A program made the position numbers and the translations under genes. A DNA stretch of 63,398 nt from Phycisphaerales bacterium (GTDB taxonomy: Bacteria > Planctomycetota > Phycisphaerae > Phycisphaerales > SM1A02): the NCBI GenBank assembly GCA_009691915.1, contig SIAD01000012.1, positions 1 through 63,398 on the forward strand, in the 5' to 3' direction. Shown in pieces: positions 1 through 63,398 of the stretch; within the stretch, counting starts at the first letter, position 1, and each line of letters opens with the position of its first letter. The notes beneath the pieces are model-generated. The model did not search any database. It was not told where the DNA came from and worked only from the letters and a program-made list of their open reading frames with translations.

Positions 1-2
1 AA

Positions 3-75
3 TGGACCTGATCGGGGTTGAACCGACGACCTCTTCCATGCCATGGAAGCGCTCTCCCAATTGAGCTACAGGCCC
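3..75 (-). tRNA. tRNA-Ala (anticodon GGC)
   Basis: On the minus strand the segment folds as a standard 73-nt cloverleaf. The acceptor stem GGGCCTG pairs with CAGGTCC (one G-U), the D arm is GCTC/GAGC, the anticodon stem is CTTCC/GGAAG, and the T arm GTCGG/CCGAT encloses TTCAACC. The anticodon loop ATGGCAT gives GGC, which reads the Ala codon GCC. The 3' CCA is not encoded after the discriminator A. It lies just downstream of, and in the same direction as, the glmS operon. Confidence 0.95.
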
Positions 76-154
76 GAGAAACCAAGTTGTCCGAGCGGTG
101 GCGGTCCCGATCGGGGGGACGAGTCTAGCAGGTCGCGGCTTGCTCGCCGATGAC

Positions 155-2650
155 TCACTTCGCTTCTGTGGGACGCGTCTCGAGATAGGCCAAGAGGTCG
201 ACGATCTCGTCATGGGTGAATGCGTTGAGGAGCCCGCGCGGCATCGGAGACACTTCGCTTCGAACCCGTGAGGCGATCTCCGCCTTCGAGACTCGCTCGC
301 GCTCGTCGGCGACCGGGTTGATCCGAACCACGAGATCATCGGTCGTCTCACCAACAATCCGACCGATCACGACCGACCCGTCGCGCAATGTGAATACTTC
401 GTCGGCATACTGATCGCTGATGGCCAACGACGGCTCGAGTGTCGTCACGACAAGATCGCGCCTCGAGAGGCGGGAGCCCGCCCCTGTGAGATCCGGTCCC
501 GAGGATCCTCCCTCGCCGCCGAAGCGGTGACAGAGAGTGCATGTCGCCTGCTCAAACACCCGTTTGCCACGGGCGAGATCGCGCGAGCGCAGATCAAAGT
601 TGAGCATTGGGGCAATCTCTTCGACGGTCCACTCGTGGATCGACCGGTGGCCGTCGTCGTCCAGGCGTTCCGCAGCAGCCTCAGCGGCTATCGCGAGCGC
701 GCTGGGGTGATCTTCCTTGGGTCGCGTCATGGCCGCCTCGGGTGTGTTTGCCAGGAACGCACGGAGCGCGTCCTGTTCGATCGCGTCAACGAATCCTTGG
801 AGACTGAGCCCGCCGCGCAACTCCCTCGCTCTCGCTATCGCGCGCGCGAATTGTGCGCGCGAGTTTGGCGTCCAGCCTTCCTGAACGGATCTCAGCGCCA
901 GAAGCACCCGCATCCCCTCTGCTGGATCCATGCGTGCGAGTGTTCCAAGCCCACGCTCGATCACTTGGGCGCGGCGCCCTTCGACAAGAAGCGGTAGGAG
1001 GATCTCGTCGAGTTCAGAGTCCCCCGATGGGTACCACGAGTCCATCATGGCAGCGGCCGCTTCCTTCGCGCGCTTGGTGTCGCCTCCAAGGCGCGAGAGC
1101 GCAATCGTCGCGATGCGGACAAGTACCGAACGAGACTCAAGATCGCCCGCCTCGGGTGCTGCATCGGTCACGAGTCGCAGGACCTCGGTCCGATCGGCGT
1201 CACCGCCGGCGCGTGCAAGCGCGAGCCACGCCAGAGGACCAGCGCGCTCTGCATCCCCGCGCCAGAGAGAAACTGGCTGATTCTCAAGCGCAACGCGTGC
1301 GGCCGCGGCGATCATCGGGTCAGTAGCCGAGAGCTCCCGGATGATGAGCAGCATGTCAGCACGACTGGCTGCCTTCGAGTGGAACACTTCGAGCGTGGTC
1401 CTTCTGGCACGCGCCGAGGCGGCTCGCGAATCCGCAGCAATCGGCCCACCCGCGGACAACGCCGCGAGGACCGCATCTTCGACGCGAATTCTGTAGAGAC
1501 CGCTCGAGAGCCCACGGCCGCCCGTCGTGAAGTAGAGCGCGCCGCCACTACCCCACGCTAGATCCGTCACGGGCATCGGCCGCCCCGACGCGAACAGGCG
1601 CGACGCGCCCATGTACCCCGCCCCTCGCGCGGCGAGGTCGACCGCGAGAATCCTTCCGTAGGCCCAATCGCCCACGAGCAATCGGTCGCGCCATGGCCCA
1701 GGGAACGAACCTCCGCCACCCCACTCAACTCCGGTGGGACTCGACTCGTCGGTCTCACACACAGGTGTCTGGTGATCCGCGTACACCCACGGCGAGTTGG
1801 CACTCCCCGAGCGCCATCCTGAATCTCCTCCGGAAACGAGTTGCACGATGCGCGGGGACTTGTACCAGGGGGCGCCGATATCCCACTCCATGTCCGAGTC
1901 GTAGGTGAACCAGTCGCCGCTTGGAATCTGCACGAGGTCGTAGGCGTTGCGCATCCCGGCGCACCAGAGTTGCGCGTGACATGGGGAGTCGCCTTCGCAC
2001 GACTGCGGATCAACCCGCAGCACAAACCCGCCCGGCGCGAGCATGCCGACCGCATGCCCCCGTGCATCCCACTCGCGTTCCTGCAGAAAGTCTTCGTCCC
2101 AGTGGGCGACCGGCGAATCGCTCGCGATCCACTTTGGCGGGGCCACATGATTTCCCGCGATTACATAGAGGAATCCATCGGCGCCCTTGCGGATTCCATG
2201 GATTCCATGCTCCCCCCCGCCGCCGAACTCGAGGAGCCGTCGGGAAATGTCGAATGAACCATCGCCATCGGAGTCGATGAGCCGCCACAGACCGCCACCC
2301 TGCGCGACCTCGCCCTCGGCGACCGCGTAGAGAGTCGATCCATCGACCAACAGCCCCTCGGCACCATGGAAGGGCGTTGGGATGAGCTCGGTTCGCGTGA
2401 CCGAACCCCCGTCGTCACTCAGTGTGAGCCGAAACAGTCCGCCATTCTGCGCGGCGACGAACGCCACCTTGGTCGATGCGAAAGTGAGCGCGACCCACGA
2501 TCCCTCGCCAGCCTGCGCACTCGCGACGAGATCGACGGCGAATCCCTCGGGCACCGAAATCGCCGTTGCCGGCGGCGCCTGTGCGGCAGCGGCGGCAGCG
2601 ACGCAGGCACCTCCGAGAATCGCGGCCCATGCAGACGGGCCATCGCGCAT
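155..2650 (-). CDS. PVC-type propeller dehydrogenase with heme c-binding domain
   Basis: 831-residue secreted protein with an Ala-rich N-terminal signal sequence (about residues 8-25). Residues of roughly 30-390 resemble the glucose/sorbosone dehydrogenase-like propeller found in planctomycete 'membrane-bound dehydrogenase' proteins (LLVGDWAYGRILAVDL, GLYRIRV). A helical repeat-like middle follows. The C-terminus, from about residue 690, carries a cytochrome c motif CTLCH followed by SGPDLTGAG and a later Met in SPMPRGLL that could be the axial ligand. It is the last gene of the glmS operon, 2 bp after thioredoxin. The substrate is unknown. A periplasmic redox role is inferred from the family. 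Confidence 0.85.
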   Translation of the reverse strand: MRDGPSAWAAILGGACVAAAAAAQAPPATAISVPEGFAVDLVASAQAGEGSWVALTFASTKVAFVAAQNGGLFRLTLSDDGGSVTRTELIPTPFHGAEGLLVDGSTLYAVAEGEVAQGGGLWRLIDSDGDGSFDISRRLLEFGGGGEHGIHGIRKGADGFLYVIAGNHVAPPKWIASDSPVAHWDEDFLQEREWDARGHAVGMLAPGGFVLRVDPQSCEGDSPCHAQLWCAGMRNAYDLVQIPSGDWFTYDSDMEWDIGAPWYKSPRIVQLVSGGDSGWRSGSANSPWVYADHQTPVCETDESSPTGVEWGGGGSFPGPWRDRLLVGDWAYGRILAVDLAARGAGYMGASRLFASGRPMPVTDLAWGSGGALYFTTGGRGLSSGLYRIRVEDAVLAALSAGGPIAADSRAASARARRTTLEVFHSKAASRADMLLIIRELSATDPMIAAAARVALENQPVSLWRGDAERAGPLAWLALARAGGDADRTEVLRLVTDAAPEAGDLESRSVLVRIATIALSRLGGDTKRAKEAAAAMMDSWYPSGDSELDEILLPLLVEGRRAQVIERGLGTLARMDPAEGMRVLLALRSVQEGWTPNSRAQFARAIARARELRGGLSLQGFVDAIEQDALRAFLANTPEAAMTRPKEDHPSALAIAAEAAAERLDDDGHRSIHEWTVEEIAPMLNFDLRSRDLARGKRVFEQATCTLCHRFGGEGGSSGPDLTGAGSRLSRRDLVVTTLEPSLAISDQYADEVFTLRDGSVVIGRIVGETTDDLVVRINPVADERERVSKAEIASRVRSEVSPMPRGLLNAFTHDEIVDLLAYLETRPTEAK

Positions 2651-2652
2651 AG

Positions 2653-2982
2653 TTACATGGCCGAGTCGAGCGCGCCCGCGAGCACGGTCTTCGAGACGAG
2701 GCCCACCATCTTCTTGTGGACCTGACCGTTCTTGATGACCAGAAGGGTTGGGATCGACTGGATCCCGTACTTCAAGGCCACATCGCGGCTGTTGTCAACA
2801 TTGAGCTTTCCCACCTTCGCCTTCCCCTGATAGTCGTTGGCAACTTCATCAATCGCCGGGCCGAGCGCGCGGCATGGTCCGCACCACTCCGCCCAGAAGT
2901 CGACGAGAACCGGAAGGGTTGACTCGAGGACATCCGCTTGGAAGTTCGCGTCGGTGAATTCAAGAGTGTTCAAACCAGCCAT
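2653..2982 (-). CDS. trxA: Thioredoxin
   Basis: 109-residue single-domain thioredoxin of normal length, with no signal peptide and hence cytoplasmic. The redox site is FWAEWCGPC (about residues 29-37). The fold continues with the conserved DNSRDVALKYGIQSIPTLLVIKNG stretch, which includes the cis-Pro of SIPT and the GxP-type loop. It reduces protein disulfides using thioredoxin reductase. It sits 38 bp after folP and 2 bp before the heme c protein, so it is probably co-transcribed with both. Confidence 0.95.
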   Translation of the reverse strand: MAGLNTLEFTDANFQADVLESTLPVLVDFWAEWCGPCRALGPAIDEVANDYQGKAKVGKLNVDNSRDVALKYGIQSIPTLLVIKNGQVHKKMVGLVSKTVLAGALDSAM

Positions 2983-3020
2983 CGGGGGAGTGCTCCAAGT
3001 TAGGGTGCGATCGAGCGATT

Positions 3021-3911
3021 CTAGCAGCCGGATCGTGGATTCGCGCCGACTCGGCCTTTGAGGGCGTCAGCATGGGCCTTGACCGCATGCGCCCGGACTA
3101 TGGCCGCCCCGGCCGACGCCAAAAGGAGCGCGGCATCGACGCTTAGGGCATCGCGGCGCGCCGGATTGGCCTCCGCAGTTGCCACACCCAGAAACGACTT
3201 TCGGCTCGCCGAGACGAGTACAGGATGCCCGAGCGCGACGATCTCACTGAGCCGCGACATGAGTTCGAAGTTCTGTTCGACGGTTTTTCCGAACCCGAGA
3301 CCGGGGTCGATCGCGATCGCACGGGGCTCGACGCCACCCTCGATGGCAACGCGGACACGGCTCCCGAGGTAGTCGCGAACATGCACGACGACATCGGAGT
3401 ACTCAGGCGGCGTCTGATAGCGGTCGCTGTACGAGTCGCCCTCGGGTCTTCGCAGTCGGTGCATCAGAACGAGCCCGCACCCTCGCGCGGCCGCCAGCGG
3501 AATCATCTCGGGGTCGTCCTCACCGGCACTGACATCGTTGATGATCGTCGCGCCGGCATCAAGGGCGGCAGCGGCGACCATGGCGCGCGTAGTGTCGACG
3601 GAGATTGCAACGGAGCCCTCGGCAACGGACTCGATCCTGCGCATGAGCGCGATCGCGGGGACGACGCGCGCAATCTGTTCCGCTTCGCTCACTGCCTTCG
3701 CGCCCGGACGCGTGCTCTCGCCGCCAACATCGACAATCGACGCCCCGGCCTCAATGCACTCGCACGCCCACACGCATGCGCATGCAGGATCCTCGTGGAG
3801 TCCACCATCGGAGAAGGAATCGCTCGTCACATTGATGATCGCCATGATGAGCGGTCGCCCGCGCTCCCAGGCGAGCGTTCGCTCTCGGCCGATGCGCCAC
3901 TCGCAGAGCAC
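3021..3911 (-). CDS. folP: Dihydropteroate synthase
   Basis: 296 residues. It condenses 6-hydroxymethyl-dihydropterin diphosphate with p-aminobenzoate in folate synthesis. All family signatures are present: INVTSDSFSDGG near residue 25, the pABA loop GGESTRPGA, NDVSAG, DPGLGFGKT, and the late VSASRKSF. The start used gives a roughly 20-residue extension before the first motif; an ATG nearer IMAIINVT is possible. The upstream secreted-protein gene ends 7 bp before the start, which fits an operon. Confidence 0.93.
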   Translation of the reverse strand: MLCEWRIGRERTLAWERGRPLIMAIINVTSDSFSDGGLHEDPACACVWACECIEAGASIVDVGGESTRPGAKAVSEAEQIARVVPAIALMRRIESVAEGSVAISVDTTRAMVAAAALDAGATIINDVSAGEDDPEMIPLAAARGCGLVLMHRLRRPEGDSYSDRYQTPPEYSDVVVHVRDYLGSRVRVAIEGGVEPRAIAIDPGLGFGKTVEQNFELMSRLSEIVALGHPVLVSASRKSFLGVATAEANPARRDALSVDAALLLASAGAAIVRAHAVKAHADALKGRVGANPRSGC

Positions 3912-3918
3912 GGCGAAC

Positions 3919-5664
3919 TCAGGGGACTGGTGTCGCGGGCGGCTCGGGCTTCGGACCCGGGCCTACGCGATCACCCATCACTGACGCGATCGCCTGGTCG
4001 TAGACCGCCCCAAGCACCACTGTCGGAACCATCACGGCCACCTCACACTCGTCGGGCGCGGCGCGAATGGCCAGCGCGACCGGTGCGCTCCTGGTCGGAA
4101 TCGACGGGAGTTGCCCGGCGCCTCCGGCGAACGCGTCGGCCATCTGCCTGGCAATCTTGAGGAGCTGCCCGACGGAAATGAACACTTCGATCTGCGCCCC
4201 GGGCACCAGCCACGACCTCATCGACTTGATCGCCGCGTCGCTGGCCATCGACTCGCCGCCCTGTTGTGTCTCCATCGCACGCGCCAGCACATCCGGCCTC
4301 TGACTGAAGGTCACGATGAGCGCACTGGGAAGCGCCTTGACAAACCCATGCATTCCGCGCGGACCAAAGATCGCCTGCCGCATCATCTGGCGCATCGCGA
4401 CTTCCTGCCACTTCGCGTCCCCCGCTTCACTTGGACCAAGCGCGGACTCTTTGAGTTCGTAGGCATCGGTCACGGTGCCGTCCTTGAGCGTGCGACCATC
4501 CTCCCACGACGGCTCGCGCCGCACACCGTCGCCAGTGCCAGCCGCTTCCAGCAACGAACTCTTGAAGAGATCGCGGACGGTGGCGGGATTGTCAGTCTCG
4601 ACGATGAGAGTCGCGTCATTGAGAAGGCCACCCGCAAGAACTCCGAGCTTCGACGGGTAGCAGGCAAATGAAAGCCTCCGGACTCCTTCCTTCGCGCTGG
4701 CAAGCCACGCCGGGATCGCGTCCGACGCACCGACGAGCGCGGCGATATCGTCGAGTTTCCCCGCGCCGCCGAGGGCCGTCACATCGATGCTGGCAACGAT
4801 AAGGAACGGTCCGCCGTGGACGCCGCGAAGCGTTGCACCGCCGTCGCCCGAAACATCCGTCGACTGGGCCGCGAGATTCGCCAGCGCACTCCCGGGGTTG
4901 AGACGCGCGACCGAGCGCACGGAGAGTCCAAGCGCATCTATGTCAACCGCGATGAGGAGATCCGAGAGGCCCGAGCCAACCTCGCGCAGCCGTCCAAGGC
5001 GCGCAAGGACCTCGTTGGGCAACCCATCTGTGCCGGGGGTGTTTCCTTCGGCTTCCGATGACGCGAACGCTTTAGCGAGTGCCTCCGGTCCTGACCAGGA
5101 GACGATGTCCGCATTTCGGGCGAGATCCATCGCGTGCTGGCCGAGCCGTGCGGCGAGCACCGAACCCAGTCCTCCGCCCGACGCGTATCGGTCTATGGCG
5201 TCTCGTGAGCGCGACGCGATCACATGTTTCTCGAGCGCCCGCGTGAACACCGCTTCCCCACGGAATTGCGCGACGCCATCCGAGCCGGGTTCGACATTCG
5301 CCTTCAGGAACGCGGCGGGATCATCCGTCGGGACAAGAAGCACCCACGCGGGAACGGCTCCGTCGGCCATCTTCACCGACCACAACGCCATCGACCCGTT
5401 CTCGTTGAACCCCTCGCGAATTCCAAGCGCGGCGCGCAAATGGTCGACTGGTCTGCCCGCGACGACCGTCTCCTTGCGGTCCATGAGCGCGAGACACTCA
5501 TCGATGTCCTTGGAGACCTTGGCAAGGCTGGGTGCGACATGGGCGCTAATCGCGTCGGCAGGCACGAGTGCCATCGCGTCGTCGAAGGCATCGGCCTTGG
5601 CGTCGGAGGCTATGAGCAGCGACAGCGACAGAGCGATCGGGCGCGCGAGTGTCAGCGCGATCAT
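3919..5664 (-). CDS. DUF3352-like secreted protein of unknown function
   Basis: 581 residues with an N-terminal signal peptide (about residues 1-24, hydrophobic LARPIALSLSLLIASDAKA). The rest is an alpha/beta protein with repeated segments about self-comparison of energies or values (DDPAAFLKANVEP, ETDNPATVRDLFKSS). This pattern is seen in planctomycete DUF3352-type proteins of unknown role. There are no catalytic motifs I can name. Its ATG overlaps the glmS stop by 4 bp (ATGA), so translation is likely coupled. It ends in a Pro-rich tail (GPGPKPEPPATPVP). The family assignment is tentative. Confidence 0.7.
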   Translation of the reverse strand: MIALTLARPIALSLSLLIASDAKADAFDDAMALVPADAISAHVAPSLAKVSKDIDECLALMDRKETVVAGRPVDHLRAALGIREGFNENGSMALWSVKMADGAVPAWVLLVPTDDPAAFLKANVEPGSDGVAQFRGEAVFTRALEKHVIASRSRDAIDRYASGGGLGSVLAARLGQHAMDLARNADIVSWSGPEALAKAFASSEAEGNTPGTDGLPNEVLARLGRLREVGSGLSDLLIAVDIDALGLSVRSVARLNPGSALANLAAQSTDVSGDGGATLRGVHGGPFLIVASIDVTALGGAGKLDDIAALVGASDAIPAWLASAKEGVRRLSFACYPSKLGVLAGGLLNDATLIVETDNPATVRDLFKSSLLEAAGTGDGVRREPSWEDGRTLKDGTVTDAYELKESALGPSEAGDAKWQEVAMRQMMRQAIFGPRGMHGFVKALPSALIVTFSQRPDVLARAMETQQGGESMASDAAIKSMRSWLVPGAQIEVFISVGQLLKIARQMADAFAGGAGQLPSIPTRSAPVALAIRAAPDECEVAVMVPTVVLGAVYDQAIASVMGDRVGPGPKPEPPATPVP

Positions 5665-7496
5665 TCGACGGTCACGCTCTTGGCGAGATTGCGCGGCTTG
5701 TCGACATCCTTGCCGCGAAGCACGGCGGCGTGATACGCCAGCAGTTGCAGCGGGATCACCGTGACCAGTGGCTGGAGCTGCTCGGGGACATCGGGGACAA
5801 AGAACACATCTTCGGCAACGGTCTTGATGTAGTCGTCACCTTCGGTCGCCACGGCGATCACATGTCCGCCGCGACTACGCACCTCGGCGATGTTCCCGAG
5901 GATCTTTTCGTACTGGGAGTTCTTCGTCGCGACAAACACGACCGGCATTCCCTTGTCGATGAGGGCGATCGGCCCGTGCTTCATCTCGGCCGCAGGCATC
6001 CCCTCGGCGTGGATGTAGGAGATTTCCTTGAGCTTGAGCGCGCCCTCGAGTGCAACGGGATAGTTCACGCCACGGCCAAGAAAGAGCCAGTTTTCGCGCT
6101 CGACATACTTCGCTGTCGCGGTCCTGATCGCCTCGCTAGTTTCGAGAACCTGCTGGACCTTCTCGGGGATCGCCTTCATCTCGGAGAGGAAGTTGGAGAC
6201 GAACTCCTGACTGAGGTAGCGCCGCCGACCGACATACAGCGACAGCATCGCCAGAACAAGTACCTGTCCCGTAAACGCCTTGGTGCTCGCCACTCCGATC
6301 TCCGGCCCGACACGCAGGTACACCCCTGCGTCCGTCTCACGGGCGATCGACGAGCCGACGACATTGACCATTCCCAAGGCCAGCGCCCCGCGCTGCTTCG
6401 CCTCTTGCAGCGCCGCCAGCGTGTCGGCCGTCTCCCCCGACTGGCTCACCGCGATGACCACCGTGCCGAAGTCGACAATCGGATTCCGGTAGCGGAACTC
6501 ACTGGCGAAATCGTGCTCGGCGGCGATCTTCGCAAGGTCTTCCATCAGGTACTTGCCGACCATGCACGCGTGCAGCGCGGTCCCCTGCCCGAACATCACA
6601 ATGCGCTTCGCGTTGGCCAGCGTGCGCGCGTGCTCCGCAATCCCTCCGAGGACGACGCTGCCTGTCCTCTCATCGAGCCGCCCCTGCATGCAGGTCCGCA
6701 GGCTCCGAGGCTGCTCAAAGATTTCCTTGAGCATGTAGTGCTCGTAACTGCCGAGCTCGATCTCCGCGAGCTCGAACTCCAGCTCGCGCACCTCCGCCGT
6801 GACTTCCACATCGTCGATCGTGGAGGTCCGCAGCGACTCACGGGTCAGCTTGGCCACGGTGAAGTCGGCCAGCGTGAACGCCTGCGTGGTGTGCGCGACA
6901 ATCGCGCTCGAATCGCTCGCGACGATGTACTCGCCGTTGCCGATGCCGACCATCAGGGGTGACCCCTTGCGGGCGACGACCAGCGTGTCCGGCTCCCCCT
7001 CGCAGATCACCGCAATCGCATAGGCACCGGTAACTTCACGAAGCGCGGCCTGCACGGCCTTCTCCAGGCTGCCCCGGTAGAGCTCTCCGATCAGGTGGGC
7101 CAGCACCTCGGTGTCCGTCTCGCTCGAAAAGGTGTGCCCCTTTTCGGTCAGATACTTCTTGATCGAGGCGTAATTCTCGATGATCCCATTATGGATGATG
7201 GCAATCCCGTGCCCAGCCGTGCCATCATCGCGGTGCGGATGGGCGTTGGCGTCGGTCACCCCGCCATGGGTTGCCCAGCGAGTGTGGCCGATTCCCACTG
7301 TTGCGTGGGCGGTGTCGAGAGCGGCGACCTTCTCCTCCAGAACCCGGACCCGCCCGACCGACTTGCAGATCTTGAGGCCACCGTTCATGAGGCCGATCCC
7401 CGCCGAGTCGTACCCCCGGTACTCCAGGCGCTTGAGTCCCTCGAGAAGAACTGGAACGGCGGGCTTGCGGCCGATGTAGGCGACGATTCCACACAT
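5661..7496 (-). CDS. glmS: Glutamine-fructose-6-phosphate aminotransferase (isomerizing)
   Basis: 611 residues, the normal GlmS length. It makes glucosamine-6-phosphate for peptidoglycan and other amino sugars. The N-terminal Ntn glutaminase begins MCGIVAYIG with Cys2 as nucleophile, followed by RWATHGGVT and HNGIIENY. Two SIS sugar-isomerase domains follow (SQSGETADTLAAL, EIGVASTKAFTGQ). The C-terminus is KPRNLAKSVTVE, as in the family. It is the first gene of a five-gene minus-strand operon. A structured spacer separates it from the divergent 5-formyl-THF cyclo-ligase gene. Confidence 0.97.
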   Translation of the reverse strand: MCGIVAYIGRKPAVPVLLEGLKRLEYRGYDSAGIGLMNGGLKICKSVGRVRVLEEKVAALDTAHATVGIGHTRWATHGGVTDANAHPHRDDGTAGHGIAIIHNGIIENYASIKKYLTEKGHTFSSETDTEVLAHLIGELYRGSLEKAVQAALREVTGAYAIAVICEGEPDTLVVARKGSPLMVGIGNGEYIVASDSSAIVAHTTQAFTLADFTVAKLTRESLRTSTIDDVEVTAEVRELEFELAEIELGSYEHYMLKEIFEQPRSLRTCMQGRLDERTGSVVLGGIAEHARTLANAKRIVMFGQGTALHACMVGKYLMEDLAKIAAEHDFASEFRYRNPIVDFGTVVIAVSQSGETADTLAALQEAKQRGALALGMVNVVGSSIARETDAGVYLRVGPEIGVASTKAFTGQVLVLAMLSLYVGRRRYLSQEFVSNFLSEMKAIPEKVQQVLETSEAIRTATAKYVERENWLFLGRGVNYPVALEGALKLKEISYIHAEGMPAAEMKHGPIALIDKGMPVVFVATKNSQYEKILGNIAEVRSRGGHVIAVATEGDDYIKTVAEDVFFVPDVPEQLQPLVTVIPLQLLAYHAAVLRGKDVDKPRNLAKSVTVE

Positions 7497-7553
7497 GGCG
7501 AGGTGGTAACTCCTTGAAGTAGGGATCCGCAGGTGGTCGATCTCTACTGTATC

Positions 7554-7608
7554 CTAGGAGCCTTGAACACCGCACTTGGAGGTGCGGTTCGGCTCGTTGA
7601 CCTCCTAG
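7554..7608 (+). ncRNA. Nested hairpin upstream of 5-FTHF cyclo-ligase; possible 6S-like RNA or leader
   Basis: An outer 7-bp stem (CTAGGAG 7554-7560 with CTCCTAG 7602-7608) encloses an inner 6-7-bp hairpin (CCGCAC 7570-7575, loop TTGGAG, GTGCGG 7582-7587). It lies in the 120-bp divergent spacer between glmS and the cyclo-ligase gene. In many bacteria 6S RNA lies directly before this gene, and the segment CCTTGAAC resembles the 3' part of 6S. The region is short for a full 6S RNA, so it may be only an mRNA leader hairpin. Confidence 0.25.
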
Positions 7609-7617
7609 AAGGACCCC

Positions 7618-8253
7618 GTGTGCATGGACGCCATGGATGCATCGCCTGCTTCGCCGGACCTCTCGGTCCGCAAGCAAGCAATCCGTATCGCGATGCGTGA
7701 TCGGCTTGCCTCGATCACCCCTGAGGACCGAGCGGCGCGTTCTAAGTTGATCTGCGCGGGGCTGCTCCGGCACACTTCTTTCGCTAATGCATCGACGGTG
7801 ATGCTCTACATGCCGATGCGAAGCGAAGTCGATGTGATCGCCGTCGCCCTTGAGGCATTCCGGCTCGGAAAAGTGGTCTGTCTGCCGCGTGTCGACCCCG
7901 GTCGGGACACGATGAACGCGATCGCCACCACCACCTTCGACAACGATTCGATGCGACCCGACGCGATGGGGGTTCGGTCGCCCGAGGACGGGCCACGCGT
8001 TCCCGATGCCTCGATCGATCTAGTCGTGGTTCCAGGAGTCGCCTTCGATCTCGCGGGGAAACGGCTGGGGCGTGGCGGTGGCTTCTACGACCGCTTCCTC
8101 TCCCACCTTCCAACCAGCACAGCGACCATCGGCGTCTGCTTCGACTGGCAGATCGTCGACTCGATTCCCGCCGACCACCGTGACATGTCGGTGCAGGCGG
8201 TCATCACCGACCACCGTGCGGCCTCTTCCAGTCAATCGCAACGCCCGAACTAA
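7618..8253 (+). CDS. fau: 5-formyltetrahydrofolate cyclo-ligase
   Basis: 211 residues. It converts 5-formyl-THF to 5,10-methenyl-THF using ATP. Family motifs are the N-terminal basic RKQAIRIAMRDRL, the substrate segment YMPMRSEVD, and the ATP-binding LGRGGGFYDRFL near residue 155. A GTG start at 7618 is used, with AGAAGGA (7607-7613) ahead of it. The ATG at 7624 is an equally plausible start with better spacing. It lies 14 bp upstream of the L,D-transpeptidase gene on the same strand. Confidence 0.92.
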   Translation: MCMDAMDASPASPDLSVRKQAIRIAMRDRLASITPEDRAARSKLICAGLLRHTSFANASTVMLYMPMRSEVDVIAVALEAFRLGKVVCLPRVDPGRDTMNAIATTTFDNDSMRPDAMGVRSPEDGPRVPDASIDLVVVPGVAFDLAGKRLGRGGGFYDRFLSHLPTSTATIGVCFDWQIVDSIPADHRDMSVQAVITDHRAASSSQSQRPN

Positions 8254-8267
8254 TCGAAAGACCACCC

Positions 8268-9371
8268 ATGACACTCAACAGCCAGATCCCGCGATCGTCT
8301 TCGCTCACCAACGCCTCGAGCCGCCGCATCATCCCCATCGCGCTCGTCGCGGCCTTGGGAATCGGCGCGGCCGTCTACATCTACACCAGCGGACCGGATG
8401 CGACTCCGTCGGCGGAGAATGTCTCGTCAAACGCCGTCCCGGCGATAACTGCGGCCGAACCCACTCAAGAGATGCCCGAAGTGAAGCCGGTGGCACCGAC
8501 GAAGCCCGTGGCGATCGTCGTGTCGCCGAAACCGAACGCATCGCCCGCGCCTGCGCCAGCCCCTGTTCCGGCGCAGATTCAGCCGAAAACCGCATCGGTA
8601 CGACCATCAGCTGCCACACTCCCGGCGGCACTCTTGATGGTCGCGGGTGATCCCGTCGGAGCACGGCTGGCCCTGACGATGCTCGTTGATAGCGGCACGC
8701 TCACGCCGCCTGACCTGGTGACCGCAATCGAATCACTGCGCGAGATAAACGCACGACTCGTCTACTCCCCCACCGTGGCTCCAGGCGACCAGATCATGCG
8801 CGGCTACACCGTCGCGTCCGGAGACACGCTATCAACGATCGCCAGACGGAACAGCGTTCAGACCGACTGGCGGTTCATCCAGCGCATCAACGGATTGAAG
8901 AGCGAACGGTCACTGCGTGTCGGGCAGCAGATCAAGATCCCGGTCGGCGCGTTCCACGCCGAGGTCTCGAAGAGCACCTATCTAATGAAGGTCTACGCCG
9001 GCGAGGGACCCAGCCGCGTGATCGTCGGCACATTCACGGTCGGACTTGGCGAGTTCAACTCGACGCCAACAGGTGCGTTCATGGTCCGCCCCAAGAGCAA
9101 GCTCGTGAACCCCGAGTGGCGCAATCCACGCACGGGCGAGCACTTCATGCCCGATGACCCGAAGAACCCCATCGGCGAGCGGTGGATCGGACTCATGGGC
9201 GTCGAGGCTGCGAACCAGGGATTCAAGGGATACGGAATCCACGGGACCATCGAGCCTGACTCGATCGGGAAGCAGGCATCGATGGGTTGCCTGCGGTTGC
9301 GCGACTCTGATGTTGCAACGGTCTACGAACTTCTGACCGAGCCCAACAGCACGATCGTGATCTCACCCTGA
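8268..9371 (+). CDS. LysM and L,D-transpeptidase (YkuD) protein
   Basis: 367 residues. A single membrane anchor lies at about residues 24-43 (IIPIALVAALGIGAAVYIY), followed by a Pro/Ala-rich linker. One LysM peptidoglycan-binding motif lies near 175-225 (YTVASGDTLSTIARRNSVQ). A C-terminal YkuD domain has the catalytic pattern HGTIEP..IGKQASMGCLRL, with the nucleophilic Cys in SMGCLRL. It probably forms 3-3 peptidoglycan cross-links or attaches proteins in the periplasm. Its 3' end overlaps the convergent pdxA gene by 9 bp. Confidence 0.9.
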   Translation: MTLNSQIPRSSSLTNASSRRIIPIALVAALGIGAAVYIYTSGPDATPSAENVSSNAVPAITAAEPTQEMPEVKPVAPTKPVAIVVSPKPNASPAPAPAPVPAQIQPKTASVRPSAATLPAALLMVAGDPVGARLALTMLVDSGTLTPPDLVTAIESLREINARLVYSPTVAPGDQIMRGYTVASGDTLSTIARRNSVQTDWRFIQRINGLKSERSLRVGQQIKIPVGAFHAEVSKSTYLMKVYAGEGPSRVIVGTFTVGLGEFNSTPTGAFMVRPKSKLVNPEWRNPRTGEHFMPDDPKNPIGERWIGLMGVEAANQGFKGYGIHGTIEPDSIGKQASMGCLRLRDSDVATVYELLTEPNSTIVISP

Positions 9372-10472
9372 CCACGGACCCGACGGCGACCACTCGCCGC
9401 GCGCTGGTCCCTGGGGATGATGTCCGGTCGACACGCCGCGTGTGCCCGACTCCATGCGATGCAGCGCCAGCCTTGCCGCCAGCAGCATCGCCTCACGCAT
9501 CGCTCCGGCATCGGCCTTCCCTTCGCGCGCAATCCCGAATGCCGTTCCGTGGTCTGGGCTCGTCCTGATGATGGGGATTCCGAGCGTCACATTCACTGCC
9601 TTGTCAAACGCCAGCATCTTCACGGGGATGAGCCCCTGGTCGTGGTACATGGCGACCACCAGGTCGTAGCGACCGAGAATCGCTTCCCTGAATATCGTGT
9701 CGGCGGGCCACGGGCCGCTGGCGTCGATCCCAGCGCTCACCGCCATCTCGATCGCGGGCCTGATGATCCGATCCTCCTCGTCGCCGAAGAGACCATGTTC
9801 GCCCGCATGCGGATTCAACCCGCAGACGGCGATCCTCGGCGTGATTACTCCCATGTCCTTGCAGAAGTGGTTACCGAGATCGATCGGATCAAAGACGCGG
9901 CCGATCGTCAGGAGGTCGCGGATGTTCATGAGCGGGACATGGGTGGTTGCCAGCGTCACACGCAGGTTCGGCGCGGAAAACGCCATGCAGTGCCGTCTAG
10001 CGCGGGTGCGGAAGGCGAAGAGCTCGGTGTGGCCAGGCCAGCGGTACCCCGCCAGAGACCACGACTCTTTGCTGATCGGCGCAGTGACGACGGCGTCGAC
10101 TCTCCGGGGATCCTCAGGCGCGCGCATCGCGTCAAGGATCGCCGCCTCGACATAGGCCTTACTGGCCAACCCTCCAATCTTGGATGGCTCGCGGCGATCG
10201 AAGAGACCCATCACCTGCCCGTGGTCCAAGACGACGCACTCGGCATTGATCTCGTGTTGGGCGCGGTCGCTGTCCGCGGACACCCGGAACCAGTCGACCA
10301 TCAGCCCGGAGCGCTCGGCCGCTTCGTGCATTGAATGGTTGGAACCGTGGATCGCCCAGCGTGCCGCGGCGCGCACAGTAGGATCGGAAAGTGCCTTCAC
10401 CGTGACTTCCGCCCCGATTCCTGCGGGATCCCCCAAGGAGATGGCGACAGTTGGCCGCGCGGGCTTCATCAC
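9363..10472 (-). CDS. pdxA: 4-hydroxythreonine-4-phosphate dehydrogenase
   Basis: 369 residues. It oxidises 4-phosphohydroxy-threonine in pyridoxal phosphate synthesis. The family landmarks are SLGDPAGIGAEV at the start, PISKES, GHTELFA, the metal His in ATTHVPL, GLNPHAGE, YHDQGLIPVK and the ending SPDHGTAFGIA. The C-terminal tail of roughly 30 residues after the last motif is somewhat long and Pro/Gly-rich. It is transcribed convergently with the L,D-transpeptidase gene and divergently from the small Cys-rich gene. Confidence 0.95.
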   Translation of the reverse strand: MMKPARPTVAISLGDPAGIGAEVTVKALSDPTVRAAARWAIHGSNHSMHEAAERSGLMVDWFRVSADSDRAQHEINAECVVLDHGQVMGLFDRREPSKIGGLASKAYVEAAILDAMRAPEDPRRVDAVVTAPISKESWSLAGYRWPGHTELFAFRTRARRHCMAFSAPNLRVTLATTHVPLMNIRDLLTIGRVFDPIDLGNHFCKDMGVITPRIAVCGLNPHAGEHGLFGDEEDRIIRPAIEMAVSAGIDASGPWPADTIFREAILGRYDLVVAMYHDQGLIPVKMLAFDKAVNVTLGIPIIRTSPDHGTAFGIAREGKADAGAMREAMLLAARLALHRMESGTRGVSTGHHPQGPARGEWSPSGPWSG

Positions 10473-10540
10473 CGCAATACTATCCCTTGAAATGTGCAGG
10501 TTTCCGTCTGCCTTGACCGATCCGCCAAGAGGCGAACTCG

Positions 10541-10816
10541 ATGGAAGAATCTGACCCCCGCTGCTGCCCCCACATGGAAATGAATGACGGCCGCTGCACC
10601 TCGCGGTTCGCGATGGGGGAAATCGAGCAGTTGTTCACCTACTGCTGTGGCGGCTACCACGCGTGCGCGCTCTTCCACCGCATCAATATGGAAGAGCGGT
10701 TCCGGGCGCTCGTAGGCGACCCTTCACGAGGTGTGCTTCAGCCCAATCGAGTCCCGGCGCTGATGCAGACGACGATCCATGGACGGTCTCAGCGCAGCAG
10801 CCCGAAGACACCGTGA
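10541..10816 (+). CDS. Small Cys-rich protein upstream of xer recombinase
   Basis: 91 residues, unrecognised. The first half is rich in Cys and His: CCPHM near residue 8, C19, the pair CC at 35-36, C42, then ALFHRI. This arrangement could bind zinc or an iron-sulfur cluster. The second half is Pro/Arg-rich and looks unstructured, and its last 38 bp overlap the recombinase start. The Cys pattern and acidic start suggest a real product. The overlap suggests translational coupling to the recombinase. No function is assigned. Confidence 0.55.
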   Translation: MEESDPRCCPHMEMNDGRCTSRFAMGEIEQLFTYCCGGYHACALFHRINMEERFRALVGDPSRGVLQPNRVPALMQTTIHGRSQRSSPKTP

Positions 10817-11747
10817 GTTCCTGGCGTTCTGCCGGATCGAGTGCGGCCTCGCCCCACTGACCCTCGAAGCGTACGGTCGCGATCTCGCGCTCTTGGGGGA
10901 ATATCTGGAAGACCGAGGGTGCATCGATCCGGGGAAGGTCACGATGCATGATCTCGCCAACCACATCCGCTGGCTCTCGCGCTCTCGGGAATTCCAACCG
11001 ACCACCGTCACTCGGCATCTCGCCTCCATCCGTGTCTTCTTCCGGTGGATGCACTCGACTGGCGCGATCGCCACTGACCCCGCACGGCTCCTCGAGCGGC
11101 CCTCGGCATGGAAGCGACTGCCCGGGGCCATGAGCCCTTCGCAGATGAAACGACTAGTGGAACAGCCATCGGACGCGGATGGCCCGCTCTGGCTTCGCGA
11201 CCGCGCGATGCTCGAACTTCTCTATGGCGGCGGGCTCCGCGCCAGCGAAGTCTGTTCGATCAAGGTCAACGACTTCCATCCGACGCTCGGCGCGATTGCC
11301 GTCACCGGCAAGGGCGGCAAGCAGCGGATTGTTCCCATCGGCGTTCCCGCGATCGACTGGACGCAGCGGTACCTGACGCAGTGCCGACCTCGCCTGGCAA
11401 AGGCTGGCGGAGGCCGTGACGGATTTCGTCTGCTTCTCTCGTTCTCGGGACGACCGCTCGAGCGCGTGGCGGTCTGGCAGATCGTGAAAAGGGTTGCGGC
11501 GGCTGCTGGGCTCGATGATGTTCACCCGCACACCTTGCGCCACTCGTTTGCGACCCACATGGTCGTCGGCGGGGCGGACCTGCGCGTCGTGCAGGAGTTG
11601 CTTGGGCACTCGAGCATTCTGACGACCCAGGTCTACACCCATGTATCGAAGTCCCACCTGAAAGAAGTGCTGCTCAACTGCCATCCGCGGGAGATGCGGA
11701 CGCGCGGCGCCGCGATTCAGCCCAAGGCGAGCCGCCGTGGAAAGTAG
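10779..11747 (+). CDS. xerC: Tyrosine recombinase XerC/XerD-like
   Basis: 322 residues. The N-terminal SAM-like core-binding domain (about 1-105) is followed by a catalytic domain with all key residues: Arg in GGGLRASEV, Lys in TGKGGKQRIVPI, the HTLRHSFATHM box (His, Arg), His in LGHSSILTT, and the nucleophile Tyr in QVYTHV. The length and motifs fit chromosome-dimer resolution enzymes rather than a phage integrase. XerC and XerD cannot be told apart by eye. It overlaps the upstream Cys-rich gene and the 3' end of trpS. Confidence 0.88.
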   Translation: MDGLSAAARRHREFLAFCRIECGLAPLTLEAYGRDLALLGEYLEDRGCIDPGKVTMHDLANHIRWLSRSREFQPTTVTRHLASIRVFFRWMHSTGAIATDPARLLERPSAWKRLPGAMSPSQMKRLVEQPSDADGPLWLRDRAMLELLYGGGLRASEVCSIKVNDFHPTLGAIAVTGKGGKQRIVPIGVPAIDWTQRYLTQCRPRLAKAGGGRDGFRLLLSFSGRPLERVAVWQIVKRVAAAAGLDDVHPHTLRHSFATHMVVGGADLRVVQELLGHSSILTTQVYTHVSKSHLKEVLLNCHPREMRTRGAAIQPKASRRGK

Positions 11748-12811
11748 CCGAGCTTCGCCGCCGTCTTGGCCTTCGCCAGCGTCTCCTCGGCCAGGGCATT
11801 TGCGCGCGAAGTGCCATCTCTCAGAATCTCGATGATGGCCCCGTCGTTCCCTTCGTACTGCTTGCGCCTTTCGCGCATGGGCTCGAGGAGCGTGTTGATC
11901 GCCTCCGCCACCTCCACCTTGACATGGCCGTCGCCGATGTTGTCGCCGCGCGAGTAGCGGTCCTTCAACTCGGCGACCCGCACCGGATCGGTGATGAACG
12001 CATCGACATACTGAAACAGCGCGTTCTCGATGTTGCCGGGCTCGCTGGGACTCTGCCGTCCCGTGAAGATCTTGCCCACCTTCTTGTGGATTTCCTTGGC
12101 GCTGTCGGCGATGAAGATGGCATTGCCGAGGCTCTTGCTCATCTTGTTGACTCCGTCGATCCCGATGAGTCGCCCCACTGCCCCGACATCCGCCTTGGGT
12201 ACCGGAAAAACTCCACCGAGCTTCTCGTGATCGGCATCCTCGGCATGCTCGGAAACACCGCAGAAAATCTGGTTGAACCGACGGGCGACCTCGCGGGTCA
12301 TTTCCAGATGGGGAACCTGATCCTCGCCGACCGGGACACCTGCGGCGCGAAAGGCGAGGATGTCCGCCGTCTGCCCGACCGCATAGAGGGGAAAGCCGAA
12401 CGAGTACTGCTCTCCGAGACCCTTTACCTTGATCTCTTCTGAGAGAGTTGGATTGCGCATGACCCGATTGAATGGCAGGAGCATGGCGAAGAGGAAGGTG
12501 AGTTCGGCTATCGCGGGAACTTCGCTCTGCAGGAAGATCGCTGACTGCGCCGGGTCGATCCCCATGGCGAGATAGTCGCGGACAATCTCGATCGAATCTC
12601 GGCGGATGTCATCGGCCTGACGGGCGCGTGTCGTGAAAGCGTGAATGTTGGCGATGAGGAAGTAGCACTCGTGCGACGACTGAAGCTCGACGCGGCGCTT
12701 CACCGAGCCCACCCAGTGGCCAAGGTGCAGCGTTCCGGTCGGAGTGTCGCCGGTCAGGATCCGCGGCCGTGATGGACTCGTCGTCATGGGCGGCGCAATC
12801 CTAATGGGCAT
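11717..12811 (-). CDS. trpS: Tryptophanyl-tRNA synthetase
   Basis: Class I synthetase, about 360 residues. The HIGH motif appears as TGTLHLGHWVG near the N-terminus and KMSKS as NKMSKSLGNAIF. The ATG at 12811 overlaps the stop of the upstream CPBP gene (TAATG), suggesting coupling; a second ATG at 12787 (MTTSPSRP) is also good. The frame stays open further upstream, to 13306, but that stretch is antisense or out of frame to the CPBP gene and is not real. The 3' end overlaps the convergent recombinase gene by 31 bp. Confidence 0.93.
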   Translation of the reverse strand: MPIRIAPPMTTSPSRPRILTGDTPTGTLHLGHWVGSVKRRVELQSSHECYFLIANIHAFTTRARQADDIRRDSIEIVRDYLAMGIDPAQSAIFLQSEVPAIAELTFLFAMLLPFNRVMRNPTLSEEIKVKGLGEQYSFGFPLYAVGQTADILAFRAAGVPVGEDQVPHLEMTREVARRFNQIFCGVSEHAEDADHEKLGGVFPVPKADVGAVGRLIGIDGVNKMSKSLGNAIFIADSAKEIHKKVGKIFTGRQSPSEPGNIENALFQYVDAFITDPVRVAELKDRYSRGDNIGDGHVKVEVAEAINTLLEPMRERRKQYEGNDGAIIEILRDGTSRANALAEETLAKAKTAAKLGYFPRRLALG

Positions 12812-13755
12812 TACGACGCAAGGTAGATCGCCAGGTTGATGGCATTGAATGCGCCGTGGGCGACGATCGGTGCAATGAGCCGACCCGTGCGCTCGACGAG
12901 CCATCCCAGGAGCAGTGCCAGCGCGAAGAGTGCTGCCAGTCCACTGGCCACCGCCCCATCGGCGAGGACGCCGAGATGAACCACGGCAAATGCGGCACTG
13001 GCGACGATGATCGCCCAACAGCGAGATAGCCCCGCTTTCCGCAGTCCCTGCTGTGCCGCGCCGCGAAAGAGAATCTCTTCGACGATGGGTGCCAACACGA
13101 TGGCCGAGACAATCATCGCGCCCTTGAGAAGCGGATCCCCCGGCTCGCCCAGGAGAGCGAGCGTGTTGTGTCCCGTCGGCGGCGGCTCCGGGCCACCGAG
13201 GTACGCCTGCACAGACGCGACCAGTGACCCGATCGCCTGCAGCGGAAACCAGGCGATGGCAATCCCCGCGAGGCCGAGGCTGGCTGCGCGCCATGAGATC
13301 CAGCACTCAGTCGCCAGCACAACGGGCTCGCGGATGCGATCACGAAACACCACCGCGACGAGGGCCATCTGCGCCGCGAACGCTCCGAGTCCCGTAAGCA
13401 CGCTGCTGCGAAGCGTCGCATCGAGGTCGGGAATCCCCAGAACGCGCGCGGCCAGCGCGGCCCCGACCGTGGCTGCGATGAGCATCCCCGCGAACAAGGC
13501 GAAGGATCTCGCCGCTGAAAGCGACCATCGACTTCTCGGCGCGTCTCTCAGTGATGCGGCTCCGGACGCGGCGATCCCGTAGGCGATTGCCAGTCCAGCC
13601 CCGAGAGAGAGAGGGATGATCGGCCACGCCGACCCCGACGCGGTCGCCACCGCCCCATTGGCCCCCTCCGCCAAGTGGTCGACTTCCCCTGCACTACTCT
13701 GTGCCCTCGCCGCTGCGGCCCACGCGATGCAGGATGCGCTCAGAAAAATAGTCAC
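12811..13755 (-). CDS. CPBP-family intramembrane metalloprotease
   Basis: About 314 residues with several membrane helices. The CPBP (Abi/CAAX protease) motifs are present in order near the C-terminus: EEILFRGAAQQG (EExxxR), FAVVHLG, and HGAFNAINL (HxxxN). I chose a GTG start at 13755 because it opens a signal-peptide-like segment (TIFLSASCIAWAAAARAQSS). The frame extends to 13962, but that would run antisense through trpC. Even so, the first 29 bp overlap the divergent trpC start. The substrate is unknown. Confidence 0.8.
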   Translation of the reverse strand: MTIFLSASCIAWAAAARAQSSAGEVDHLAEGANGAVATASGSAWPIIPLSLGAGLAIAYGIAASGAASLRDAPRSRWSLSAARSFALFAGMLIAATVGAALAARVLGIPDLDATLRSSVLTGLGAFAAQMALVAVVFRDRIREPVVLATECWISWRAASLGLAGIAIAWFPLQAIGSLVASVQAYLGGPEPPPTGHNTLALLGEPGDPLLKGAMIVSAIVLAPIVEEILFRGAAQQGLRKAGLSRCWAIIVASAAFAVVHLGVLADGAVASGLAALFALALLLGWLVERTGRLIAPIVAHGAFNAINLAIYLAS

Positions 13756-14533
13756 GCGGAAACGCCGGGAAGTCAAAGCACAGCGCGAAGCCGTAGGTCT
13801 AGACGAACTCAAGGAGCGCATCGCGGAACTGGGAAGACCGCGCAATTTCTTCCAGGCCGTCGTCGACCACGGGCGCACCACTCGAACCCGCGTGATCGCT
13901 GAGTTGAAGGCGAAGAGCCCGTCGGGAGGGGTCATTCGGGAAGCGTACGACCCAGTGGCCATTGCCCGACAGTATCACGCCGCTGGAGCGAACGCGATCT
14001 CGTGCCTTACCGACGAAGTTGGATTCGGCGGGAGACTCGAGCACATCCACGCCATCCGGGATGCCATGCCGCTGCCGGTCCTTCGCAAGGACTTCATCAT
14101 CGACTCGTATCAGGTGTGGGAGACGCGAGCTGCGGGGGCGGACGCAATCCTCCTCATCGCCGAGTGTCTGACCGAAGGGGAGATCATCGACTTCCAGATC
14201 CTTGCGGTCGAACTGGGGATGACCACACTCCTTGAAGTGCACGACGCGACCAATCTGTATCGGGTCCTCAATCATGTCGGGTTCCCGCATCCTGGATACT
14301 CGCTCCTCGGGATCAACAACCGGAATCTCAGGACGATGAAGACGGATGTCGGCCACTCGCTGCGGCTCGCCGACCTGGTCGAGGACCCGAGCGTCCTCGT
14401 CAGTGAGTCGGGGATCACGACGAGTGAAGACCTCGCGCGTCTGCGCGACCACGGCATCCATGTTGTGCTGGTTGGGGAGCACCTCCTGAGGCAGCCCGAC
14501 CCTGGTGCTGCGCTGCGCGCGCTACTTGCCTGA
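13727..14533 (+). CDS. trpC: Indole-3-glycerol phosphate synthase
   Basis: 268 residues from the ATG at 13727 (MQDALRKIVTRKRREV), which matches the usual N-terminus; the frame is open further upstream but without family sequence. It closes the indole ring in tryptophan synthesis. The TIM-barrel motifs are VIAELKAKSPSGG, VLRKDFIIDSYQV, ADAILLIAECL, LLGINNRNL and VSESGI. Other trp genes except trpS are absent here. The start overlaps that of the divergent CPBP gene. Confidence 0.95.
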   Translation: MQDALRKIVTRKRREVKAQREAVGLDELKERIAELGRPRNFFQAVVDHGRTTRTRVIAELKAKSPSGGVIREAYDPVAIARQYHAAGANAISCLTDEVGFGGRLEHIHAIRDAMPLPVLRKDFIIDSYQVWETRAAGADAILLIAECLTEGEIIDFQILAVELGMTTLLEVHDATNLYRVLNHVGFPHPGYSLLGINNRNLRTMKTDVGHSLRLADLVEDPSVLVSESGITTSEDLARLRDHGIHVVLVGEHLLRQPDPGAALRALLA

Positions 14534-14581
14534 AGCCACGGGCGCCCTCTGAGGGCAGCACAACGGCCACCGACCCGACCA

Positions 14582-15625
14582 TCACGCGCAGACACGCGAC
14601 ATGATCCGCTGCGCGATGCGCACGCCCGTCAGCGCGGCACCGATCCTTATCTGATCCCCCGCGACAAAGAGTTGCAGCCCCATGCCGGGCTCGAGGCTCC
14701 AGTCACTGCGGATGCGCCCGACGAGCACAGGATCCCGCCCCGCGGCGATGATCGGCTCGGGGAAGGCGTTGCGCGCCCGGTCATCAACCAGCTCGACGCC
14801 CGGCGCCGCAGCCAGAATCTCCCGCGCACGCCCTTCGGTGAGAGGCCGTTCAAACTCGAGGGCGATCGACTCGCAGTGGGCGCGAAGAACCGGAACGCGC
14901 ACGCAGGTCGCGGTCACACGCACACTCTGGTCGCTCCAGATCTTCCGCGTCTCGTAGAGGATCTTGGCCTCCTCCTCGTTGTAGCCGGATTCCCCAACCG
15001 CGCTGTTGTGACTGAAGCAGTTGAAGAGGTACTGCCGTCCGAAGATGTCGGTCTGCAGGGGACGGCCATGCACGAAGTCGTGGGCCTGCGATTCGAGTTC
15101 GCGCATCGCGGCCGCACCCGCGCCGCTGGCCGCCTGATAGGTCGAGATGATCATTCGCTTGACGCGCGCGACAGCATGCAACGGCGTGACCGCCACCAGC
15201 GCGACGATCGTCGAACAATTGGGAACCGCGACGATCGACGGCCCCGCACACGCATCAAGCGCGGCGGCGTTCACCTCGGGAATCACCAGAGGAACCGCTG
15301 GATCCATGCGGAACGCGCTCGAGTTATCAATCACCCAGGCCCCGGAGGCCACCGCCTGCGGAGCCCACACCGTCGCGACCCCCTTGCCTGCCGAGAAGAA
15401 TGCGATGTCAACTGCGTCGAAACACCCGGGTCCAAGGGCCTCGATATCGATACCTTGCCCGCCTACCTCGACCCTTTTGCCCGCGCTGCGCGCGCTGGCG
15501 AACAGCCTCAGCCGCCCCGGTCGAATGGCCTGCGCCGCGAGCAGGCTGACGAACTCGGCTCCTACGGCTCCTGTGGCCCCCACCACCGCGATGGTCGGCC
15601 GATCTTGACCCAAGTCTTTTTGCAT
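14582..15625 (-). CDS. asd: Aspartate-semialdehyde dehydrogenase
   Basis: 347 residues. It reduces aspartyl-4-phosphate to the semialdehyde for Lys, Thr, Met and diaminopimelate. The NADP motif AVVGATGAVGAEFV is at the N-terminus, and the active-site Cys lies in VAVPNCSTIV near residue 137. YQAASGAG and the late RVPVLRAHCE segment also match. It stands alone between trpC (convergent) and the leader-peptide gene (divergent), so the 107-bp spacer at 15626-15732 should hold promoters for both. Confidence 0.95.
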   Translation of the reverse strand: MQKDLGQDRPTIAVVGATGAVGAEFVSLLAAQAIRPGRLRLFASARSAGKRVEVGGQGIDIEALGPGCFDAVDIAFFSAGKGVATVWAPQAVASGAWVIDNSSAFRMDPAVPLVIPEVNAAALDACAGPSIVAVPNCSTIVALVAVTPLHAVARVKRMIISTYQAASGAGAAAMRELESQAHDFVHGRPLQTDIFGRQYLFNCFSHNSAVGESGYNEEEAKILYETRKIWSDQSVRVTATCVRVPVLRAHCESIALEFERPLTEGRAREILAAAPGVELVDDRARNAFPEPIIAAGRDPVLVGRIRSDWSLEPGMGLQLFVAGDQIRIGAALTGVRIAQRIMSRVCA

Positions 15626-15642
15626 GAATTGCTTCCGCGTGC

Positions 15643-15670
15643 TTGCGAAGGAGCAACGCTATCGTATGGT
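15643..15670 (+). promoter_or_regulatory. Possible sigma70-like promoter for the leader peptide gene
   Basis: TTGCGA at 15643-15648 and TATGGT at 15665-15670 are separated by 16 bp. Each matches 4 of 6 consensus positions. It would give a leader of about 55 nt before the peptide ATG. Planctomycete promoters are poorly defined, so this is only a candidate. Confidence 0.25.
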
Positions 15671-15732
15671 TCCTCCGTGAATGGGGATCGGGAGCGTTTC
15701 CCGGCCTCGACCACGATTTTTAAGGAACATCC

Positions 15733-15891
15733 ATGTCACAGAAGCCAGCGAACAAGTCCACGACGTCCAAGACCACCGCCAAACCGGCGCGTCTGAGCGA
15801 TAAAGATCTGGAGATGGCAAGCGGAGGCGGCCGAAGCCGCGTCGCGCGCAACTCCACTGCGGCTCGCCAAGCACGCACCCCGAAGCGCTGA
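15733..15891 (+). CDS. Candidate double-glycine leader peptide (bacteriocin/RiPP-like precursor)
   Basis: 52 codons, ATG to TGA. AAGGA at 15722-15726 sits 6 nt before the ATG. The first 20 residues are Lys/Thr/Ser/Pro-rich. Residues 21-32 read LSDKDLEMASGG, which fits the double-glycine leader consensus LSxxELxxIxGG (Asp for Glu, Ala for Ile); a third Gly follows. The remaining 20 residues, from residue 33, have six Arg and one Lys, no Cys and no acidic residue, so a strongly cationic core is predicted. It faces the NHLM-type exporter operon, whose C39 peptidase would be expected to cut after Gly-Gly. A strong terminator follows. The motif and context are seen directly; the role as an exported peptide is inferred. 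Confidence 0.75.
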   Translation: MSQKPANKSTTSKTTAKPARLSDKDLEMASGGGRSRVARNSTAARQARTPKR

Positions 15892-15948
15892 GTGCCCCTC
15901 AGCCGAGTCGACGCCTGACTGTCGACCGCTTTTGTGATTGGACCAAAT

Positions 15949-15996
15949 GCAGTCGGTGACCGTACATGCTCCTGGACGGTCACCGACTGCTTTTTT
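15949..15996 (+). terminator. Rho-independent terminator of the leader peptide gene
   Basis: A perfect 15-bp stem (GCAGTCGGTGACCGT 15949-15963 with ACGGTCACCGACTGC 15976-15990) has a 12-nt loop and is followed by TTTTTT (15991-15996). It lies 57 nt after the peptide stop. The opposite strand has only a weak T-run, so it mainly serves the plus-strand gene and also insulates it from the convergent exporter operon. Confidence 0.9.
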
Positions 15997-16025
15997 GTCT
16001 GCTGAAACCCAGCAACTATCCCCGG

Positions 16026-18722
16026 TCAGATCGCATCGGAGACCTCAGAGTCGATCATCTGCCGTCGAGCCATCTCCTTGAAGATGCCCTCGCGCGACAT
16101 TAGTTCCTTGAAGGACCCAGACTGCACGATCCGCCCTGCGTGCATCACATAGATCCTGTCGGCCGTGCGGATCGTGCTAAGCCGATGCGCGACCACCAGC
16201 CGCGTCGCCTTGAGCCCCTCGAGACTTTCAACCACCTGCGCCTGCGAGACTTCGTCGAGCGCGCTCGTGGCCTCGTCGAAGATAAGGATCTTGGGGCGCG
16301 TCACCAGCGCGCGGGCAATCATGAGCTTCTGCACCTGGCCCCCCGAGAGGGTCTGATCGGTCACATAGGTGTGAACCCCCATGGGCATGTCGGCAACCTC
16401 ATCGGCGAACCCCGCGGCGGCAATTGCCCGCTCCGCGTCCTTGGGTGTGAATAGCGTGCTCCCGACAATGTTGTCGAGGATTGACCCGGGGACGATTCGA
16501 GTGTTCTGCACGACGGCGCCGATCTGCCGCCGCACCGCGACGAGGTCGAGCCGATCGAGGGGCTTGCCGTCGAAGAGGACGACGCCCGCATCGGGATCTC
16601 GCAGTCCGAGGATCAGTTGGAGCAATGTCGACTTGCCGCTTCCGCTTGGCCCAACGACCGCGACACATTGTCCCGCTTCGATCTGCATGCTGACTCCCGA
16701 GAGGACCTCGCTCGCGTGGCCCGGGTAGGAGAAGCGGACTTCGCCGAGTCGGATCTGACCGGTGAGCGCGCCGGGCTGCTCGCGGTCGCCCATGCGCTCG
16801 GTGCTGGCCTCGAGAATGGGCTTGATGCGGGCAAGCGTTGACTTGAGCGATGCGAGGTCTCCGAGCCGTTCGCCCAGTTCGAGCACCGAGTAGAGCGCGA
16901 TCACAAACGCACTGTTGAAGACCAGATACTCCGCGATCTGAAACGAGGCGTTGTTGCCACCTTCCTGCATGATTGTTCCCGCGGTCTTCCCCGGCAGAAA
17001 CATCGCCCAGAAGATCGCCAGGCATGCCATCGGAAAGGCCGAGGCAAAGATGTCGAAGATGAGATCGAGCCGGCGCGTCTTCATGGAGGCATCGCGGATC
17101 CCCTTGAATCGGCGAAGCCATCGCAGCGTCGCGTACTGCTCGGCGGCGGCGCTGCGGATGGTGTCCACGCCACCAATGAACTGCAGCACCATGCTCGAGA
17201 GACGCCCCTGCCCCTCCATGATCGATGCCGTGAGCCGCGCACGGGACACGCTGAGCAGAATGCTGACAAGGACCGCCACGACAAGGAGGCCCGCGCCGAC
17301 GGCGCCCGCAGTGGGATTCACCCAGACCATCAACCCGACATACACAATGGAGAATATTCCCGCGATGATCGCTGACACTCCTGCACCCGAGAGAACCGAC
17401 TGGAGATCCCCCACCGAGAGAATTCGGTCTGCAAGATCGCCGCTGCTGAACTCTCGAAATTTCTGGACGGGCATCCGCAGGCATCGGTCGAGCACACCCC
17501 CCAGCGCACGGCTCCCCAATCGCGTCTCCGCGCGCAGCAGGAGGTTGGACACGACGAAACTGCACGCGGCCGAAGTGAGTGTTGTGCCGAGAAGGACAAG
17601 TCCGATGAATAGAAGCGCGAGGCGATTGTTGCCGGGCAGGATCCGCGTCACGAGAACACCGATGGCGATCGGAACGGCGAGATTGACGATCGTTGCAACG
17701 CCCGTCACCATCATGGCGCGGACGTAGTCGGTCTCAGATCCACGAACTACGAAGCGCAGAAACCGCTTGATCGTTGTGTCCTCGTGCCCGAGCGTGGCAT
17801 GAAACTGCGACGCCCCCTTGCCAAGCCCCGAGGCAAACGCCGCATCAACGATCACCGGCCCTTGTGTTGCACCGGCCGAGTGCACGAACGCGACCATTCC
17901 GGCACTGGTGGGAACGATCGCCACCGGCGACTGATCTTCAGTCCGAAACGCCAGCAGCGCACCGACCCCGCTCGTCCACCAACCCGGGTCTAGGAACACC
18001 GGGCGGATTCCGAGTCCAGCTAGATGCGCAAAGACCTGCTCGGGTCTCCGGGTGGCGTCGCGGGGAAGCCGGGTGGGTACGACCGCACCGTCGCACCCCA
18101 TGTGCAACGCGATCTGCATGCATGCGCGGACGATGGGCGGGAGCCGTTCGTCCGGGAGGTCGCGCCAGGACGGGATCGCGCCGCGACTAACGGTCGCGGT
18201 GAGTTTGTCTTCGAAGGAGAGCGTCGCGCTCGCCGTACTCACGAGACGCCGCATGTGACGAGAGAAGGCCGTCTCGGTGATCGAGTCACCTCGACGAGCG
18301 AGTCCCTTCGAGCAGAGTTCGCGGGCCGACGCAAGTGTGGTTTTCGGTGGCAGCGAGATTCCGCAGGCGACGAGCGTTGCCGTGACTCCCGCCAGAAGCG
18401 ATCGTTCCGCGGGCGATCCCGCTCCCACTGACCCGAGCATCGCTGCAGGAATTCGCACACACTCCGCCTCGGACATCGGCACGAGCTCGATTCGCTCGAT
18501 GGGACCAACAATTGCGCATCCCTCGCCGAGCACCGCGACCTTGTGCCTCCGCGTGTGCCCTTCGCGATGGGCGAACACAACGAGCGCTCCCTGGACGACG
18601 ACCAGCATGTCCACCAGGGCGCCTGCATCGACGCCCTTGCGCCTATCGAGGAGCACTTCTTCGCCGCCGGTCTGGCGCGCCGCGTCGATAATCTCGGCCG
18701 GATTCGTGTGGGCGGCACTCAT
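16026..18722 (-). CDS. NHLM-type peptide exporter, second ABC transporter
   Basis: 898 residues. Residues 1-140 resemble a cyclic-nucleotide-binding/CAP-like domain. Residues of about 215-310 look like a C39-peptidase-like region without an evident catalytic Cys. A six-helix type 1 ABC membrane domain follows (about 335-630), then an ATPase with Walker A VVGPSGSGKSTLL, signature TLSGGQVQK and Walker B ILIFDEATSALD. This layout fits the NHLM bacteriocin-system ATP-binding protein family. The start overlaps the stop of the C39 transporter by 4 bp, so the two probably form a heterodimer. It is the last gene of the exporter operon and points toward the leader-peptide gene. Confidence 0.85.
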   Translation of the reverse strand: MSAAHTNPAEIIDAARQTGGEEVLLDRRKGVDAGALVDMLVVVQGALVVFAHREGHTRRHKVAVLGEGCAIVGPIERIELVPMSEAECVRIPAAMLGSVGAGSPAERSLLAGVTATLVACGISLPPKTTLASARELCSKGLARRGDSITETAFSRHMRRLVSTASATLSFEDKLTATVSRGAIPSWRDLPDERLPPIVRACMQIALHMGCDGAVVPTRLPRDATRRPEQVFAHLAGLGIRPVFLDPGWWTSGVGALLAFRTEDQSPVAIVPTSAGMVAFVHSAGATQGPVIVDAAFASGLGKGASQFHATLGHEDTTIKRFLRFVVRGSETDYVRAMMVTGVATIVNLAVPIAIGVLVTRILPGNNRLALLFIGLVLLGTTLTSAACSFVVSNLLLRAETRLGSRALGGVLDRCLRMPVQKFREFSSGDLADRILSVGDLQSVLSGAGVSAIIAGIFSIVYVGLMVWVNPTAGAVGAGLLVVAVLVSILLSVSRARLTASIMEGQGRLSSMVLQFIGGVDTIRSAAAEQYATLRWLRRFKGIRDASMKTRRLDLIFDIFASAFPMACLAIFWAMFLPGKTAGTIMQEGGNNASFQIAEYLVFNSAFVIALYSVLELGERLGDLASLKSTLARIKPILEASTERMGDREQPGALTGQIRLGEVRFSYPGHASEVLSGVSMQIEAGQCVAVVGPSGSGKSTLLQLILGLRDPDAGVVLFDGKPLDRLDLVAVRRQIGAVVQNTRIVPGSILDNIVGSTLFTPKDAERAIAAAGFADEVADMPMGVHTYVTDQTLSGGQVQKLMIARALVTRPKILIFDEATSALDEVSQAQVVESLEGLKATRLVVAHRLSTIRTADRIYVMHAGRIVQSGSFKELMSREGIFKEMARRQMIDSEVSDAI

Positions 18723-21007
18723 GGAGGAGCCCCACCGGTGACGAGGTTGCAGTAGTCCCCGCCAAGGTCAAGCAGCTGACCGTGCGTCCCGCGTTCGACG
18801 ACTTCCCCTGCACGCATTACGATGATCTCGTCCGCGTCGCGGATCGTGCTCAGACGATGGGCGACGACCACGCAGGTGACGCCGCGCCTACGAAGGGCCG
18901 CGTCGAGCGCAAGTTCTGTAACGGGGTCTAGCGCGCTAGTGGCCTCATCCATGATGAGGAGCGCCGGTCGCCGCGAAAGCGCACGGGCAATGTCGAGCCG
19001 CTGCGCCTCGCCTCCGGAGAAGTTGGTCCCGCCCTCGGACACTTGCATGTCGAGTCCGCCGCGCGAGGCGAGGAGCTCGGAGAGTTGCGCGTCCTCGAGT
19101 GCCTCGACCATCCACTGGTCGGGGATGTCGGGGTTCCACATGGAAAGGTTCTCGCGGATCGACCCCTCGAAAAACGCCGCCCGTTGGAACACTGTCGCCA
19201 CGCTCGCCGCGCGGACATGGCGTGGGATGTTGCCGAGTGGGATTCCGTCGAGAAGGATGTCGCCTTCCCAGGGATCGATGAGCCCCGAGGCCAACCGCGC
19301 CAGCGTCGACTTTCCTGAACCGGTTCCCCCCACGATGGCCGTACGCCCCCCTGCCTTCACCGTGAGAGACAAGTCGCTCAGGAGCGCGCGCTGACCGTGT
19401 CCGTACCCGAAGGTCACGCCACGAAGTTCAAGCTCCCCAGCGGCGTATTCGATCTCACGGGCGTCGTCGACCGAAGGGTCGAGCGCGAGGCGGTCGACTC
19501 CGTGGCACAGGACATCGTCGAGGCGACCGAGGTCGGCGCGGACTGTCTGGATCTCCTTCAGAAGCTCCGCCAGTTGCGTGACCGGGGTCATGAATCCCAC
19601 GAGCAGGATCTGGAGCCCAAGCAGCATGCCGATGGACATGTGTCCCTCCATGACCTGCCATCCGCCGAACGAGAGGATCAGCACCGACACGACCAGCGCC
19701 TGGAACCATGTGGGGATGACGCTGACTGCATTGGAGAGAAGACTCGCGCGCTGTTGCGCTGCGCTGACGCGCGCGGCGAAGGCCATCGAACGGCCGAAGA
19801 AGTCGGCTTCCCGTCCGCTGGCCTTTAGGGATTCGAGCGTCATGAGTCCGGCAACGATCGCGCCCTGCTTCATTCCCTCCTGCTGCGAGAGCGACTGCGC
19901 CTGATCGACACGAGCGCGCGCCACCACAAAGAGCATGCCGAGCGTCGCGGAGACGGCGACGAGGGCGATCCCGGCTATCAGGAGATTGATCGACGCGATC
20001 GCGCAGAAGAACACCAGAAGCGTCAGGACCTGCACGATCGCGGGCGCGAACTTCGACGAGAGCAGTGAGGCGACGCCATCATTGGCCTGCACGCGCTCGG
20101 CGATATCGCCGGGGTACCTCTGACCGAAAAATGTTGTCGGCAGCCGGAAGATCTGCTTCATGAACTCGATGCTGCGCTCGAGTGAGAGGCGATTCTCCAG
20201 TTGCGAGAGGATCCGCTGCTGGAGGTAGAGGAGCCCGGCCTCGATGATGAGCGCGCCCAGCACGCCGAGCATCAGCCAGACCATCCAGTCTGAGCGTTCC
20301 TGCGCTAGGACGATGTCCACATAGGCGGCGGCCATGCCGGGAATTGCCACCATCGGCACCGCGAGGAGCAGTCCGACAAAGACAGTCAGCCAAACGGCAC
20401 TCTCGCTGCCGCGCATCCACTGCGTGACGAGTGCCAGCGACGAGGGAGGATCGCCTGTCGCCACAAACTCCTCGCCCGGCTCCATCGTGAGAACCACCCC
20501 GGTGAATTCCTGGTCAAACTCCTCGGGGCTGACGAGCCGCCGTCCCGCCGCGGGATCCATGATTCGGTAACCCTTCTTCGTCCACCCTTCGAGGACGACG
20601 AAGTGGTTGAGCCCCCAGAACACGATGATGGGGAGCGCGATCTCCTCGAATCCCTCGATCTCGCACTTGAGTCCTTCGGTGTCGAGGCCGAAGTGCCGAG
20701 CGGCACGGGCGATGCGCAGCGCGTTGGATCCGTCGCGGTCGACACCTACCGCCTCCCGAACTTCTTCGAGCGGTCTGTAGGCGTGATGGAAACCCAGCAC
20801 ACTGGCGAGGCTGGCCGCGCCGCACTCCGCAGCGACCACCTGCATGACGGTCGGGACGCGGACGGAGCGCGGTGGCCCCGGCGGCAATCGCGGCCCCATC
20901 ACTTCGGATTCTTCGCTGTCGCTGTCAGAGGCGTCGCTCTCGGGCTCCGCCGCCATCTCCTCGTCCGCAGATTCGTCTTTAGGTTCGCGCGTGTCCGGAT
21001 CGCTCAT
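18719..21007 (-). CDS. NHLM-type peptidase C39 ABC transporter (PCAT)
   Basis: 762 residues. After a very acidic Asp/Glu/Ser-rich N-terminal tail (about 1-37) comes a complete C39 peptidase domain: Gln56 and Cys62 in VMQVVAAECGAASLA, His135 in GLNHFVVLEGW, and Asp151 in IMDPAAG. The type 1 ABC membrane domain spans roughly 195-480, and the ATPase has Walker A IVGGTGSGKSTLA, signature NFSGGEAQR and Walker B LLIMDEATSALD. C39 transporters cut leaders after Gly-Gly and export the core. 4-bp overlaps join it to the fusion-protein gene and the second ABC gene. Confidence 0.92.
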   Translation of the reverse strand: MSDPDTREPKDESADEEMAAEPESDASDSDSEESEVMGPRLPPGPPRSVRVPTVMQVVAAECGAASLASVLGFHHAYRPLEEVREAVGVDRDGSNALRIARAARHFGLDTEGLKCEIEGFEEIALPIIVFWGLNHFVVLEGWTKKGYRIMDPAAGRRLVSPEEFDQEFTGVVLTMEPGEEFVATGDPPSSLALVTQWMRGSESAVWLTVFVGLLLAVPMVAIPGMAAAYVDIVLAQERSDWMVWLMLGVLGALIIEAGLLYLQQRILSQLENRLSLERSIEFMKQIFRLPTTFFGQRYPGDIAERVQANDGVASLLSSKFAPAIVQVLTLLVFFCAIASINLLIAGIALVAVSATLGMLFVVARARVDQAQSLSQQEGMKQGAIVAGLMTLESLKASGREADFFGRSMAFAARVSAAQQRASLLSNAVSVIPTWFQALVVSVLILSFGGWQVMEGHMSIGMLLGLQILLVGFMTPVTQLAELLKEIQTVRADLGRLDDVLCHGVDRLALDPSVDDAREIEYAAGELELRGVTFGYGHGQRALLSDLSLTVKAGGRTAIVGGTGSGKSTLARLASGLIDPWEGDILLDGIPLGNIPRHVRAASVATVFQRAAFFEGSIRENLSMWNPDIPDQWMVEALEDAQLSELLASRGGLDMQVSEGGTNFSGGEAQRLDIARALSRRPALLIMDEATSALDPVTELALDAALRRRGVTCVVVAHRLSTIRDADEIIVMRAGEVVERGTHGQLLDLGGDYCNLVTGGAPP

Positions 21008-21879
21008 CGCTCATCACCGACGCCGCCGCCAAACCCTGGCATCACTAGCGCCACCGGACGGATCTCACCGATGTAGATCTCGATGTTGCAGGGGGCACCG
21101 TCCACAAGCATCCCGGCCGCTCCCTTGCCCCCGACCCACTTCACGCCGCCAGCGCCATCGGGATCTTCGTCAAGCTTCACCGTCACGGCCATCACCGACC
21201 CAAAGGTGCCCAGAATCTCTTCGACAATCGTGTGGCTTGGCACATGACCCAGCGCCTTCTGCTTGCTCGTGATGAAGTGGTCGACTTGAACAATTGTCCC
21301 GAGCGACTGCACGTCGCCGGCTGAGTCGGCACTCGCGAAGCTCACTCGAACCGGCATCCCGATAACGACACTCTTTCCCTCGCTCAATGGGATAAACGCG
21401 AGGCAGCTCGGGTGCGGCGCACCGGAAATGACGAGGGCGATCGACTGTCCGCTCTCGACGAAGTCTCCTGATTCGGACTCGAGTGAGACAAGACGGCCGG
21501 CCTTGGGAGCGCGCACCTCGCTGATGGCCGCGTCCGCCGATCCACCCGCGAGCGAGGCGATGCGTTGCCCAGCGACGACCGTCGCCCCTTCGGGTAGGTC
21601 GATCGACGCGATGTATCCACTGGTGTGCGCGTTACAGGTGTCGAGCTGCTCCCCGCGCAGGAAGATCCCGCTGCCGATCACCGTGATGGGGATGCGCCCC
21701 GCGAAACTCCACACCACGACGGTCGCAAGCAGGAACGCGAGTGTCGCCGTCAGGATCCAGAGTCTGGGTTCAACGATCGGGCTCAGGGTGTTGAGGCGAT
21801 TCCGGCCTCCAACGGCCCCCAGTGCCTCCACGCGAAAGAGTTCCTTCTTTCCTTCGTCGGGCTCTGCCATGTCTCCCAT
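21004..21879 (-). CDS. NHLM-type HlyD-like secretion (membrane fusion) protein
   Basis: About 291 residues using the ATG at 21879; MAEPDEGK at 21870 is an alternative. The frame remains open to 22044, but that part overlaps apaG. One transmembrane helix (ILTATLAFLLATVVVWSFAG) precedes a biotinyl-lipoyl-like hairpin (ASIDLPEGATVVAGQRIASL, APKAGRLVSLESESGDFVESGQ) and a beta-barrel region. This fits the periplasmic adaptor of NHLM bacteriocin export. It is the first gene of the exporter operon, 34 bp after apaG, and overlaps the C39 transporter by 4 bp. Confidence 0.85.
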   Translation of the reverse strand: MGDMAEPDEGKKELFRVEALGAVGGRNRLNTLSPIVEPRLWILTATLAFLLATVVVWSFAGRIPITVIGSGIFLRGEQLDTCNAHTSGYIASIDLPEGATVVAGQRIASLAGGSADAAISEVRAPKAGRLVSLESESGDFVESGQSIALVISGAPHPSCLAFIPLSEGKSVVIGMPVRVSFASADSAGDVQSLGTIVQVDHFITSKQKALGHVPSHTIVEEILGTFGSVMAVTVKLDEDPDGAGGVKWVGGKGAAGMLVDGAPCNIEIYIGEIRPVALVMPGFGGGVGDER

Positions 21880-21913
21880 GAGTGAAGGGAGGATACCCGC
21901 CCTCGGCAGTCGG

Positions 21914-22315
21914 TCAGGCAGGAGCCGCGAAGTAGAACCGCGACACCTGCGCGTCAAAGGACGAGGCGTCGTCGCGCTCAAAGACGAAGTGCCCTTCCAT
22001 CGTGCCCCACGCTGTGGGGAGCGGACAGAAGCTGGAGTACTCAAAGCTCTCGCCAGGCGCCAGAGACGGATGCTGCCCGACGACTCCAGGGCCGTTCACA
22101 TCATGCTGTACCCCGTCGGCATCGACTACATGCCACTCCCTGCTGCGAAGACGAGCGCTGCATTCGCCTTCATTTGTCATATGGATCTTGTAGGCGAAAG
22201 TGAATCGCCCGCGCCGGGCATCCGAGCGGCTCTCAATGAACGAGGGATCCACGCGGATGCGGATCCCCTGCGTCAGCGTCTCTGATCCAAGCGACTTGAC
22301 GGCACTGGTGGTCAT
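21914..22315 (-). CDS. apaG: ApaG-domain protein
   Basis: 133 residues from MTTSAVKSLG; the longer in-frame start at 22384 would run close to the tRNA and adds no family sequence. The Fn3-like ApaG fold is shown by FTFAYKIHMTNEG, LRSREWHVVDADG, GVVGQHPSLAPGESFEYSSFC and the Gly-rich MEGHFVF near the end. Its exact function is uncertain in the family (CorD in some enterobacteria). It is in the same direction as the exporter operon, 34 bp upstream, and may share its promoter. Confidence 0.92.
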   Translation of the reverse strand: MTTSAVKSLGSETLTQGIRIRVDPSFIESRSDARRGRFTFAYKIHMTNEGECSARLRSREWHVVDADGVQHDVNGPGVVGQHPSLAPGESFEYSSFCPLPTAWGTMEGHFVFERDDASSFDAQVSRFYFAAPA

Positions 22316-22410
22316 CGCTGAAGAGGATAGGCGATGGGAAGCCAGAATCAGCTTCGCCGTTGCCACGCTTTGTATGATCGGCACGGACGGGTATCTTCCC
22401 TATCCGCATT

Positions 22411-22481
22411 TGGGGATTGGTGTAACGGTAGCACAACTGACTCTGACTCAGTTTGTCCTAGTTCGAATCTAGGATCCCCAG
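22411..22481 (+). tRNA. tRNA-Gln (anticodon CTG)
   Basis: 71-nt cloverleaf: acceptor TGGGGAT with ATCCCCA, short D arm (GTG..CAC), anticodon stem ACTGA/TCAGT with loop CTCTGAC giving CTG, and T arm around TTCGAAT. The U-A first acceptor pair is typical of tRNA-Gln, as is discriminator G. CCA is not encoded. Five T residues follow directly and may end transcription. Confidence 0.95.
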
Positions 22482-22539
22482 TTTTTCGTCCCTCGCGCGG
22501 AGCCAGGGCCGAGTGCCTGTCAAGGGAGAAAGTGCGGCG

Positions 22540-23358
22540 ATGCGGGTCGTGAGCCTTGTTCCATCAGCGACTGAGATCCTGTGCCGAATCGGCGGTGAGG
22601 GACTCCTTGTCGGACGGAGTCATCAATGCGACTGGCCGCCGACGATCTCGAATCTGCCTGCTGTCACGCGCCCGCACAGTGCGACGCTTGATGCTGACGC
22701 ACTCAAGGATCTGCGCCCCGATGTGATCCTCACGCAGGATCTCGCCAGTGTGTGCGCGATCGCGGACACGCTGAATCCCCGCCCCCAAGTCGTCTGCCTG
22801 AAACCAGTGTCATTCTTCGAGGTGCTCGATGACACTCTCAAGGTCGGCGACGCCGTCGGACTGGCCCGTGAAGCGGAACGAGCGATGGTCGAACTCCGCG
22901 AGGGGTGGTGGAGTGCCATCGACTTCGTCAATCCCTATGGCAATGGCGACGAAGTCCTGTTCCTTGAGTGGATGGATCCAGTCTTTGTTGGCGGCCACTG
23001 GACGCCGCAACTCATCGATGCGGCGGGCGGACGGCACTCACTCAACGCTGTCGGGGCGAAGAGTCGGGTCGCTATGCCCGAAGAGATCATCATGGCCGCG
23101 CCGGGCAGAGTCATCATCTGTCCATGCGGAGTCGGACTCCCGAAGATCCGGGAGGATCTGGCAGCACTTCGACGCCAGCCATGGTGGCCCCTCATTCCGG
23201 CGGTGATGGATGGTCCGGGCCGCGTTGCGCTGGTCGATGGCAGTGCCATGTTCAACCGGCCCGGTCCTCGACTTGTCGACGCGTTTCGATGGCTGGTGGC
23301 CTGGCTCAACGATCGTCCTGAAGTATCACCCCCTGGGTTTCCCGTCGAGTATCTCTGA
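22540..23358 (+). CDS. Cobalamin-binding BtuF-like protein
   Basis: 272 residues from the ATG at 22540, with GGGAG upstream. It begins directly in the fold (MRVVSLVPSATEILCRIG) with no signal peptide. It then shows SHQCDWPP, RPDVILTQDL and the PAVMDGPGRVALVDGSAMFNRPG-like end of periplasmic-binding-protein class III (BtuF) proteins. The missing signal suggests a cytoplasmic cobalamin- or metal-chelate-binding relative rather than a transporter subunit. The window also holds a cobalamin adenosyltransferase at 51.8 kb. The ligand is inferred only. Confidence 0.8.
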   Translation: MRVVSLVPSATEILCRIGGEGLLVGRSHQCDWPPTISNLPAVTRPHSATLDADALKDLRPDVILTQDLASVCAIADTLNPRPQVVCLKPVSFFEVLDDTLKVGDAVGLAREAERAMVELREGWWSAIDFVNPYGNGDEVLFLEWMDPVFVGGHWTPQLIDAAGGRHSLNAVGAKSRVAMPEEIIMAAPGRVIICPCGVGLPKIREDLAALRRQPWWPLIPAVMDGPGRVALVDGSAMFNRPGPRLVDAFRWLVAWLNDRPEVSPPGFPVEYL

Positions 23359-23411
23359 CCCGAGGCTCCGGGTCGGTTCGGCATGGTGTTTGCTCTCCTG
23401 GAGAATTACCC

Positions 23412-26027
23412 ATGAACATCGAGAAATTCACAACGCTTGCTCAGGAAGCTCTGGCACTCGCGCAGTCGAACGCCGTCCGCGACCAGCACGCCGAGGTCGG
23501 CTCGCTGGCCCTCCTGGCGGCCCTTCTCGCGGAAAGGGATGGCCCCGCCGCCAGCGTCGTGCGCAAGGCGGGGCTTGATCCGGCGCGCATCTCGGCGACT
23601 GTTTCCGCGCAACTCTCACGGCAACCTCGAGTCGAAGGCTCCACGCCGACCGGTGGACGCGAGCTTAGCGAGGTGTTCGGCGCGGCGGAGCGTCTCGCAA
23701 AGACGATGAAGGACTCCTATGTGTCCAGCGACCATCTCCTGATCGCCATCGCGCAGACGCGCGGCGGCGGACAGGATGTGCTGCTCGCGGTCGGAGCCAC
23801 TGCGAAGATCCTCGAGGATGCCGCGCGAGAGGTGCGGCGAGCGAGCGGGGTCGAGGGGATCCACGACCCCGGTGGCGAGAGTTCCATGGAGGCGTTGAAG
23901 AAGTACGGCAAGGACCTCAATCTGCTGGCGGCCAGCGGGAAGCTCGACCCCGTCGTCGGTCGGGACGAGGAGATCCGGCGCTGCATGCAGGTGCTGTCAC
24001 GCCGGACGAAGAACAATCCGGTACTCATCGGAGAGCCTGGGGTCGGCAAGACGGCGATCGCCGAGGGACTGGCCCAGCGGATCGTGGATGGTGACTGCCC
24101 GGAGTCGATGAGGGCTTCGCGGATCATCGCGCTGGATGTCGGGCAGCTGCTCGCGGGGGCCAAATTCCGCGGAGAATTCGAAGAACGGCTCAAGGGGGTG
24201 CTGCGCGAAGTCGCCGCCAGCGACGGGAGGATCATCCTCTTCATTGACGAACTGCACACCATCGTCGGTGCTGGTCAGGCCGAGGGAGCACCGGGCGCGG
24301 GACAACTCCTCAAGCCCGCGCTCGCGCGTGGCGAACTGCACTGCATCGGCGCGACAACGCTCGACGAGTACCGCAGGCATGTCGAGAAGGACGCGGCGTT
24401 CGAGCGGCGGTTCGCCCCGGTGTTCGTCGGAGAGCCGAGTGTCGACGCCACCATCGCCATCCTGCGCGGACTCAAGGAGCGCTATCAGGCGCATCACGGA
24501 GTGCGCATCCAGGACTCCGCGCTGGTGGCGGCGGCGAATCTTTCCGACCGCTACATCAGCGATCGGTTTCTTCCCGACAAGGCGATCGACCTTCTTGACG
24601 AGGCGGCCAGCCGCCTCAGGATCGAGAACGACTCGATGCCCGTCGAACTCGATGCGATCCGTCGGACCATCACGACCCTTGAGATCGAGAAGGCTGCGCT
24701 CCAGATGGAGAAGGATCCTCAGAGCGCTCACAGGCTCGCCGGGGTTGATCAGGAACTCGCTCATCAGCGCGAACAGGACCGCACGATGACCGCACAGTGG
24801 ACCGTGGAGAAGAAAGACCTTGACACGATCAAGGACATCGACCGACAGGTTGAGGCGAAGAAGGTCGAGTTCGAGCAGGCGCAGCGCAGAGGCGACTTCG
24901 AGCGCGCGGCCAGAATCCAGCACGGCGAGATGCGCGACCTCGACACCCGTCGCCTGCAGGCCGAGCGGGCCCTGCGCCAGCGGATCGCCGCGGGTGGGGC
25001 GCTCGTGAAGGAGGAGGTTGATCCCGAGGCGATCGCCGAGGTCGTCGCAAAGTGGACCGGGATTCCGCTGGCACGACTGGTGGAGAGTGAGCGTGAGAAG
25101 CTTTTGCACATCGAGGAGGCGCTCAAGGCGCGAGTCGTCGGACAGGAGGAGGCCGTGCGCGCGGTCTCCGAGGCGGTGCGAAGAAATCGAGCTGGACTCG
25201 GCGAGCCACACCGTCCCATCGGCTCATTCCTCTTTCTCGGCCCCACCGGCGTCGGTAAGACTGAGTTGTGCAAGGCGCTGGCTGAACTTCTCTTCGACTC
25301 GCAGGATGCTCTGGTGCGCATTGACATGAGTGAGTACATGGAACGGCATGCGGTGGCGCGGCTCATCGGCGCGCCGCCTGGATATGTCGGCTTCGAAGAG
25401 GGAGGGCGGCTCACCGAGGCGGTGCGGAGGCGTCCCTACTGCGTCATCCTGTTCGATGAGTTTGAGAAGGCTCATCCCGATGTGAACAATGTGCTCCTTC
25501 AAGTCCTCGACGACGGGAGATTGACCGACGGACAGGGGCGCACCGTCAACTTTGCCAACACGCTCATCGTCATGACGAGCAACCTCGGGTCGGCGGCGAT
25601 CATGGAGATGACCGAAGCGGAGCAGCCTGACGAGATGATCCAGGCGCATGTCGCGAAACTCCTCAAGCAGCACCTCCGCCCCGAGCTTCTCAATCGCATC
25701 GACGAGACCGTCGTGTTCCACCAGCTGGGCAAGGAGCAGCTGGCGAAGATCGCTGAGATCCAGCTTGGAAACCTGACGCGCAGGCTCGTTCAGCGAGGAC
25801 TCGGACTGGAAGTCTCCAAGGCGGCACGCGATGCGCTGGCGGCCGAGGGATACGACCCGCAATTCGGCGCACGGCCGCTCAAACGAGTGATCCAGCAGCG
25901 CGTCGAGAACGCCATCGCCTCGGGAATCCTTGACGGGCGATTCAAGGATGGCGACACGGTGCGCGTCGACTACGCGCGGAACTCGTTCAGCGTCGGGAGC
26001 GACCGGAACACGAAGGCTGCGCGCTAG
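23412..26027 (+). CDS. clpB: ATP-dependent chaperone ClpB
   Basis: 871 residues, the usual ClpB length. It contains the Clp N domain with two repeats (1-150), AAA1 with [13 protein letters not shown] and [13 protein letters not shown], and the middle coiled-coil region at about 405-530 ([15 protein letters not shown]..). AAA2 follows with [23 protein letters not shown] and [12 protein letters not shown]. The C-terminus lacks the ClpP-binding IGF loop pattern of ClpA/X as far as I can see, so it is a disaggregase working with DnaK. GGAG lies 9 nt ahead of the ATG. No CIRCE element was seen. Confidence 0.96.
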
Positions 26028-26034
26028 GCACGGG

Positions 26035-26505
26035 CTAGGCTGGCATGAGCCGCGCGAGCGCGGCACCACAGGCCATGAGCGCGGCGCTCTCGCTGTCGGA
26101 ATACTCCCGGGGCGATCGTGAGGCGATTCCGAGGACTCCGACGAGTGCCGCGGAGTCGGAGCCGATCAGGCACGGCACGGTGATCGCGCCCTCCAGCCCT
26201 GTGGCCTTCGCGCCCGGACGAACATCGCCGCTCATATCAGTCTGAAGATTGCAGACCGTCACCGGAGCGCGCCGCTGAGCAGCAAGCCCCGCAAGACCCT
26301 TGCCGACAGGGATCGTGCGGATCGCGTCCATCACGGGGGGCGGAAACTGCCCGACGATGGCGTCAAGGTGAAGAAGCCCATCGGAACCCATTCGATGAAG
26401 AGTCCCGGAGTCGGCCTTGCACTTGGCGACGACCAATTCGAGCGCGGCCTGAGTGGAACGCGCGGTGGCGAGCTCGGCGATCCACTGCTGGTCGGTAGCG
26501 TCCAT
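26035..26505 (-). CDS. GAF-domain protein
   Basis: 156-residue soluble protein that is almost entirely one GAF domain: a helix start (QQWIAELATARSTQAALELVV), then GTLHRMGSDGLLHLDAIVG, IPVGKGLAGLAAQRRAPVTV, AITVPCLIGSDSAALVGVLGIASR and a closing helix. No output domain is attached, so it is either a free small-molecule sensor or an fRMsr-like protein. The catalytic Cys pattern for methionine sulfoxide reductase is not convincing. It converges on clpB with 7 bp between the stops. Confidence 0.8.
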   Translation of the reverse strand: MDATDQQWIAELATARSTQAALELVVAKCKADSGTLHRMGSDGLLHLDAIVGQFPPPVMDAIRTIPVGKGLAGLAAQRRAPVTVCNLQTDMSGDVRPGAKATGLEGAITVPCLIGSDSAALVGVLGIASRSPREYSDSESAALMACGAALARLMPA

Positions 26506-26535
26506 GAAGCGAGGATACGCCCAGCGGCGCCCGAG

Positions 26536-28467
26536 TCACTCACGCTCATTCCATGACTGGAACATGAGGAGTGCCCAGATGAGATGTCGTTCGTCGTGAC
26601 GGCCTCGAAGGAACTGCTCCCACCGCGATCGCACTTCGCGGGGGACAAGGAGTCCCTCGCGGGCGAGGCGCTCAGGAGCGAGAAGTTCTTCCGCCCATGG
26701 CCGCATCTCGGCGCGCAGCCAGTCGTGGACGGGGACTGCGAATCCGGTCTTCGGTCGCCGTGGAAGCCCACCAGGGACGAGACGGTCGGCCAGTCGCTTG
26801 AGAATCCACTTCCCCTCGCCGCCACGGATCTTCATTGACATCGGAAGGCGCGCGGCGAGTTCGACGACTTCGCGGTCGAGGAAGGGCGAACGCACCTCAA
26901 GCCCGACCGACATCGACGCGCGATCAACCTTGACGAGCAAGTCATCGACGAGGTAGGTGACGACATCCTCGTCCATCAGGAAGCGTGCGAGTGCGCCGCC
27001 TCCGATCGGCTCGGATCGGAGGTCCGTCGTCGGTGTCATGTCCCTGGCGCCGACGACCAGCCTCTCGACATCTCTTCCGTTGGACGCGAGAAGGCGGTGC
27101 AATTCGCTCGGACTGGATGCGCTGAGCGCGGCGACACCACGGGCGATCTTGTCGCGGTTACGCCTCAGACTCGAAGCCGGAAGGAGATGCGCCAGCGATC
27201 CGAGCCCGCGCGCCAGCGGTATGCGAGCGAATACCGGGAGCAACGAGAGCGATCGATACAGCCGAGGCGCGACCCGGTAGCGGTCGTAGCCACCGAACAA
27301 TTCGTCGGCGCCGTCGCCCGAGAGGGCTGCACGCACTCTCGACCGCGCGAGGGCGCTCACGAGCATTGAGGGAATCTGGCTTGAGTCCGCGAAGGGCTCG
27401 TCGTAGATGTCGCCAAGGCGCGGCACAACTTCCATTGCCTCCTTCGCTGACACCCGAAGGAGCGTGTGATCGGTCCCCAGTGCCTCAGCGACGCGCGCGG
27501 CCTCATCCGACTCGTCGTAGTCCGGGTCGTCGAAGCCGATAGTGAATGTCCGAACTCGGCCCGCCGTGGCGCGTGACATCAGCGCCACGATGACCGAACT
27601 GTCGACCCCGCCCGACAGCATTGCCCCGATGTCGACATCGCCGACGAGCCGCCTCCCGACTGCGCGCGTCAGCGCGGCCTTGAGTGCGGCTTCGCACTCA
27701 TCGTCGCTTCCGGCCAGTTCATCCGCGGTCCCACGCGCCAACTCATGGCGCGCATCCCAGAATCGTTCCATCGTGGGAACTGCCCCAACTGGAGTTTCCG
27801 TGTCGCACACGATCGACGCGATCGTCCCCGGCGCGAGCTTCGACAAGCCGGGATGGATGCACCGCGTTCCTCCGACACATCCGAGGCGAAGAAACTCGAC
27901 AAGCGCGCCGCGATCGACACCAAGAGAGGCACAGCCCGAGGCAGAGGCCATCACCGCGATCGCCTTCAGCTCACTGGCAAAGACGAAGCACCCGCCGACC
28001 CAACCGTAGTACAGCGGCTTCTTGCCGAGACCATCGCGCGCCAGATGGAGTGTGCGCGTCGTGCGGTCGTAGAGCGACACGGCAAACATCCCATTGAACT
28101 TTCGAAGCGCCTCACGCATCCCCCACTGCTCGATGGCCTCGACCATCACTTCGGTGTCACTGTGCCCGCGCCAGGCGATGTGCGAGTGTGTGCCGAGTTC
28201 CCTTCTGATCTCCTCAGCGTTGTAGATCTCTCCGTTGAATGAGAGGGTGATCCGCTTGGACGCGCTCGTCATGGGCTGATGACCCGCCGCGGTCACATCG
28301 ACAATCGAGAGTCGTCGGTGCGAAAACCCTAGGCGGACAGATGGCTCCCACCATGCGCCTTCGTCATCGGGCCCGCGATGCGCGAGTGTGGCCCCCATCT
28401 GTGCGAGCGAGCGCTGAGGATCCGCGATGCGGTCTCGAGGATCGAAGAGTCCTGCGATTCCGCACAT
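26536..28467 (-). CDS. asnB: Asparagine synthase (glutamine-hydrolysing)
   Basis: 643 residues from the ATG at 28467, chosen so that Cys2 of MCGIAGLFDP becomes the N-terminal nucleophile; the frame opens 11 codons earlier. The N-terminal Ntn glutaminase has LAHRGPDDEGAW, HRRLSIVD and FNGEIYN. The synthetase domain has the ATP pyrophosphatase loop LSGGVDSSVI, ALSGDGADELFGGYDRY and KVDRASMSVGLEVRSPFLD. It may make asparagine or act on a surface-sugar or exopolysaccharide substrate, as many long AsnB paralogues do. It is divergent from the lipoprotein gene. Confidence 0.92.
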   Translation of the reverse strand: MCGIAGLFDPRDRIADPQRSLAQMGATLAHRGPDDEGAWWEPSVRLGFSHRRLSIVDVTAAGHQPMTSASKRITLSFNGEIYNAEEIRRELGTHSHIAWRGHSDTEVMVEAIEQWGMREALRKFNGMFAVSLYDRTTRTLHLARDGLGKKPLYYGWVGGCFVFASELKAIAVMASASGCASLGVDRGALVEFLRLGCVGGTRCIHPGLSKLAPGTIASIVCDTETPVGAVPTMERFWDARHELARGTADELAGSDDECEAALKAALTRAVGRRLVGDVDIGAMLSGGVDSSVIVALMSRATAGRVRTFTIGFDDPDYDESDEAARVAEALGTDHTLLRVSAKEAMEVVPRLGDIYDEPFADSSQIPSMLVSALARSRVRAALSGDGADELFGGYDRYRVAPRLYRSLSLLPVFARIPLARGLGSLAHLLPASSLRRNRDKIARGVAALSASSPSELHRLLASNGRDVERLVVGARDMTPTTDLRSEPIGGGALARFLMDEDVVTYLVDDLLVKVDRASMSVGLEVRSPFLDREVVELAARLPMSMKIRGGEGKWILKRLADRLVPGGLPRRPKTGFAVPVHDWLRAEMRPWAEELLAPERLAREGLLVPREVRSRWEQFLRGRHDERHLIWALLMFQSWNERE

Positions 28468-28558
28468 GGTGTCAGTCCGCGCCCGCGCCGTGCCACACAA
28501 CGGACGGTTCGGTCTTGGTTGCTTGACCGTGCATCGAATTCCACTCTACCCTCTTACG

Positions 28559-29581
28559 ATGCTCGCTCGCCTTATCGTCGCTGTTGCCGTCGCAACCCTC
28601 TCGGCCTGCGGAGGAGTCTCCGACAGCCTGCCGCCTGCGGCCGTGAGTGCCACGGCAACAACCGCAGTCCGAATCTCTGCATCCGGTATCAGCAGCACGA
28701 CTCTCCGAGAGAGCGCGGAGTCGATCGCAACCCAGATGTCCAAGTCGAAGGTCCCTCAGATCGTGCAGGTGTCAGGCCTCCTCACACTGCGCGCAGCCGC
28801 GCTCGATCCAGCGACGAATCCCGCCATGAAGGACCTCGACGACGCCATGACCGAAATGCGCACGGCCGGAGTCATCGCCGTCTGGGTCGTCGTCGACGAA
28901 ATCGGCCAGGCATGGGGCCTTACTGAGCTGGGCAGCGCCGCCGCGAGTGACGGAGTCGTCGTGATGGCGCAGACCGATGGCCGGGCACCGGCGACAGACA
29001 TCGGCGCGATCGCCAGCCGGATGGCCAAGGAACCATTGGCGGCCCACCCTCTCGGCGGCGGGTGGTACCGAATCCTCCAGGAGGACGACTCAAGGCCCGT
29101 CGAAGTCCCCAACGCGAGTCCGGAGATTGCGGCGCAGCTTGACGCCGCCGCGAAGGTTTTCAAAGACACCGCGGTCAGTGCCGGGATTCGAGTGACACCG
29201 GAGATGAGAGCGTCGTTCGGCGGAAACATGGCCGACGCCAATCCGATGTTGAGTGCCTTCACCTCCGGATTCGAAGAGTCGATCGCCTCGCTTGACACGA
29301 TGTCTTGGTCGCTGAACTTCGGGACCGACCCGACACTTCGCGCCGCGCTCTCATTCGCAGACCCTAAGGCGGCGGGGAGTTTCAACGACGCCTGGACCCA
29401 AGCCCTTGACGGGATGGCGGGAATGGCCAGCATGTTCCTCGCGGCACCAAACAAAGAGGGAAAGCGCGCCGTCGACCCGGCCGTCTTCCCCCAGATAGCC
29501 AAGGCGCTCCACCTCACGCAGGATCAGTCGCGACTGACTCTCACCATCGACAACCCCTGCTGGAAGAAGCTCCTGCCGTAG
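28559..29581 (+). CDS. Putative lipoprotein of unknown function
   Basis: 340 residues from the ATG at 28559; the longer frame upstream is antisense to asnB. The N-terminus has a lipobox, LIVAVAVATLSAC, with Cys at about residue 17 followed by GGVSD, so it is probably lipid-anchored. The mature part is an Ala-rich mixed helix/strand protein with no motif I recognise; segments such as SLNFGTDPTLRAALSFADPK resemble the DUF3352-type self-similar proteins elsewhere in the window. The stop abuts that of the convergent aroC gene with no gap. Confidence 0.7.
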   Translation: MLARLIVAVAVATLSACGGVSDSLPPAAVSATATTAVRISASGISSTTLRESAESIATQMSKSKVPQIVQVSGLLTLRAAALDPATNPAMKDLDDAMTEMRTAGVIAVWVVVDEIGQAWGLTELGSAAASDGVVVMAQTDGRAPATDIGAIASRMAKEPLAAHPLGGGWYRILQEDDSRPVEVPNASPEIAAQLDAAAKVFKDTAVSAGIRVTPEMRASFGGNMADANPMLSAFTSGFEESIASLDTMSWSLNFGTDPTLRAALSFADPKAAGSFNDAWTQALDGMAGMASMFLAAPNKEGKRAVDPAVFPQIAKALHLTQDQSRLTLTIDNPCWKKLLP

Positions 29582-30757
29582 TCAGGCCCCTTCGCCCAGC
29601 TGCCGCGCGGCTGCCATGAACGAGGCGTGATTGGCGCGCATTTCCTGAAGCGAGTCGCCGCCGAATTTCTCGACGAGTGCGCGTGCGACCTCGAAGGCCA
29701 CGACATGCTCCATCACAACGCTGGCCGCGGCGATGGCGCTAATGTCTGAGCGTTCGTACTGGCTCACGACCGCCTCGCGCGTCCTCAGGTCGACGCTGGG
29801 CAAGCCACGCAGCAGCGTCGAGATCGGCTTCATCGCACCGCGCACGACGATGGGCATTCCGTTGGTCATTCCACCCTCGAGACCGCCTGCGTTGTTCGTC
29901 GGGCGGACGAACCCAAGACACGGTTCCCCAGCTCGTGACGCCTCGTAGGTGATCGGGTCGTGAACCTGACTGCCCGTTCTCAGGGCGACCTCACGGCCGA
30001 GACCGATCTCGACCGACTTGAAGGCCTGAATCCCCATGACCGCGCCAGCCAGTCGGGCATCGAGCCGGGCGTCACAGCTGACGCATGACCCGAGCCCCGG
30101 CATCACACCGAAGACATGCACTTCGCAGAGTCCCCCCACCGTGTCCTTGTCGATCTTCGCCTGCCGTATCGCCGCTTCAATGCGACTCGATACCTCCGGA
30201 TCGGGGCAGTTCACATCGCTCTGGTCGCGGGCTGCGACAAACGCGGCGAGCGTCTCCTGACTCGGCGCGATCGTGCTCATGGCATCGAGCGACCCTCGCA
30301 CAAACCCGACAGCGCGAATCCCGAACTCTCTCAGCAGGCATCCCGCGACCGCACCCGCAGCCACCCGTGCCGCGGTCTCGCGCGCACTCGCGCGTTCCAG
30401 CGTCGCACGGCAGTCCTGCGTCAACCACTTGATGCTTCCGGCGAGATCGGCGTGTCCGGGTCGCGGGCGAAAGACCGGCGGGGTCTTCTCCTGATCATCC
30501 AGTCGCGCGTCGGCGTTGGCGATCTCAATCGCGATCGGTGATCCGATGGTTGCCCCCAAACGCAGACCGGAAAGAAACCTCGCCTGATCCGACTCGATCT
30601 TCTGCCGTGCGCCTCGGCCATAGCCCCCCTGTCGTCGACGCAGTTGGGCGTTGATCCAGTCCCTGTCGAGCAAAACTCCGGCAGGCATTCCTTCGATCAA
30701 CGCCACCATCGCGGGTCCGTGCGACTCGCCAGCGGTTCGATAGGAGAGCACGGCCAC
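29582..30757 (-). CDS. aroC: Chorismate synthase
   Basis: 391 residues. It converts EPSP to chorismate using reduced FMN. Signatures are YRTAGESHGPA at the N-terminus, the RRQGGYGRG motif, PGHADLAGSIKW, RASARETAARVAAGAV, and the C-terminal D-containing AVVSQYERSDISAIAAASVV. It is 9 bp downstream of the aroDE fusion on the same strand, so three shikimate-pathway steps are encoded together. Confidence 0.96.
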   Translation of the reverse strand: MAVLSYRTAGESHGPAMVALIEGMPAGVLLDRDWINAQLRRRQGGYGRGARQKIESDQARFLSGLRLGATIGSPIAIEIANADARLDDQEKTPPVFRPRPGHADLAGSIKWLTQDCRATLERASARETAARVAAGAVAGCLLREFGIRAVGFVRGSLDAMSTIAPSQETLAAFVAARDQSDVNCPDPEVSSRIEAAIRQAKIDKDTVGGLCEVHVFGVMPGLGSCVSCDARLDARLAGAVMGIQAFKSVEIGLGREVALRTGSQVHDPITYEASRAGEPCLGFVRPTNNAGGLEGGMTNGMPIVVRGAMKPISTLLRGLPSVDLRTREAVVSQYERSDISAIAAASVVMEHVVAFEVARALVEKFGGDSLQEMRANHASFMAAARQLGEGA

Positions 30758-30766
30758 GGCGCGATC

Positions 30767-32350
30767 CTATCGCTCGTTCTTGGGCAGCTTGCCCGTCCAC
30801 GCCTTGAACTGCGCCCTCGCCTGGGCCATGAACATTGCGTCGCCGCCGACCGTGCGCGCTCCCTGTGCGGCGGCCCGCCGCAAGAGCGCTGTCTCGCTCG
30901 GCGCGTAGACGGCGTCGAACACCAGCATCGACTTGTCCAGCGCGACCCCTGCGGGCAGAGGATCTCCGTCGGGATCAGTCCCGCCCTGCATCCCCACGCT
31001 CGTGCAGTTGAGGACGAGGTCGAACCGCTCGCGCTCAAGATGGGCCGACGAGTGCGCGACGACCGCTCCCTTGGCGCGACCCGCCGTTGAATACTCCTGC
31101 GCGAGCGCCTTCGCGTGCCTATCAGTGCGATTGATGATCATCACGCTCGCACCCTCGGACGCGAGCGCCTCGACCGCTGCACGCGCCGCGCCGCCAGCAC
31201 CAATCACGAGTGCGCGGGAACCCGCGAGGTCGCGCGGCCGTCCCCCGGAGCCGACCGCCGCGCCGAGAACTTCGACGAGCGCACCGACATCCGTGTTCAT
31301 CCCCCTCAAGGCTCCCTTGGCGCTGCGGACGATTGTGTTGACAGCTCCGACGCGCGTGGCATCCACGTCCAGCGATCCTCCTGCCTCCGTGATGTAGCGG
31401 AGCGCGTTGACTTTGTGAGGCGCCGTCACCGCGGCTCCACTGAAGTCGAGGCCCTTGAAGTTGAGGAGTTCGCCGAGCGTCGCCTTGAACGCCTCCCACA
31501 TCGGCGCCACCGAGATTCGAAACATCCGCGCATTGATCTTCGCGTCCTTGAACCATCCGTTGTGGGTCGCCGGACTCTTCGAATGCGCGACTGGATAGCC
31601 CAGTACGCCGAAGACCTCGGTCGCGCCGTCGATGGAACGGAATCCCCACTCCTCGATGAGTTCCCGAACCGTCGGCTGGCCCGGGGCGGTCCCGTGATCG
31701 TCACAGCGCGCATAGGTGAGGAAGCCGCCGAACTTGGGGGCCAGCACGCGGGTCATCAGACCGTGCTCCCCCATGCACAACGCGATAGTGGGCTTGGCGC
31801 GGCTTCGCAGGAGTTCGAACGCCTCGAGATTGTCGCGCTCCGTGCGGGCGGTCCAGACGACCTTGCCGACCGCCGCCGACTGATCCGCCCAGATCTCCGC
31901 GACCTTTCCCGAGAGTCCAGGGGGCCGTCCTCGGAAGTCGTGGAAGGAGAGGATCACGCGCGGCGAGTCTTGGGCGAGCGACCAAGCCTTGTGCGCGCTG
32001 GCAAGGAATGCGCGAGTATCCGGGCTGTCGCGAAGCGCCGAGAGTTCGACATCGATGTATGCCGGTGGCGGGGTGACCGATGCCCACTTTTTCCACGCGC
32101 GGATCCTGCTCTCGTCGTCGCCGTCGAAGGCCCCTCCTTCTGAAGTGGCGCGCACCGTCACGATCGAGGGAAGCGGGCTCTCCTTCAGCAGTCGTGCGAC
32201 GGCGGCAATCCCCTCGTCGCTCTCCGCGAGCGCGTCGACACGCCACTCGACCATGTCCGCACCGTGCGCCTTCGCGTCGCGCGCGTGATCAAGCGCGCGC
32301 GAAATCCCGTCAGGCCGCGCCACCGGAATGGCTACCGCGATAAGCGTCAC
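30767..32350 (-). CDS. aroDE: Bifunctional type I 3-dehydroquinate dehydratase / shikimate dehydrogenase
   Basis: About 527 residues using a GTG start at 32350 (VTLIAVAIPVARPDG). The N-terminal half is class I dehydroquinase: MVEWRVDAL, VTVRATSEGG, ILSFHDFRG and the Schiff-base Lys in VGKVVWTART. The C-terminal half is AroE: GYPVAHSKSPATHN, GAAVTAPHKVNA, NTDVGALVEVL and the NADP motif VIGAGGAARAAVEAL. The fusion resembles plant and some planctomycete/chlamydial AroDE proteins. It precedes aroC by 9 bp. Confidence 0.93.
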   Translation of the reverse strand: MTLIAVAIPVARPDGISRALDHARDAKAHGADMVEWRVDALAESDEGIAAVARLLKESPLPSIVTVRATSEGGAFDGDDESRIRAWKKWASVTPPPAYIDVELSALRDSPDTRAFLASAHKAWSLAQDSPRVILSFHDFRGRPPGLSGKVAEIWADQSAAVGKVVWTARTERDNLEAFELLRSRAKPTIALCMGEHGLMTRVLAPKFGGFLTYARCDDHGTAPGQPTVRELIEEWGFRSIDGATEVFGVLGYPVAHSKSPATHNGWFKDAKINARMFRISVAPMWEAFKATLGELLNFKGLDFSGAAVTAPHKVNALRYITEAGGSLDVDATRVGAVNTIVRSAKGALRGMNTDVGALVEVLGAAVGSGGRPRDLAGSRALVIGAGGAARAAVEALASEGASVMIINRTDRHAKALAQEYSTAGRAKGAVVAHSSAHLERERFDLVLNCTSVGMQGGTDPDGDPLPAGVALDKSMLVFDAVYAPSETALLRRAAAQGARTVGGDAMFMAQARAQFKAWTGKLPKNER

Positions 32351-32409
32351 ACGGCGAAGCGTACAGCGCACTTCGTAGCGGGTGCGCGGCACGCCGATAG
32401 CATCGGATC

Positions 32410-33048
32410 ATGGATGCAGCGGAGAGTGAATCAGTAAAGGCAATCGAAGAAGAAGCCTATTCGTGGCTTCGATCGCATCTGTGCGGGTATCTGCGATTTG
32501 ACGGCGAGCGCATCCCTCTCAAGATCGCTCCGCTTCCCGATGGTGGCTTCGTGGCCCCGGTGATGGTGGCAATGCTGATGGCCGCCGACACCGTTCTCGA
32601 GCTTCCTGATGACGGCGAGCAGGATCTGCACCTCATGGTGTCGCTTGAAAAATTCGACGAGCGCAGCGACGCCCAGGGGCGGGCCGATCGTTGGCGCACC
32701 TATCACGGAAGTCCACCCGATGTGAACTGGGCCAGAATCGTGATCGACGCCTGCAAGTTTCGCGGGTACTTCATCGACGGCGAGGTCTTTCTCCGCCCCA
32801 ATCCGCTGGCATCGAAGGAGGGGGCGATCTGCCGGACAATCAATGCGACGCTCCAGGACACCCTTCGCGGCGCGATCAGAGTCCAGTGGGCGACAGACGC
32901 GATCAATCAGACCCTCGTCGGGGTGGATCCATGGGGATTCGATGTGCGCCGTGAACACGACATCGTCCGCCTTCGCCTCGGCGCGGGTGTCACAGTCGAT
33001 GATGAGCCGTCGGCACTCAGCGGCCTCGCATCTCTTGCTACGCCATAG
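32410..33048 (+). CDS. Conserved hypothetical protein
   Basis: 212 residues, cytoplasmic, unrecognised. It has an acidic, helical start (EAYSWLRSHLCGYLRFDGERI), a region LPDDGEQDLHLMVSLEKFDERSDAQGR, and a distinctive end VGVDPWGFDVRREHDIVRLRLG. Fold guesses such as a flavin split barrel are possible but unsupported. It starts 59 bp from the divergent aroDE start and is followed 78 bp later by phenylalanine hydroxylase on the same strand. Confidence 0.65.
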   Translation: MDAAESESVKAIEEEAYSWLRSHLCGYLRFDGERIPLKIAPLPDGGFVAPVMVAMLMAADTVLELPDDGEQDLHLMVSLEKFDERSDAQGRADRWRTYHGSPPDVNWARIVIDACKFRGYFIDGEVFLRPNPLASKEGAICRTINATLQDTLRGAIRVQWATDAINQTLVGVDPWGFDVRREHDIVRLRLGAGVTVDDEPSALSGLASLATP

Positions 33049-33126
33049 GACACGGTGCCCCGTCGCCTAGACTGACACCGGCATCGGCGTTCGCTTTCCG
33101 GTGCGACCATTCTTCAGGAGTCCACC

Positions 33127-33999
33127 ATGCCTCAGCACGACGGCAAGCAGAAGTTCCCCGGATCGCTCAACAACGCGATGATTGAAGGCCACGAAGGGCG
33201 TACCGCTCAGGAGTACGCCAACAAGTTCGGGCAGCCCGGGTACCACGACATCTCAAAGGTGTACATCGGACAGAACTACGAGGGGTACTCGGAAGAGAAT
33301 CAGGAAGTCTGGCGGACGATGTACGACCGGCAGATGGGATACCTCGAGGAGATGGCTTCGACGGTCTATCTCACTGGCGCGCGGTCGATCAAGCTCGTGC
33401 GCGAGTACATCCCCTACATCGAGGGGCCCAAGTCGATCAACAACTATCTGGCGAAGCTCACGGGATGGCAGAGCCGCGCGGTGCCGGGCTATCTGCCGGC
33501 GAAGACCTTCTTTGCGTGTCTGGCGCGACGGGAGTTTCCAACGACGATTGTCATTCGGCCCAGAGAGTCCATCGACTACCTGCCAGAACCCGACATCTTT
33601 CACGATGTCTTCGGCCATGTCCCGCTGCACGCCGACCCTGTCTTCGGAGAATTCCTTCAGACCTACGGAAGGGCGGCATCGACGACCGACGACAACGATC
33701 ATGTCGAGCGCCTCGCGCGGCTCTTCTGGTTCACCGTCGAGTTCGGCCTCATCCGCGAAGGCGGCAAGGTGAAGCTCTACGGCTCCGGGCTGATCTCGAG
33801 TCCTGGCGAGAGCCGTCACGCGCTCGAGAGCAAGGAGGTGGAACGGCGCCCCTTCGACCTCGACACGGTCTGCGCGACGAGCTTTGAGATCGACCACTTC
33901 CAGCCGATCCTCTTCGTCCTCGAGAGCTTTGACCAGCTCCGCGACTCCATGAACCAGTACGCGCAGAGGATTCTCAATTCCCAGCCGGCGAAAGTGTGA
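33127..33999 (+). CDS. phhA: Phenylalanine 4-monooxygenase
   Basis: 290 residues, the length of bacterial aromatic amino acid hydroxylases. It oxidises Phe to Tyr with O2 and a pterin. The iron ligands are the two His of PDIFHDVFGHVPLH (near residue 160) and the Glu of FWFTVEFGLI; SGLISSPGESRHALE also matches the family. There is no regulatory ACT domain. ATG at 33127 is preceded by CAGGAG. The stop overlaps the GTG of the aminopeptidase gene (GTGA), so the two are coupled. Confidence 0.93.
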   Translation: MPQHDGKQKFPGSLNNAMIEGHEGRTAQEYANKFGQPGYHDISKVYIGQNYEGYSEENQEVWRTMYDRQMGYLEEMASTVYLTGARSIKLVREYIPYIEGPKSINNYLAKLTGWQSRAVPGYLPAKTFFACLARREFPTTIVIRPRESIDYLPEPDIFHDVFGHVPLHADPVFGEFLQTYGRAASTTDDNDHVERLARLFWFTVEFGLIREGGKVKLYGSGLISSPGESRHALESKEVERRPFDLDTVCATSFEIDHFQPILFVLESFDQLRDSMNQYAQRILNSQPAKV

Positions 34000-35285
34000 G
34001 GGGCGCGGAGCCCACTACCAAGATGACCACCATGACTACTAGGACTACTAGGACTACTAGGACTACTAGGACCCGTCGAGCGTCACTGACGAGGAAGAGC
34101 ATCGATTCGATCTCTGGTGCCGAATTCGCTCGCCGCCGAGAGCGGGTGCTCAAGGCGCTGATGCGCGATGGCGGTGCGATCGGTCTCGTGTGCGCGGGCA
34201 GCGCGGATGCGTCGCTCTCCAGTGCGTGGCGGCCTGCTCCGGAATTCGAGTACCTCACCGGCGTCGTGGACGAGCCCGGTGCCATGCTCCTTTTTGATCC
34301 GGGCCACAGCGTCCAGGCGCGACGGGTTCAGCTGTACCTGCGCCCGCTCAATCCGGAACTGGAGCGGTGGGACGGTTTCCGCGCACCGGTCGCAGCGGCG
34401 CTCAAGGAGCGATATGGCATTGCCACCATCATGCGCACGACGGCGTTTGCGCGATTCCTCCTGGAGAGTTCCCGGCGCGCCAAGCGATGCGCGTGTCTGC
34501 ACCCGGTGGCCGCGCACAACGCGCCGGTCTCACCCGACTACGCGATCTTCAAGGAATCTGCCGCAAGGATTCCCGGCATGAGCATCTGCGATCAGTCTGC
34601 GCTCCTTGGCACCATGCGCGCAGAAAAGAGCGCGGACGAAGTCGCGCTGATCCAAAGGGCCTGCGACATCACCGCGCGTGGATTCGCTGTCGCCCTCACT
34701 GCGATTCGGGCCGGGCGCACCGAGTTCGATGTCCAAGAAGCCGTTGAGCACGCCTACCGGACTTCCGGCGCGACTTCGACCGCGTATCGCACCATCGCGG
34801 GTGCGGGGTTCAACGCCACGGTCCTCCACTATCACGCCAACAGTGCGCCACTGAAGGACGGCGATCTTCTGGTGCTCGACTCGGGCGCGTGTTTCGGCGG
34901 GTATGCGGCCGATGTGACCCGCACCTTCGCGGTGTCGGGGTCGTTTACCTCTCGCCAGAAGCTCGTCTACGACACCGTGCGCAAGGCGCAAGCGGCGGCA
35001 ATCCGCGCGTGTCGTCCGGGCGCGCTCATGAGTGCAGTCGATGCCGCGGCGCGCAAGGTGATTGTTGCTGCCGGGTTCGGCGATCACTTCATCCACGGGA
35101 TCGGCCATCACTTGGGGCTTGAAGTTCATGACGCCGATCCGCAGTCGCCCTTGCAGCCCGGCATGGTCATCACGATCGAACCTGGGGTCTACATCCCGGA
35201 GGAGTCACTCGGAGTGCGCATCGAAGATGACATTCTTGTGACGAAGGGCGCACCCAGAGTTCTCACGAAGGCGATCCCGAAGTAG
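33996..35285 (+). CDS. Xaa-Pro aminopeptidase (M24B)
   Basis: 429 residues. It releases N-terminal residues next to proline. The N-terminal creatinase-like domain (FEYLTGVVDEPGAMLLF) is followed by the M24 pita-bread fold with the five metal ligands: two Asp in LDSGACFGGYAADVTRTF, His in HGIGHHLGLEVHD, Glu in ITIEPGVY and Glu in VRIEDDILV. The start is uncertain: GTG at 33996 overlaps phhA, with ATGs at 34023 and 34032. A Thr-Thr-Arg run made by a 9-bp repeat occupies the N-terminus whichever of these is used. Confidence 0.88.
   Translation: MRGAEPTTKMTTMTTRTTRTTRTTRTRRASLTRKSIDSISGAEFARRRERVLKALMRDGGAIGLVCAGSADASLSSAWRPAPEFEYLTGVVDEPGAMLLFDPGHSVQARRVQLYLRPLNPELERWDGFRAPVAAALKERYGIATIMRTTAFARFLLESSRRAKRCACLHPVAAHNAPVSPDYAIFKESAARIPGMSICDQSALLGTMRAEKSADEVALIQRACDITARGFAVALTAIRAGRTEFDVQEAVEHAYRTSGATSTAYRTIAGAGFNATVLHYHANSAPLKDGDLLVLDSGACFGGYAADVTRTFAVSGSFTSRQKLVYDTVRKAQAAAIRACRPGALMSAVDAAARKVIVAAGFGDHFIHGIGHHLGLEVHDADPQSPLQPGMVITIEPGVYIPEESLGVRIEDDILVTKGAPRVLTKAIPK
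34034..34069. repeat. Four perfect tandem copies of a 9-bp unit in the M24 peptidase start
   Basis: GACTACTAG occurs four times in a row with no mismatch. In the plus-strand reading frame it gives repeated Thr-Thr-Arg (ACT ACT AGG). AGG codons are uncommon in this GC-rich DNA, so the block stands out from its surroundings. A 9-bp unit changes length without shifting the frame. Confidence 0.95.
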
Positions 35286-35307
35286 CGGTCCGGAGTCGCG
35301 GGGCGCG

Positions 35308-35715
35308 TCAGACTTCGATGGGATACGCCCAGTGATATGTGAGCAGCGCCAGCGAGTAGACGACGGGCAGCGATGAGATCCCGATGGCCGTCCATGCGAG
35401 GCGCCTCGCCACGACGATCCGCTCGCGCGCAATCCATTCGCAGGCCACAACCACAAACAGAACCAGACTGAATTTCAGGGCGATCGCCCCCCAGAGCCCC
35501 CACCGATCGATGGTGAGACCGGCAACGGGGTTGATCTCTTCGCCTCCTCGGCGAACGAGAATGAACCAGGTGAGCATGATGTCGCACGCCGACAGAAAGA
35601 GGAACCAGACATACTCATTCTGGAAGCGCAGCCTCGGGACGGCCAGAAAATGTGGTTTCGGGCTCGGCTCGTGGTCCGGGATCCGGTCAACAGGCCTCGA
35701 GTCGTCGCGCGCCAC
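35308..35715 (-). CDS. DUF5658-like small membrane protein
   Basis: 135 residues with three or four hydrophobic helices: VWFLFLSACDIMLTWFIL at about 35-52, a segment with the conserved GGEEINPVAG, ALKFSLVLFVVVACEWIA, and a last helix SSLPVVYSLALLTYHW. The NP-containing loop between the first two helices matches DUF5658-type proteins common in planctomycetes. The function is unknown. It converges on the aminopeptidase gene with 22 bp between the stops. Confidence 0.75.
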   Translation of the reverse strand: MARDDSRPVDRIPDHEPSPKPHFLAVPRLRFQNEYVWFLFLSACDIMLTWFILVRRGGEEINPVAGLTIDRWGLWGAIALKFSLVLFVVVACEWIARERIVVARRLAWTAIGISSLPVVYSLALLTYHWAYPIEV

Positions 35716-35789
35716 GACGGCGATGATAGGGCGTCGGATTTACCAAGATTGCCCGACATCCTCCCGGAATGCCGTAATACTGCTCCCAG

Positions 35790-36623
35790 ATGGGGCACTT
35801 GACGATCCCGTGCGGGCCTAAGTGTTCGGCCGCCATCGTCATGGCGGTGTGCGCTGTGGCTCTCGCCTCGCCTGCGATCGCAGGCAGCACTGGCGGCCCA
35901 GTGAAGGCGTGGGGTCTCAATGGATCCGGTCAGACCTCGGTGCCGACATCCGTCGGCCCTTGTATTGCCATCGCCGCGGGGTACGAGCACTCCGTGGCGA
36001 TTGATGCGAGCGGATATGTGCGCGCCTAGGGGCTCAACGGCTATGGCCAGACCGATGTTCCGGCGACGCTCGGTGTGTGCAGCGCAATCGCTGCGCGTTT
36101 TGGCCACACCGTGGCGCTGAAGACCAACGGGTCGGTCGTCGCATGGGGTCTCGGAACTTACGGGCAGACGACTGTGCCCGCCACGCTTGGAACCTGTGTG
36201 GCGATTGCCTCGGGCTACAACTTCACGATGGCGATTCAGGTAGATGCCACTGACTACGACGGCGACGGCATCCCCGCGTATCTCGACAACTGCCCGCTGG
36301 CAGCGAATCCGTCGCAGGCCGACTGCAATGGAGATGGGGTCGGCGACGCCTGCACACCCGGCAACGACTGCAATCTCAATGGCATTCCCGACTCGTGCGA
36401 CATCGCCAGTGGCGCGGATGATGATGTCAACGGCAATCTGATTCCGGACCAGTGCGAACTTGATCGCGGCGACCTGAATCTCTCAGGACAGGTGAATGCT
36501 GTGGATCTCGCAATCCTGCTGGCGTTCTGGGGCTCGCAGTATCCCGGCGTCGGCGACATCAATCACGATGGTCAGGCCGGCGGTGCCGACCTGTCGGTGC
36601 TGCTGGCCAACTGGTGGTATTGA
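35790..36623 (+). pseudogene. RCC1-repeat secreted protein with dockerin-like C-terminus, interrupted by TAG
   Basis: One reading frame is split by TAG at 36027-36029. It has a signal peptide (AAIVMAVCAVALASPAIAG), then RCC1-type repeats: VKAWGLNGSGQTSVP, then VRA-stop-GLNGYGQTDVP, then VVAWGLGTYGQTTVP. The stop sits exactly where the repeats have Trp (TGG to TAG). Downstream are a Ca-binding type 3-like stretch (DYDGDGIPAYLDNCP), a Cys-containing linker and a dockerin-like end (GDLNLSGQVNAVDLAILLAFWG, DINHDGQAGGADLSVLLANWW). No frameshift is seen. It could be a recent nonsense mutation, a sequencing error or readthrough. Confidence 0.8.
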
Positions 36624-36649
36624 GGGGTCGGGGGCACCACGCCCTGCAG

Positions 36650-36693
36650 TTCTACGCAGAAACACCCCACCTACCACCCGTTTCTGCGGAGAA
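36650..36693. terminator. Inverted repeat between convergent genes (possible transcription end)
   Basis: A stem of 4 + 9 bp with a single A-G mismatch (36650-36663 with 36680-36693; core CGCAGAAAC with GTTTCTGCG) has a 16-nt loop. It lies 27 bp after the dockerin gene stop and 77 bp from the thiC stop. There is no T-run, so it may be a factor-dependent end or an RNA stabiliser. Confidence 0.5.
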
Positions 36694-36769
36694 CGCGAGG
36701 GGGCGGCGCTCAGCCGCGGCGACACGGAACACGATACGAGTATTTCTTGGGGAAGTAACCGCCGAACCC

Positions 36770-38635
36770 TCACAGCAGCGGATCGTGTGAGGGCAGATTG
36801 TGCGCGGGGGCCGTGTTCAGCTCGACGACCTGCCGGGCCTGCCTCGCGCGGGCCGCATCCGCATCCGACGAATCACTATGGCATGACGCCTTCGCCGCCT
36901 CGGCACCCATGGCGCGCCTTGTCTTGGTGGCAAGCGCGTGAATCTCCTTCGGGGAGAGCACTCCGCGCTTCTCAAGGATCTCAGCCTGCTCCGGGGTGAG
37001 CGCACCGCTGCGCACGGGACCTCCCCGCTGGAACGCCTCATCCTTGCCGCTTGCGAACTCCTGAATCTCCTTGCTGATGCGGACGCTGCACCAGTCATGA
37101 CCGCACATCGCGCAGAAGTCCGTGTCCACATCGAGGTCCTCGTCGTGGTAGGCGCGGGCGGTGTCGGGATCGAAGGCAAGCTCGAAGTGCTTCTCCCAGT
37201 TGAGCGCGGCACGGGCCTTGGTGAGCTCGTCGTCGCGGTCACGCGATCCGGGAATCCCAAGGGCCACATCGGCGGCGTGCGCTGCGATCTTGTAGGCGAT
37301 GCATCCCTGCTTGACATCGTCGCGCTTGGGAAGGCCGAGGTGCTCCTTGGGGGTCACATAGCAGAGCATGCTCGCGCCGTGATAGCCCGCGGCGGTCGCG
37401 CCTATGCAACTGGTGATGTGGTCGTAACCGGGAAAGTGGTCAGTGACCAGCGGACCCAGCACATAGAACGGCGCGCCATGACAGAGCCGTCGTTCCAGTT
37501 TCATGTTGAACTCGATCTGGTCGAAGGGGACATGACCGGGCCCTTCCACCATCACCTGCACACCCATGCGCCACGCGCGTTCCGTCAGCTCACCGATGGT
37601 CTCAAGTTCGGCCAACTGCGCACGGTCGGTGGCATCGGCAAGTCCGCCTGGGCGAAGCCCATCACCGATCGAGAAGGTCACATCCCAGCGGCGCATGACT
37701 TCGCAGATCTGCTCCCATCCGGTGTACATGAGGTTCTGCTGGTTGTTGACGAGCATCCACTTCGCCAGCAGGCTGCCGCCTCGGCTGACGATCCCGATGA
37801 GCCGATTGCGGATGAACGGGAGATGCTCTCGCAGCACCCCCGCATGGATCGTGAAGTAGTCGACCCCCTGCGCGGCCTGATGTTCGAGCGTGGCGAGCAC
37901 GGCGGGGAGGTCGAGCTCTTCCAGTTTTCGCCCGATGATCATGGAGTAGATCGGGACGGTGCCGATGGGCACGGTCGAGTGACGCACGATCGCTTCTCGG
38001 CAGGCGTCGAGGTCGCCGCCGGTCGAGAGATCCATCACGGTGTCCGCCCCCCAGCGCTCGGCCCACTGGAGTTTCTCGACTTCCTCGAGCGTCCCCGACG
38101 AGACCGGGCTCGCCCCCATGTTGGCGTTGATCTTGGTCTTCGACGCTCTCCCGATCGCCATCGGATCGAGCCGGTATCCAAGATGCACGCTGTTGGCCGG
38201 AATCACCATGCGCCCTGCGGCGACTTCGTCGCGGACCTGGAGCTCCGAGAGGTGACGCTCTCGCTCTGCAACGCGGGTCATCTGCGGGGTCACTACGCCG
38301 AGCCGCGCGTACTCAAGCTGGGTGATGGCGGCGAATCCGCGCGGCGCCACGGCGCGAATGAATTGGCCGATGCGGCCGAGCGAGTGACCGGCACATCCAG
38401 CCTCGTGCGATGGGGCAGCCACGGTCGACCACCCCCTCGGAAGAAAGTCCCACGCGGTCTTGTCGCTTGGCAGCGGCATTCCCGGTGTGTCCGGGGAACT
38501 GAAGGCACGCGGCCCGCCGAGATCGGCTTTCAGTGCAAAGCTGCCGGGGGAAGTCCCCTCCGCCGCGGTCGATGGGTTTGCCGCCCCATGGAGTGGAATC
38601 TTGTAAACCTCTGTTTTGGATGGGTTTCCCGACAC
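36770..38635 (-). CDS. thiC: Phosphomethylpyrimidine synthase
   Basis: About 621 residues. This radical-SAM enzyme turns aminoimidazole ribotide into the thiamine pyrimidine. The C-terminal cluster motif is present as [12 protein letters not shown] (CxxCxxxxC), with [16 protein letters not shown] and [19 protein letters not shown]. The frame opens to 38827, but I chose GTG at 38635 because AAGGAG lies 5 nt ahead of it and the protein then starts just before [13 protein letters not shown] found no TPP riboswitch upstream. It is divergent from the tandem Lrp regulator. Confidence 0.93.
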
Positions 38636-38855
38636 ATGGACTCCTTGGGGAGGCGCCACCAGCACGGTGGACGCCCCGAGCGACTTGGTTTTGATCCTAC
38701 CGCCACCCGTTGTTGCTGTTGTGTTAGTCTCGCCCGCATCTGGGGGATTCAGGGGTTGCGTCGTGTTTCTTGCGTTGACTTGATCAAAGCAGGCGAGCCG
38801 GGTGCCCACCCGACCAAGCCTCCGCAAAGTCCTGGAAGTCTTGCGAGGTGCACGA

Positions 38856-39842
38856 GTGATTCACACTGCATTCGTCAGCGTAGGTGTCACCCCAACCCAG
38901 TTCGATGAGTTCGACCAGAAAATCGTCGAGGCACTCCTGCGCAACGGGAGGTTGGGCGGGAAGGATCTCTCGGTCGAGGTGGGTCTTTCCGAAGCCACCG
39001 TCAGTCGACGGTGCGGAATCTACGCGTCAACCGGGGTCTTCCGGCTCTGCGGGTTCATCGATCCCTGGCAGTGCGGCTGCGGGCATGTCACACTCGTGCG
39101 ACTGGGTGTGACGGGATCGCCTCATGCGGCGGCCGAGAGGATCGCGGGGGTCTCAGCGGTCCATCGCCTCTCATGGGCAGCGGGAAGCAACTCGCTGCTC
39201 GCGCTCGTCGCCTGCGCCGACACCACCAAACTCCCTGAGACGCTTGACACGATCGCCTCCGCGTGCCCCAACGCGCACCATGAGGCGACTGACACCGTTG
39301 TCGCGATCCATCAGGGACACGATGGGACGGCTAAGCCGGCGACGATGTCTGCGCAACTCCCGCTACGCGAGTCGCCTCGCCAGCGCAACACCGATCTTCG
39401 ACTGGTGCAACTGCTGCAGCGCGACCTCAGGATGAGCTACACCGCGATCGCCAACGAGCTTGGAAACTCGATAACGCTCTCGGGCGAGCACACCAAGCGA
39501 ATCTTCGCCTCGGGTGCGATCAGCGCCATCGGCGTCATCGACATGGCACTCCGGGGAATGCCGCTGACCGCCGTCATCTCCATCTCGTTCACGAAGGACG
39601 CGACCAAGCACGCCAGGACACTCGCCCAGAAACTCCCGTCGAATCTCGTGTTTCTCACAGACAATCCCGAGCAGGTGGTCGCGGAAGTTTCCTTTGCCGG
39701 CGAAGGCGATGTCTTCCGGTGGATGGAGCAGGCGCGGCACCTTGGTGATGTGCGCTCCATCCGGTGGGATCCACTGCACGCCATTTACAAACAGACCTAC
39801 GACTGGGCGATCCCAGGCGAGACTCTCCCGCACGGCGCGTGA
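38856..39842 (+). CDS. Tandem Lrp/AsnC-type transcriptional regulator
   Basis: About 328 residues from GTG at 38856 (GAGG 7 nt ahead); GTG at 38802 is possible. It contains two Lrp-like units in one chain: a first HTH ([32 protein letters not shown], described by its key residues near 20-50) followed by a RAM-like domain, then a second HTH starting at [19 protein letters not shown] followed by another effector-like domain. Its stop overlaps the GTG of the PLP enzyme gene (GTGA), so it may regulate its own operon in response to an amino acid such as Ser or Thr. Confidence 0.78.
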
Positions 39843-40810
39843 CAGATCTTCCTTCAAGCCGGGAGGACTTCGAGTCGGCGGCGCGACGCATCGCGCCGTG
39901 GGCTCATCGCACTCCGGTTCTCCGGTCGAGGTGGATGACCGCGCAGGCCGGGCGCGACATCAACTTCAAGTGCGAAGTCTTTCAACGGACCGGGTCGTTC
40001 AAGTTCCGCGGGGCCTGCAACGCCGTCATGAGCCTGTCCGACGAGGCGGCGCGCCACGGCGTTGTCACGCACTCCTCAGGCAATCACGCGCAGGCGCTTG
40101 CTCTGGCGGCGAGCTTGCGCGGCATCAGGGCGCATGTCGTCATGCCGAGTGACTCGGCGAAGGCCAAGGTCGCCGCGGTCGAGGGATACGGCGGGCGGGT
40201 GATCCCCTGCAGACCGACGCTTGAGGACCGCGAGAGGGTCGCGCGACAGGTCGTGACCGAGACCGGGGGCACATTGATTCCACCCTACGACCACCCCAAT
40301 GTGATCGCAGGTCAGGGGACGATCGCGCTCGAACTCATCGATCAGGTCGCTGACTTCGACGCGATCATCGTGCCGGTGGGCGGTGGTGGAATGATTTCGG
40401 GGATCACCCTCGCCGCCAAGGCGATCCGGCCCGCGATCCGGGTGATCGGCGCGGAGCCGCTCACCGTCGGTGACGCGGCCGAGTCGAAACGATTGTCAAC
40501 GCGGCAGAGCGCGACCGGTGGCGTGACGATTGCCGACGGACTGCGCACCTCGCTTGGGGATCTGACTTGGCCAGTTGTCCGGGATCATGTCGACTCGATC
40601 GCCTGCGTCAGTGAGGAGGAGATCCGCGCCGCGCTCAGCATGGTGTACGAACGGATGAAGATCGTCATCGAGCCCAGTGCGGCAGTCGGTGTCGCCGCAC
40701 TCATGGGACCGCTGCGAAAACGCACCGACTTCGGGCGCTGCTGCGTCATCCTCTGTGGTGGCAATGTCGATCTCGCGACGCTGTCGTCACTCATTGGCGC
40801 GCCGGTCTGA
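39839..40810 (+). CDS. Serine racemase / threonine dehydratase-like PLP enzyme
   Basis: 323 residues, fold type II PLP enzyme. The cofactor Lys is in RTGSFKFRGACNA near residue 56; SSGNHAQALALAA, PVGGGGMISGI (phosphate loop) and the late CCVILCGGNVDL all match the serine racemase/catabolic threonine dehydratase group. No ACT regulatory domain is attached, so feedback inhibition by Ile is not expected. Substrate (Ser or Thr) cannot be decided by eye. GTG start overlaps the regulator stop. Confidence 0.85.
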   Translation: MTDLPSSREDFESAARRIAPWAHRTPVLRSRWMTAQAGRDINFKCEVFQRTGSFKFRGACNAVMSLSDEAARHGVVTHSSGNHAQALALAASLRGIRAHVVMPSDSAKAKVAAVEGYGGRVIPCRPTLEDRERVARQVVTETGGTLIPPYDHPNVIAGQGTIALELIDQVADFDAIIVPVGGGGMISGITLAAKAIRPAIRVIGAEPLTVGDAAESKRLSTRQSATGGVTIADGLRTSLGDLTWPVVRDHVDSIACVSEEEIRAALSMVYERMKIVIEPSAAVGVAALMGPLRKRTDFGRCCVILCGGNVDLATLSSLIGAPV

Positions 40811-40840
40811 CGGAGTGCCCCGCCGCGCTACCTTCTCCGC

Positions 40841-41683
40841 GTGCAGTTCGAGTCGTCGCTCCTTCTCATTCCGCTCGTCAGTTTCGGAGCGTCGCTGTTG
40901 GGCGCACTCGTGGGCCTTGGCGGTGGGATCCTCACGATTCCGTTTCTTGCGGTCGCGCTCGGGATTGACATTCGCATCGCGATGGGCGCGGGGCTGATCA
41001 GCGGCATCGCCACCAGCATTGGTCCTGCACTCGGCGCGAGATCCGCGACGCTCCTGAATCTTCGTGTGGCGGTGGTTCTTGAGTTGCTGGCGACCTCGGG
41101 CGCGATCATCGGCGCGACGCTTGTCGCCGAGACCAATGCGCGACTGCTGAGTGTCATCTTCGGCGCCCTGATGCTGCTCGTCGCCGGGCTCAACATGCGG
41201 CGAGCGCGCACGGACACGAACGATGCGCGCGGGCCTGATGCTCTCGCGACTTTTCTGCGGCTCGACGGCGAGGTGCCCGGCCCCGACGCTCGCCCCGTGG
41301 CCTACCGGCTCCGCAGAATCCCCGGAGGGGCACTTATCATGCTCGCGGCGGGACTGATGTCCGGACTCCTTGGCATTGCCAACGGTGCCGTAAAGATTCT
41401 TGCGATGGACTCCTGTATGGGAATGCCGCCGCGCGTCTCGTCCGCGTCCTCCAACTTCATGATCGGGATCACCGCCGCCGGTGGAGCAATCGTCTACCTC
41501 ATGAATGGCTACATCGACCCGAGGCTCGCACTTCTCACGATCGCGGGCGCACTGCCGGGCTCGATCATCGGCGGGAGACTCCTTCCTCACGCGCCCTTGG
41601 TGGCGATGCGGACGATCTTCGTTTCGATGATCTCCCTCATCGGAATCGAGATGATCGCGCGTGGCCTGGGAGCCCGGCTGTGA
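40841..41683 (+). CDS. TauE/SafE-family sulfite/anion exporter
   Basis: 280 residues with about eight membrane helices. The family hallmark repeats are visible: LLGALVGLGGGILTIPFL at the N-terminus and LMSGLLGIANGAVKILAMD at the centre, then a symmetrical GSIIGGRLLP. It probably exports sulfite, sulfonate or another small anion. It begins with GTG at 40841. The stop overlaps the start of the DUF1634 gene (GTGA), a common pairing for this exporter. Confidence 0.88.
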   Translation: MQFESSLLLIPLVSFGASLLGALVGLGGGILTIPFLAVALGIDIRIAMGAGLISGIATSIGPALGARSATLLNLRVAVVLELLATSGAIIGATLVAETNARLLSVIFGALMLLVAGLNMRRARTDTNDARGPDALATFLRLDGEVPGPDARPVAYRLRRIPGGALIMLAAGLMSGLLGIANGAVKILAMDSCMGMPPRVSSASSNFMIGITAAGGAIVYLMNGYIDPRLALLTIAGALPGSIIGGRLLPHAPLVAMRTIFVSMISLIGIEMIARGLGARL

Positions 41684-42093
41684 ATCTCCCCGACCCCGCA
41701 TTCCACCGTGTCGACCGCGCGATTGTGTGGCTTGGCCTGTCTCTCTGCGTCGCGCTCTTCGCGCTCTCGGTCTTCATCGACCTCGCGGGACCCTCCGCGG
41801 GGATGACCGTCGAGTCGATCGCGGGAGAGCCGCCGGGGATGCGCTCCATCGAGTCGGCGTTGCACGACTCGCTGGAAGGGGTGCCGCTCGCGATTGCTCT
41901 TTCTGCCTGCATCGCGCTGGTTCTGATTCCGATGGCCCGCGTCACCGCGGCCACGATGTATCTGGCCTTTCGGCGCGAGTGGATCATGGCCTTGATTGCG
42001 GCGGCGATCGTCGCCATCCTTGTCACAACCTTTGTTCTGGACCTCGTCGTCCCCGACTTCCCGCACATGCACCCGACGACCACCCCTCTATGA
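41680..42093 (+). CDS. DUF1634 membrane protein
   Basis: 137 residues with three hydrophobic helices: VWLGLSLCVALFALSVFID, a middle segment VPLAIALSACIALVLIPM, and LIAAAIVAILVTTFVLDLVV. DUF1634 proteins are usually encoded beside TauE/SafE exporters, as here, and may be an accessory subunit. GTG start overlaps the TauE stop by 4 bp, and the stop overlaps the MFS gene start by 4 bp. Confidence 0.8.
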   Translation: MNLPDPAFHRVDRAIVWLGLSLCVALFALSVFIDLAGPSAGMTVESIAGEPPGMRSIESALHDSLEGVPLAIALSACIALVLIPMARVTAATMYLAFRREWIMALIAAAIVAILVTTFVLDLVVPDFPHMHPTTTPL

Positions 42094-43367
42094 CGCAGGC
42101 ATCCGCCCCCCGCCGACTTCTCGGCCCAGTCAACATCGCCATCGCTGTCGCTGCACTCGGCTACTTCGTCGATGTCTACGACCTGATCCTCTTCAATGTC
42201 GTGAGGTGGGAGAGTCTCAAGGACCTGGGCCTTGACGCCGAGCAGCAGGCATCGACGGGGATCTGGCTCCTCAATCTGCAACTCATCGGGATGCTCGTCG
42301 GCGGTGTCGCCTGGGGAATGCTCGGCGACTATCGCGGAAGACTCTCGGTGCTGTTCGGGTCGATCATCCTCTATTCAGTGGCAAACCTTCTGAACGCGGG
42401 AGTCGGCGCCACCACCGGCGTGTTTTCGTTCATGAATTCGTTCGATGCGATCACGGCCTACGCCGTCCTGCGATTCATTGCGGGGGTCGGCCTCGCGGGA
42501 GAACTCGGCGCCGGTGTGACGCTCGTGGCGGAAATCGCGTCGCGGCACGGACGCGGCATCGCGGTCACCCTCATCGGCGCGGTCGGGGTCGTCGGTGCGG
42601 TCGTAGCGGGAATCGTCGGTGAAAGTGCGGGATGGCGTACCGCCTACATGATTGGCGGCGTGATGGGACTCGCGCTCCTGGTGCTGCGCCTCGGCGTCGT
42701 CGAGAGCGGCATGTACTCGGCGCTTCCTCGAGGCGACCAGAGTGTCTCGCGCGGGATCGTTCCGCTTCTGAAGTCCTGTCGCCTCTCGGTGCGCCTCGCA
42801 CTAGTCGTCATCGCGGGGATGCCGATCTGGTTCACACTCGCTGTGATCGTCGGCCTTGCTCCCAAGATCGCCGCCGCGATGGGGCTAGATCCCGCACCCA
42901 GGCCGGGCACGCTCGTCGCGCTCTACTACCTAGGAGCGATCTTCGGCGACCTCGCCAGCGGCCTCCTCTCGCAGTGGATCCGTTCGCGCAAGAAGGCGAT
43001 TGCTGTGTTCATGGCCGGGACGGCCCTTGGGTGCGCGCTGGTCCTGGGACTTGGGCCGCGCGGCGCGCTGTGGTACGGCGCGGCGACCGTCGCGATGGGT
43101 TTCTTCAGCGGCTACTGGATCGTGATCATCACGACGGCAAGCGAGTCATTCGGCACGAATGTCCGCGCCACCGTCACCACTCTGACGCCGAACCTGATCC
43201 GCGTCAGCGCGGTTCCGGTGACCATTGCCTACACGGCGCTTGCGGGTGCGACCAATGCTGTCTCGGCGGCGTGGTGGATCGGCGCAATCTGTTTCGCACT
43301 GGGCGCCGTCGCACTCGCATTCATCAAGGATCCGTTCGGCTGCGACCTCGACTTCACCGAGGGGTGA
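42090..43367 (+). CDS. Major facilitator superfamily transporter
   Basis: 425 residues from ATG at 42090; the frame is open further upstream but that part is out of frame with DUF1634. Twelve membrane helices are expected. The MFS loop 2-3 motif is GMLGDYRGRLSVLFGS, and the sugar/aromatic-acid-type pattern LGYFVDVYDLILFNVV is at the N-terminus. An internal RYIGEL-like motif appears as RFIAGVGLAGELGAGVTLV. It resembles the AAHS/metabolite:H+ symporter group. The substrate is unknown. Last gene of the regulator-PLP-TauE run; overlaps the convergent TPR gene by 14 bp. Confidence 0.87.
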   Translation: MTQASAPRRLLGPVNIAIAVAALGYFVDVYDLILFNVVRWESLKDLGLDAEQQASTGIWLLNLQLIGMLVGGVAWGMLGDYRGRLSVLFGSIILYSVANLLNAGVGATTGVFSFMNSFDAITAYAVLRFIAGVGLAGELGAGVTLVAEIASRHGRGIAVTLIGAVGVVGAVVAGIVGESAGWRTAYMIGGVMGLALLVLRLGVVESGMYSALPRGDQSVSRGIVPLLKSCRLSVRLALVVIAGMPIWFTLAVIVGLAPKIAAAMGLDPAPRPGTLVALYYLGAIFGDLASGLLSQWIRSRKKAIAVFMAGTALGCALVLGLGPRGALWYGAATVAMGFFSGYWIVIITTASESFGTNVRATVTTLTPNLIRVSAVPVTIAYTALAGATNAVSAAWWIGAICFALGAVALAFIKDPFGCDLDFTEG

Positions 43368-46041
43368 GGGTCGCCGAGGCCTTCTCGATCATCTCGTTGA
43401 TCTTGGCCAGTCGCTTGGCGTGTTGCTCGCGGCTGGGCTCGATATGCGTGAGCGCGGCGATATGCCCGCGCGCGAGTGCAAGGTCCGAGGCCTCAATGGC
43501 GCACGAGGCGGCTAGTTCGCGTGTGGGCGCGTCGTAGGGGTCGATTCTGACCGCGCGTTCGGCGCTCTTGCTGGCTCCGGCGTGATCCTTCGCCGCGCGG
43601 CGCGATCGTGCGAGCTCCAGCGCGAACGACGGATCGCTGTCCGCGCGGCGATCGAGAAATATGAGATGCTCCATCGCCGCCGCGCGATCTCCCATCGCCA
43701 GCGACCTCGCCGCGAGCAACTCGTGGGGCCACGGATCGAGCGGCCGCTCCTTCGAATATCGCTCAAGCAGCGCCGCCGCTGGATCATCGAGTCCGCCCGC
43801 GTGCGCCTTTGGATCCCCCGCGCCCCCGAGTCTCGCGACGGCCCGACGGGCCGCAATCTCGAGGATGTCTGCATGATGCGGATGGAGCGCGACCATCGCC
43901 TCCACGAATTCGTCGGTGACGGGCGCGTCATCGCCGAGTTCGGCCTTCGACCGTGCGTCAACGATGAGCTCGTCTACCGGCGGCTTCTCTGAAAGACGCC
44001 ACGACGCGACCTGCTCTGTCGCCCACGCGGTGAAGTCGGTCATGAACTGCTCGCGCGTGAGTCCCAGCACCGCGGGGAATGCCTTCGCCTCGGCTTCCCC
44101 GCGCGCATAGCGGTCGAGGAGCCGGACGACCGACTCCGCGCCGTACGCCTCGCGCATGAACTCGACCATCCAGTGCCCCTGCGCGTAGGCCTGAGCCCGG
44201 TCGGTCGCCTTGGTGGGACGCACGAACGCCCACTTGATCGAGTCGAGATCGAAGAGTTCGCCGGTGTCGAGCGCCTTTGTCAGCAGCTGGTAAGTCATCC
44301 AGTCCCGCGCCTTGTGCTCCATGTCCACCGCCGCCGCTTCTGTGAACCAATGCGGGATGCGATTCATCGTCCGGTCCAGCGTGACGGTGTGCACGAATTC
44401 GTGGCGCAGCGTGTCGAGCCAGTCGAATCGACCGAGCGAACGGCCGCGACCTCCCTCCTTCGGTGGCTCGAGCGCGATCACCGGGCCGGTACTGGCGGCG
44501 ACCGTATGGATCTGCGGCATGCCCGTGATCCGCACGGCGAAGTACTTGTGGTCGGGCATCAGTTCGATCGTTGTCCGACCCTTTGGTTCATGGCCGAAGC
44601 GACCGCAAACTTCCGTGTACATCGACTCGAGCTGCGCGGGCATCGCACTCGCGAGGATCTCGTCGATGCCGGGCTTGCAGCGAACTCGAAAGTGTTCGCT
44701 GTCGAAGGTCTTCCATGAGAGCAGTTCCTCGACGAGGTGCTTGGTGAACTCGACGCGTTTGTCGTAGGGGTCGAGGCGGGCCGCCTCAGTGAGCGCGACG
44801 AGAGCCGCCTCGTCCTGACCCGCCTGCATCTCCAGAAGGCCAAGTTCGTTGCGTGGAATACTCCAGTTGGGCTCGCGTCGCTGCGCCTCGTGGAGAAGAT
44901 CGCGTGCCTCGGCGTACTGTCGGGCGAGCGCAAGGAATCGCGCGACCTGCCACAGAGCGCGCGCGGATCCCGGAGCGATGGCGTCGGCCTTCGCCAGCGA
45001 GACGCGCATCGCGTCGAAGTCGTATTCGAGCGCGTGGGCGGCCGCCTCGAGAGCAATCGACTGCATGAGCGCTGGCATCTGGACCCGTACCGGTTCGATG
45101 ATTGCGAGCGCCTCCGCTGAGTCGAATCGCGCGCAGGCGCTCTCGGCTTCAAGGAGCGCGGCCGGCGCGCACACCGCACTCGGATCCACGCTTCTCGCCC
45201 CCGCGCGGATGTTCTCGGCGGCGCGCTGGGTGCCATCGAAGTCGAATCCCATCAGCGCCACCTTCCCGAGGAGCGTCCACGCCTCGGCCGCTCTGGGATT
45301 GAGCCTCAGCGCCTCGCGGAGTGCGGTCACGGCCTCTTCCAGATTGTGCTTCTCCGTCAGGAACCGACCCTCCGCCACACGACTGCGCCAGTTGAGTCGG
45401 TCGAGTTCTATCGCCTCCGCAAGCACTTCCATGATCGCTTCGCATGCGGAAGTGTCGGTCGTGCGCACTCTGGCGAGCACCTGCAAGGCAATCGCGGCGC
45501 GAACGAGGTCGTCCGCACTCTTTGCCTTGCCCGCCGCGAGATCCCTCGCCACTTCGTCAGCGGCATGAGCGGCTTCTGCGACACGGCCGAGAGCCTCGAA
45601 TGCCTCCGCGCGCAGCGACGAGGCCGGAATTCCCGGGAGATCCGTCAACGCAGCGATCGCGTCGGCGCACTTCCCCTGCCGAAGCAGTGCCTCGGCGACA
45701 AGTGACGCGTCGATCCCCGCGGGCGCAACCCCCCCCGCGAATGCGGCGTTCGGAACCCCGGCATCGATCGCAGCACGCGCTCGAAGTGCTGGGTCGGTAA
45801 GGTCGGCCTCTGTCCACAGCCCGTGGTTCACTCGCGCCTCGCGTTGCTGCGCCCCAGTCATCCACTCGGCAGCGATTGCCGCGACGACGGCCGGGGACGG
45901 TTCGACGCTCTTCGGAACCGCAGAACCCTGTCGTCCCCACGCCTGCGGCGCGATGATGAGTAGTGCCGCGACCAGCGGCGCAATAACAAGTGGGGAGCGA
46001 ATACGGATCATGGCGACGCGCATCGCCCAGCGTATCCGCAT
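43354..46041 (-). CDS. TPR-repeat protein with gluzincin peptidase-like domain
   Basis: About 895 residues. A signal sequence (PLVIAPLVAALLIIAPQAWG) is followed by TPR-like helices over most of the N-terminal 400 residues. A zinc-peptidase MA-like domain follows with HEFVH and, downstream, WFTEAAAVDME, which would supply the third ligand Glu. TPR-like repeats return at the C-terminus. Start at 46041 overlaps the upstream lipoprotein stop (TGATG); ATGs at 46023 and 46011 are closer to the signal peptide. It probably works in the periplasm. Peptidase activity is inferred only. Confidence 0.82.
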   Translation of the reverse strand: MRIRWAMRVAMIRIRSPLVIAPLVAALLIIAPQAWGRQGSAVPKSVEPSPAVVAAIAAEWMTGAQQREARVNHGLWTEADLTDPALRARAAIDAGVPNAAFAGGVAPAGIDASLVAEALLRQGKCADAIAALTDLPGIPASSLRAEAFEALGRVAEAAHAADEVARDLAAGKAKSADDLVRAAIALQVLARVRTTDTSACEAIMEVLAEAIELDRLNWRSRVAEGRFLTEKHNLEEAVTALREALRLNPRAAEAWTLLGKVALMGFDFDGTQRAAENIRAGARSVDPSAVCAPAALLEAESACARFDSAEALAIIEPVRVQMPALMQSIALEAAAHALEYDFDAMRVSLAKADAIAPGSARALWQVARFLALARQYAEARDLLHEAQRREPNWSIPRNELGLLEMQAGQDEAALVALTEAARLDPYDKRVEFTKHLVEELLSWKTFDSEHFRVRCKPGIDEILASAMPAQLESMYTEVCGRFGHEPKGRTTIELMPDHKYFAVRITGMPQIHTVAASTGPVIALEPPKEGGRGRSLGRFDWLDTLRHEFVHTVTLDRTMNRIPHWFTEAAAVDMEHKARDWMTYQLLTKALDTGELFDLDSIKWAFVRPTKATDRAQAYAQGHWMVEFMREAYGAESVVRLLDRYARGEAEAKAFPAVLGLTREQFMTDFTAWATEQVASWRLSEKPPVDELIVDARSKAELGDDAPVTDEFVEAMVALHPHHADILEIAARRAVARLGGAGDPKAHAGGLDDPAAALLERYSKERPLDPWPHELLAARSLAMGDRAAAMEHLIFLDRRADSDPSFALELARSRRAAKDHAGASKSAERAVRIDPYDAPTRELAASCAIEASDLALARGHIAALTHIEPSREQHAKRLAKINEMIEKASATLTPR

Positions 46042-46865
46042 CACTTCAGCGGACGATCGTCCCGCGCCCATCCGTCAGTCGATGGCGGCGCCAGGAGGGC
46101 GCGCGCTTCCTCATCGAGCCCCGCATCGAGTCGCCCTCCCCGAAAGAGTGCCCGCGTGCGATCGCCGTTCACTGCTCGCACTTCGACAGCCACGGGGGCG
46201 AGAGTCTGCCGGTCCACTACCGCAATGACCGTTTCGGTGTCGCGGGCCATCGCCGTGCCCGCCCGCGGAGCCATCGAAATCGCGACGAGCTCGGTCGCTC
46301 GCGGCGCGAGCGTCTTGAAGAACGGCGCGTCGGGCAGCGGCGCGGGCGTCACGATGAACTCTCGCAGCACATCCGCCTTCGGCTGTCCCAGTGGAAGTGG
46401 AAACGGCCCTTCGCCCACGCGCAGTGGATCGACGAGTTCTCCGTCGCGCGCCAACTGGCGGTGGATCCACTGCTTTCGTGTGGCGTCAAACTCGTCGAGC
46501 CACCCTCGGCTGAAGATGAACCGGCGCGAGTCGGGAGATCCGCGGCCGGTTGCGTCGATGTACTCGTCGATCACGACGGCGATCCGGCGTGACGGACCCA
46601 CCGGTCCTTCGACGACGATGCGGCCACGGCGAATCTCCTTCTCGTCGGTGAGAGCCTCGGTCTTCTCGACAGTTGCGCTCGCCACGAAGTCCTTCATCGA
46701 TTTCCCCTGCGCCTCCATGCGGTCCAGAAGCGCATCGATGGCGCTTGTCGGTGCGAGTGCGGGTGGCGGCAGCGGTGCGGGTGCGGGAACGGGCGCTGGC
46801 GCACCAGACTGGCAGCCAACAAGGAGTGCGGCGATCAAGAGAGTGAGCATCACCGTGGCTTTCAT
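46041..46865 (-). CDS. LolA-like lipoprotein
   Basis: 274 residues. Signal and lipobox LLIAALLVGCQSG place the lipid-modified Cys at about residue 18, followed by a Pro/Ala linker (APAPVPAPAPLPPPALAP). The rest is a beta-rich domain like LolA/LppX outer-membrane lipoprotein carriers (KSMKDFVASATVEKTEAL, SRRFIFSRGWLDEFDATRKQ). It overlaps ribBA upstream by 4 bp and the TPR gene downstream. A role in envelope lipid or lipoprotein handling is a family-level inference. Confidence 0.75.
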   Translation of the reverse strand: MKATVMLTLLIAALLVGCQSGAPAPVPAPAPLPPPALAPTSAIDALLDRMEAQGKSMKDFVASATVEKTEALTDEKEIRRGRIVVEGPVGPSRRIAVVIDEYIDATGRGSPDSRRFIFSRGWLDEFDATRKQWIHRQLARDGELVDPLRVGEGPFPLPLGQPKADVLREFIVTPAPLPDAPFFKTLAPRATELVAISMAPRAGTAMARDTETVIAVVDRQTLAPVAVEVRAVNGDRTRALFRGGRLDAGLDEEARALLAPPSTDGWARDDRPLK

Positions 46866-48061
46866 TCGATGGAAAGTTGCTCAACTATTTCCAGCCCGAA
46901 TCCGGTCAGCGACGGCAGCGGCCGCGCGCGGTCGGTGAGGATCCGAATCCGGTGGAGTCCCAGGTCTCTCAGGATCTGGCTCCCGATGCCGAACTCGCGC
47001 TGCAGCGCCGGATGGGTCCGCTCCCCGATCCCATCGCGTCCTGTCAGGTCGGGGACATTGATGTCCGCGCGCGACGCGCGGCGCACCTGATGAATCATGT
47101 CCGCAAGGCCGTCCCCGTCGCGTTCAGTGCGCAGGTAGACGAGTGCTCCCTTGCCAGCCGCGCGGATCGCTTTCAGTGATGCATGCACAGTGTCGTGACC
47201 CGTGCGTCCGCCATCGCTGCGCGCGACCGAGAAAATGTCACCGAGCACATCGCGCCGATGCATCCGAACGAGAACAGGGTCGTCATGTTCCACCGGAAGT
47301 CCTCGATGATCGAGGTCCCCGACCCCGCCCAGACAGAGTGCAACATGCGGCTGGGGATCGAGCGAGCTGTGCCACGCCAGAAGGCGAAACGGCCCCTCGG
47401 GGGTCTCGACCTCGACGCCGCAACGCGGCTCGAGCCTCGTGATGAGCGTCTCGCGCTGCAGTCTGTGCTCGATCACCTGTTCGACCGAGCACATCTTCAA
47501 TCGGTGCTGAGCACAGAGAGTCACGAGATCGTCCATGCGCGCCATGTCGCCATCTTCCCGTACCACCTCGATGATGCACGCCGCCGGGGCGAGACCGGCA
47601 AGTCGACAGAGGTCGACCGATCCCTCGGTCTGTCCCGTGCGCACCAGGACACCGCCCTCGCGCGCCCGTAACGGATTGATGTGGCCGGGCCTCACGAAGT
47701 CATCGGCACGGCTCAGGGGATCGGCCAGCCGCTTGATCGTCGCGGCGCGATCTCGGGCGCTGATCCCGGTCCCGACGCCGTGGCGCGGGTGGCCATCGAC
47801 GCTGACCGTAAACGCGGTCGTTCGCCAGCTGGAGTTGACGCTGGCCTGGGGCGAGAGTTCGAGGCGATCGCAGGCCTCGGCATCCATCGCGACGCAGAGG
47901 TATCCCGCGGCGACCCTCGTCATGAAGTTCACCATTTCAGGCGTGATCGTTGCGGCGGCGCAGACAAAGTCCCCCTCGTTCTCGCGCCGTTCGTCATCGA
48001 CGAGGACAATGACTCGCCCGGCGCGCAATTCGTCGAGGATGTCGGGGATCGGGGAGAGCAT
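46862..48061 (-). CDS. ribBA: RibBA: DHBP synthase with degenerate GTP cyclohydrolase II domain
   Basis: 399 residues. The N-terminal half is 3,4-dihydroxy-2-butanone-4-phosphate synthase: DDERRENEGDFVCAA, the RPGHINPLRAREGGVLVRTG segment, and TEGSVDLCRLAGL (Gln stands where many homologues have His in GHTEA). The C-terminal half lines up with GTP cyclohydrolase II but has lost its zinc ligands: the HSECLTGD..LRCDCG pattern reads HRRDVLGD..ARSDGG here, and RQEGRGIGL reads RTERDGDGL. DHBP formation is likely; the GTP step probably is not made here. It overlaps the LolA-like gene by 4 bp. Confidence 0.88.
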   Translation of the reverse strand: MLSPIPDILDELRAGRVIVLVDDERRENEGDFVCAAATITPEMVNFMTRVAAGYLCVAMDAEACDRLELSPQASVNSSWRTTAFTVSVDGHPRHGVGTGISARDRAATIKRLADPLSRADDFVRPGHINPLRAREGGVLVRTGQTEGSVDLCRLAGLAPAACIIEVVREDGDMARMDDLVTLCAQHRLKMCSVEQVIEHRLQRETLITRLEPRCGVEVETPEGPFRLLAWHSSLDPQPHVALCLGGVGDLDHRGLPVEHDDPVLVRMHRRDVLGDIFSVARSDGGRTGHDTVHASLKAIRAAGKGALVYLRTERDGDGLADMIHQVRRASRADINVPDLTGRDGIGERTHPALQREFGIGSQILRDLGLHRIRILTDRARPLPSLTGFGLEIVEQLSIE

Positions 48062-48094
48062 GTCGTGGCGGGGCGTTCACTTTATCCTGGCGTG

Positions 48095-49345
48095 ATGGAG
48101 ACTGCCTCTCGACGACGCTTTTCGCGGCGCGATGAACTCTGGCTGCTGGAACTGACAAGCACCCCCACTGCGGCCGGACGCGAGGAACGGGTGATGGCCT
48201 GGATCGACTCCTTTCTCGCCCCGCGCCGCTCCCGACTGGACATTCGACGCGACGATGCTGGCAATTACCTCATCCGGCGGAAGGATCGCAAGAGAGGCGC
48301 GCGAGCGATCCTTGTGACCGCCCATCTGGATCATCCGGCGTTCGTGGTTGTCAACGACCGCCCTGTCGCGTCGGCGCGCGGCATCATCGACCTCGAGTTC
48401 CGCGGAGGCGTCCACAACCCATACTTCGTCGGCTCGCGGATTGAAGTCATTGACTGCGCCGGGGTCCGCCACGACGCGTCGATCACCCACCTTGACGCCG
48501 CAGCGAAGCCCTTCAAGCGCGTGCGCGCGCGGCTCGCACGCACCAGCAGCGCACATGCGATCGCCGCGGGGGACATCGGTCGTTGGAAGCTCCCATCCCC
48601 GATGATCGTCGAGCGCGATCTCGCGGCGCCTGGAGAACCAGAGCGCGTCGTAAAGGTTCTCGAAACGCATGCCTGCGATGACCTCGCGGCCGTCGCCGCC
48701 GCGTGTGCCGCCTTCGACCGACTGCTCCGCGATCCGAAAGCCGCGAATTTCGGCCTTCTTTTCACGGTCGCGGAAGAGGTCGGGTTCATCGGCGCGATCC
48801 ACGCCGCGCGCGGCTCGCTCATTCCGGCCTCCTCACGGCTCCTCTGCCTCGAAAACTCCCGCAGTTTCCCACACGACTCGCCAATCGGCGCGGGTGCGAT
48901 CCTTCGGGTCGGCGACCGCCTGAGTGTCTTCACACCGGCACTCACGAACGCGCTCTCCGATCTCCTGTCGCGGCACGCCAAGGCGAACCCCGTCTTCCGC
49001 TGGCAGCGCAAGCTGATGCCCGGCGGTGCGTGCGAGGCGACGGCGTTCGCGGCCTACGGATTCGACTCAACTTGCCTGTGCCTTCCGCTGGGCAACTACC
49101 ACAACATGAAGGACATCGATCTGACAGTGGCCGCCGCCCAGCGCAATCCGAAGGCGCGCGGAAGGGTCGGTTGCGAGTTCATCGCCATCGACGACTTTCA
49201 CTCACTCGTGGAGATGATCTCCATTGGAGTCCGTGGACTCGCGGCTGCAGACGCCACGCGAGCGCGCAGAGGGCGCGCCAACCAGGGCCATCGTCCACTC
49301 ATGGAGTCGATCTACCGAAAGGGGCAGGCGGTTCTCGCGGGATAG
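48095..49345 (+). CDS. M42/M28-like zinc aminopeptidase family protein
   Basis: 416 residues from ATG at 48095 (GTG at 48092 possible); the frame extends upstream, antisense to ribBA. The peptidase fold is shown by GREERVMAWIDSFL, AGNYLIRRK, the metal ligands in TAHLDHPAF, AEEVGFIG (catalytic Glu and ligand Glu), then GGACEATAF and the late GNYHNMKDID. The order resembles M42 glutamyl/tetrahedral aminopeptidases. It starts only 33 bp from the divergent ribBA start and runs 22 bp ahead of argS. Confidence 0.8.
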   Translation: METASRRRFSRRDELWLLELTSTPTAAGREERVMAWIDSFLAPRRSRLDIRRDDAGNYLIRRKDRKRGARAILVTAHLDHPAFVVVNDRPVASARGIIDLEFRGGVHNPYFVGSRIEVIDCAGVRHDASITHLDAAAKPFKRVRARLARTSSAHAIAAGDIGRWKLPSPMIVERDLAAPGEPERVVKVLETHACDDLAAVAAACAAFDRLLRDPKAANFGLLFTVAEEVGFIGAIHAARGSLIPASSRLLCLENSRSFPHDSPIGAGAILRVGDRLSVFTPALTNALSDLLSRHAKANPVFRWQRKLMPGGACEATAFAAYGFDSTCLCLPLGNYHNMKDIDLTVAAAQRNPKARGRVGCEFIAIDDFHSLVEMISIGVRGLAAADATRARRGRANQGHRPLMESIYRKGQAVLAG

Positions 49346-49367
49346 ACCCGTAGGATCCCCTCCTCCG

Positions 49368-51155
49368 ATGGCGACTCCCGCGACCCTTGCGACCTGCGAC
49401 CTCAGCCACACGCTCGAAACTCTCTTGCGTTCAGCGATCATCACCGCGCTCGGCACCGCGGCGGGAGCGGCCGATCCGCAGCTGAAGCCCTCGGCAAGTC
49501 CAAAGTTCGGGGACTTTCAGGCCAACTTCGCGATGGCCCTCGCTAAGACACTTGGGCGCAATCCCCGCGAAGTCGCGCAGGCGGTCGTCGCGGCCGCGCC
49601 TCCGGCATTGATGGATCTCTGCGAGAGCCTCGAGATCGCCGGTCCCGGATTCGTCAACATCCGGCTCAAGCCGTCGTCGATCGCTCAAGCCCTTGCCCTG
49701 ATGGATTCACCCGGCCTCGGGGTCCCCGACTCCCAGCAGACGCAGACGATCGCGGTTGATCTGTGCGGGGTCAATGTCGCCAAGCAGATGCATGTCGGTC
49801 ACCTGCGCGCGACGATCATCGGGGACACGATCGCACGCATGCACGAACGGCTGGGATGGAGAGTGTTCCGGCAGAACCATCTGGGAGACTGGGGACTTCC
49901 GATCGCCATGACGCTCGCGTCCCTTCGACGCGCGGGCGTCGACCTTTCGCGCGCGACGCTGGACGATCTCAACGCGGCGTACCGCAGGGCACAGACCGAG
50001 GGACTGCCCGAAGCACCAGAGCATGATGCCGCGCTCGCCGACGCGCACGACACGCTGCGAAAGCTTCAGGCACACGATCCCGACACTGTCGCTCAGTGGC
50101 AGGCCATCATCGAGGTGACGATGCGCGAGGTCTTCTCCTCCGCGCGGACGCTTGGTGTGATCCTCGGTCCTGAGCACAGTCGCGGAGAGAGCTTCTTCCG
50201 TGACCGGCTCGGCGCGACCGCCGACGCCTTCGTCGCGGCGGGACTCGCCGAGCGCGATGCGGGCGCGCTGATCGTGCGATTCCCTGGACGGGAACGCCCC
50301 CTCCTGATCCAGAAGTCCGATGGCACAAGTCTGTATGCGACCACCGACCTTGCCGCGGCGCGCTACCGCATCGAGGAGCTCGGCGCCGATCTCGTGGCGT
50401 ATTGCGTTGACGCACGCCAGCGCGATCACTTCAAGGATGTCTTTGATGCCGTCGCGATGATCGGCTGGACGCGCCGCGCCGGAAAGCCCGATGCACGCCT
50501 CGTCCATGTGCCATTCGGCGCGGTCCTCGGTGAAGACAAGCGACCGCTCAAGACCCGCAGCGGTGAAAATGTCACGCTGGCGTCTCTCCTGGCGGAGGCG
50601 ACTGCTCGCGGGCGGCGGGAAGTGCACGCGCGCGCGCAGGCGCCCGACGCGCCGACGGCCGGTCTCTCCTCAGACGAACTCGATGCGATCGGCCAGTCGG
50701 TCGGGATCGCCGCCATCAAGTATGCGGACCTCTCAGGCGATGTCGGGCGCGACTATGTATTCGACCTCGATCGGATGATTTCCTTCGAAGGTGACACGGG
50801 ACCCTACGCCCAGTACGCCGTGGCCCGCATCGCCGGGATTCTGGCCAAGGCTGGTGCCAATGGACGCGGCGCTCCGCTGATCATCGCCACCGACGAAGAG
50901 CGCGCGCTCGGACTCCATCTTCTTCGGTACGGTTCGACGCTCAAGGCCGCGGCGGCCGCACTGGCCCCCAACCGACTCGCGGCCTACATCTACGAACTCG
51001 CCAACACTTTCAATTCCTTCTATCAGGCGTGCCCCGTCCTCAAGGGGAGCGATCCGGATCTGCGCGCATCGCGGCTCAGGCTGTGCGATCTTTCGAGACG
51101 CGTCCTCAGTGACGCGCTCTCTCTGATGGGGATTGACTCCCCCGCCCGCATGTAG
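49368..51155 (+). CDS. argS: Arginyl-tRNA synthetase
   Basis: 595 residues from ATG at 49368; earlier in-frame sequence lies inside the peptidase gene. N-terminal additional domain (PKFGDFQANFAMALAK), then the HIGH motif as NVAKQMHVGHLRATIIGD, then IQKSDGTSLYATTDLAA, the Rossmann end with VDARQRDHFKDVF, and the C-terminal anticodon-binding helices ending LSDALSLMGIDSPARM. KMSK is reduced, with GAVLGEDKRPLKTRSGE, as is normal in ArgRS. Probably co-transcribed with the peptidase and upp. Confidence 0.96.
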   Translation: MATPATLATCDLSHTLETLLRSAIITALGTAAGAADPQLKPSASPKFGDFQANFAMALAKTLGRNPREVAQAVVAAAPPALMDLCESLEIAGPGFVNIRLKPSSIAQALALMDSPGLGVPDSQQTQTIAVDLCGVNVAKQMHVGHLRATIIGDTIARMHERLGWRVFRQNHLGDWGLPIAMTLASLRRAGVDLSRATLDDLNAAYRRAQTEGLPEAPEHDAALADAHDTLRKLQAHDPDTVAQWQAIIEVTMREVFSSARTLGVILGPEHSRGESFFRDRLGATADAFVAAGLAERDAGALIVRFPGRERPLLIQKSDGTSLYATTDLAAARYRIEELGADLVAYCVDARQRDHFKDVFDAVAMIGWTRRAGKPDARLVHVPFGAVLGEDKRPLKTRSGENVTLASLLAEATARGRREVHARAQAPDAPTAGLSSDELDAIGQSVGIAAIKYADLSGDVGRDYVFDLDRMISFEGDTGPYAQYAVARIAGILAKAGANGRGAPLIIATDEERALGLHLLRYGSTLKAAAAALAPNRLAAYIYELANTFNSFYQACPVLKGSDPDLRASRLRLCDLSRRVLSDALSLMGIDSPARM

Positions 51156-51167
51156 CCTCCCGACGAG

Positions 51168-51800
51168 GTGCACGAACACACCAACCTTCACACGGTCGAT
51201 CATCCGCTGATCCACCACAAACTAGCGGAACTGCGAAACCGCTCGACCTCATCGCGGGACTTCCGCCGCCTTCTCGCGGAGATCTCGGCGCTGATGACCT
51301 ATGAAGTCTGCCGTGGTTTTGCCACCGAACCGTATGACATTGATACCCCGCTGGAGAAGATGCATGGCCGACGGCTCGCGCGCCCGGTCACCGTTGTCCC
51401 GGTCCTTCGCGCTGGTCTCGGAATGACTCGCGGCGTCCTCGACATGCTGCCCGACGCGCGCGTCGGCCACATCGGGATCCGCCGCGACGAGGACTCCGCC
51501 GCCCCCATCGGCTACTACACACGGCTTCCAGAAGATGTAGGAAATGGTCCCGTACTCCTCGTCGACCCGATGCTCGCCACGGGCGGCTCGGCCGATCACG
51601 CATTGACGCTTCTCCGCGACGCCGGATGCCGGGACACTCGGCTCGTGTGCATTGTCGCCGCACCTGAGGGAGTCGCGAGACTCGCGCGCAGCCATCCTGA
51701 TGTACCGATTTATACAGCCGCGCTCGACCGAGAACTCGATGAGCGTAAGTTCATCAGGCCGGGGCTCGGCGACGCTGGCGACCGCTGCTTCGGAACTTGA
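51168..51800 (+). CDS. upp: Uracil phosphoribosyltransferase
   Basis: 210 residues, GTG start. It salvages uracil to UMP using PRPP. The type I PRPP site is LLVDPMLATGGSADHAL near residue 130; RAGLGMTRG and the C-terminal uracil loop IRPGLGDAGDRCFGT also match. It follows argS by 12 bp on the same strand and converges on the adenosyltransferase gene. Confidence 0.96.
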   Translation: MHEHTNLHTVDHPLIHHKLAELRNRSTSSRDFRRLLAEISALMTYEVCRGFATEPYDIDTPLEKMHGRRLARPVTVVPVLRAGLGMTRGVLDMLPDARVGHIGIRRDEDSAAPIGYYTRLPEDVGNGPVLLVDPMLATGGSADHALTLLRDAGCRDTRLVCIVAAPEGVARLARSHPDVPIYTAALDRELDERKFIRPGLGDAGDRCFGT

Positions 51801-51821
51801 TCTCGCGCACTCGCGGGTCGC

Positions 51822-52394
51822 TTAGGCGTTCTTGCGCCACTCAATGTCGCTCTGACCAGCAGCCTTGTTCGCGCGACGGGCCATCGCAAAGAGAAGGTCA
51901 CTCAGCCGATTGAGGAGGTGAATCGCGCCGGGGCCGACCTCGCCGCTGCGCGCGAGGGCGACGCTTAGCCGCTCCGCGCGGCGGCACACCGTGCGCGCGA
52001 CATGGAGCCGCGCGGCGAGTTCACTTCCGCCCGGCAGCACGAAGGCGCGGATCGCCTCGTTTCCCGAGTCGATCTCGTCGATGTACGACTCCGCCTCCGC
52101 GACATGACGAGGCTCGATTCGTGAGACGCGCTTGGTGGCCGCGTCGGACGCGTCCGGTGGGGTCGCGAGGTCCGCCCCGAGGTCAAAGAGCCGCGACTGG
52201 AGCGAGACAAGGATCACGCGCATGCGCTCAACGGCGGGGTGTGTCCCGTGGCACGCGCTCGCGCACATTCCGAGCCATGCGTTCAGCTCATCGACGGTTC
52301 CGTACGCCTCGATGCGCGGATGGTCCTTCCCCACCCGTGCTGCACCGAAGAGCCCAGTGGTCCCGTCATCGCCCGTCCGCGTGTAGAGCTTCAT
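51822..52394 (-). CDS. Cob(I)yrinic acid a,c-diamide adenosyltransferase (PduO type)
   Basis: 190 residues from ATG at 52394 (MKLYTRTGDDGTTGLFG), the classic N-terminus with the ATP loop. DELNAWLGMC, RISRxE-like SRIEPRHVAEAESYIDEID, GGSELAARLHVARTVCRRAER and the closing LNRLSDLLFAMAR complete the PduO pattern. It adenosylates cobalamin from ATP. ATG overlaps the upstream hydrolase stop (ATGA), so the two are coupled. A BtuF-like protein is also in the window. Confidence 0.93.
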   Translation of the reverse strand: MKLYTRTGDDGTTGLFGAARVGKDHPRIEAYGTVDELNAWLGMCASACHGTHPAVERMRVILVSLQSRLFDLGADLATPPDASDAATKRVSRIEPRHVAEAESYIDEIDSGNEAIRAFVLPGGSELAARLHVARTVCRRAERLSVALARSGEVGPGAIHLLNRLSDLLFAMARRANKAAGQSDIEWRKNA

Positions 52395-53329
52395 CCCGCA
52401 GCTCCCGTCCACTCAGGGTAAAGCACAAACTGCGGTGGTTCGACGCGCACACCGGCTCCATCGGCAACGGTCACCGCGAATCCTGGCCTGATCGCGCCGC
52501 TGCTGAGCCGCCCATCGCGCGTCACCACGATGAGCCCGACCTGCTGGTGCGCTTCGAGTGTGAATTGATGGTCGATCCGCCCGAGAACCTCCGCGATGGC
52601 GTCCTGTGGCGACGCTCCCCGCCGCATCGACTCAACCGCAAGAAATGTCCCGCACACACCCATCACAATCTCTCCAACTCCGGTGGCGACAGCACCGCCA
52701 ACTTCAGGATCTACATAGAGCCCATGCCCGGGGATCGGAGAGTCCCCGACCCGTCCCGCCAGTTTGTACGCCATCCCGGCTGTCGAGCACGCACCGGCAA
52801 GCGAACCCGACGCATCGAGTGCCAGTGCCCCGATTGTGTCGTGATCGAAGCGGCGCTCGCCGACCTCCGGCGCCAGAGGCACACCGAAGTCGCGCCCCGG
52901 ATCCGCCTGACGCACGCTCGCGTCGCCGATTCGCCATCGCTCCCACGCGGCCCTCGCTTCGGGCGCAAGGAGGTCGCACTCTGGCATCCCGAGCGCCGTC
53001 GCAAACTCGTCAGCCCCGGATCCCGCGAGCATCACATGGCGTGTCCGCTCCATCACCATGCGAGCCAGATCGGTTGCCGCCAGATGTCGGGCAACCGCGC
53101 AGACCGCACCGCACTTCCCTGGGGACACCATGACACATGCGTCGAGGGTGACCCGACCCGTGGCGTCAGGGAGTCCACCGTAGCCAACCGAGTCCACCCG
53201 TGGATCGCGTTCCGCGGCCCCTGCTACTGCACAAACGGCATCAAGTGCGGATCCTCCGGCCAGAAGTGGTTTGACTGCCTCCGCGCAGCCATCTCGTGCA
53301 AAACTCCATGTGGCGGCGATCAGCGGCAT
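52391..53329 (-). CDS. Isoaspartyl peptidase / glycosylasparaginase family hydrolase
   Basis: 312 residues, Ntn-hydrolase of the asparaginase type 2 family. The precursor is cleaved before the catalytic Thr in HDTIGALALDASGSLAGACSTAG; the following GRVGDSPIPGHGLYVDPEVGG and ATGVGEIVM are characteristic. It may act on N4-(GlcNAc)-Asn or isoaspartyl peptides; the two cannot be told apart here. No signal peptide is clear. It overlaps the adenosyltransferase gene by 4 bp. Confidence 0.9.
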   Translation of the reverse strand: MPLIAATWSFARDGCAEAVKPLLAGGSALDAVCAVAGAAERDPRVDSVGYGGLPDATGRVTLDACVMVSPGKCGAVCAVARHLAATDLARMVMERTRHVMLAGSGADEFATALGMPECDLLAPEARAAWERWRIGDASVRQADPGRDFGVPLAPEVGERRFDHDTIGALALDASGSLAGACSTAGMAYKLAGRVGDSPIPGHGLYVDPEVGGAVATGVGEIVMGVCGTFLAVESMRRGASPQDAIAEVLGRIDHQFTLEAHQQVGLIVVTRDGRLSSGAIRPGFAVTVADGAGVRVEPPQFVLYPEWTGAAG

Positions 53330-53526
53330 CGGTGGGCTCTCACAAAGCAGGATACCCCTGCCGACTCTGCACCGATTCCGAGATGAAGGGATACAAACCC
53401 TCCTCCTGTGCGTATGCTTCAGGATCTTGGGGACTGCTTCGTGATCGCACTGTGATCGTTGTTGCGTCGAGTATCGTCACCGCCCCCGTTGGCACCCCGT
53501 TAGATCCCCACTCTAGATTTAAAAAC

Positions 53527-54630
53527 ATGAACACCATCCGTCGCGCTTTCACCATCGTCGAGCTTCTGGTTGTCGTTGCGATCATCTCCCTCCTCATCGC
53601 CATTCTGCTCCCCGCCATCGGCAAGGCGAAGGATGGCGCGCTCGTCACACAGAGCGTGGCCAATTTGAACAACCTCGGGAAGGCCAACGCAACCTATGGC
53701 GCCGATTGGCAGGATCGCCAGTTCACGGCGTGCCCCGACGATGTCGGGAGCGTTCCCAACGGCGACTGCGGGACCTATGTCGGAAGTGTTGCCTGCCCCG
53801 CGCAGCAGATCCTCGGCTGGGACGAGGGCGGCGGTCTCTGGGGGTACTGGCTGGGCGGCGGACTCTGCCCAGGCCTCATGCCCGGCAATTGCGGCAACTG
53901 GATCGTTCTCTGGCCCAACGAATGGGCGACTACCAACGGCTTTTTCGGCTCGTGGCGTATGCCCAATGTGAAGGCGTTCAACGACTATGTGAACGGCAAG
54001 TTCTACGACAGGGTCTTCTGGGCACCGAAGGACAAGTACAACCTTGAGAAGATCGCCGAACCACTCGCGAAGCCGGGTGAGTTTTCTGTTCCCCCCAATC
54101 CTCCTGTTTACTCGACCTACTGCTGGAGCCCCGCGGCGATGTGGGCGCCTGATCTCCTCAGTTCAGCGACCGCCGATTGCGCCAATGCCGGGAAGCCCGG
54201 TCAGTGCGGCCCCGGAGCGTGGCGTTCACCGGCGGCGAGTGCGGCGGCATATCCCGACCTCAAGACCCGCATGATTGAGCACCAGTGGCTCCAGAACAAG
54301 GAGGGCGGCGAGTTCAATCCAGCCTTCGGCGGGACTGTGCCTTGGCTCTGGAATCAGGGATACAACTCCTCGCCCGCAACGCTCTACTTCGACGGACATG
54401 TCACGATCGCTGGCGTCTCCGACGCCATGGAAGCAGATGCCCGCTCCAAGGGACAGAATCAGAACAATTCCAACATGTGCGCCAATGGGAAGGGGCTTTG
54501 GCACCGGGGAACCCCGATGGGAGCCACCGGCTACTACTCCAGCATGGGATACGACATGCTCGTCAACACCAATTATCATGTTCTGACGACCGATGGAATT
54601 CAGGGTCGTGATGTGACAGGCGCGAAGTAG
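53527..54630 (+). CDS. Pilin-like secreted protein, paralogue 1 of 3
   Basis: 367 residues from ATG at 53527. Type III signal/prepilin start RRAFTIVELLVVVAIISLLIAIL with cleavage after Ala (most paralogues have Gly there), then GKAKDGALVTQSVANLNNLGKANATYGADWQDRQ. The middle carries several Cys and aromatic residues. The C-terminal part has TLYFDGHVTIAGVSDAMEADAR, like planctomycete H-X9-DG pilin-associated proteins, and ends TTDGIQGRDVTGAK. Processed by a PilD-type peptidase and exported by a type II/IV-like system, by family. No clear Shine-Dalgarno; a 197-bp non-coding stretch precedes it with no other feature I recognise. Confidence 0.85.
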   Translation: MNTIRRAFTIVELLVVVAIISLLIAILLPAIGKAKDGALVTQSVANLNNLGKANATYGADWQDRQFTACPDDVGSVPNGDCGTYVGSVACPAQQILGWDEGGGLWGYWLGGGLCPGLMPGNCGNWIVLWPNEWATTNGFFGSWRMPNVKAFNDYVNGKFYDRVFWAPKDKYNLEKIAEPLAKPGEFSVPPNPPVYSTYCWSPAAMWAPDLLSSATADCANAGKPGQCGPGAWRSPAASAAAYPDLKTRMIEHQWLQNKEGGEFNPAFGGTVPWLWNQGYNSSPATLYFDGHVTIAGVSDAMEADARSKGQNQNNSNMCANGKGLWHRGTPMGATGYYSSMGYDMLVNTNYHVLTTDGIQGRDVTGAK

Positions 54631-56060
54631 GCGCCTCGATTCCGCGCCCGCAACCCTTGCGCGCCAGGTTTCAGCACCGCTACGCTGGGCGCATGCGCAG
54701 CCACTCACCGACGGCCCGGGGATTCACCATCGTCGAACTTCTCGTTGTTGTTGCGATCATCTCCCTGCTGATCGCGATCCTCCTGCCCGCCATCGGCAAG
54801 GCGAAGGATGGCGCGCTCGTCACACAGAGCGTGGCCAATCTGAACAACCTCGGGAAGGCCAACGCCACCTATGGCGCCGACTGGCAGGATCGCCAGTTCA
54901 CGGCGATCCCCGATGACTTCGGCGGAGCCCCGGCCAACGGCATATGCGCGACCTATCAGTCGCAGGTTGCCTGTCTACCGCAGCAGATAGCCGGGTGGGA
55001 TGCGACGGGTGGTCTCTGGGGTTTCTGGATCGCGGGACCTCTGTGTCCCAGTGGGTTCCCCGGCAACTGCGGCAACATCCCGGTGTACATCGCCAACGAG
55101 TGGAGCTACGCCAATGGCTGCTTCGGCTCGTGGAGACTCTGCAACTACAAGGCCTTCAATGACTATGTGAATGGGAAGTACTACGACAGCGTCTTCTGGG
55201 CTCCAAAGGACAAGTACAACCTTGAGGACGCGCAGCCCGCGCTCGCGTACCCAGGCGAGTTCTGCCCTCCCAACTCGACCGGGGGCGCGTCGATCCGCTC
55301 AACATATGTGTGGAGTCCCGCTGCGATGTGGGGGCCCGATGTGCTCTCGTCGACGATCGCGGATGCGCCCAATGCGGGCAAGCCCAACCAGTGCGGTCCG
55401 GGGGCATACCGATCCCCCGCATCCAGCATGGCCGCGTACCCCGACCTCAAGACGCGGATGATCGAACGAATCTGGCTTCAGAACACCGAAGGCGGGACGC
55501 TCAACAGCGGGTTCAGCCCGCCATCTCCGTGGCTCTTCAATCAGGGCTACAACTCAGCACCGGCATGCCTGTATTTCGACGGGCATGTGACATTGACTGG
55601 CGTCTCCGACGCGATGGAGGCGGATGCGCGCGCCAAGGGCCAGAATCAGAACAACGGCAACATGGCCAGTTCGGCGAAGGGGCTCTGGCATCGTGGGACT
55701 CCACTTGGAGGGGACGGCGCCGCCTACTACTCGAACCAGGCTTACGACATGCTCGTCAACTCGGCGTTCCATGTGCTGACGACCGACGGCATTCAGGGCC
55801 GTGATGTGACCGGCGCGAAGTAGCTGATCTCGACTTGCCCTGGCATGATCGGCGGGGCTACGATTTCCCTGTGCACCGGAACACTCACCGATCTCTAGTC
55901 GGCTTCACGATCGTCGAGCTTCTTGTTGTTGTGGCGATCATCTCCCTCCTCATCGCCATTCTGCTCCCCGCCATCGGCAAGGCGAAGGATGGTGCGCTCG
56001 TCACGCAGAGCGTTGCCAATCTGAACAACCTCGGGAAGGCCAACGCCACCTACGGCGCCG
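53575..56060 (+). repeat. Near-identical DNA block repeated at the 5' end of all three pilin genes
   Basis: About 135 bp starting at GCGATCATCTCCCT (near 53578, 54754 and 55935) is nearly the same in each gene, covering the membrane helix and GKAKDGALVTQSVANLNNLGKANATYG. Differences are mostly synonymous (for example GCC/GCA, GAT/GAC). The interval given spans the first copy to the third. The 3' ends are similarly conserved. Confidence 0.8.
54693..55823 (+). CDS. Pilin-like secreted protein, paralogue 2 of 3
   Basis: 376 residues from ATG at 54693 (the frame opens at 54657). Prepilin site RGFTIVELLVV with the usual Gly before Phe, then the same 60-residue N-terminal block as its neighbours. 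The middle is the most divergent of the three: AIPDDFGGAPANGICATY, GGASIRSTYVWSP and LNSGFSPPSPWLFNQGYN replace the sequences shared by paralogues 1 and 3. The C-terminus returns to near identity, ending GIQGRDVTGAK. The gap to paralogue 1 is 62 bp. Confidence 0.85.
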   Translation: MRSHSPTARGFTIVELLVVVAIISLLIAILLPAIGKAKDGALVTQSVANLNNLGKANATYGADWQDRQFTAIPDDFGGAPANGICATYQSQVACLPQQIAGWDATGGLWGFWIAGPLCPSGFPGNCGNIPVYIANEWSYANGCFGSWRLCNYKAFNDYVNGKYYDSVFWAPKDKYNLEDAQPALAYPGEFCPPNSTGGASIRSTYVWSPAAMWGPDVLSSTIADAPNAGKPNQCGPGAYRSPASSMAAYPDLKTRMIERIWLQNTEGGTLNSGFSPPSPWLFNQGYNSAPACLYFDGHVTLTGVSDAMEADARAKGQNQNNGNMASSAKGLWHRGTPLGGDGAAYYSNQAYDMLVNSAFHVLTTDGIQGRDVTGAK

Positions 56061-56992
56061 ACTGGCAGGACCGCCAGTTCACCGCATGCCCCGACGATGT
56101 CGGCAGCGTCCCCAACGGCGACTGCAACACATACATCACGCAGGTGGCCTGCCCTCCGCAGCAGATTCTCGGGTGGGACGACCAGGCTCATCTGTGGGGG
56201 TACTGGGTCGGCGGCGGACTCTGCCCCGCGGGTCAACCCGGCGGGTGCTACAACTGGATCGTCCTCTGGCCCAACGAGTGGGTGATGCTCAATGGAGTGT
56301 TCGGGTCATGGCGCATGCCTAATGTGAAGGTCTTCAACGACTATGTCAACGGGAAGTACTACGACCGGGTCTTCTGGGCCCCCAAGGACAGATACAGCCT
56401 CGAGAAGATCGCCGAACCGTTGACTCGTGCGGGTGAGTTCTCGGTGCCGCCGAACCCTCCGATCTATGCGACCTACTGCTGGAGTCCGGCCGCGATGTGG
56501 TCGCCTGATCTCCTGAGTTCAGCAAACGCGAACAACGAATGCAACAACGCGGGAAAGCCGGGGCAATGCGGTCCTGGAGCGTGGCGGTCGCCCCCGGCAA
56601 GCGCGGCGTCGTATCCCGACCTCAAGACCCGCATGATTGAGCATCAGTGGCTCCAGAACAAGGAGGGTGGAGAGTTCAATCCTGGCTTCGGCGGGACCGT
56701 GCCTTGGCTCTGGAATCAGGGGTACAACTCCGCACCAGCGACGCTCTATTTCGACGGTCATGTCACGATTGCCGGTGTCTCGGATGCGATGGAGGCGGAT
56801 GCGCGCTCCAAGGGGCAGAACCAGAACAACGGCAACATGTGCGCCAATGGCAAGGGGCTCTGGCACCGCGGAACGCCGCTCGGAACCAACGGGTACTACT
56901 CGAACCTTGGATACGACATGCTCGTCAATACGAACTACCACGTAATGACGACCGACGGCATTCAGGGCCGCGATGTGACTGGCGCGAAGTAG
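55871..56992 (+). CDS. Pilin-like secreted protein, paralogue 3 of 3
   Basis: 373 residues from GTG at 55871 (VHRNTHRSLVGFTIVELL); an ATG at 55835 would give a longer leader. It is nearly the same as paralogue 1 across the middle and end, including GFFGSWRMPNVK-like, FWAPKDRYSLEKIAEPL, TYCWSPAAMWSPDLLSS and IEHQWLQNKEGGEFNP. The order 1-2-3 with 1 and 3 most alike suggests duplication with gene conversion. The gap to paralogue 2 is 47 bp, so the three could be one transcript. Confidence 0.85.
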   Translation: MHRNTHRSLVGFTIVELLVVVAIISLLIAILLPAIGKAKDGALVTQSVANLNNLGKANATYGADWQDRQFTACPDDVGSVPNGDCNTYITQVACPPQQILGWDDQAHLWGYWVGGGLCPAGQPGGCYNWIVLWPNEWVMLNGVFGSWRMPNVKVFNDYVNGKYYDRVFWAPKDRYSLEKIAEPLTRAGEFSVPPNPPIYATYCWSPAAMWSPDLLSSANANNECNNAGKPGQCGPGAWRSPPASAASYPDLKTRMIEHQWLQNKEGGEFNPGFGGTVPWLWNQGYNSAPATLYFDGHVTIAGVSDAMEADARSKGQNQNNGNMCANGKGLWHRGTPLGTNGYYSNLGYDMLVNTNYHVMTTDGIQGRDVTGAK

Positions 56993-57022
56993 GCGCGCGC
57001 GACCCTCACGCTGCGGCCGAGG

Positions 57023-58384
57023 TCAGGGCTTTCCACCGATGGGCGGTGCCACTGGACCAGGCGTCGTTCCCCCTGGGGTAGGTCTCTTGCCGCCAAGTGG
57101 CCGAGCTTCGAGTCCGGTTGGCCCTTGAACAGGATCGCTGTGCCTGCGCCCGACCGGGGCGATCTCCTGAGCTTCGCCATCCTCGCTCGTGACGATCGGC
57201 GTCGTGGGTGCGTCGGACGCTGGTGGTGGGGACTCGGACGCGCTCCGGACGAGTACGACGGCGGTGAGAAGTTGATCTCCACCAGTGATCGCGCTGCGGC
57301 AGAGGTCGAGCGGGGCAATGTCGTCGGGGATCAATGCCGGAGCCTCGGCATCCTTGGTGGCGATCACCCACGATCCGGAAGTACCGAAGCCTGCGCGGTT
57401 CGTGGCACGCCACGGAGGAGTGGTCTGGCTCGGCGCACCGAGGAACTCGATGGTCTCACCGTCGAGCCGGCATCCACCACGCCATGCTCCCGGTGCCGAA
57501 AAGCGGATGTTCTTGAGGGAAACAAGCGGCGCACCGCCAGCTGACACGCTTGCATGGGCGAAGCCCTCGCGGCCGGCGATGGTCGCAAGGAGGTGGGTGG
57601 TGTCACCGACTTGCACACAGGAGAGATCGTCGATCTCACCAGGGCCGAGGTTGAGGCGGCTGGGATCCACTTGCCACGAACTTCCTCGGTCGGCGGAGTG
57701 GGCCGTCATGAGAAGCGACTGCAGTGGACTCGTTGTGTGATCGCGCCCGACGAAGGCAACTCGCAGCGAACCGTCGGGGAGCGCGACGACGCTTGGATTG
57801 AGCGGACCCTCGATGGAGAGAGGCATGGAGTCGAACACCGTGCGAACCGGACTTGTCCAGTTGAGGCAGCCGTCGGTGCCGCGCGCAACAGCGAGCGTGG
57901 CGAAGCTGTTCTCGTCGGTGAGCGGGTACTGCACGAAGAAGAGCGCGACTGCCCCATCGCCTGTCGGCACAACAGATGGCGATGATGTCCCGGTGAACCG
58001 CACTGCCGGGACGATTCCCGAGGTCGGCGACCCAAGAAAGACATGGATCGACTGGTTCCATGGGCCGTCTGCACCACCAATCGCCGACTGCATGCGGGCC
58101 AGACGGGCGACTTCACCCAGCGGCGAAGTTGATGCTGCCGGCTCAGGTGTGGCTGGAGCGGACTCGGGGGCGGACTCAGGTGTGGAACCCGGCGCCCCTG
58201 GCGGGGACTTCGCAGGCACGCTCGGCGGGATCTTCCAGCTGCCCTTGGGCTTCTTCGTGTCGCCGGAAGACTGCTCTGGCGTCGACGCCATCGCGATCGC
58301 GCCGAACAGGCTGGCCACCAAGGCGGCGCATCCCGCAGTGCGCAGTGAGGACCGATGGATCTTGTCCAGGCGCTGAGGCATCAA
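57023..58384 (-). CDS. Secreted sialidase/BNR-like propeller protein
   Basis: 453 residues. Signal peptide (AGCAALVASLFGAIAMAS) then a Pro/Ser/Glu-rich linker (about 40-90), then a propeller-like region with FTGTSSPSVVPTGDGAVALFFV, LNPSVVALPDGSLRVAFVG and AHSADRGSSWQVDPSRL (an Asp-box-like S-x-D-x-G-x-x-W). The C-terminal 80 residues are Pro/Gly-rich and low complexity. Whether it has glycosidase activity is unknown; catalytic residues were not identified. It lies 30 bp from the convergent pilin 3 gene and 115 bp from groEL. Confidence 0.75.
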   Translation of the reverse strand: MMPQRLDKIHRSSLRTAGCAALVASLFGAIAMASTPEQSSGDTKKPKGSWKIPPSVPAKSPPGAPGSTPESAPESAPATPEPAASTSPLGEVARLARMQSAIGGADGPWNQSIHVFLGSPTSGIVPAVRFTGTSSPSVVPTGDGAVALFFVQYPLTDENSFATLAVARGTDGCLNWTSPVRTVFDSMPLSIEGPLNPSVVALPDGSLRVAFVGRDHTTSPLQSLLMTAHSADRGSSWQVDPSRLNLGPGEIDDLSCVQVGDTTHLLATIAGREGFAHASVSAGGAPLVSLKNIRFSAPGAWRGGCRLDGETIEFLGAPSQTTPPWRATNRAGFGTSGSWVIATKDAEAPALIPDDIAPLDLCRSAITGGDQLLTAVVLVRSASESPPPASDAPTTPIVTSEDGEAQEIAPVGRRHSDPVQGPTGLEARPLGGKRPTPGGTTPGPVAPPIGGKP

Positions 58385-58440
58385 TTCATCGTACGGAGAG
58401 AGTGCCTGGCGTCGTCACCCTGTGGTCTCGGCACGCGACA

Positions 58441-58472
58441 AGAAAAGACCCCGGCTCGCGGGAGCCGGGGTC
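58441..58472 (-). terminator. Rho-independent terminator of groES-groEL
   Basis: A perfect 11-bp GC-rich stem, GACCCCGGCTC and GAGCCGGGGTC, with a 4-nt loop, lies 27 bp past the groEL stop. On the minus strand it is followed by TTTTCTTG. It closes the chaperonin operon. Confidence 0.9.
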
Positions 58473-58499
58473 ATTGATGACACTTGAATCAGGAGTGGA

Positions 58500-60134
58500 T
58501 TAGTAGTCCATGTCCTCGTCGCCGCCAGAAGGAGCGGCCTTGGACTTCTTCTCCTTGATATCGGTGATCGCGCAATCCGTTGTCAAGAGAAGCACCGCGA
58601 TGCTTGCGGCGTTCTGCAGCGCGACGCGCTCGACCTTGGTCGGGACAATGACGCCCGCCTTGACGAGATCCTGATACACGCCCGTTGAGGCGTTGAACCC
58701 GAAATTCGGATCCGACGACTCCACGACCTTCTGCGCGACAATCGATCCATCCAGACCGCAGTTGATCGCGATCTGCTTGATCGGCGCGGAGAGAGCGCGC
58801 TGGACGATGTCGACACCCACCGACTCATCACCGGTAAGGGTCTTCTTAAGCTTGTCGAGCACCTTGCGGGTGCGAAGCACGGCGACACCGCCTCCGGGGA
58901 GAATGCCCTCTTCGACCGCCGCACGGCATGCATGCAGCGCGTCTTCGACTCGGGCCTTTCGCTCCTTCATCTCGACTTCGGTCGCAGCGCCGACATTGAT
59001 CTGCGCCACTCCGCCGGCGAGCTTGGCCAGACGCTCCTGGAGCTTCTCGCGGTCGTAGTCGCTGCTGGCGGCATCGATCTGGCTCTTGAGTTGCTCGATG
59101 CGACCCTGAATGTCCTTGGTCTTGCCGCCGCCCTCGACAATCGTGCAATTGTCCTTGTCGATGGTGATCTTCTTCGCGCGACCGAGGTCTGCGAGAGTGA
59201 GGTTCTCGAGTTGCATCCCGAGCTCCTCCATCACAGCGCGGCCGCCGGTGAGAACCGAGATGTCCTCGAGCATCGCCTTGCGACGATCACCGAAGCCCGG
59301 TGCCTTGACGGCGCAGACCTTGAGAATGCCGCGGAGCTTGTTGACCACGAGCATCGCCAGCGCTTCGCCATCGAGGTCTTCGGCCACGACGAGCAGGCTC
59401 TTACCGGATTCGGCGACCTTACCGAGGATCGGCAGGAAGTCCTTGGCCGACGAGATCTTCTTCTCGTACGCCAGCACATAGGCATCTTCGATGATGCACT
59501 CCATCGTCGCGGGATTGGTCACAAAGTGCGGGCTGAGGTAGCCCTTGTCGAACTGCATGCCCTCGAGGAGTTCCACCTCGGTCTCGAGGCTCTTGCCCTC
59601 CTCGACCGTGATGACCCCGTCCTTGCCCACCTTGTCCATCGCCTCGGCGATGATGTCGCCGATCTGCGGGTCATGGTTGGCTGAACAGGTTCCGACTTGC
59701 GAGATTTCCCGGGAGTTCTTCACCGGCTTGGAGGCCTTTTTGAGTTCGCTGACGACTTCGCGGACCGCCGCTTCGATTCCTCGACGCACCGCGTTGGCGT
59801 TGGCCCCGGCGGTGATGTTCTTGAGTCCCTCGGAGAAGATCGCCTCGGCGTACACGGTGGCGGTGGTGGTCCCGTCGCCGGCATCCTTGGATGCCTTGGT
59901 CGCGACCTCTTTGACCATCTGGGCGCCCATGTTCTCGTAGGGATCCTCGAGCTCGATTTCCTTGGCGACTGTGACGCCGTCCTTGGTGACGGTCGGGGCG
60001 CCGAAGGACTTTTCGAGGATCACGACGCGGCCGGAGGGGCCGAGAGTGACCTTCACTGCCTTGGCGAGCTTCTGCACGCCGCGGAGAATCCGCTCGCGCG
60101 CGTCGTTTTCGTAACTGATCTGCTTGGCTGTCAT
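58500..60134 (-). CDS. groL: Chaperonin GroEL
   Basis: 544 residues. Folds proteins inside the ATP-driven double ring with GroES. Typical features: [19 protein letters not shown] at the N-terminus, the ATP site [15 protein letters not shown] near residue 86, [16 protein letters not shown] in the apical domain, and [14 protein letters not shown]. The C-terminus is [14 protein letters not shown] rather than the usual GGM repeats. GGAG is 6 nt before the ATG. Follows groES by 54 bp. Confidence 0.98.
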
Positions 60135-60188
60135 TGTGTACTCCGTAAGTGTTGGTGACGAGTGATTGTGTATGAATGTGTTGAAAGG

Positions 60189-60479
60189 TCAGTCGATGAC
60201 GCCGAGGACATCCTCTTCGGTCATGATGAGGTAGGTATCGCCGTCGATCTTGACCTCCGTGCCCGAATAGGTCGTGAAGAGGACGGTGTCCCCCTTCTTG
60301 ACGGTGAACGGCATGTACTTGCCGGTGTCCTTGTTCAGGATCCCCGAACCGAGCGCGATGACTTTGCCCTGCTTTGGCTTGTCCTTGGCGTTCTCGGGGA
60401 GGAAAATCCCGGAATCGGTCTTGGTCTGGGCCTCGTCGCGCTTGACGAGGAGCTTGTCTCCGAGTGGTCGAACCTTCAT
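60189..60479 (-). CDS. groS: Co-chaperonin GroES
   Basis: 96 residues. MKVRPLGDKLLVKRDE at the start, a mobile loop with SGIFLPENAKDKPKQGKVIALGSG, then GDTVLFTTYSGTEVKIDGDTYLIM. First gene of the chaperonin pair. No CIRCE (TTAGCACTC-N9-GAGTGCTAA) sequence is visible in the 45 bp before it, so HrcA control is not supported. Confidence 0.97.
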   Translation of the reverse strand: MKVRPLGDKLLVKRDEAQTKTDSGIFLPENAKDKPKQGKVIALGSGILNKDTGKYMPFTVKKGDTVLFTTYSGTEVKIDGDTYLIMTEEDVLGVID

Positions 60480-60524
60480 GATGTCGCTGCCTTTCTTGAG
60501 TTCAAGGGTGCAATGAGAAACGAT

Positions 60525-61037
60525 CTAGTTGACGGGCCAGTAGCCCGCGTAATGACGATTGACGACGCGACGAAGCATTTCGAGCATCGACTCGATGGGG
60601 AATGGTCGCTCGAGGACAGAGAACGCCCCTTCGCGGAGCGCATCGCCGAGCCCGCGAATCGACTCGCGCACGCTGGCCTGCGGACCTCTCACGAGAATCA
60701 TCGGCGGCACCGGGGTCATGGCCCGCAGAAGGTGGAGAACACTGGCGCCAAGCGACGCGTCGCGGGCGGTACTGGACTCGTCCGCGGGAGTCGAGAGATC
60801 GACGACGGCCACATGGACCCGATCACGCATCATCGCGTGGCGGGCCTCGGTCGCGGTTCGTGTTCTGATGCAGTGGATTCCGATCGGCTGGAGGAGCGTG
60901 GGCAGCTGGTCGGCAAATGAGTCGTCTCGCCATCCCCCGTACGCGAGCAGAAGATTGAGCCGCTGCGGTGTGCCCGATGGTGCCACGGCTGTGGGGTCGG
61001 TGCCAAAGGCATGGGAGTGGCGCAAGGACAGAATCAT
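60525..61037 (-). CDS. Degenerate receiver-domain-like protein
   Basis: 170 residues from ATG at 61037; the frame is open to 61163. The fold resembles a response-regulator receiver: [31 protein letters not shown] (candidate phospho-Asp), PPMILVRGP and [23 protein letters not shown]. The usual Thr/Ser after beta-4 and the conserved Lys (KP, here RP) are not clear, so it may not be phosphorylated. No output domain. It sits between groES and the divergent asnS. Confidence 0.6.
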
Positions 61038-61189
61038 GGGCCCGCCGCCAGAGCAAACGGTGTGCCAAACGACCCGATCAGGTGGTCTCCATGCCTCCCA
61101 CTCTCGAAGGCCTTGTGGTGGTTTATTCCATGAAATCTGCCAATTTGGCGGGAGTGCCGACAATTCCGACCGGGGCTACCTTGGGGGGG

Positions 61190-62602
61190 ATGATCGACCT
61201 ATCCGTTGCCGACCTGTTTCGCGCGTCCACTACGGCTGTAGGAAAGGCTGTCCGTCTGAAGGGATGGGTGCGAACACGACGGGACTCGAAGGCCGGGATC
61301 TCGTTCATCCAGCTGACGGACGGGTCGTGCTTTGATGCTGCGCAGGTGGTTGTTCCAAGCACCGCCACCAACTACGCCAGCGAGATCCAGCGGCTGACCG
61401 CGGGGTGCTCAGTGATCGCCGAAGGCGAGGTCGTCGCAAGTCAGGGCAAGGGACAGTCGGTCGAAGTGCAGGCATCGCGCGTCGAAGTTGTCGGATGGGT
61501 CGACGATCCGGACTCCTACCCGATTCAGCCCAAGGCCCACTCATTCGAGTACCTGCGCGAAGTCGCCCACCTCCGAAGCCGCACCAACACCTTCGGCGCA
61601 ATCGGGCGGGTGCGCCACTGCCTGGCGATGGCCATCCACCGCTTCTTTTCCGAGCGCGGATTCTGTTGGATTCACACGCCCATCATCACGGGGAGCGATT
61701 GTGAGGGGGCCGGACACATGTTTCGCGTCTCGACGCTTGACCTTCTCAACATCCCGCGCACACCGGATGGGAAGGTCGACTTCTCGCAGGACTTCTTTGG
61801 ACGCGAGACGCACCTCACTGTCTCGGGCCAGCTCAATGTCGAGACTTGGTGCGCTGCACTGAGCAAGGTGTACACATTCGGACCGACCTTCCGCGCCGAG
61901 AACTCCAACACAAGCCGCCATCTTGCGGAATTCTGGATGATCGAGCCGGAGATCGCCTTCGCCTCGCTGGCCGACGATGCGCAGCTGGCGGAGGACCTGC
62001 TCAAGTTCATGTTCACGGCACTCCTGAACGAGCGCCCCGATGACATGAAGTTCTTCGCCGACCGCATCGACAAGGAGTGCATCGCGCGGCTCGAGAGATT
62101 CGTCTCGGCGAGCTTTGAGCGGATGGATTACTCGGACGGAATCAAGCACCTCGAGGCCGCGGTGGCCAAGGGGCAGAAGTTTGAGTATCCGGTCTCGTGG
62201 GGCACGGATCTCCAGAGCGAGCACGAGCGCTATCTCACCGAGACGCTCGTGGGGCGGCCGGTGGTCCTGATGAACTACCCCAAGGACATCAAGGCGTTCT
62301 ACATGCGCATGAATGACGATGGACGGACGGTCGCGGCAATGGACATCCTCGCGCCGGGGATCGGCGAGATCGTCGGCGGCAGCCAGCGGGAGGAGCGACT
62401 CGACATGCTGGACAGGCGCATCGACGAGATGAAGCTCGACAAGAGCGCATACTGGTGGTACCGCGACCTGCGTCGATACGGAACCGTCCCGCATGCCGGG
62501 TTCGGACTCGGATTCGAGCGCACGATCCTCTATGCGACCGGGATGACGAATGTCCGCGATGCGATCCCCTTCGCGCGGACGCCAAAGTCCTGCGAGTTCT
62601 GA
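61190..62602 (+). CDS. asnS: Asparaginyl-tRNA synthetase
   Basis: 470 residues from ATG at 61190, preceded by GGGGGG; earlier in-frame sequence overlaps the receiver gene. OB-fold anticodon domain at about 10-110 ([22 protein letters not shown]), then class II motifs: the [18 protein letters not shown] region, [23 protein letters not shown] (motif 2) and [27 protein letters not shown] (motif 3). Asn-specific RxENS. It means this organism charges tRNA-Asn directly. Confidence 0.96.
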
Positions 62603-62610
62603 GTCACCCA

Positions 62611-62661
62611 CGAATTCGGGAAACATCAGGCCCTGTTTGGGCACTATTGTTCCCGAATTCG
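62611..62661. terminator. Nested inverted repeat between convergent genes
   Basis: An outer 12-bp perfect stem (CGAATTCGGGAA 62611-62622 with TTCCCGAATTCG 62650-62661) contains an inner GCCC/GGGC hairpin (62630-62642). It begins 9 bp after the asnS stop and ends 7 bp before the pilin-like gene stop, so it could end transcription from both sides. There is no long T-run. Confidence 0.6.
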
Positions 62662-62667
62662 CAAGTC

Positions 62668-63398
62668 CTATGGCTGATACTGGGGCAGCATCGGCGGAAG
62701 CACGCCGGGAAAGAGCCTGTCTCGGAAGTGCATCCAATCGCGCCGCCACCGACCCTGCGACAAGTCGTCCGCTGGCTGGGGAAAGCGATGGCCGGCCCCT
62801 GCGCCCGGAGGTCCTTGGATCATCGCGACGAGACCAGGCTTCTGCAGCGAGTACGCCTCGGTCGATCCGTCGACATTGCTGTAGGTGATGTTGCTCGGAT
62901 CCCAGAACGCTGGCCAGTCGATCCATCCTTCCCAACCACCCGTGCTGCTCCATCCTGCGGGATTGGGAGTGCCCGGAGGCGGAGGAGTGCCCGCGGGGGG
63001 ACGGATATCAATCACCCATCCCTGATTGTTGTAGTTGAATCCGTCGCTGTCATCCTCGACCAGCGACATGATTGTGTGTGATGGATCCTTGATCATCGTG
63101 GTGTGGGTCGTCACCAGCTGGCGCGCGCTGACACACTGGTTGCAGAACCAAGTCTGCCACCCCTGGAGGTAGCCAGGTGAATCGGTGGGAACGGTCACGC
63201 CGACAAACGCGTTGCGCGAGTAATGCGAATCTGCGTTGTCGGGTCGATGGGCACGCTGGTGGTCTGCGAAGACGGCGTCCTGTGCGTGGGCGCCGACGGC
63301 CCGCTCGAAGTGTGGCGCGGCGGCAAGGCCATCGACTGGAAGACAATTCCCGGCCAAGGGACGATCACTGAGCGCAACCACTGGCACTCCTGGGTCGA
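62668..63398 (-). CDS. Pilin-like / H-X9-DG-type protein, 5' end outside the window
   Basis: At least 240 codons, open through the right edge. It is read as the C-terminal part of a planctomycete pilin-like protein: HYSRNAFVGVTVPTDSPGYL, DPSHTIMSLVEDDSDG and a Trp-rich segment (GGWEGWIDWPAFWDPSN) and the end FPGVLPPMLPQYQP. The pattern SYSxNxFVG followed by a DP..TI..xED segment is typical of H-X9-DG-class proteins. The pilin helix itself would lie beyond 63398. Codon-position use upstream of about 63220 favours the other strand, so the true 5' boundary is uncertain. It converges on asnS. Confidence 0.55.
   Translation of the reverse strand, partial: DPGVPVVALSDRPLAGNCLPVDGLAAAPHFERAVGAHAQDAVFADHQRAHRPDNADSHYSRNAFVGVTVPTDSPGYLQGWQTWFCNQCVSARQLVTTHTTMIKDPSHTIMSLVEDDSDGFNYNNQGWVIDIRPPAGTPPPPGTPNPAGWSSTGGWEGWIDWPAFWDPSNITYSNVDGSTEAYSLQKPGLVAMIQGPPGAGAGHRFPQPADDLSQGRWRRDWMHFRDRLFPGVLPPMLPQYQP
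63223..63398 (+). CDS. Possible plus-strand gene start running off the right edge
   Basis: ATG at 63223 opens a frame with no stop to the window edge (58 codons; another ATG at 63247). The product begins MRICVVGSMGTLVVCEDGV and looks protein-like, with few Arg. By hand count, GC is about 62, 48 and 86 percent at codon positions 1, 2 and 3, the normal coding order. It directly opposes the minus pilin-like frame, so only one of the two is likely real here. No Shine-Dalgarno is visible. Confidence 0.3.
   Translation, partial: MRICVVGSMGTLVVCEDGVLCVGADGPLEVWRGGKAIDWKTIPGQGTITERNHWHSWV

Follow-up and report, generated by a model that had tools for sequence, protein, structure and literature searches.

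A 52-codon gene at positions 15733..15891 (plus strand) of the window, the 63,398-nucleotide stretch of Phycisphaerales DNA analysed here, is a real gene, and its basic product is most likely the lineage-specific cargo of a branch of NHLM-like exporters. The precursors with which NHLM-type exporters are known to be associated, NHLP and Nif11, carry long leaders and mostly yield modified products. ABC transporters with a C39 peptidase cut double-glycine leaders after Gly-Gly. Export after such a C39 cleavage is the best reading of the gene, and we hold it with good confidence. That the peptide is the cargo of the exporter encoded next to it is suggested by its genomic context and its leader motif.

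A conserved precursor gene and its signals

The gene, whose coordinates include the stop codon, was recognized from its open reading frame, its homologues, their alignment and pN/pS. The 52-residue product is MSQKPANKSTTSKTTAKPARLSDKDLEMASGGGRSRVARNSTAARQARTPKR. Its leader of 32 codons (15733..15828, plus strand) consists of variable, Lys/Ser/Thr-rich residues 1-20 followed by LSDKDLEMASGG as residues 21-32. The predicted mature peptide GRSRVARNSTAARQARTPKR (15829..15888, plus strand) has 20 residues, a net charge of +7 and no Cys, Asp or Glu, in agreement with the cationic, Cys-free 20-residue tail described in an earlier note on this DNA. The same note had ascribed to the gene a good ribosome-binding site and a strong terminator, and both were found. 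The sequence AAGGA (15722..15726, plus strand) ends 6 nt before the ATG, and a purine-rich motif is present at this position in relatives as well. The intrinsic terminator (15949..15996, plus strand) comprises a hairpin at 15949-15990 and a following T6, the hairpin being assigned -31.7 kcal/mol (z -7.4), a value that none of 200 shuffles equalled. The consensus fold from 18 genomes contains 18 pairs, 15 of which lie in the terminator hairpin. Seven of these 15 covary, with compensatory changes in at least one sequence where both sides are altered and the pair is kept. The T-run of the terminator is interrupted in one genome (G017).

Of 41 genomes searched, the window's own and 17 of the 18 others in its genus contain homologues of the peptide at E <= 7e-12; the sole genus genome with no match (G010) is 70% complete. 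In the 22 genomes from other genera, the direct search gave nothing below E 0.038. Weak matches were treated as noise (rows above E 1e-11 in the direct search and above E 0.001 in the profile search). Six such places were read (three in G009 and one each in G256, G167 and G063) and held no plausible precursor, since their frames are long or have no start, run across a stop, or are devoid of the motif. By record title, three of the 17 related loci originate from Lake Baikal, as seen in a separate scan.

The alignment of 18 precursor proteins has 17 invariant columns. Across these 18 distinct sequences the uncorrected pN/pS is 0.30 overall, indicating purifying selection. Broken down by part, it is 0.47 in leader residues 1-20 and 0.22 in both the GG motif and the core. 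The frame and the G-[GA] motif, whose conservation in related genomes had been named as a check on the gene, are kept in all 18 sequences found. We consider the chance that the reading frame is spurious negligible. The ORF is short and has no known domain, the peptide giving no match at E <= 1 in Pfam and NCBIfam, but the start, stop, ribosome-binding site and terminator are conserved in 18 genomes together with the low pN/pS, and conservation across the genus rules out a chance ORF.

An alignment of 18 upstream regions revealed a block TTGC ... TA[TC]CGTA (15643..15666, plus strand), which 18 of 18 genus genomes share in the interval that separates the peptide gene from the divergent dehydrogenase gene. 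The block may be a promoter, serving either the peptide gene or its divergent neighbour. Its spacing misfits a standard sigma-70 promoter, and an ECF-type promoter is possible.

The adjoining exporter and the predicted cut

Three exporter genes follow on the minus strand, convergent with the peptide gene. The nearest, ABC2 (16026..18722), encodes a permease/ATPase without a peptidase; ABC1 (18719..21007) encodes a C39 peptidase/permease/ATPase (PF03412), and the third encodes a HlyD-like adaptor (21004..21879). The HlyD-like ORF extends to 22044 (TTG), so its start is uncertain, and the ATG at 21879 is the reading chosen. The best models for ABC1, ABC2 and the adaptor are TIGR03796 (813 bits, cut-off 853), TIGR03797 (647 bits, cut-off 709) and TIGR03794 (117 bits, cut-off 156), respectively. 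Of the earlier proposal of an NHLM exporter at 16.0-21.9 kb, the three-gene layout of HlyD, C39-ABC and ABC on the minus strand stands. Because all three genes fall below the curated NHLM cut-offs, however, the exporter is called NHLM-like and not a strict equivalog; judged by these scores, it is a divergent branch of NHLM, not a strict member. Outer-membrane channel genes (PF02321) are present in the window's genome on other contigs.

The C39 search of the window's genome returned one match only, ABC1, whose C39 domain is placed at 20408-20875 on the minus strand. Its catalytic Cys, His and Asp and its oxyanion Gln align with the LahT protease domain (6mpz) at E 9e-35, and the Cys-His-Asp triad of LahT is named in passages of PMC6363468. 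LahT, the exporter of a Nif11-type lanthipeptide, provides the closest solved C39 domain to ABC1. The LahT cluster has Nif11-type precursors according to the same passages (PMC6363468), whereas the window's genus has none over the cut-off and no LanC-like match.

The locus is marked on its two sides by a gene for aspartate-semialdehyde dehydrogenase (14582..15625, minus strand), which lies 107 bp upstream of the peptide gene and is divergent from it, and by the ApaG gene (21914..22384, minus strand). In all 18 genomes with the peptide, its gene is tail-to-tail with ABC2 and has the dehydrogenase on the other side. The 18 loci are the window, G002 and 16 fetched ones, three of which reach contig ends and have ABC2 or the dehydrogenase partial. 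The expectation that the peptide gene would occur beside exporters thus held in 18 of 18 cases.

The end of the leader displays the features of C39 substrates. In LSDKDLEMASGG the register is L-12, L-7, A-4, S-3, G-2 and G-1. L-12 and L-7 occur in all 18 sequences, Ala occupies position -4 in 17 of them and Val in the remaining one, and positions -2/-1 are GG in 17 and GA in one; the third G is replaced by Ala in G018 and the second G by Ala in G017. This corresponds to the C39 (PCAT/AMS) substrate pattern of GG, GA or GS with hydrophobic residues at -4, -7 and -12, the register used for comparison being that in passages of PMC6363468. Ala is small for position -4, which in LahT substrates is usually taken by Val, Leu or Ile according to the same source (PMC6363468). 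The motif and register therefore fit the double-glycine consensus that had been proposed for the leader, and only the cut site was moved, to a position after the second G that gives GRSRVARNSTAARQARTPKR. Based on the L-12/L-7/-4/GG register and on the Ala that follows GG in G018, the cut is likely to fall after this second G, residue 32, and to release a 20-mer. The predicted product has a GRAVY of -1.57 and almost no hydrophobic residue.

In the proposed mechanism, the gene at 15733-15891 would give rise to the 52-residue precursor, and the C39 domain of ABC1 would grip the last 12 leader residues and cut after the second Gly. The ABC1/ABC2 pair, in concert with HlyD and with an outer-membrane channel whose gene lies elsewhere, would then export the basic 20-residue peptide unmodified. 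We infer cleavage, export and the unmodified state from sequence features.

The families usually associated with NHLM exporters are scarce in the genus. NHLP (TIGR03793) has no match in the window's genome (G000) or in 18 of the 19 genus genomes; none of the 19 reaches the Nif11 cut-off (PF07862), with no match at all in the window's genome. The precursor peptide itself matches neither the NHLP nor the Nif11 (PF07862, TIGR03798) models. On these absent matches an NHLP or Nif11 cargo was rejected for the window's genome, and the lack of NHLP and of Nif11 over the cut-off across the genus supports the suggestion of the earlier note that a different cargo class is present. LanC-like matches were found in none of the 19 genus genomes, and YcaO in one (G015) and not in the window's genome. 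LanC-like and YcaO proteins were the modification enzymes searched for, and since the window's genome matched neither, lanthipeptide or azole modification appears unlikely there.

An NHLP leader gene and a YcaO gene lie about 200 bp apart in G015 (C26:11504-12923, minus strand), on a contig other than that of the peptide. The only C39 match of G015 is the NHLM-like exporter of the basic-peptide branch, and one exporter may serve two cargo classes there. As the basic peptide and NHLP occur together in G015, the exporter may have cargo other than the basic peptide.

Basic precursors and exporter lineage in the order

The C39-domain search matched 36 of 251 genomes of the order. Of these, 23 lie outside the genus; the exporter loci of 22 of the 23 were fetched at length, and the region 3' of ABC2 was read. 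In nine of these 22 loci, belonging to three other genera of the family, a short basic GG precursor lies 3' of ABC2 on the opposite strand. All nine are Cys-free, Asp/Glu-free and Lys/Arg-rich, and all are tail-to-tail with the exporter. The precursor filter, fixed only after peptides had been seen, gave 0 of 22 in upstream flanks and 0 of 440 in dinucleotide-shuffled flanks; in the L080 flank scan the end of ABC2 was taken as 3380, the frame ending at 3402. Loose matches in L071 and L079 were discarded as chance, and one in L069 was set apart as SGAG type. The precursor of L064 reads maeakkpkkLSADDMKKVAGG before the predicted cut and AKSRSTSTSSVGRTGPRKSTRGR after it, and that of L075 reads mtnnkkLNAQELATIQGG and GAKAGAKRSGLAKASSGRVKPKAVNLGAKKR, respectively. 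The gene order of G019 (ApaG, HlyD, ABC1, ABC2, peptide, dehydrogenase) is unchanged, and its peptide slot holds a precursor with MSSKNSTGKHGNKMTDASLAKIVGG before the cut and KASVSL... after it, which the direct peptide search had missed. Cores vary between genera and are largely conserved inside each genus, and the 12-residue register is constant, with L/M(-12), L/M(-7), A/V/I(-4) and GG shared across genera.

With a profile built from 16 precursors, 22 of the 251 order genomes gave matches at E <= 5.1e-8, every one of them belonging to the 36 exporter genomes. Among the 251, no genome lacking a C39 exporter match gave a clear peptide match, at most 26 candidates being scored per genome, a scheme in which exporter-less copies could have been missed. 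Because 15 of the 22 matched genomes had supplied rows to the profile, the informative part of this result is that no exporter-less genome matched clearly. The association of peptide and exporter over the 251 genomes has p 2e-22, and the near-exclusive split between peptide and NHLP in the 36 exporter genomes has a Fisher p of 0.0002; neither value is corrected for phylogeny, so weight was put on the ABC1 tree. Among the 37 rows of this tree, the 24 with the basic peptide form one branch (support 100/99), and nine from NHLP genomes form a separate branch (100/100). A stop in the over-extended N-terminal end of one row (L078) was entered as X. Long branches meet in the tree (L062, and the SGAG and multi-GG rows versus the NHLP rows), and the deep branch order is therefore unsure. 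NHLP leaders were detected in 13 of the 251 genomes, namely nine exporter genomes that lack the basic peptide, G015, which has the two together, and three in which the C39 search had matched nothing.

The other five exporter genomes carry precursors of other kinds. Convergent precursors ending in MSKDDFKKVSGA or ISKDEFKKISGA occur in G206 and G237, and multi-GG proteins lie 3' of ABC2 in G113 and G043. The exporter of G152 is cut by a contig end, and its precursor looks Nif11-like by eye. The G113 protein (L080:2752-3327, plus strand) has 191 residues and three sites in C39 spacing (IDKSKLAGASGG, FSKTDAHSIVGG and FTKTDAQNIVGG), with Ala at -7 in two of the three and repeated segments SKNPAE...GFEKSGRF between them. 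It is possibly a multi-peptide precursor. A second small GG protein is encoded at 2378-2560 of L080. In G043 a repetitive GG protein lies 3' of ABC2 (L071:13835-14473 and 15359-15778, both minus strand), and its repeats are tandem basic segments, several with KLGATSGG-like ends. ECF sigma factor genes are located beside multi-GG or SGAG loci (L080:1449-2120 and L070:2314-3378, both minus strand). Both match PF07638 and the one in L080 also TIGR02999, similar proteins being seen by eye in L069 and L071; it is possible that these factors regulate the cargo of the multi-GG and SGAG loci.

G024, of the same family, has 18 TIGR03793 matches, several of them on contig C22, representing a large NHLP precursor expansion. 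Second, weaker C39 matches were present in G117, G140 and G024. Outside the order, five of 397 genomes of the class gave C39 matches, each with one ABC gene and no separate ABC2, so that these loci are not clearly of the same exporter type; no basic precursor of the window type was seen in the five. Different GG precursors (L138:354-581 and L139:2313-2480, both minus strand) lie on contigs with C39 ABC genes in other families of the class, and the one in L138 passes the class I lanthipeptide leader cut-off (30.5 vs 22 bits).

Alternative readings and the role of the peptide

Class II microcins and bacteriocins are short unmodified GG-leader precursors exported by a C39 ABC transporter. A classical unmodified bacteriocin of this class II microcin-like kind, exported by the window system and killing competitors, would account for a short basic GG-leader peptide beside a C39 ABC exporter. 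The L075 precursor also matches PF10439 (E 0.0019), TIGR03949 (E 0.0006) and TIGR01847 (15.1 bits, cut-off 15.7) weakly, all below cut-off. We nevertheless regard this reading as unlikely. Unlike class II bacteriocins (PF10439, TIGR01847), the window has a two-ABC exporter of NHLM type and a core that is both hydrophilic and conserved, and the precursors give no family match over the cut-off. Core and GG motif are equally conserved (pN/pS 0.22 each), the GRAVY of -1.57 with almost no hydrophobic residue argues against pore formation, a small immunity gene was not seen by inspection of the conserved locus, and a second precursor was not found in the window's genome.

The main cargo could instead be another precursor encoded elsewhere, NHLP-like or unrecognised, with the peptide gene as a secondary passenger. 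G015, in which NHLP and YcaO genes are close together and only one C39 exporter matches, speaks for such an arrangement, but it becomes improbable in view of the other 18 genus genomes, which have no NHLP match, of the lack of Nif11 over the cut-off in all 19, and of the presence of the peptide in 18 of the 19. The very basic composition would also suit a small intracellular nucleic-acid-binding or regulatory protein in which the GG motif is no cleavage site. This we consider very improbable, as the 12-residue spacing to GG is constant across genera with poorly aligning cores and all genomes with a clear match also have a C39 exporter.

The preferred reading, a C39-processed peptide of an NHLM-like exporter, shares features with several known systems. 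The three-gene HlyD, C39-ABC and ABC exporter with a precursor nearby, and a leader end of the L-S-D-x-x-L-(x)4-G-G type, resemble NHLM/NHLP systems as portrayed in passages of PMC2887384. In contrast to NHLP, the window cargo has no nitrile-hydratase-like leader and no Cys, is convergent with the exporter, and has a conserved core and one copy found in the genome. For NHLP, Haft et al. 2010 describe in those passages a hypervariable region after GG, many sequences being Cys/Ser/Thr-rich (PMC2887384). In cyanobacterial C39/HlyD bacteriocin clusters, too, GG precursors of diverse kinds adjoin C39 exporters, and some of the clusters include a second ABC gene (PMC3140520). In the corresponding passages, Wang et al. 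report little core conservation and up to sixteen precursors arrayed together (PMC3140520), whereas the window has one conserved precursor tail-to-tail with ABC2. The conserved core thus contrasts with the variable NHLP and cyanobacterial cores of these accounts (PMC2887384, PMC3140520).

Once exported, the peptide would most likely work outside the cell as a conserved factor that signals self-recognition or binds anionic surfaces, and not as a bacteriocin that evolves fast. The conserved core, the one copy found per genome, the lack of a visible immunity gene and the hydrophilic basic character of the core speak against a bacteriocin that forms pores or takes part in an arms race, and the same four features would favour a signal or an anionic-surface-binding factor. 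No receptor, immunity or regulator gene beside the peptide was apparent by inspection, which makes any outside role guesswork. We give a signal or surface factor about an even chance, an antimicrobial role a distinctly smaller one, and other roles a smaller one still.

Our search, which covered mainly open-access papers, brought up no previous account of such precursors, and the class is thus a candidate for novelty only. Passages of a freshwater Planctomycetes genome study contain one bacteriocin mention, for the group Planctomycetacia_diverse (PMC6461901). Tentatively, and with rather less than even confidence, we propose that an exporter branch, probably of Phycisphaerales, is dedicated to undescribed, unmodified, Cys-free basic peptides that serve as conserved species- or genus-level signals or surface factors, and that the tandem-GG proteins occupying this slot in sister exporters may be processed into several peptides. 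On this view an entire branch of related exporters would be tied to very small basic peptides that look unmodified and are readily overlooked by gene finders. Should this hold, a group of uncultured Planctomycetota, in part from Lake Baikal, would gain a testable secreted peptide, and the cargo class of an exporter might be predictable from its phylogeny.
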